In this document: piece by piece, positions 1 to 21,376 of the stretch
How positions within the stretch are numbered: the stretch's first letter is position 1
How the letters are laid out: the number at the start of each line of letters is the position of its first letter
Virus record (IMG/VR): IMGVR_UViG_3300047546_000406
Location: 1 to 21,376 of that record
Strand: one strand, 5' to 3'
DNA: 21,376 bases
Source: a virus
Made by a program: the position numbers and the translations under genes
Notes under the pieces: model-generated
What the model was told of the DNA's origin: nothing
Database searches by the model: none
The model's input: only the letters and a program-made list of their open reading frames with translations

Positions 1-303
1 CATAGAATTATTTATTGGATGCATCATGGATATTGTCCTGACATAATAGACCATATTGATAAAAATCCTGGAAATAATAAAATAGAAAATTTAAGAGGTG
101 TTTCACATAAAGCTAATATGTTAAACAGAAATCCAAATAAAGGTAAAACTCTACCAACAGGTATTTGTTGGGATAAAAGAAGAAAAAAATATAAAGTAAT
201 GATAGGTGGTATAAACATTGGTCGTTATGATGAATTATCAAAGGCAATAGAAATTGCAAATAATGTTAGAAATGAAATGCTAAATAAATTGATAGATGGA
301 TAA
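1..303 (+). CDS. HNH endonuclease with C-terminal AP2 domain, 5' truncated
   Basis: The frame is open from base 1, so the N-terminus lies outside the window; the first internal ATG at 19 is not a credible start because the HNH motif begins before it. Visible residues carry the HNH_3 pattern: HRIIYWMHHG, then DHIDKNPGNN, then NLRGVS and two later Asn. From about residue 54 an AP2-like DNA-binding fold follows (TGICWDKRRKKYKVMIGG, then GRYDELSKAIEIAN). This HNH-AP2 arrangement is the usual architecture of free-standing phage homing endonucleases, which nick or cut DNA and spread by homing. The stop overlaps the start of the methyltransferase by 8 bases. The gene is very AT-rich: 27% GC by hand count over bases 1-120, far below the packaging genes, as expected for an inserted selfish gene. 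Family call is firm; activity is inferred. Confidence 0.88.
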   Translation, partial: HRIIYWMHHGYCPDIIDHIDKNPGNNKIENLRGVSHKANMLNRNPNKGKTLPTGICWDKRRKKYKVMIGGINIGRYDELSKAIEIANNVRNEMLNKLIDG

Positions 304-868
304 TAAAAAAGATATAATAAAAAAATACAGCAATGGTATAAAAATTAGTGAAGAAGAATTTTTAAAAGCAGAACTTCAAATGGGAATAAGTTTTGACAAT
401 CCTGCTTTCACAAATTTAGCAGCAGAAGTAGCAAAGATTGTCAGACCATTAGGGCAGAGCATTCTTGATTATGGAGCAGGAACGGGGGTTTATGCTGATG
501 CCTATTACAAAGCAGGAATGGAAACCTATGTTTATGAAATCTTTGAGCCACACAGAAGATACATAAAAGAGAATGCTCCACATTTAACAATTATAGATGA
601 GCCAATTACTACCGATGTTCTTTCATGGATTGAGGTTGCAGAGCATATGACCGATGAGGAAATCAATCAGTTATTCAAAAAGATAAAGCCTACCTATATT
701 CTTTTCTCATCTACTCCTGAGCATACGGATTGGGATGCTGAGTGGGGGCATATCCATGTGCAGAGCCATGAAAAATGGGTAGAAGATTTATCAAAGCATG
801 GTTATCAATTAATTCAGAATCTATCACACCCAACACCCTGGGCAAAACTATTCAAATGCGAATTTTAG
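296..868 (+). CDS. Class I SAM-dependent methyltransferase
   Basis: A 190-residue protein with a clear SAM-binding motif I at residues 56-64 (ILDYGAGTG), an acidic residue at the end of strand 2 (E81), and a motif IV region around 107-118 (DVLSWIEVAEHM) that resembles small-molecule or sugar methyltransferases of the UbiE/Methyltransf_11-23 type more than DNA methylases. No DPPY or PC DNA-methylase motif is visible, so a direct DNA-base methylase is less likely. A C-terminal stretch HIHVQSHEKW is typical of family members acting near glycans. The start overlaps the HNH gene and the stop overlaps the next glycosyltransferase by 13 bases, so the two enzymes are probably made together. Substrate unknown: a sugar on modified DNA or a surface glycan are both possible. 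Confidence 0.82.
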   Translation: MDNKKDIIKKYSNGIKISEEEFLKAELQMGISFDNPAFTNLAAEVAKIVRPLGQSILDYGAGTGVYADAYYKAGMETYVYEIFEPHRRYIKENAPHLTIIDEPITTDVLSWIEVAEHMTDEEINQLFKKIKPTYILFSSTPEHTDWDAEWGHIHVQSHEKWVEDLSKHGYQLIQNLSHPTPWAKLFKCEF

Positions 869-1863
869 CAGTCGGTTCAAGACAATCAGGAGTATCTTAT
901 CATAGGCTTTTTATTCCTACTATGTATTTACCGAAGCAGTATGCAATGCTGACAGATACATTAACAGAGGAAGAACTTGAGAAAGGATATGACATAGTTT
1001 TTATCAATCGTTATGTTATAGGTCATGAGGCGAATAGCATTGACAACCTCCGCAAAAAATACGGCTTTAAGTTGATAGTAGATATCGATGATTACTGGTA
1101 TCTTGATGTTTGGCATATGCTTTATTCTACCTATCCTGTGCAGCGAATCATTGACCATATCAAGATTGCAGATGTAGTTACCTGCACAAATGAAAGGCTA
1201 TACAATGAAATCAAGCAGCTAAATAACAACGTACACATCCTTCCGAATGCTTTGCCTTACGGAGAGGACCAATTCACAACTGATAAAACAGAATCAGATT
1301 TAGTTCGTTTTATCTGGGCAGGTTCGGCTACCCATGAAAAAGATATGGCTATTCTAAAAAGACCGATGCAAAGAATATCAGCAGACCCTTTTATTAAAAG
1401 CAAGGCACATTTTCAGATATGCGGATATGAGCCTGATGATAAAATAAAAACCCCCATTTGGCACAGGATGATAGATAACTTTCTCTCAGGATTCAATGTG
1501 AATGGAAATATCAGAGAGGGATTGCCTGTGGACCTTTACATTAACTTCTACAAAGAAGCAGATGTCAGCCTTGTACCTTTGGTAGAATCAAGGTTCAACG
1601 GCATGAAATCCAATCTTAAAGTATTGGAGGCAGCGACTAAATCCTTGGCAGTTATCTGCTCAAATGTTCAACCCTATTCAGAATGTCCTCATGTGATAAA
1701 AGTAAACAGGCAGTCGGATTGGTTTGAATCTGTTAAAAAAGTTTGCAAAGATGCTATTTATAGAAAAGAGATGGGGGAAGCCAATCGTGAGTGGTGCTTG
1801 GAAAACTTTGATATCAGAAAAATAAATATAGAACGAAAACAAATCTTTGAATCATGCCTGTAA
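856..1863 (+). CDS. GT-B fold glycosyltransferase (GT4-like)
   Basis: I chose the ATG at 856, giving 335 residues, because MRILAVGSRQSGVSYHR is the standard first strand and loop of GT-B enzymes; an upstream in-frame ATG at 775 only adds translation of the methyltransferase gene. The N-terminal half has an acidic VDIDDYW motif (residues 75-81). The C-terminal Rossmann half starts near RFIWAGSATHEKD (151-163) and contains the donor-binding segment SRFNGMKSNLKVLEAA (245-260), with Glu residues in the position of the GT4 EX7E motif. It should transfer a sugar from a nucleotide donor. The acceptor is not given by the sequence; the neighbours (methyltransferase, HAD phosphatase, ParB-like, second glycosyltransferase) suggest phage DNA modification or decoration of the virion or host surface. 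Confidence 0.8.
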   Translation: MRILAVGSRQSGVSYHRLFIPTMYLPKQYAMLTDTLTEEELEKGYDIVFINRYVIGHEANSIDNLRKKYGFKLIVDIDDYWYLDVWHMLYSTYPVQRIIDHIKIADVVTCTNERLYNEIKQLNNNVHILPNALPYGEDQFTTDKTESDLVRFIWAGSATHEKDMAILKRPMQRISADPFIKSKAHFQICGYEPDDKIKTPIWHRMIDNFLSGFNVNGNIREGLPVDLYINFYKEADVSLVPLVESRFNGMKSNLKVLEAATKSLAVICSNVQPYSECPHVIKVNRQSDWFESVKKVCKDAIYRKEMGEANREWCLENFDIRKINIERKQIFESCL

Positions 1864-2267
1864 CTAAATGTGAATCAAATGGCAAGTGGAAAATCGGAAA
1901 TGGACCTTGCATCTACTCAACAAGAGAGAAAGCAGTTGAAGTATGGACAGCCATCCTTGCTTCCGGAAAGTATGCAGCAGATTCTAACAAGGTGTCTTAT
2001 GATTATGATGATACTTTAACAAAAAAAGAATACCAAGATAAAGCAAAGCAGGACATCGCAGATGGCAAGATAGTTTATATCATCTCTGCCAGGCATGAAG
2101 TATCAGGAATGAAAGCATTGGCTGAAGAATTAGGAATTCCAATGAGCAGGGTTTATGCCACAGGTTCAAATGGAGAAAAGATAAAAAAGGTAAAAGAACT
2201 TAACATTGGAAAACATTATGACAATAATCAGGATGTAATTCGTAAAATATCCGAATTAAATGCATAA
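1854..2267 (+). CDS. HAD-like phosphatase with N-terminal phage domain
   Basis: A 137-residue protein. Residues 47-130 look like a compact HAD hydrolase: motif I SYDYDDTLT with D50, D52 and T54; motif II IISAR with S78; Lys residues at 109-114 for motif III; motif IV as D123-x3-D127. There is little room for a cap, so it may act on a macromolecular or small phosphorylated substrate (5'-nucleotidase or polynucleotide phosphatase type). Residues 1-37 are a separate small domain (TKCESNGKWKIGNGPCIY, then an EKA...WTAILA helix) that I recall as a short module appended to various phage proteins. The start overlaps the glycosyltransferase by 10 bases. HAD enzymes are frequent partners in DNA-modification cassettes, but the substrate here is unknown. 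Confidence 0.72.
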   Translation: MPVTKCESNGKWKIGNGPCIYSTREKAVEVWTAILASGKYAADSNKVSYDYDDTLTKKEYQDKAKQDIADGKIVYIISARHEVSGMKALAEELGIPMSRVYATGSNGEKIKKVKELNIGKHYDNNQDVIRKISELNA

Positions 2268-2268
2268 A

Positions 2269-2278
2269 TTTAACAAAA
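2269..2278 (+). promoter_or_regulatory. TTTAACAA leader motif
   Basis: First of several TTTAACAA-type motifs in leaders (others at 12012, 13634, 14610, 14664). No Shine-Dalgarno sequence is near; A-rich leaders of this kind are usual translation starts in Bacteroidota. Confidence 0.4.
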
Positions 2279-2288
2279 CATCAAAACT

Positions 2289-2486
2289 ATGAATGCGGTA
2301 ATCAGATTCAACCTCAATGAAAAAGATGATAGGATGGCTCACATGAGATGCATCAAATCAACGGACATGGCTCTTGCTCTCTTTAAGATACAGGAACTTG
2401 CTATGGAGTATGAGCATATTAACATAGTCCAACTGAATGATATCTTTGAACAATACAACATCACATTGAATGAAATCATTTGCTAA
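2289..2486 (+). CDS. Small phage protein, unknown function
   Basis: 65 residues, acidic, predicted mostly helical after a short strand (AVIRFNLNEKDD). The layout of a strand ending in FNL, an acidic patch, then helices finishing in a region like FEQYNITLNEI resembles a small protein often seen beside replication or modification genes in Bacteroidota phages, though this copy is shorter than I remember the family. It is preceded by a typical A/T-rich leader containing TTTAACAAAA (about 2269-2278) and overlaps the next zinc-ribbon gene by 17 bases. No catalytic motif or membrane segment is visible. Being in a tight string of genes on the same strand supports that it is real. Confidence 0.55.
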   Translation: MNAVIRFNLNEKDDRMAHMRCIKSTDMALALFKIQELAMEYEHINIVQLNDIFEQYNITLNEIIC

Positions 2487-2607
2487 ATTTGTGGCAGCAT
2501 GGATTACCTGCCGAAACTGCCGAAAGAAATATACCATCACAATTCATAAACAACAAAACCAATCACTATGCCCACATTGCCAGAGTGTAAACCAGAGCAA
2601 AAAGTAA
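2470..2607 (+). CDS. 45-residue zinc-ribbon protein (Com-like)
   Basis: An ATG at 2470 opens a 45-codon frame ending in TAA at 2605-2607. The product has two zinc-binding knuckles, ITCRNCRKKYTI and LCPHCQSVNQ, each C-x2-C, separated by about 17 residues with a basic linker. That layout matches small phage zinc ribbons such as Com of phage Mu, which binds mRNA to allow translation of the DNA-modification gene mom; the match here is by layout only. It fills what would otherwise be an 81-base gap, overlapping the previous gene by 17 bases and the next by 40. The paired CxxC knuckles are very unlikely by chance in a random frame. Function unknown; an RNA- or DNA-binding regulator is the best guess. 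Confidence 0.7.
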   Translation: MKSFAKFVAAWITCRNCRKKYTITIHKQQNQSLCPHCQSVNQSKK

Positions 2608-2765
2608 CCTTCAAGGATTATTTATCTGATGTTTGGTTCATAATCGTTAGGACCTTTCAGATAGTTTATTTCATGACAATAGGAATGATAATTTTCGCTT
2701 TTGTCCTCATTGCAATAGAAGCAGCATTCACATCAAAAGAACTCATTGATATATTTAAAAAATGA
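2568..2765 (+). CDS. Small single-pass membrane protein
   Basis: 65 residues with a polar N-terminus (KPEQKVTFKDYLSD), one long hydrophobic segment at about residues 25-53 (around IVYFMTIGMIIFAFVLIAI) and a short charged C-terminus ending FKK. The start overlaps the zinc-ribbon gene by 40 bases and the stop TGA overlaps the ParB-like gene's ATG (ATGA), which suggests coupled translation. A single long membrane helix would fit a class III-like holin or a superinfection-exclusion protein, but nothing near it looks like a lysis gene, so I do not assign either. A later start would remove only the polar tail. Confidence 0.55.
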   Translation: MPTLPECKPEQKVTFKDYLSDVWFIIVRTFQIVYFMTIGMIIFAFVLIAIEAAFTSKELIDIFKK

Positions 2766-3337
2766 AAATAACAATAACCCCAATATCAAGCATCAAGCCT
2801 AATCCGAACAATCCGAGATTGATAAAGGATGACAAGTTCAAGAAACTTGTTAAATCAATACAGGAATTCCCTGAGATGCTAAACCTTCGCCCTATTGTCA
2901 TAAATGCTGATAATATAGTTCTTGGAGGAAATATGAGGCTCAAGGCTTGTAAAGAAGCAGGACTGAAGCAAGTGCCTGTCATACTCGCTGAAGATTTAAC
3001 AGAAGAACAACAGAAGCAATTTATCATTAAGGATAACGTAGGATTTGGAGAATGGGATTGGGAAGCCTTAGCAAATCAATGGGATAGTGAAGAACTAAGT
3101 GAATGGGGATTGGATATTCCTAATTGGGCTAATGGTCATGAATTGAATAATATGTCTGAAGATGAAATAGATACATCAGAAGAATTTGACCCAATTGGTC
3201 AAGCATCAGGATTGCAAAGAGTTGTTTTTATATTTGACGGCAAAGAAGAAGCAGAAAGTTATTTAAAAAGTTTAGGTGTAGAAGCAAAAAAATCTGGACA
3301 AGCATGGCAAGTAAATCTGACTACCCTATTTACATAA
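2762..3337 (+). CDS. ParB/sulfiredoxin-fold nuclease-like protein
   Basis: 191 residues. The first 80 match the ParB N-terminal domain: a start ITITPISSIKPNPNNPR, a helix KFKKLVKSIQEF, and the signature GGNMRLKACKEAG at 55-67, the NTP-binding/nuclease motif (GxxRxxA). After it comes a segment DNVGFGEWDWEALANQWD that often follows this domain in phage proteins linked to DNA methylases or terminases. There is no HTH or dimer domain of chromosomal ParB, so this is not a partition protein. The C-terminal 40 residues form a separate small fold, and base composition becomes more AT-rich from about 3120. It overlaps the next glycosyltransferase by 34 bases. Likely a DNA-binding or nicking factor for modification or packaging; inference only. 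Confidence 0.82.
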   Translation: MKITITPISSIKPNPNNPRLIKDDKFKKLVKSIQEFPEMLNLRPIVINADNIVLGGNMRLKACKEAGLKQVPVILAEDLTEEQQKQFIIKDNVGFGEWDWEALANQWDSEELSEWGLDIPNWANGHELNNMSEDEIDTSEEFDPIGQASGLQRVVFIFDGKEEAESYLKSLGVEAKKSGQAWQVNLTTLFT

Positions 3338-4077
3338 TATCAAAAGGTAGATATAAAAATCCTTTAACTGCTAAATTCTTTATTGATTATGGTATAGATT
3401 TTCAAGTAGTAGTTGAACCACAAGAAAAGATATACTATCAAAAAGTATTAGGGAAAAATAGAGTTACTGAATTACCATTTTCAAATCTTGGATTGGGTGG
3501 ATTTCCTGCAAGAAATTTCTGTTGGGAAGATTCAATAAGACAAGGTGCTAAAATGCATTGGATTTTTGATGACAACATCTCTGGATTTGCAAAATGGGTA
3601 AATTCAAAAAAAGTTTATATAAATGAAGGATATAAGCCATTGCTATATGTAGAATCATTTGCTCATAAAAACAATATAGATTTATCAGGATTTGAATATA
3701 GATATTTTGTTGCTAAACCACCAAAAACTCCATTTAAAGTAAACTGTCATGTATATTCAGCAATGCTGATAAAAAATGAATTGCCATATAGATGGAGGCT
3801 TAAATATAACGAGGATGTTGATTTATGCTTACAAATTTTGCATAACGGTGGCACAACTGCATCATGTACTTACTACATGACAAATAAAACATCAACTGCT
3901 GCAAAAATGAAGGGCGGTAATCAAGATGAATTGTATAAAGGGAATGACCCAAAAAAGAAATTGTTAAAAGCTAAAATGTTAGAAGCAGTATGGCCACAAT
4001 ATGCTAAAACTGTAATACGATTTAACAGATATCACCATTTAGTAGATTGGTCCGTTTTTAAAAGTAACAAAGGCTAA
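3304..4077 (+). CDS. TAGT-like glycosyltransferase (TET-associated family)
   Basis: 257 residues. Motifs in order: a first strand PIYIISKGRY (8-17), a strand-loop MHWIFDDNI (84-92) that supplies the acidic donor/metal site of GT-A enzymes, and YNEDVDLCLQIL (168-179) as the catalytic acidic loop. This set is what I recall for the TET/JBP-associated glycosyltransferases, which were predicted to add sugars to hydroxymethylated or otherwise modified bases in phage DNA. It sits between a ParB-like gene and terminase, a context known for that family. The gene is strikingly AT-rich (25% GC by hand count over 3361-3420 and 3601-3660), so it was probably acquired separately. No TET/JBP oxidase or base-hydroxymethylase is in the window; it might lie to the left. 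Confidence 0.72.
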   Translation: MASKSDYPIYIISKGRYKNPLTAKFFIDYGIDFQVVVEPQEKIYYQKVLGKNRVTELPFSNLGLGGFPARNFCWEDSIRQGAKMHWIFDDNISGFAKWVNSKKVYINEGYKPLLYVESFAHKNNIDLSGFEYRYFVAKPPKTPFKVNCHVYSAMLIKNELPYRWRLKYNEDVDLCLQILHNGGTTASCTYYMTNKTSTAAKMKGGNQDELYKGNDPKKKLLKAKMLEAVWPQYAKTVIRFNRYHHLVDWSVFKSNKG

Positions 4078-4080
4078 ACA

Positions 4081-4461
4081 ATGGCAAAAAGAATTAAACA
4101 ATCTCATGGTGGTGAATTAAAAGTCCTTCAAAAAGGAGAAACTGCTAATCCTAACGGCAGACCGAAGAAATATGTTACTTTGTTAAAGGAGCAAGGCTAC
4201 AAGTTAAGTGAGGTTAATGATACTATCCAGACAATCATGTCAATGGATATGGAGGAACTGAAGCAGGTATGGGATAACCCTAAAGCCACAATCTTAGAAA
4301 AGACCATAGCAAATGCTTTGATGACAAGCCTAAAGAAAGGAAGCCTTTATTCAATAGATACTTTGTTGAGCAGAGTGTATGGGCGTCCAAAAGAAACTCA
4401 GCAGGTAACAACCGATGGCAAAATAGAGGTAGTATTCACTCAGGGTAAGACAATTCTATGA
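4081..4461 (+). CDS. terS: Terminase small subunit (DUF5681-like start)
   Basis: 126 residues. The N-terminus is basic and contains GETANPNGRPKK, the short DUF5681-type motif often found at the start of small terminase-linked proteins. The remainder is helical (a region around SVNDTIQTIMSMDMEEL-like helices, then LEKTIANALMTSLKKGSLYS and IDTLLSRVYGRPKE), closely resembling proteins directly upstream of the large terminase in Bacteroidota phages. Small terminases bind the packaging site and feed DNA to the large subunit. The TGA stop overlaps the large-subunit ATG (ATGA), which supports coupled expression and the assignment. I see no other candidate for the small subunit. Confidence rests on position plus overall look rather than on a diagnostic catalytic motif. 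Confidence 0.75.
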   Translation: MAKRIKQSHGGELKVLQKGETANPNGRPKKYVTLLKEQGYKLSEVNDTIQTIMSMDMEELKQVWDNPKATILEKTIANALMTSLKKGSLYSIDTLLSRVYGRPKETQQVTTDGKIEVVFTQGKTIL

Positions 4462-5615
4462 TTCTTGAACTACCTGCTCCACATATCAACCAACAAGGAA
4501 TCCTTGACAATTCAAGCAGGTTTCGTGTTGTCATGTGCGGTAGGAGGTTCGGAAAATCAGAACTATCACAGGTAGAAATTATCACCAATGCAATCTTAGG
4601 CAGAGCAGTAGCATACATAACCCCAACTTATGCCCTTGCAAAAACCTTCTTTGATAAATTAGCCAAGGCAGTTCCTTTTGAATCCAATAGGTCAGATTTA
4701 ACAATTGCCTTTCCGAATAATGGCTCGGTCCAATTTTTTACAGGTGAGAGGCTTGATAATTTGCGAGGCAGGAAGTTCCATTTTGTTGTGATAGATGAGG
4801 CTTCATTCATTCCTAACTTAGAGGATGGATGGTTAAACTCAATCCGACCAACCCTAACCGATTACAAGGGAAGGGCATTATTCCTTTCAACTCCTAAGGG
4901 TAAGAATTACTTTTATTCCTTGTACCTCAAAGGTGTTAACGGAGAACTTGATTGGGCATCTTTCAAGTTCAGCACTTATGACAACCCGTACATTGATAAA
5001 ATGGAGGTAGATGATGCGAGAACACAACTTCCAGAGGCGGTATTTGAGCAGGAGTACATGGCGAACCCTGCCGAGAATGCTGCCAACCCTTTCGGCTCTG
5101 CTTTTATCAGACAATGCACTTTTCCTTTATCAACATATCCTGTGGTTTGTTACGGGATAGACCTTGCTAAATCTTTTGACTTTACTGCTATCATTGGTTT
5201 GGATAAGAACGGCTCAGTCGCATACTTTGACAGATTCCAAAAGGATTGGAGGCAGACAAAGCAGACAATCGTTAATTTAACAAAAGCACCCATCCTAATG
5301 GATAGTACAGGAGTGGGCGACCCTATCTTTGAGGACCTGCAAAGGGAAGGCTTAGAAGTTACAGGCTTTAAGTTCAGCCAAACATCCAAGCAGAATTTAA
5401 TGGTCGGTCTGGCTTCAGCCATTCAGCAAAGGAGGATTACTTTTCCTGAGGGGGCAATATCATCGGAATTAGAAATCTTTGAGTATCAGTACACAGCCAC
5501 AGGGGTAAGGTATTCTGCACCGCAAGGATTCCATGATGACTGCGTTATGGCTTTGGGTCTGGCATGGCAGCACCTTCAGAGTAATACAGGAACAGGCAGA
5601 TATTCATTTCTTTAG
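4458..5615 (+). CDS. terL: Terminase large subunit
   Basis: 385 residues with the full two-domain layout. ATPase: Walker A GRRFGKS (28-34), Walker B FVVIDEAS (109-116) with catalytic Glu, and coupling motif LSTPKG (143-148). RNase H-like nuclease: CYGIDLAK with D235, ILMDSTG with D282, and GFHDDCVMAL with D360/D361 for metal binding. It packages DNA into proheads through the portal and cuts the concatemer. At 385 residues it is on the short side of the family but all motifs are present, so it looks intact. It is more GC-rich than the accessory genes before it (27/60 and 33/60 in two hand-counted lines). A 60-base gap follows. Confidence 0.95.
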   Translation: MILELPAPHINQQGILDNSSRFRVVMCGRRFGKSELSQVEIITNAILGRAVAYITPTYALAKTFFDKLAKAVPFESNRSDLTIAFPNNGSVQFFTGERLDNLRGRKFHFVVIDEASFIPNLEDGWLNSIRPTLTDYKGRALFLSTPKGKNYFYSLYLKGVNGELDWASFKFSTYDNPYIDKMEVDDARTQLPEAVFEQEYMANPAENAANPFGSAFIRQCTFPLSTYPVVCYGIDLAKSFDFTAIIGLDKNGSVAYFDRFQKDWRQTKQTIVNLTKAPILMDSTGVGDPIFEDLQREGLEVTGFKFSQTSKQNLMVGLASAIQQRRITFPEGAISSELEIFEYQYTATGVRYSAPQGFHDDCVMALGLAWQHLQSNTGTGRYSFL

Positions 5616-5675
5616 AATATAACGGCGATATTTACCGCAGTAAGATAATTTATCAAACTTTATCTATTTACAATT
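5616..5675 (+). other. Intergenic gap after terL
   Basis: This 60-base spacer is one of few gaps in the window. It has a weak 6-bp inverted repeat (AGATAA ... TTATCT, about 5643-5666) without a following T-run, so I do not call a terminator. The leader just before the next start reads TCTATTTACAATT, similar to the TCTATTTAGTTACA leader before the gene at 15282. No good -33/-7 promoter was found by eye. Confidence 0.3.
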
Positions 5676-6344
5676 ATGACATGGAATGATGTAACAGTTT
5701 TTCAATGGCAGCAGTTAAATGAACTCTATGCCAATGCTGAAGGTCTGACCGATATGGACATATCCGTAAAGGCAGCAGCCATATTGACTAATCAGACAGA
5801 GCATGAGATTGACAGCCTACCCATAAGCCATTTAAAGCCTCTTCTTGCCTCTATTTCTTTTGTGCATGAGGAAATACAGCCTAAGGCTGTAAAGTGGCTT
5901 AAAATCAACGGGAATCGTTACAGGTGCCTATATGACATCAGGCAGATGCCTGTGGCTCGGTATATTGAATCTAAGCACTTCAGTTCCGATGTTAATGGCA
6001 ACCTGCACAGAATCATGGCTTGTATGGTTATGCCTCAGAAAAGGGGATTGCTCGGATGGAAAGATAAAAAGTATAATGCAGCGGACCATTCAGCCTATTC
6101 GGATGATATGTTATCTGCTCCGATAACTGCCGTTCTCGGTTCGGTTGTTTTTTTTTATCAAGTATACAGAGTTTGGATAAAGATTTCAAAGGATTATTTG
6201 ATAGCGGACATGATGAAGAAGGGAGTGAGCAGGTATCAGGCAGAAGCAGCACATCAGGCTTTATGCAGCATTTTGGATGGTTTTATCAAGCCTCACTGGT
6301 TGCCGAATATGAAAGAATCCCATTACAAGAGGCTTATGAGTTAA
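5676..6344 (+). CDS. Tail assembly chaperone, zero-frame product
   Basis: 222 residues starting TWNDVTVFQWQQLNELY, a pattern I associate with tail-assembly-chaperone-like proteins of Bacteroidota phages (an MTW...TVFQ start, a middle section NRYRCLYDIRQMPVARYIE, and VVFFYQVYRVWIKISKDYL). These proteins bind the tape measure and keep it soluble before the tube polymerises. Codons 159-160 are TTT TTT inside a nine-T run, and the -1 frame is open to 6439, so this is probably the short (gpG-like) product, with a longer fusion made by frameshifting. The zero-frame C-terminus after the T-run still looks like genuine protein, which argues against a simple sequencing error. No other chaperone candidate exists before the tape measure. 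Confidence 0.7.
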   Translation: MTWNDVTVFQWQQLNELYANAEGLTDMDISVKAAAILTNQTEHEIDSLPISHLKPLLASISFVHEEIQPKAVKWLKINGNRYRCLYDIRQMPVARYIESKHFSSDVNGNLHRIMACMVMPQKRGLLGWKDKKYNAADHSAYSDDMLSAPITAVLGSVVFFYQVYRVWIKISKDYLIADMMKKGVSRYQAEAAHQALCSILDGFIKPHWLPNMKESHYKRLMS

Positions 6345-6439
6345 ACACATTGAACTTCCTCAATGACCTTGCCTATCTAAAATCCAAAGCAGAGTATGAA
6401 AGCGAATTGATAAAACAAGCATATGGCAAAAAGCATTAA
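5676..6439 (+). CDS. Tail assembly chaperone -1 frameshift fusion (gpGT-like)
   Basis: If ribosomes slip one base back on the T run at 6148-6156, 160 zero-frame residues are followed by 94 from the -1 frame, giving 254 residues. The -1 frame is closed upstream by a TGA at 6104 and open from 6107, so any shift must lie between 6107 and 6344; the T run is the only canonical X XXY YYZ heptamer (T TTT TTT) I found there. The last part of the -1 frame (LVAEYERIPLQEAYELNTL onward, with NFLNDLAYLKSKAEYESEL) reads as a true helical protein, while the 45 residues after the slip look like linker. Such G/GT products are a near-universal feature of long-tailed phages. The alternative is an independent start at ATG 6263 (58 residues). 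Confidence 0.55.
6148..6156 (+). promoter_or_regulatory. Candidate -1 ribosomal slippery site (T9)
   Basis: Nine consecutive T. In the zero frame, codons TTT (6150-6152) and TTT (6153-6155) allow both tRNAs to re-pair after a one-base backward slip. The following codon becomes TTA in the -1 frame. I did not find an obvious strong stem-loop directly downstream by eye. Confidence 0.55.
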
Positions 6440-7121
6440 TCAGATACAGAACGAGATTGCAGCGAATGAAGCCCTGCTTAATGAACTGAGCAAACTTGAG
6501 GAAATAGGCACTACCAATCTACCTGCAACCGAAAGGACTATCATTGAGTATGCTGTTGAATTTATCAAAAAGGTACAAGAGAATCTAAAGGAACTGAACA
6601 AAATTGATACGGGCAGCCTGGTCAAAGATGTAGCTAAAGGTGAACTGATAAATCAATCAGGAGTTTATACCATTGAAATAGGTTATCCTGTATCTTCCAA
6701 ATCTGCTAAATACTATGACTTTGTAAATAAAGGTGTGCAGGGTTTTATCAGTAAATCACCAAACTCACCTTACAAGTTCCGCAATGCCATGCCTTCATCC
6801 AATGGTCCTATGGTATTGGCTCTGCAAAAGTGGATGAAAAGGAACGGAATGTTAAGCAGAAAAGAAACAGCATCTACAACTAAAAGTGGACTGCAAAGAA
6901 AACGTAAAGCCATATCCGAATTGGATTCATCCAGGCAGGGAGCATGGCTATTGGCAAGGAAAATCAAGAGCAGAGGTTTACCTAAAACAGGTTATTTTGA
7001 TGATGCCATTGATGAATACTTTGGCGATACATTCGGAGCAGCAATGGCTAAAGCGGTAGGTGCAGACATCAGGGTAGGTGTAAAGCAGGTCAATTCCCTA
7101 ATTAATGACAAGAACAAGTAA
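6423..7121 (+). CDS. HK97 gp10-like tail completion / head-tail joining protein
   Basis: 232 residues. After a helical N-terminus (1-60) there is a compact domain whose line YYDFVNKGVQGF (97-108) followed by SPYKFRNAMPSS matches the look of gp10-like proteins, where a strand carrying Y(x)F/V-x-G-V sits near the tube-joining surface. Later comes a Lys/Arg-rich stretch and a helix KIKSRGLPKTGYFDDAID, which also recurs in Bacteroidota phage homologues I recall. Such proteins close the connector or the proximal end of the tail tube. It overlaps the -1 chaperone frame by 17 bases and nearly abuts the next gene. The family call is by pattern, so other structural roles remain possible. Confidence 0.5.
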   Translation: MAKSINQIQNEIAANEALLNELSKLEEIGTTNLPATERTIIEYAVEFIKKVQENLKELNKIDTGSLVKDVAKGELINQSGVYTIEIGYPVSSKSAKYYDFVNKGVQGFISKSPNSPYKFRNAMPSSNGPMVLALQKWMKRNGMLSRKETASTTKSGLQRKRKAISELDSSRQGAWLLARKIKSRGLPKTGYFDDAIDEYFGDTFGAAMAKAVGADIRVGVKQVNSLINDKNK

Positions 7122-7123
7122 AA

Positions 7124-8305
7124 ATGGCAATAACAGTAAATAGCACTCCCGAATCCTATGCATCGGCACATGATGACCTTTGGTTCGTGGTAACATCCAC
7201 AAACGTGGCATCTACCAACTTCAAGTTTGTTTTTGATGTCTACATAAATTCCGTACAGGTAGCAAGGGTAAAGCAATATCCAGACCCTACATCCTCAAAA
7301 GGGTATTTCAATGCAGGGAACATTGTACGTAATTACTTAGCATCTTATTTCAAGCCTAACAGCACACAAACACTTTTCAGTTACGATGGCGATGATATCT
7401 ATGTGAACTATGAAATAAAATACGGAGAGGAATACGGGGGAACTACCTATACCAATTTAACAAATGCTACTTACAAAGCCTTTAACTTTTACAATCCACC
7501 ATTCCGCAATCCATCAACATCATATTTTAGCAATTTTGTAACCAAGTGGATAAGCAATAGGGATTTATCAAACATTGATTGTGCCTTCTCTGAAAAGATG
7601 TATATCGGTTGGATGAATGCATCGGGTACTACCACATCAATGACTGCAACGATACAAAAGTATTCTGAATCGGGTGCTACCTCAGGCAGTCCATCTACAG
7701 GCTCATCAGAAACAATCAGTAGCTTTGGGTTGCTTGATGTTTCCCCTGCTGCTATTAACACTTACCTTGGTTCATCTTTTATCAGTTCCTCTGATTATGC
7801 ATATGGTGTAAAGTTAAATTATTCATCTACCACATCCGATGAAATCAAGGTAAAGCTAAACTGCAACCCAAGATTCTCGCCCATATCATTGCATTTCCTT
7901 AACCAATTGGGAGGCTATGACACCTTCGTTTTCCGTTTGGTTAATAAGGAAAGCAGGGCAATGGATAAAAAAAGTTATCAAAGAATGAATTGGCAGTATG
8001 ATTCTGGAAGCACATCTATGCGGACCTATGACAGCTACAAGCGAATCAATCCAGGTATTGTAAACTTTGCTATTGACCAATCTGTAACATATAGGCTTAC
8101 ATCCGATTATATCAATCAAACTAACTACAATTGGATAAAGGAATTATTGGCTTCTCCTGAGGTTTACATGGAGCAGGGAGGTTACTATTATCCATTTAAC
8201 ATAACCTCAAGCCAATGGCAGCAGAAGCTAAGGGTATCGGATAAAATGTTTAATCTTGAGATTGAAGGTGAGGTAAATCAAAAAATCAATAGCCAATTCA
8301 GATGA
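7124..8305 (+). CDS. Tail structural protein, unknown role (393 aa)
   Basis: 393 residues, rich in Ser, Thr, Tyr and Asn with many predicted strands and no membrane segment or signal peptide. It starts MAITVNSTPESYASAHDDLW and has a YPDPTSSKGYFNAGNIVRNY loop region, both recurrent in proteins of this position in Bacteroidota phages. The composition and its place between the tail-completion protein and the next large tail protein suggest a virion beta-sandwich protein, perhaps a distal-tail or tail-tip component. The stop overlaps the next gene (ATGA), so they are probably made as a pair. No enzymatic motif was seen. I cannot name the family. Confidence 0.6.
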   Translation: MAITVNSTPESYASAHDDLWFVVTSTNVASTNFKFVFDVYINSVQVARVKQYPDPTSSKGYFNAGNIVRNYLASYFKPNSTQTLFSYDGDDIYVNYEIKYGEEYGGTTYTNLTNATYKAFNFYNPPFRNPSTSYFSNFVTKWISNRDLSNIDCAFSEKMYIGWMNASGTTTSMTATIQKYSESGATSGSPSTGSSETISSFGLLDVSPAAINTYLGSSFISSSDYAYGVKLNYSSTTSDEIKVKLNCNPRFSPISLHFLNQLGGYDTFVFRLVNKESRAMDKKSYQRMNWQYDSGSTSMRTYDSYKRINPGIVNFAIDQSVTYRLTSDYINQTNYNWIKELLASPEVYMEQGGYYYPFNITSSQWQQKLRVSDKMFNLEIEGEVNQKINSQFR

Positions 8306-10338
8306 TAAGAACTGAAATTTACATAGAGAATCAAAGGCTTGATTTAACAAAAGACATATCAACGGAGTTCACCTATGCCATTGATGATATCAAGGACTTC
8401 GCTTCACGAAATACATCTTTTTCAAAAACCATAGTAATTCCAGGCAATGATGTTAACAATAAGCTATTCGGTCATATATTCAAGTTCGGCTCTGCCAATG
8501 CTTACAATCAGGGACAACCGAATGTGGGTTACAACTTCAATGCTGCCAAGTCAGCATCATGTTATATCTATGTAGACAAGATTCAAATCTTTAAAGGTGT
8601 TCTTAGGCTTTTAGAAGTAATCATTGATGGCGAGAAGATAGAGTATGAATGTGCTGTTTTTGGGGAATTAGGAGGATTTATTTCCGCTTTAGGTAACAGC
8701 AAACTTGAGGATATTGACTTCGGCATTGCTAATCAGAATTGGAATGAATTAACAATTGCTGATTCATGGAATAACGTATCAGGTGGAGGGGTTTATTATC
8801 CTTTGATTGATTACGGGCAGGTAAGTACAAACAAGGCAGATTGGGATTTTAAAGCCTTTAAACCTGCCCTCTATGTAAAGCAATACATGGATAAGATTAT
8901 CACAGGGTCAGGATATACCTATTCCTCAACCTTCTTTACTACCAATCTATTCAAAAGGCTGATTATCCCTTCCAATGCTACCACATTGACAACGGACAGC
9001 AGCAATGCCTTTTATGCCAATGCAAATGTAGCAACCTATAACACAGACAATTATCCTGACTTTACTACAACCACAGCAGGTAACTTTACTTTGGTTGGTT
9101 CTGCTTATAGGTATAACGGAGCAACTACATTCAGCTGCACTCTTAGGCTAAGGCTTGAAGGGGATTTTACGGATGTATTTCCAGACCCTGCACCTTCTAC
9201 CGATGTAACAGTTTCTCTGCAAAAGAACGGAACGGATGTGGCATCTCAGACATTTACTGTCTATTCCGAGCCTCAAGGCTATTTCGTGGACTTTAGCTAT
9301 GCAACGAGCCTCAGTACGAATGACACTATCAATGCTTATGTAACAAGTGCTGCTACTCAATACACAGTTGATGAGGGTGCTTTGTGGGTTGTTAGCGATA
9401 CTATAAGCCAAGTTCCTGTTGGATACAATGAGCCGATAACAATTAACAATTGTATTCCGAAAGGTATCTTTCAAAGAGATTTCTTTGCATCAATTGTTAA
9501 AATGTTCAATCTCTATGTAACAGAGGATAAGAATTTATCAAAGCATCTGAACATAGAGCCTTACATTGACTATTACGATACGACAGGAACAAAATTAGAT
9601 TGGACATATAAGGTGGACCACAGCAAAGTAATCAGGCTGAAGCCTATGTCTGAACTTAATGGCAGATATTTTGAGTTCAAGTACAAAACTGATGTGGACT
9701 ATTACAATGAGCAGTATTTTAAAAAGTATGCTCAAGCCTATGGCGATTTTATAGAGGACACAGGTTATGAGTTCGCAAATGATAAACAAACAGCTGAGGT
9801 GATATTCGCATCCACTCCTTTGGTTGGGTATACAGGTCAAGATAAAGTTTACAGCACCATTCTGAAGCTATCCAATACCAATGTAGAGGATAAGACAGAG
9901 CATACTATCCGAATTTTACAGGCTAAGAAAATTACAGGTGTAACATCTTATGCCATAAAAAACGGAGCAACAACCTTAACAACTAAAACCGATTATGGAT
10001 ATGCAGGGCATCTTAATGACCCTGATGCTCCAACGGCAGATATTAACTTCGGTTCACCAAGAGAACTTTACTTTGTTCTGGCTACTGCTTATCCTTCAGC
10101 AAACCTTTACAATGGCTATTGGTCCGAGAATGTGGCTGAGATAACTGATAAAGATAGCAAACTGCTGACCTGCAATATGCTGCTGAAGGAATCAGACATC
10201 TATGGCTTAGATTTTAGCAAACTGATATATATCAATGGCAGCCTTTGGAGAATTAATAAAATCATGGACTACAATCCTATGGACTTAAATACTACAAAGG
10301 TTGAATTTTTAAAAGTGATTGAATTAACATACGCATAA
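8302..10338 (+). CDS. Large tail-tip / tail-associated protein (678 aa)
   Basis: 678 residues. The first 140 residues form a conserved-looking domain: IYIENQRLDLTKDIS, then DFASRNTSFSKTIVIPG, then IYVDKIQIFKGVLRLLEV and YECAVFGELGGFIS, which I recognise as the N-terminus of large tail proteins of Bacteroidota phages, functionally like the Tal/baseplate-hub class. The middle (about 240-350) looks like an inserted Ig-like beta domain rich in Thr and Asn. The C-terminal region (about 400-678) again has strands ending in MLLKESDIYGLDFSKLIYI and a final IMDYNPMDLNTTKVEF motif. It sits just ahead of the tape measure, whereas in most siphophages the hub follows it. Exact role is inferred from look and position. 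Confidence 0.6.
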   Translation: MIRTEIYIENQRLDLTKDISTEFTYAIDDIKDFASRNTSFSKTIVIPGNDVNNKLFGHIFKFGSANAYNQGQPNVGYNFNAAKSASCYIYVDKIQIFKGVLRLLEVIIDGEKIEYECAVFGELGGFISALGNSKLEDIDFGIANQNWNELTIADSWNNVSGGGVYYPLIDYGQVSTNKADWDFKAFKPALYVKQYMDKIITGSGYTYSSTFFTTNLFKRLIIPSNATTLTTDSSNAFYANANVATYNTDNYPDFTTTTAGNFTLVGSAYRYNGATTFSCTLRLRLEGDFTDVFPDPAPSTDVTVSLQKNGTDVASQTFTVYSEPQGYFVDFSYATSLSTNDTINAYVTSAATQYTVDEGALWVVSDTISQVPVGYNEPITINNCIPKGIFQRDFFASIVKMFNLYVTEDKNLSKHLNIEPYIDYYDTTGTKLDWTYKVDHSKVIRLKPMSELNGRYFEFKYKTDVDYYNEQYFKKYAQAYGDFIEDTGYEFANDKQTAEVIFASTPLVGYTGQDKVYSTILKLSNTNVEDKTEHTIRILQAKKITGVTSYAIKNGATTLTTKTDYGYAGHLNDPDAPTADINFGSPRELYFVLATAYPSANLYNGYWSENVAEITDKDSKLLTCNMLLKESDIYGLDFSKLIYINGSLWRINKIMDYNPMDLNTTKVEFLKVIELTYA

Positions 10339-10339
10339 G

Positions 10340-12010
10340 ATGGCACAGGAAATAGTAGGCATAAAAGTTGAAGTAGATAGTAGTGATGTCGGTAAATCGG
10401 TTGGCTCATTAAAGCAGCAGTTACGACAGGCACAAAATGATGTAACTGTACTTTCTGAAAAGTTTGGTGCTACATCAAAAGAAGCTATTGAAGCAGCTAA
10501 AAGAGCAGCACAGCTAAAGGATGCTATCGGTGATGCCAAAGCATTGACAGATGCCTTCAATCCTGATGCTAAATTCAAAGCATTATCTTCTTCTCTTTCT
10601 GGTGTTGCAGGTGGATTCGCTGCGGTACAGGGTGCTTTGGGATTGCTTGGTCAAGAAGGTGAGGATGTTCAGAAAACATTGGTTAAAGTTCAATCTGCTT
10701 TAGCACTTTCTCAAGGATTGCAAACAGTAGGCGAAAGCATTGATTCTTTCAAGCAATTGAGTGCAGTTGTAAAGAATACTGTTGGAGGTGCTTTTAAATC
10801 TCTTAAATCTGCTATTATCAGCACAGGTATCGGTGCTTTAGTTGTAGCAGTAGGTTTGCTAATTGCTAATTTTGATGAGGTTAAAAAAGTAGTATTAAAA
10901 CTCTTTCCAGGTCTTGAAAAACTTGGTTCATTTGTTACCAACCTTGTAAACAAGTTTACTGACTTTGTAGGAATTACATCTCAGGCAGAACGTAACCTTG
11001 ATGCTCTTGAAAAGAAAACGAAGAGGGGAAATGAAGAAATACAGAACAGGATAAAGGTATTACAAGCACAGGGAGGGCAAGAGAAAGAAGTTTATCAGTT
11101 GAGTAAAAAATTGGCTGATGATGAATTGAATTTTCTTCGTGAAAAGTTAAAAACAAAAGGTAAGTTATCTGAAGAAGAGCTAAAACAATTCAGAGATTTA
11201 AAAAATCAGAAGGAAGTCCTTGATGCATCTGAACAAAAAAGGGTTAATGAAATTGCAGAACAAAATGCTAAAAAAGCAGAAGAAAGAAGGCAAAAAACCA
11301 TAGCTGATGAGAAGGCAGCAAGAGAAAAGCTATATGATGATGAAGATAAAGCTACTAAAACACGATTTGTACAAAGCAATAATGTTCGTACAAAGGTTTA
11401 TGTAAATGGAGTATTACAACAAAAAACAGCATTAGATAACTTTGTTGAGGCAGATAAAGATGCACTTAATAAGCAGTTAAATAATCTGTATGCACTTGGT
11501 GAAGCTAAGAAAAAGGCTGCTGAGGCTGACATTGCTCTTGCTAAAGCTAAACAAGAGGCAGAGATAGCAGCAGCACAATCAACACTTAGCATCATTGGTG
11601 GATTGGTTGACCAAAATAGTGTAGCAGGTAAAGCGATAGCCGTAACTCAAGCAATTATCAATACTTATCAGGGTGCATCCAAAGCAATCGCACAGGGCGG
11701 TGTTTTTGGACCTATTGCAGCAGCAGCCACTATTGCAGCAGGTTTGGTACAGGTAAAAAAGATTATCAGCACAAAGATACCTTCTGCTAAAGGAACAGGA
11801 AATGTGGCAGATGCTTCAGCAGGTGGCATTTCTACGGGTGCTGCTCCTATTGCTCCAACTGCACCTATTCAAAACACAGTTACACAATTAAATCAGCAAT
11901 CCATAAATCAATTGGGTTCAGCGACTTCAAGAGCCTATGTATTGGAAAGCGATGTTACTAACTCACAGGAAAAGATAACAAGAATAAACAGAGCAGCAAG
12001 GCTCGGATAA
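10340..12010 (+). CDS. Tail tape measure protein
   Basis: 556 residues, Ala/Gln/Lys-rich. N-terminal heptad-like helices (KSVGSLKQQLRQAQNDVTVL), a Gly/Ala-rich hydrophobic helix at about 158-178 (IISTGIGALVVAVGLLIANF), a long charged coiled coil (about 215-420 with repeated EEL, KKAEE and AREK patterns), a second hydrophobic helix near 445-470, and a disordered Ser/Thr/Gln-rich tail. This is the typical architecture of tape measures, which set tail length and travel with DNA into the cell. With the usual 0.15 nm per residue the tail would be about 80 nm, a rough estimate. It lies after the hub-like protein rather than before it. No peptidase or lysozyme domain is visible. Confidence 0.85.
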   Translation: MAQEIVGIKVEVDSSDVGKSVGSLKQQLRQAQNDVTVLSEKFGATSKEAIEAAKRAAQLKDAIGDAKALTDAFNPDAKFKALSSSLSGVAGGFAAVQGALGLLGQEGEDVQKTLVKVQSALALSQGLQTVGESIDSFKQLSAVVKNTVGGAFKSLKSAIISTGIGALVVAVGLLIANFDEVKKVVLKLFPGLEKLGSFVTNLVNKFTDFVGITSQAERNLDALEKKTKRGNEEIQNRIKVLQAQGGQEKEVYQLSKKLADDELNFLREKLKTKGKLSEEELKQFRDLKNQKEVLDASEQKRVNEIAEQNAKKAEERRQKTIADEKAAREKLYDDEDKATKTRFVQSNNVRTKVYVNGVLQQKTALDNFVEADKDALNKQLNNLYALGEAKKKAAEADIALAKAKQEAEIAAAQSTLSIIGGLVDQNSVAGKAIAVTQAIINTYQGASKAIAQGGVFGPIAAAATIAAGLVQVKKIISTKIPSAKGTGNVADASAGGISTGAAPIAPTAPIQNTVTQLNQQSINQLGSATSRAYVLESDVTNSQEKITRINRAARLG

Positions 12011-12020
12011 ATTTAACAAT

Positions 12021-12905
12021 ATGGAAAAGAAATTACCTATTTTCAATTTAGAGATTACAAACGAAGATGACAGCGATGTAGAGGTTGACTTTGTGGCATT
12101 GGTTGACCGCCCTGCCATTGAGAGGCAGTTCCTTGCCTTCGCTGAAGATTCATATAATGATTACCCAGAGGCAGCGGTAAATAATGCTAAAAGAGCATTG
12201 AAATGGGTAGAAGAACATGGTTGGGGAGATTGCGGAGAATCAACAGGTAAAATAAGAGCAAATCAAATAGCCAACAGGGAAAACCTGACAAGAGATACCA
12301 TTGCAAGGATTAGCGGTTTCCGTAGGCATCAGCAGAATAAAGATGTGCCATACTCTGAAGGGTGTGGTGGTCTTATGTGGGATGCGTGGGGCGGTGATGC
12401 CATGATTGATTGGGCAGAACGTAAACTTAGGCAGATTGAAAAGCAATCCTTTGCCATTCAAGATGAGGAAGAAAAGATTATATCAGGTCCTTTGATGTTA
12501 GCAGATACTCCTATTTACAGGAATGACCAAAATGGTGAATACTATGTTCAATTCACAAAGGACACCATTAAGCAGATAGCACAGAAATTTTTCCGCAAAG
12601 GTTATCATCAAAATGTTAATTTGATGCATGACAGCGGAAGCATTGTTAATGGACTTACCATGTTTGAATCTTGGATAAGTGATGAAAAGCGTGGTATCAA
12701 GCCAATGTTAGGTTTTGAAAATGTACCTGATGGGTCATGGTTCGGTTCTTTTAAGGTGGAGAATGATGACGTCTGGAAACTGATAAAGGAGGGAAAAGTT
12801 AAAGGATTTTCCGTTGAAGGGGTTTTTAACTACCGAAAAACAGGCGATAAGAAATATGAAGCGATGTGGCAGGAGATAGTTGCCATCTTGGAGCAGGTCC
12901 GCTAA
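12021..12905 (+). CDS. XkdF-like prohead protease with inserted domain
   Basis: 294 residues. The frame start VDFVALVDRPAIERQFLAF (22-40) and the later block IISGPLMLADTPIYRND, NLMHDSGSIVNGLTMFESW and VKGFSVEGVFNYRK (about 153-272) are the XkdF-like phage serine protease; H203 and S264 are my candidates for the catalytic pair. These proteases mature the capsid. Between the two blocks, residues about 46-140 form an extra domain (YPEAAVNNAKRALKWVEEHG, WGDCGESTGKIRANQIA, SDVPYSEGCGGLMWDAWGG-like) that also occurs attached to other phage proteins. The flanking XkdF parts read straight across it, so it looks like a domain insertion. The leader TTTAACAAT abuts the ATG. A clear terminator follows. 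Confidence 0.8.
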   Translation: MEKKLPIFNLEITNEDDSDVEVDFVALVDRPAIERQFLAFAEDSYNDYPEAAVNNAKRALKWVEEHGWGDCGESTGKIRANQIANRENLTRDTIARISGFRRHQQNKDVPYSEGCGGLMWDAWGGDAMIDWAERKLRQIEKQSFAIQDEEEKIISGPLMLADTPIYRNDQNGEYYVQFTKDTIKQIAQKFFRKGYHQNVNLMHDSGSIVNGLTMFESWISDEKRGIKPMLGFENVPDGSWFGSFKVENDDVWKLIKEGKVKGFSVEGVFNYRKTGDKKYEAMWQEIVAILEQVR

Positions 12906-12928
12906 CCCATACAAGTGATAGATAAAGT

Positions 12929-12960
12929 AAAGGCTTAGATATTCTCTGAGCCTTTTCTAT
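12929..12960 (+). terminator. Intrinsic terminator after the protease
   Basis: A hairpin with an 11-bp stem (AAAGGCTTAGA against TCTGAGCCTTT, one T-G wobble) and a 5-base loop TATTC, followed by TTTTCTAT. This is a good Rho-independent terminator on the + strand and separates the tail and protease genes from the scaffold-capsid genes. Confidence 0.8.
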
Positions 12961-12992
12961 TTTGCCGAATGTTAAATAGTTAACTAATTATG
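12961..12992 (+). promoter_or_regulatory. Candidate Bacteroidota-type promoter for scaffold/capsid
   Basis: Directly after the terminator there is TTTG at 12961-12964 (-33 type) and, 20 bases on, TAATTATG at 12985-12992, which matches 5 of 6 fixed positions of the -7 consensus TAnnTTTG. The spacing fits that promoter class. It overlaps a perfect 10-bp palindrome TAGTTAACTA (12977-12986), which might bind a regulator. A promoter here would restart transcription for the capsid genes. Confidence 0.35.
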
Positions 12993-13006
12993 GCTAAAAT
13001 CGTTTT

Positions 13007-13627
13007 ATGACTCCATTGGAAGCTATACAAAAGATTCAGCAGATGTTCACTGACAACGGCATGATGCCTGTTGCGGAAGCACCTGCGGCACAAATGGCAG
13101 AGGAATCTGCCCAACCTATTGAATCCGTTAAAGAGTACGTTTTGATGTCTGGACAGAAAGTTCTGATTGATAAACTTGAACTTGGCGGTAAAGTTATGAT
13201 TGTAGATGAAGCAGGTAATCAATCTCCTGCTCCTGTTGGTGAGCATGAACTCGCTGATGGTACTAAAATCGTTCTTGATGAAGCAGGAACTATCCTTGAA
13301 ATCTCCCTTCCAGAATCTGACAAGGTAGAAGAAGAAATCATGCCTGATGCTCCTGTTGAGCCTTCTGCTCAAGACATGATGAAGAAGAAGATTGAGGAAA
13401 TGCAGAAGCAATTGGATGAAATCAAGATATCCTATGATGCTAAATTGGCACAACAAGAGGCAAGATTCAGCAAAGGCATCAGCGATTTGTCTGATGTTTT
13501 GGTTCAACTCATTAACACTCCATCTGCTGAAGCTACCGAGCAACCAAAGGACAAATTCAACGTTCATGTAGAAAGCAAAGAGGCAAAACTTGAAAGGTTT
13601 TTGCAGTTTGCTAAATCAATAAAGTAA
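13007..13627 (+). CDS. Capsid scaffold-like protein
   Basis: 206 residues, acidic, low in aromatic residues, with Pro/Ala/Glu-rich disordered segments (PVAEAPAAQMAEESAQP), a small beta-rich segment VGEHELADGTKIVLDEAG, and a coiled coil (about 122-150, MMKKKIEEMQKQLDEIK). It ends with a charged helix SKEAKLERFLQFAKSIK. Placed between the protease and the major capsid protein, this is the expected profile of a scaffold that shapes the prohead and is then cleaved. It starts at ATG 13007, which overlaps the TGA of an upstream 6-codon frame (12990-13010). Long antisense frames here are shadows. Confidence is from position and composition. Confidence 0.72.
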   Translation: MTPLEAIQKIQQMFTDNGMMPVAEAPAAQMAEESAQPIESVKEYVLMSGQKVLIDKLELGGKVMIVDEAGNQSPAPVGEHELADGTKIVLDEAGTILEISLPESDKVEEEIMPDAPVEPSAQDMMKKKIEEMQKQLDEIKISYDAKLAQQEARFSKGISDLSDVLVQLINTPSAEATEQPKDKFNVHVESKEAKLERFLQFAKSIK

Positions 13628-13630
13628 AAT

Positions 13631-13656
13631 TTTTTTAACAATAAAAATCAAATAAA
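13631..13656 (+). promoter_or_regulatory. A/T-only translation leader of the capsid gene
   Basis: Apart from two C residues this leader is pure A/T (a seven-T run just before it, TTTAACAAT, then AAAAATCAAATAAA) and directly precedes the capsid ATG. It has no Shine-Dalgarno match. This is the most extreme example in the window, on the gene expected to be expressed most. Confidence 0.5.
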
Positions 13657-14607
13657 ATGGGATTTAGTGTAGGAACATTGGCTAACTATACAAAAGAAAA
13701 TGAGGCTCTGCTTGTAGCTTCATCTGTATTGGGTAGCAAAACTGCCTCTTTGATTAAAGATAAGGGCAACGTTATGGTAGGTGTAAAATCTGCCGAAACC
13801 ATCAACATCATGGATACTGATGCAATCTTCCAAGATGGTTCTTCTTGTGGTTTCACCGCTTCTGGTACTACCTCTTTCACTCAGAGGACTGTAACAGTAG
13901 GTAAAATCAAGGTAAACGAAGCATTGTGCTTGAAAGACCTTGAAGCTAAGTATTTGCAGAAGGCTCTCCCTGCAGGTTCTGGCTATGACAGCATGGTTTA
14001 CTCTGAAGAGTATTCTCAGCGTAAAGCAGCTAAAATTGCTGACCAATTGGAAAAAACTTTGTGGCAAGGTTCAACTGCTTCAGTTGATGTAAACCTCAAC
14101 AAGTTCCAAGGTATCACTACCTTGATTACTGCCGCAGGTGGTTCTGTTGTAAATGCTAACTCAGTAGCTTATCATGGTTCTGTTGAAACCTCTATCACCG
14201 ATGCTAACGTAGTATCTATTTTTGATGATATCTACAAGGCTATCCCTGCACAGGTTGTAGACAAGGATGATATCGCTATCTTCTGCGGAATGGATGTTTT
14301 CCGTACTTACACAGTTAAGTTGAAGAATAGCAACCTCTACCACTACCAATATGATGCCAAAGCTAATGGTGAATTCTACCTGCCTGGCACAAACGTAAAG
14401 GTAATTGCTGTTCAAGGTTTGAATGGTAGCGGTAAGATTGTAGCTGCTCGTATCAGTAACTTCTTCATCGGTACTGACCTTTTGAACGAAGAAGAAAGAT
14501 TTGAAATCTTCTACGCAAAAGAGGCTGACCAAGTTCGCTTCGTATCTGAATTCAAGATGGGTGTTAACTTCGCCTTCCCTGATGAGATTGTGAAGTTCTT
14601 CGTCTAA
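13657..14607 (+). CDS. Major capsid protein (HK97-fold type)
   Basis: 316 residues. It has the look of HK97-fold capsid proteins of Bacteroidota phages: start VGTLANYTKENEALLVASSV, a central portion around VDVNLNKFQGITTLI that is typical of the P-domain, and C-terminal strands VKVIAVQGLNGSGKIVAARI and VRFVSEFKMGVNFAFPDEIV. No N-terminal scaffolding arm is attached, matching the separate scaffold upstream. The gene has a long A/T-rich leader with TTTTTTTAACAATAAAAATC just before the start, consistent with high expression in Bacteroidota, and a hairpin directly after its stop. It forms the capsid shell. Fold assignment is from pattern and context, and position between scaffold and tail-tube-like gene fits. 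Confidence 0.85.
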   Translation: MGFSVGTLANYTKENEALLVASSVLGSKTASLIKDKGNVMVGVKSAETINIMDTDAIFQDGSSCGFTASGTTSFTQRTVTVGKIKVNEALCLKDLEAKYLQKALPAGSGYDSMVYSEEYSQRKAAKIADQLEKTLWQGSTASVDVNLNKFQGITTLITAAGGSVVNANSVAYHGSVETSITDANVVSIFDDIYKAIPAQVVDKDDIAIFCGMDVFRTYTVKLKNSNLYHYQYDAKANGEFYLPGTNVKVIAVQGLNGSGKIVAARISNFFIGTDLLNEEERFEIFYAKEADQVRFVSEFKMGVNFAFPDEIVKFFV

Positions 14608-14621
14608 GATTTAACAAATAA

Positions 14622-14650
14622 GGTGGGAGAGTAAAATCTCCCATCTTTCT
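14622..14650 (+). terminator. Weak terminator/attenuator after the capsid gene
   Basis: A 9-bp stem GGTGGGAGA / TCTCCCATC (one G-T wobble) with loop GTAAAA, followed by only TTTCT. It can reduce read-through from the strongly expressed capsid gene or protect the mRNA 3' end. Confidence 0.6.
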
Positions 14651-14672
14651 ATAACTTTAAAAAATTAACAAA

Positions 14673-15185
14673 ATGGCTTGTGCTTTAACACAGGGTTATA
14701 CTTTGGACTGCAAAGACAGTTTAGGTGGTATTAAAGCCGTTTGGTTTATCGCTTTTGATAATGTTACTGCCGTAACCGAGGCATCTGGTGTTGTTTCAGC
14801 GATTACCAAATCAGCAGGTAAGGTGTTCTACAAGTACCAACTTGTAAAGCAAACAGGAAGCCTTACTGAGAATATAACAGCATCTGTAGAGAACGGAACT
14901 GTCTTTTATGCTCCTGAGTTGACCATCATTCTCAATAAACTTCAAGCCAATACAAGGAATGAAATCCTTCTTTTGGCACAGAATAATCTGATGGCAGTTG
15001 TTCAAGATAACAACAATAAATACTGGCTTTTGGGTAAAACCAACGGCATTGACCTGACAGCAGGTAACGCTGCCACAGGTACTGCTCAAGGTGATAGAAG
15101 CGGATACACTCTCACCTTCACAGGTGCTGAGGCTGCTCTTGCTCCTGAGGTAAACAGCGGTATCATTGCAGGTCTGACTTCCTAA
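14673..15185 (+). CDS. Structural protein, candidate tail tube
   Basis: 170 residues beginning MACALTQGYTLDCKDSLGGI, a start I recall for a conserved structural protein in Bacteroidota phages. It has predicted strands throughout, a segment ENGTVFYAPELTIILNKLQA typical of tube-like beta sandwiches, and a C-terminal ATGTAQGDRSGYTLTFTGAE motif. The size, beta content and separate regulation (A/T-rich leader ATTAACAAA abutting its ATG, strong terminator after) suggest an abundant virion protein: a tail tube or a capsid decoration protein. I favour tail tube because otherwise none is visible in the window. It contains two Cys near the N-terminus. Confidence 0.5.
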   Translation: MACALTQGYTLDCKDSLGGIKAVWFIAFDNVTAVTEASGVVSAITKSAGKVFYKYQLVKQTGSLTENITASVENGTVFYAPELTIILNKLQANTRNEILLLAQNNLMAVVQDNNNKYWLLGKTNGIDLTAGNAATGTAQGDRSGYTLTFTGAEAALAPEVNSGIIAGLTS

Positions 15186-15217
15186 GGCTTTGGGGTTTTT
15201 AATAGGTTAGTGAAATG

Positions 15218-15246
15218 AGCCATCCTTCGGGGTGGCTTTTTCTTTT
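15218..15246 (+). terminator. Strong intrinsic terminator with UUCG loop
   Basis: Stem AGCCATCC / GGGTGGCT (one T-G wobble) closed by the very stable TTCG tetraloop, followed by TTTTCTTTT. This ends the capsid/tube transcription unit and is the strongest terminator in the window. Confidence 0.85.
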
Positions 15247-15281
15247 CCTGCAAAAAGTTAAGATAATTCTATTTAGTTACA

Positions 15282-15659
15282 ATGATACATCTCACGAAAG
15301 ATAGTACCCAATTTATCTATTTAACATTAACGGAGAAGGAAACATTGACTGCTCCAAATTATCTTTTTCGTTTCGTGAATCGTGAAACGAGAGCAGAGAT
15401 AACATTTGTTTTGTTAAATGCTACCGATGTTAGCCTGTTCAAGGATAGGTACAATAAATTCAGCATTGATGTCAATAAATACTTCGGTTGGGCAGATGCA
15501 GGGGAGTGGCTTTATTACATCTATGAACAAGCAAGTGCCTACAATAAGGAGTATGCAGAAGCGACAGGATTGCTTGAAGAGGGGATAATGAGATTAAATG
15601 ATTCCGAAAGTTTCAGCTATGTGCAGCATTCGGTTGATAATACATACATAACAAGATGA
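15282..15659 (+). CDS. Small structural protein, unknown role
   Basis: 125 residues, mostly predicted beta strands (IHLTKDSTQFIYLTLTE, then YLFRFVNRETRAEITFVLL) followed by a Tyr-rich middle (WLYYIYEQASAYNKEYAEA) and a short end. The LLEEGIMRL turn and the pattern of an FRF-NRET strand recur in small proteins beside portals and capsids in Bacteroidota phages, but I know no function. It may be a capsid- or tail-associated beta-sandwich protein. The start lies 36 bases after the UUCG terminator, so it either has its own promoter (none clear by eye) or relies on read-through. Its TGA overlaps the portal ATG. Confidence 0.5.
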   Translation: MIHLTKDSTQFIYLTLTEKETLTAPNYLFRFVNRETRAEITFVLLNATDVSLFKDRYNKFSIDVNKYFGWADAGEWLYYIYEQASAYNKEYAEATGLLEEGIMRLNDSESFSYVQHSVDNTYITR

Positions 15660-17656
15660 TGAACGATTTAATCATATTGAATTTCCAAGAGGCAAGACAG
15701 CCTGAGTACAGGGAGAAGAAAGGCAGCAAAGGGGGTTATATTGAGTTCGGTGAACGCAATGACTACCCGAACTATCTTTTGGCTCTGTATAACAAAAGTG
15801 CTAAACATAACAGCATTGTAAAGGGAAAGGTAAACTACATTATTGGCAATGGATGGGCAACGAAAGAGGCTGACCCTGCTGCTGAATCTTTTATCAAATC
15901 ACCTAACCCTTATGAGAATTTGAATGACCTAACAAGGAAGGTGAGTATTGATATTGAGATTTTTGGAGGTGCTTATCTTGAGGTAATTTGGTCCGTTACG
16001 GGTGGAAATATAGCATCCGTTTCACATATTGATTACACCAAGATTCGTAGCAATCATGACAATACTCAATTCTGGTATAAAAAGGATTGGAACGATAGGA
16101 AGTATGAGCCTATCATCATGAATGCCTTCAATACTGATTTAAGACAAGGAAAGCAGATTCTTTACATAAAAGAGTATAGACCTGGACTTGATACCTATGC
16201 TTTGCCTGGCTACATGGGTTCTTTGAATTATATTGAATCTGACATTGAAATCAGCCGTCATGTTTTGGGCAATGCTCAGACAGGATTCTCTGCTTCTAAG
16301 TTGATAACCCTTCCTAATGGTGAACCTTCACCTGATGAAAAGAGGAACATTGAAAGAAGGTTTACAGATAGGTTCAGCGGTAGCGACGGAAAGAAATTTA
16401 TCTTATCTTTTACCAATGACCCTGCAAGGAAACCTATTATTGAGGACCTTGGAGCATCGGATATAACAAAAGAGGACTTCAGCAGAGTTGATGCTATTAT
16501 TCAACAAAACTTGTTCGCAGGTCATCAGATAACATCACCTTCATTGTTCGGTATTGCCGAGCCTGGCAAGTTGGGAACAAGAACCGAAATAAGGGATGCT
16601 TATGAGATATTTAAAAGCACCTATTCAAACGATAAACAGCAGTTCCTTGAATCTGTGTTCAATATGTTGGCGGTTATCAAGGGAAGCAAAACTTTAATGT
16701 ATATCAAGCCTGTTGAGCCTATTGGGTTTGAACTTAGTGAGGCTGCCTTGCTTCAGATAGCACCAAAGGAATGGTTGCTTGAGAAAGCAGGTATTGACAT
16801 TAGCCAATATCAGCCTGAGGTAAATCCTGCTGCTGCTCCTGCTGCCGAACAAGCACAGATAAACGAGAATTTAAAGAATCTAACAGGTAGACAATATCAG
16901 CACTTACAAAGGATAATCAGAGAATTTAGCAAAGGTAAACTGACCAAAGAAATGGCTTCTACCATGCTAAAATCAGGTCTTGGATTGACTGACAATGATG
17001 TAAACGTTATGTTGGGAATTGATGACAATCCAGACACAGAAGATTATTCTTTCAATAAATCATTGACCGAAGATGAGGTTATCGGTCTTTTCGCTGCCTA
17101 TGGTGAGCCTTTAGAAGATTATCAGATACTAAGCAGAAGGGCGGTTTTTAGCCAAGCACAGGCTTTTGCTGAAGAAGATTTAATTGATAAAACAAAGGAC
17201 AAGCAACTGCTAAAATTGATTGATGATAACCCATTAATCAGCATTGATGAGATGGCTAAAGCAGTCGGTAAAAGCAGAGAGTTTGTTCAGAGCAGGGTAT
17301 CTTATTTGATAGAAAAAGGTGCGGTTGTTTACGATACTCAAAAGCAAACAAGGAAACTGACAAAGCCTTTGAATAAGTTGGTTGATGATATGGAGATTAC
17401 CACTTTTGAGGTTAAGTATGTGTATGATTGGAAGCCAATCGTTCCTGTTGGAGAAAGAGATACTCCCGAGCATCCATCCCGTAACTTTTGCAGAAGATTG
17501 ATGAGAGAGCAAAGGACATGGACAAGGGATTCAATAGAAAGGCTGAGTGCCATGCTTGGTTATAGTGTTTTTGACAGAGGCGGTGGATGGTGGGGAGATT
17601 CATTTAGTTGTAGGCATAGATGGGAACAGGTTACAGTAGTTAAAAAGAAAAAATAA
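15656..17656 (+). CDS. Portal protein with winged-helix and Cys/His C-terminal extensions
   Basis: 666 residues. Residues 1-450 read as a portal: GGYIEFGERNDYPNYLLALY, the wing/stem area with ILSFTNDPARKPIIEDL, and a crown-type end LTGRQYQHLQRIIREF. The portal is the DNA gate at the capsid vertex and the terminase docking site. Beyond it, residues 510-572 form a winged-helix-like unit (KQLLKLIDDNPLISIDEMAK, VGKSREFVQSRVSYLIEKGA), and residues 585-666 look like a MuF-type tail with SRNFCRRLM, a GGGWWGD turn and CRHRWEQV. Core portals are often 400-520 residues, so the extra 150 explain the length. ATGATG at the start leaves two possible Met. Its stop overlaps the next gene's ATG (TAATG). Confidence 0.8.
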   Translation: MMNDLIILNFQEARQPEYREKKGSKGGYIEFGERNDYPNYLLALYNKSAKHNSIVKGKVNYIIGNGWATKEADPAAESFIKSPNPYENLNDLTRKVSIDIEIFGGAYLEVIWSVTGGNIASVSHIDYTKIRSNHDNTQFWYKKDWNDRKYEPIIMNAFNTDLRQGKQILYIKEYRPGLDTYALPGYMGSLNYIESDIEISRHVLGNAQTGFSASKLITLPNGEPSPDEKRNIERRFTDRFSGSDGKKFILSFTNDPARKPIIEDLGASDITKEDFSRVDAIIQQNLFAGHQITSPSLFGIAEPGKLGTRTEIRDAYEIFKSTYSNDKQQFLESVFNMLAVIKGSKTLMYIKPVEPIGFELSEAALLQIAPKEWLLEKAGIDISQYQPEVNPAAAPAAEQAQINENLKNLTGRQYQHLQRIIREFSKGKLTKEMASTMLKSGLGLTDNDVNVMLGIDDNPDTEDYSFNKSLTEDEVIGLFAAYGEPLEDYQILSRRAVFSQAQAFAEEDLIDKTKDKQLLKLIDDNPLISIDEMAKAVGKSREFVQSRVSYLIEKGAVVYDTQKQTRKLTKPLNKLVDDMEITTFEVKYVYDWKPIVPVGERDTPEHPSRNFCRRLMREQRTWTRDSIERLSAMLGYSVFDRGGGWWGDSFSCRHRWEQVTVVKKKK

Positions 17657-18252
17657 TGAGCAGAAACGTTTTATTCATTTCAGTTGATACAATAAAGGAC
17701 AGGACAGGATTGCATTTTAATGTAGACCCTAAGTTGGTCTTTCCTGACATCTTGTATGCTCAGGATGCCTACATTCTCCCTGCTTTGGGAACTGCCCTTT
17801 ATGAGAGATTGCAAGATGGGATTGAGTGCGGTGATTTGAACTGCGATGAGGAAACTTTGCTTAACACTTACATAACACCTTGCCTTGTTTACTATGTTAT
17901 GAGTGAACTGCCAATGGCTTTGTCTTATCAATACTACAATAAAGGAGTGGTAAGGAAAAGCGGTGATGGGCAGACAGAACCCTCAGCATCTGAATTGACT
18001 GATGTGGCGAATAGGTATTCTGCAAGGGCAGAGTTCTATAAGCAGAGATTGATAAAATGGCTGAAGCAACAAAATAGCCAAAGCAAGTTTAGTGAGTACA
18101 GCAATCCAGGCTCAGGAGTTGATACAATCGTTCCTGACAATGAAGGATACACTACAACGATTTGGCTCGGAGATGATTGGTGTGATGGCAGATATTTAAC
18201 CTTTGAAGAGAAATATCAAGGTAACATAAACAGATGCTGCAATGGCAAATAA
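17656..18252 (+). CDS. Head-tail connector / neck protein candidate
   Basis: 198 residues. The start pattern LFISVDTIKDRTGLHFNVD followed by helices (DILYAQDAYILPALGTALYE, then TYITPCLVYYVMSEL) and a charged end WLKQQN is what I recall for adaptor-type (HK97 gp6/SPP1 gp15-like) proteins in Bacteroidota phages, all-helical folds that sit under the portal. It comes directly after the portal, which is the expected position. The C-terminal 40 residues are less conserved-looking and contain several Cys. No enzymatic motif was seen. Family call by pattern and context only. Confidence 0.55.
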   Translation: MSRNVLFISVDTIKDRTGLHFNVDPKLVFPDILYAQDAYILPALGTALYERLQDGIECGDLNCDEETLLNTYITPCLVYYVMSELPMALSYQYYNKGVVRKSGDGQTEPSASELTDVANRYSARAEFYKQRLIKWLKQQNSQSKFSEYSNPGSGVDTIVPDNEGYTTTIWLGDDWCDGRYLTFEEKYQGNINRCCNGK

Positions 18253-18403
18253 GACCTATTCAAAAAAGAATCAGGAGAAACTTAGGGTATTTTTAGAAAA
18301 ACAAAAGCAAGGAAATGACATTAAATCAAGTGATAAAGCAGATAGAGGACATCGGAAATGCTCATCAGCAAATCAAGACAGTATTCTACGGAAGTGCCTT
18401 TGA
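18242..18403 (+). CDS. Possible small gene bridging connector and tail terminator
   Basis: ATG at 18242 opens 53 codons. The first half is basic and helical (MANKTYSKKNQEKLRVFLEK) and fills the 62-base gap between two real genes; the second half overlaps the next gene by 89 bases and looks like a shadow. Overlapping starts are common here, so a short product is possible but not proven. Confidence 0.35.
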   Translation: MANKTYSKKNQEKLRVFLEKQKQGNDIKSSDKADRGHRKCSSANQDSILRKCL

Positions 18404-18758
18404 TTTGTTGTCTAAAGGCTCAGATGTTCAATATCCTGTCATGTTGTTTGATTTATCAAATGCTTCCATATCAGGCAAGGTTTTATCCTTATCTTTTAGC
18501 TTTTTCTTCATGGATAGATTGCTTCCTGAGGAAACCAATTACAATGATGTTCTCTCTGACCAATTACAAACGGCTCAGGATATTATTGCTCAATTGGACT
18601 ATAATGATTTTGATTTTACCTTGCAAAATGCTGCAACCTTAAATTCATTCATGGAGAATACTCCAGATATTCTAACAGGATGGCAGACAGATTTAACTTT
18701 GGATTTACCATACATCTATAATAGATGCCAAGTTCCTTCTGATTACAATTATTCATAA
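18315..18758 (+). CDS. Tail terminator-like protein
   Basis: 147 residues. It starts TLNQVIKQIEDIGNAHQQI, continues with a YPVMLFDLSNASISGKVLSL strand region, and ends with LTGWQTDLTLDLPYIYNRC, giving an alpha/beta layout that I recall for tail terminator or minor tail proteins after the connector in Bacteroidota phages. Tail terminators stop tube growth and join the tail to the head. The size fits. Most of the middle reads as two strands and a helix (QLQTAQDIIAQLDYNDFDF). Position directly after the connector supports the role; the family name is not certain. A frame from 18358 on the same strand is a shadow. Confidence 0.55.
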   Translation: MTLNQVIKQIEDIGNAHQQIKTVFYGSAFDLLSKGSDVQYPVMLFDLSNASISGKVLSLSFSFFFMDRLLPEETNYNDVLSDQLQTAQDIIAQLDYNDFDFTLQNAATLNSFMENTPDILTGWQTDLTLDLPYIYNRCQVPSDYNYS

Positions 18759-18780
18759 TTAACTATTTAAATAAAAAGAA

Positions 18781-19128
18781 ATGGGAAGCGATTTTAGACC
18801 TGCTAAGTTTGATATAAAAATGTGGAGGAATGACACATGGGTAGAGGTTTTTGCCTTGACTCAGAACAGCACTCCTATCTCATTGGTCGGTGCTACCATT
18901 TACATTCATATTGTTAAAGGCTGCGAGGCTACACCTACAATGACTTTGACAAATGGTTCTGGTATAACTATCACAGGAGCAGGAAATAATCAAATAAGTG
19001 TAAGCAAACTGATAAACATTGATAAAGGGAACTATAAATGGGATTTACAAGTTAGTTACTCTGGCGGTGTCGTAAAGACATATCTTGAAGGTGAATTTAT
19101 TGTTTATGATGATGTAACAAAACCATAA
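18781..19128 (+). CDS. BppU-like N-terminal domain protein
   Basis: 115 residues forming one beta-sandwich: KFDIKMWRNDTWVEVF, TPISLVGATIYIHIVKG, a turn-rich GSGITITGAGNNQISV, and GNYKWDLQVSYSGGVV. This sequence pattern matches the N-terminal domain of BppU-type baseplate proteins, which attach receptor-binding proteins to the tail tip. Here the domain stands alone and the next gene is the fibre, so it probably acts as an adaptor for it. It is preceded by an A-rich leader (TTAAATAAAAAGAA). No other domain is present. Confidence 0.55.
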   Translation: MGSDFRPAKFDIKMWRNDTWVEVFALTQNSTPISLVGATIYIHIVKGCEATPTMTLTNGSGITITGAGNNQISVSKLINIDKGNYKWDLQVSYSGGVVKTYLEGEFIVYDDVTKP

Positions 19129-19131
19129 AGC

Positions 19132-21376
19132 ATGAGCATTGAGGTTAATGCAACGGAGCAACTGATAACAGTTAATGCAACTGAAACGAGCATAGATGTA
19201 AACGTTACCAATCAGGTTGTAGATGTCAATGCTTCTACTTCTGTAATTGAGGTTGATGTTTCTAATGGTCCAGGTCCTCAAGGTCCTCAAGGTCCTGCGG
19301 GTCAAGGTGTTCCTGTTGGTGGAACTGCTAATCAAGTATTGGCAAAAAATAGTTCTACTAATTATGACACCAAATGGGTTGATGCAGGGGTAGGTTCTGT
19401 TACTTCAGTTAATGCTTCTGGTTCAGTTGGTATATCCGTAACAGGTGGACCGATAACCTCAGCAGGAACTTTAACAATTACCAACACAGCACCTGACCGA
19501 GTTGTTAGCCTAACAGGAACAGGAAGCACAGTCATCACAGGTACATATCCGAACTTCAATATCTATTCAGATGCTACAAGTGGATATGTTCCATATACGG
19601 GAGCAACACAGGACCTAAATTTAGGTACTTATGGTCTGATAACTGATTATGTAAGATACAATCCTTCAAGCAGCAATATACCTTCAGCAGAAGGAGTGAT
19701 GTCTTGGAACAATACTGATGGAACTGTTAATCTATCTCTCAAAGGCAATACATATAACTTGCCAATCGGTCAGAGTTTGGTTGCAAGAGTTGTTAATAAT
19801 ACAGGAGCAACACTAAACAGAACCGATTACAAGGTAGTAAGAGTTACTTCTGCTCAAGGTCAAAGATTGGCTGTACAATTAGCACAGGCTAACAATGACT
19901 TGAATAGTGCTGAAACTCTTGGTATGGTATGTGAGAATATATCAAATAACCAAGAAGGATTTATCGTTAATGTAGGTCAAGTTACCGAAATAAATACAAC
20001 AGGTTCTTTACAAGGAGAAACTTGGGCAGATGGAGATAGTTTGTATCTGAGTGCTACCACTCCAGGTGTAATTACAAATATAAAACCTGTTGCTCCGAAT
20101 CATGGTGTAAGGATTGGTTATGTAGAATATGCACATAGTCAGCATGGCAAAATTTATGTCAAAATAGATAATGGCTATGAACTTGATGAACTCCATGATG
20201 TAGAGCCAAAGCCTTATATAAATAAAGGTGTTTTATATAGAGATACTGCAACTAATCTATGGAAAAGTGCTACTATTCAAACACTTCTTGGATATACTCC
20301 TGCCAATCAAGCAACGACATTAACAATTAATGGAACGGCTTATGACCTTTCTGCTAATAGGACATGGAATGTAGGAACAGTTACTTCTGTGAATATGTCC
20401 GTTCCAACAGGGTTTACGATTTCGGGAAATCCTATTACGGGTTCTGGAACATTGGCTTTGGCTATGGCTACGGGTTATGCAATACCTACAACAGCAAGTC
20501 AGGCTACATGGGATGCTGCATATAATGATAAAATTAATTCAGCATCAGTTACAGGAACGACTACAAAAACTTTAACTTTAACTCAGCAGGATGGAGGTAC
20601 AATAACTACATCTTGGACCGATTATGATACAGCCCCTGTAACTTCTGTTTTCGGAAGAACAGGAGCGGTTATTGCTCAATCTGGTGATTACTCTACCACA
20701 TTGGTAACTGAAGGCACAAACCTTTATTTCACCGATGCAAGAGCAAGGGCAGCGATTACATTGACTACAACAGGTTCAAGTGGCTCTGCTACATATGTAG
20801 GCGGAACTTTGAACATTCCGACTTATACTCTTAGTGGTTTGGGTGGTGTTCCTACAAGTAGGACTTTAACTATTAATGGAGTATCATATGATTTATCTTT
20901 GGATAGGTCATGGACAATCCCTACTCATGATGCTGTAACCATTGGAACTGCTAATGGATTGTCATTGGTTGGTCAGGCTTTATCACTTGCTCTTTCAAGC
21001 GGAACTACAAATGGAGCATTGAGTTCTACTGATTGGACAACTTTCAATAATAAACAGGCTGCTTTATCTGGTAGCGGTATTGTTAAAAGTACAGGTGGAA
21101 CTATTTCATATCTGACTGATAATACTGCCAATTGGGATGCAGCCTATAATGACAAAATAAATAGTGCATCTGTAACGGGTACGACAACCAAGACACTTAC
21201 CCTTACTCAACAAGATGGAGGCACTATCACAGCATCATGGACGGATGACAACACCGATGCGGTAACGAGTGTGTTCGGTAGAACGGGTGCTGTTGTGGCA
21301 GCGAGTGGGGACTATACCACTACGCAAGTAACTGAGGGAACGAATCTTTACTACACCGAGGCAAGGGTGAGTGCCA
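19132..21376 (+). CDS. Long tail fibre with collagen-like segment and internal repeats, 3' truncated
   Basis: The frame opens at ATG 19132 and runs to the window edge without a stop (748 residues visible). Residues 2-45 are a short beta repeat with recurring VNAT/V-N-V units. Residues 46-59 are collagen-like G-x-y triplets (GPGPQGPQGPAGQG). Then comes a common fibre module, including GYVPYTGATQDLNLGTYG and later QSLVARVVNNTGATLNRTDY and GYELDELHDVE. After about residue 395 the chain becomes repeat-based: TLTINGTAYDLSANRTW (20317) is echoed by TLTINGVSYDLSLDRSW (20863), and an 81-codon unit recurs at 20509 and 21133. The fibre binds the host surface. It lies 3 bases after the BppU-like gene. 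Confidence 0.8.
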   Translation, partial: MSIEVNATEQLITVNATETSIDVNVTNQVVDVNASTSVIEVDVSNGPGPQGPQGPAGQGVPVGGTANQVLAKNSSTNYDTKWVDAGVGSVTSVNASGSVGISVTGGPITSAGTLTITNTAPDRVVSLTGTGSTVITGTYPNFNIYSDATSGYVPYTGATQDLNLGTYGLITDYVRYNPSSSNIPSAEGVMSWNNTDGTVNLSLKGNTYNLPIGQSLVARVVNNTGATLNRTDYKVVRVTSAQGQRLAVQLAQANNDLNSAETLGMVCENISNNQEGFIVNVGQVTEINTTGSLQGETWADGDSLYLSATTPGVITNIKPVAPNHGVRIGYVEYAHSQHGKIYVKIDNGYELDELHDVEPKPYINKGVLYRDTATNLWKSATIQTLLGYTPANQATTLTINGTAYDLSANRTWNVGTVTSVNMSVPTGFTISGNPITGSGTLALAMATGYAIPTTASQATWDAAYNDKINSASVTGTTTKTLTLTQQDGGTITTSWTDYDTAPVTSVFGRTGAVIAQSGDYSTTLVTEGTNLYFTDARARAAITLTTTGSSGSATYVGGTLNIPTYTLSGLGGVPTSRTLTINGVSYDLSLDRSWTIPTHDAVTIGTANGLSLVGQALSLALSSGTTNGALSSTDWTTFNNKQAALSGSGIVKSTGGTISYLTDNTANWDAAYNDKINSASVTGTTTKTLTLTQQDGGTITASWTDDNTDAVTSVFGRTGAVVAASGDYTTTQVTEGTNLYYTEARVSA
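19267..19308 (+). repeat. Collagen-like Gly-X-Y segment in the fibre
   Basis: Fourteen codons give glycine at every third position with Pro and Gln between; the DNA itself repeats CAAGGTCCT twice (19279-19296). Such segments form triple helices in phage fibres and can vary in length by slippage. Confidence 0.75.
20509..20751 (+). repeat. Fibre repeat copy 1 (81 codons)
   Basis: Encodes a unit running from TWDAAYNDKINSASV through TLTLTQQDGGTIT, VTSVFGRTGAV, GDYSTTLVTEGTNLY to DARARA. It is collinear without gaps with copy 2, exactly 624 bases downstream. Confidence 0.85.
21133..21375 (+). repeat. Fibre repeat copy 2 (81 codons)
   Basis: Same unit as copy 1: NWDAAYNDKINSASV, TLTLTQQDGGTIT, VTSVFGRTGAV, GDYTTTQVTEGTNLY to EARVSA. 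Over the first 33 codons after tyrosine (21148-21246) only one residue differs from copy 1, while 22 codons differ synonymously. It runs into the right edge, so more copies may follow. Confidence 0.85.

Follow-up and report, generated by a model that had tools for sequence, protein, structure and literature searches.

Phage T6 makes hmC with a hydroxymethylase of the thymidylate-synthase family, and this hmC is first glucosylated by an alpha-GT. To our knowledge, all characterised DNA glycosyltransferases are O-linked to a hydroxylated base. In a study of T4 glucosyltransferases, the T6 TAGT takes glucosyl-hmC as its substrate, and TAGT occurs without alpha- or beta-GT in 288 of 753 phage genomes, where novel transferases are suspected (PMC13216743). 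Among systems with a ParB component, the ParB-methylase Bce_0392 has nicking activity (PMC5512222), and a cryoconite Mu-like phage trades DNA methylases with an acetyltransferase between variants in a terminase-side region where ParB is present (PMC7468147).

Here, we describe a TAGT gene that lies between a ParB-like gene and the terminase genes in a stretch of viral DNA of 21,376 nt (the window, a 21 kb fragment whose left part is missing); all features discussed are on the + strand. We read the ParB-like protein and the TAGT as two parts of one DNA-modification enzyme, encoded in an exchangeable slot ahead of terS-terL, with a probability of roughly three in four; the window TAGT would then be a DNA glycosyltransferase docked to ParB, forming an anti-restriction module. 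By sequence, this reading is based on the swap of slot contents, the match between ParB tail and enzyme, gene fusions, and, in the solo class, the lack of any TET or hydroxymethylase that could be recognised.

The gene at 3304-4077, which the initial annotation had called a TAGT-like glycosyltransferase, is confirmed as such by matches of its product to PF20691 (E 9.5e-31; 107.8 bits with a cut-off of 27.5; model positions 1-205 of 205) and PHROG 842 (E 7.8e-31). We classify it as a GT-A glycosyltransferase belonging to the TET-free TAGT1 clade, a predicted DNA-modifying enzyme. Its AF2 model (pLDDT 89.2, pTM 0.88) matches viral TAGTs in Foldseek with E down to 1.9e-21 and TM up to 0.85, including one named beta-glucosyl-HMC-alpha-glucosyltransferase. 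The predicted structure thus goes with phage TAGTs, and the placement in surface-glycan families unrelated to TAGT, which the initial annotation had named as refuting, is not borne out for this enzyme. In the PDB, a sequence search with the TAGT profile returned chance matches only. A fold search there gave weak matches to GT-A proteins, LARGE1 among them, from which neither donor nor acceptor can be told. Conserved residues in the window TAGT are D89, D90, D171, and G204; across T6, TET-linked TAGTs, and the window, the catalytic aspartates D90 and D171 are common to all sets and D89 to nearly all, and G204 is also shared. The T6 TAGT scores 28.9 bits against the TAGT1 profile and keeps the DD and ED residues. 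The TET-linked TAGTs form separate clades with DDD where TAGT1 has DDN, and the residue set W164, R165, Y168, N169, K195, R242, and H245 is peculiar to the TET-free TAGT1 clade. Two sequences labelled as TAGT1 plus TET (L197 and L233) carried the wrong label, since the tree puts both in the TET-linked clade.

The TAGT gene starts 34 nt inside the gene at 2762-3337, whose product is a ParB-like protein as initially described (ParB_N PF02195, E 4.3e-8). Query residues 6-93 match Spo0J (PDB 1vz0, E 2.7e-6), and no helix-turn-helix was seen in the ParB-like core. This core (2762-3125), the NTP-binding N-domain of a Spo0J-type ParB, would be the constant head of a socket, and the C-terminal tail (3126-3337) is a predicted partner-specific adaptor. 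Directly after the TAGT, as had been noted, come a terS-like small terminase gene (4081-4461; DUF5681, E 2.8e-6), the right-hand border of the socket, and the large terminase gene terL (4458-5615; Terminase_6N, E 5.2e-9; PHROG 2, E 6.7e-44). The window therefore has the order that a socket requires, namely ParB core, partner-specific tail, enzyme, terS, and terL, with docking as a prediction. In a TAGT-seeded scan, 69 of 70 loci had ParB no more than two genes before TAGT, and 52 of 60 had terS/terL no more than five genes after it. The ParB-like protein and the TAGT belong together, and their adjacency is more than chance. In all likelihood, they form a DNA-modification unit ahead of terS with no TET/JBP in view, as the initial annotation proposed.

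Comparison with the sister phage L111 delimits the slot. DNA identity is ~89-90% on either side of 3126-4130, an exchanged cassette comprising the ParB tail, the TAGT, and the start of terS. This segment is the main point of difference between the two, and most upstream genes are kept in L111. The ParB cores are ~90% identical in nucleotides up to base 3125, and homology returns at 4131, with the first ~17 terS codons inside the exchanged segment. In its place, L111 has an N6/N4 DNA-methyltransferase domain, and L110 shows the same arrangement (methylase domain PF01555, E 1.9e-13); the window has no such domain after its ParB core. The G+C content of the exchanged segment is 0.31, compared to 0.376 and 0.42 in the flanks.

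A census of 233 distinct ParB genes from related contigs found the slot occupied by N6N4 (72), TAGT1 (70), TET sets, which are TET with TAGT or with an FkbM methyltransferase (46), Mom (15), TAGT2 (13), ABC-GNAT (10), C5 (5), and DpdA-like (2) enzymes. Pfam confirmed the representatives of every class except the DpdA-like protein. Partner changes on the ParB-core tree number at least 67, versus about 130 with shuffled labels, and cores that carry different enzymes are 94% (TAGT1/N6N4) and up to 100% (Mom/N6N4) identical. Judged from these sequences, the slot ahead of terS-terL is exchangeable and filled with DNA-modification enzymes. Because close kin swap its content for other DNA-modifying enzymes, the virus probably sugar-coats its own DNA against restriction, perhaps with a chemistry not yet described. 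The TAGT could instead glycosylate a protein (the terminase, the capsid, or ParB itself), given its position ahead of terminase and head genes and the proposal that an O-methyltransferase and glycosyltransferase cluster modifies the capsid in cluster O mycobacteriophages (PMC4351075). However, TAGT is swapped for enzymes with a known or predicted action on DNA, it is found fused to ParB, and it is kin to the T6 TAGT, so we consider a protein target improbable.

The genes upstream of ParB are neighbours outside the TAGT module. The methyltransferase (296-868; Methyltransf_23, E 4.1e-9) and the GT-B glycosyltransferase (856-1863; PHROG 7162, E 4.3e-62; Pfam Glyco_trans_1_4 barely at cut-off) are as originally assigned, and the GT-B start at 856 (MRILAVGSRQSG) is fixed by the L110/L111 homologues. 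For the proposed HAD-like phosphatase at 1854-2267, there is a motif (YDYDDTL, DxDxT-like) but no Pfam match. The L111 homologue of this small protein is 61 aa long and has no HAD-like part, so 1974-2250 is an insertion. The 45-aa ORF at 2470-2607 (CxxC...CPHC) is a zinc ribbon retained in L111 (E 3.6e-34), but its identification as a Com regulator was rejected because Pfam yielded only generic zinc ribbons below cut-off and no Com family.

These genes had also been joined with ParB and TAGT into a single cassette at 296-4077. The genes are packed and co-directional, and the complete relative G013 has acyltransferase-like, GT-A-like, and GT-B genes ahead of ParB-TAGT, which would suit one pathway in which the methyltransferase, GT-B, HAD, Com-like, ParB, and TAGT products jointly build and decorate one modified base. 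We rejected the single pathway, and rate it highly unlikely, because the upstream genes persist in sisters where an N6/N4 methylase, Mom, ABC-GNAT, or DpdA-like enzyme replaces the TAGT. Moreover, the Methyltransf_23 gene and GT-B occur beside other slot contents, and GT-B is no commoner upstream of TAGT (8/41 loci) than without it (14/29 methylase-fusion loci).

The tail class of ParB agrees with the enzyme in 156 of 159 cases, and for pairs whose cores share at least 80% identity, tail similarity amounts to 0.69 when the partner is the same and 0.077 when it differs. Counted from the first residue of the GFGEWD motif, the junction lies 27-30 residues further on (quartiles of 243 cross-partner pairs). 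In Aeromonas and Vibrio phages, TAGT carries a fused domain related to the tail, and L345 has a single 673-aa ORF made of ParB, tail, and TAGT. In hhalign, the N-terminal domain of the fused TAGTs matched full marine-type ParB tails at 97.8% (E 1e-12), the TAGT1 tail family as a whole, with the window's tail among its members, at 89% with tails cut short, and other tail classes at no more than 1.6%. In marine relatives, an NDP-sugar epimerase gene (PF01370, E ~1e-33) directly follows TAGT. Since the tail region adjoins the enzyme gene, simple co-inheritance instead of docking may account for their match, although the junction falls within ParB and not at the stop codon. As Bce_0392 nicks, the ParB core may have a role other than targeting of the enzyme. 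Separately, an intact ParB-TAGT pair is present in Lactobacillus c5, jlb1, and a Chryseobacterium prophage, and a tail-TAGT fusion in Vibrio 1.124.O. A PMBT4 gene labelled as a methylase is really ParB plus TAGT again.

For the ParB-TAGT enzyme, we infer a DNA substrate, docking, and an anti-restriction role. In this reading, the constant core of ParB would attach to phage DNA or move along it, while its C-terminal tail docks the enzyme, here the TAGT, which would move a sugar from an NDP-sugar to phage DNA bases before or during packaging. Glycosylated phage DNA would be protected from host restriction, and a swap of tail and enzyme (N6/N4 or C5 methylase, Mom, ABC-GNAT, DpdA-like, TET sets) would change the chemistry, evading different restriction systems.

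As for the acceptor, the initial annotation supposed an oxidation or hydroxymethylation enzyme outside the window, or none. No Tet_JBP or thymidylate-synthase family was found in 36 TAGT records, and Pfam scans of ORFs found no Tet_JBP, Thymidylat_synt, alpha-GT, or beta-GT in the complete relatives G013 and G026. This gives no support to the first branch; the second appears the better of the two, unproved. For 82 solo TAGT1 sequences, the TET-free clade, no TET was recognised beside TAGT, although the window itself lacks its left part. Neither Tet_JBP nor Thymidylat_synt was found in Lactobacillus c5, phiLdb, and jlb1; the search for TET in these three included no positive control, but it detects TET in P12024L and the slot TETs. 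C5 methylases were not found in the TAGT records, apart from one in the 89 kb record L081 and a weak match in Vibrio 1.124.O. Aeh1, 65, PTm1, POP12, and Kuja were left out of this argument because their thymidylate-synthase matches could be either thymidylate synthase or hydroxymethylase. No source of a hydroxyl acceptor for TAGT was found in relatives.

By analogy, the TAGT may act on a base hydroxylated by an unrecognised or host-supplied enzyme: the T6 TAGT needs glucosyl-hmC, for TET-linked TAGTs the acceptor is presumably an oxidised base, and TAGTs with an adjoining TET occur in the same slot (L161, L201, L220, and L229). With the negative searches above and the separate clades of TET-linked TAGTs (DDD versus DDN) against it, we regard this as possible, with the odds somewhat against. 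Slightly less probable is that TAGT1 acts on a canonical base, likeliest at an exocyclic amine (N6 of A, N4 of C), like the N6/N4 methylases and Mom of the slot. A lone enzyme replaces these on the same ParB core, the TET-free clade has its own residue set, and complete genomes have no recognised acceptor-making enzyme; however, slot equivalence leaves the acceptor atom unfixed, and we know of no DNA base with an N-linked sugar. More tentative still is the full proposal that a single ParB-guided glycosyltransferase puts sugar directly on an unmodified base, for example on an exocyclic amine, with no hydroxylation. If true, direct glycosylation of a canonical base would be new chemistry, one-step, and one option in a reloadable socket.

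More broadly, exchange of tail-enzyme pairs on an otherwise constant ParB head would account for the ability of small phages to alter their DNA chemistry in one recombination step. Reading the contents between ParB and terS would be a route to new DNA-modification enzymes, and the TET-free TAGTs are a concrete lead to a new DNA sugar in cultured phages (Lactobacillus c5, jlb1, and Vibrio 1.124.O).

Compared to known systems, the window TAGT shares PF20691, the GT-A fold, and the DD and ED residues with the T6 enzyme (beta-glucosyl-HMC-alpha-glucosyltransferase); unlike T6, the window's relatives have no recognised TET or thymidylate-synthase-family hydroxymethylase, and the window has a ParB partner. 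In the text available, the solitary TAGTs of the T4 glucosyltransferase study (PMC13216743) are not described in a ParB, terminase-slot, or exchange context, and the account of the cryoconite Mu-like phage (PMC7468147) likewise describes no TAGT, slot census, or tail-enzyme match. Nonlabens P12024L (gp26-gp27-gp28) is similar in that this ~35 kb phage, whose host is a member of the Bacteroidota, has a TAGT and a methyltransferase nearby, but that TAGT is 29% identical, has TET directly upstream, and is not before the terminase. The link to Mu com-mom is that Mom (PF25680) fills the same slot in sister phages; the window itself lacks Mom, and its zinc-ribbon ORF is not assigned to the Com family. 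The ParB-methylase fusions (PF02195 + PF01555; Bce_0392 type, PMC5512222; PHROG 498) share the ParB core and locus, with cores up to 94% identical to those of the TAGT class; in place of their enzyme domain, the window has a tail and a separate TAGT gene.

The window is a linear fragment (21,376 bases; IMG/VR record) with the end portion of an HNH gene at its left edge, followed by genes for a protein of the Methyltransf_23 family (296-868), a glycosyltransferase of GT-B type (856-1863), a small product that includes a HAD-like part (1854-2267), a 45-aa zinc ribbon among several short ORFs (2470-2607), a ParB-like protein (2762-3337), the glycosyltransferase TAGT (3304-4077), terS (4081-4461), and terL (4458-5615). 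A profile search against the TAGT model bore out the TAGT-like label that the initial annotation gave to 3304-4077 (PF20691, 107.8 bits, E 9.5e-31), and at the level of sequence this assignment is beyond doubt. The AlphaFold2 model of this protein (pLDDT 89.2, pTM 0.88) matches phage TAGTs in a viral structure library, one of them named beta-glucosyl-HMC-alpha-glucosyltransferase. The ParB core resembles the Spo0J N-domain (1vz0, E 2.7e-6) over residues 6-93, with no match past that domain.

TAGT relatives are encoded at 80 viral loci. ParB lies no more than two genes upstream of TAGT in 69 of the 70 loci whose sequence extends far enough. Of 59 pairs in which the genes are adjacent, 55 overlap, and a terminase gene lies within five genes downstream of TAGT in 52/60 loci. 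On one bacterial contig (L345), a single 673-aa ORF comprises ParB, a linking domain, and TAGT (TAGT E 1.2e-42; ParB_N E 5.1e-5, slightly below the Pfam cut-off). Judged by gene arrangement, ParB and TAGT are a unit.

The place between the ParB core and terS, here called the slot, holds different enzymes in different phages. Scanning with the ParB protein recovered sister phages (loci L110 and L111) with an N6/N4 DNA methylase joined to the same core in one protein (for L110, PF01555 E 1.9e-13). The window and L111 are ~89-90% identical at 308-1974, 2250-3125, and 4131-8225; the main difference is the replaced piece at 3126-4130, which has 31% G+C beside flanks of 37.6% and 42%. Two further ParB scans supplied 233 distinct ParBs with a recognized partner: N6/N4 methylase (72), TAGT1, the TET-free clade of the window's TAGT (70), sets with TET (46), Mom (15), TAGT2, another TAGT class (13), ABC-GNAT (10), C5 methylase (5), and DpdA-like (2). 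Pfam confirmed representatives of Mom (E 2.3e-54), TET (Tet_JBP, E 8.6e-12), the C5 class (DNA_methylase, E 9.7e-48), and ABC-GNAT (ABC_tran plus acetyltransferase), proteins for which DNA base modification was predicted earlier (PMC7824862). A PTPS (QueD-like) protein, also matched by Pfam, adjoins the DpdA-like protein, for which Pfam gives no match and whose name comes from sequence resemblance alone. Different enzymes are found on ParB cores 94-100% identical, and partner changes on the ParB-core tree number at least 67, versus ~130 with shuffled labels. By these comparisons, slot contents are exchangeable between phages.

Several loci have features of their own. An FkbM-type methyltransferase and then TET occupy the slot at 22 loci (e.g. 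L122, L192, L193, L206-L209), and a glycosyltransferase with TET occurs in others (L155, L161); perhaps these make methylated or glycosylated hydroxymethyl bases. DpdA-like proteins, so named by resemblance, occur in L121 (5869-7150) and L307, and the adjoining QueD/PTPS homolog in L121 suggests 7-deazaguanine DNA. Among cultured phages, the ParB-enzyme-terminase layout is seen with ABC-GNAT in Leptospira phage LE3 (L394 3926-7752) and with a 473-aa methyltransferase in Bacteroides phage BS-TP3 (L395 3947-7819). Prophages of cultured Chryseobacterium (L354, L356), Erwinia (L364), and Pantoea (L368) carry a WxxMPxF-tailed ParB, TAGT, and terminase. Vibrio phage Kuja has two TAGT genes in tandem, adjoining a DNA end protector gene (L188 2677-5365). 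One 44 kb contig (L263 and L264) contains the same TAGT2-class ParB match at two places, either a duplication or an assembly artifact.

Of 159 unfused ParBs, 156 share an enzyme class with the ParB whose tail is nearest, and 118 with the one whose core is nearest; restricted to pairs with core identity <=80%, the counts are 154 for tails and 68 for cores. Among cores of >=80% identity, tail similarity averages 0.69 when the partner is shared and 0.077 when it differs. In cross-partner pairs, similarity stops 27-30 residues past the point where the GFGEWD motif begins (quartiles, 243 pairs). The WxGMPxF motif marks marine TAGT1 tails (28 of 70 TAGT1-class ParBs, 0 of 163 others), which are homologous to the N-terminal domain that TAGTs carry in phages of Aeromonas, Vibrio, Pectobacterium, and Tenacibaculum (hhalign 97.8%, E 1e-12, versus <=1.6% for the remaining tail classes). 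The window tail lacks this motif and is linked to the marine-tail family solely by an alignment that pools every TAGT1 tail (89%). Co-inheritance of neighboring genes could explain the tail-enzyme match with no need for docking. Because fusions occur and the junction lies inside the ParB gene, we favor the other reading and infer that the tail docks the enzyme.

The initial annotation had joined 296-4077 into one modification cassette. This stands for ParB and TAGT but not for the methyltransferase and GT-B, whose homologs also sit upstream of ParB in phages with a methylase, Mom, ABC-GNAT, or DpdA-like protein in the slot, nor for the zinc ribbon, which L111 keeps along with adjacent small ORFs. 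GT-B is present in 8/41 TAGT loci versus 14/29 methylase-fusion loci, and the HAD-like part (1974-2250) is an insertion relative to L111. On this comparative evidence, the upstream genes are separate from the ParB-TAGT unit. It is possible that they decorate a virion protein or surface glycan, a role proposed for the O-methyltransferase and glycosyltransferase cluster of cluster O mycobacteriophages (PMC4351075). In the complete relative G013, the counterpart of the HAD-like protein is joined to a segment similar to window 12021-12905, and hexapeptide acyltransferase-like and GT-A-like genes adjoin GT-B (L085 7628-8694), a second sugar-related cluster.

In marine relatives, an NDP-sugar-type NAD-dependent epimerase/dehydratase is encoded directly 3' of TAGT (PF01370 E 7e-33, 1.5e-33), and an additional glycosyltransferase or an FkbM methyltransferase occurs in some slots, which fits a tailored NDP-sugar donor. 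As for the acceptor, the TAGT of T6 attaches glucose to hmC that already bears a glucose (PMC13216743), and TET-linked TAGTs presumably act on an oxidized base. In a quick TAGT tree with some long branches, TET-linked TAGTs occupy separate clades, and 82/82 slot sequences on the window's side are without a recognized TET. D90 and D171 (catalytic) and G204 are common to all TAGT sets; most members of the TET-free clade have DDN where others have DDD, together with the markers W164, R165, Y168, N169, K195, T198, Y211, R242, and H245. The base-oxidation or hydroxymethylation enzyme that the initial annotation named as one option outside the window was not recognized in relatives: profile searches of 36 TAGT records for recognized families found neither Tet_JBP nor thymidylate synthase, and Pfam scans of two relatives complete by terminal repeats, G013 (32,861 bp, 123-bp repeat, 43 of its ORFs scanned) and G026 (34,295 bp, 77-bp repeat, 40 of its ORFs scanned), recognized TAGT as the sole DNA-modification enzyme, accompanied by sugar-related genes. 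Neither family was found in Vibrio phages 1.076.O and 1.124.O (records labeled partial genomes) or in Lactobacillus phages c5, phiLdb, and jlb1, where ParB-TAGT precedes terminase. A hydroxylase outside the recognized families would be compatible with these profile-search results. In phiLdb, two annotated ORFs share a split TAGT (L391 848-1713), which is possibly inactive.

Most likely, ParB, its tail, and TAGT form a scheme for DNA glycosylation before packaging. The ParB core would bind phage DNA or move along it, the tail would hold TAGT, and TAGT would transfer sugar onto DNA bases, with the DNA then packaged in a protected state. We infer both that DNA is the TAGT substrate and that the modification protects packaged DNA. 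Swapping tail and enzyme together, with homologous ParB and terS sequence at the two borders, would change the DNA chemistry.

TAGT, ParB-methylase fusions, Mom, ABC-GNAT, and TET cassettes all belong to types already known. Within the open-access literature covered, we found no description of a general ParB slot, partner-specific tails, or a ParB-TAGT unit. One paper reports that, of 753 phage genomes, 288 have a solitary TAGT (PMC13216743), and another describes a single cryoconite phage in which methylases and an acetyltransferase replace each other in a region that contains ParB (PMC7468147).
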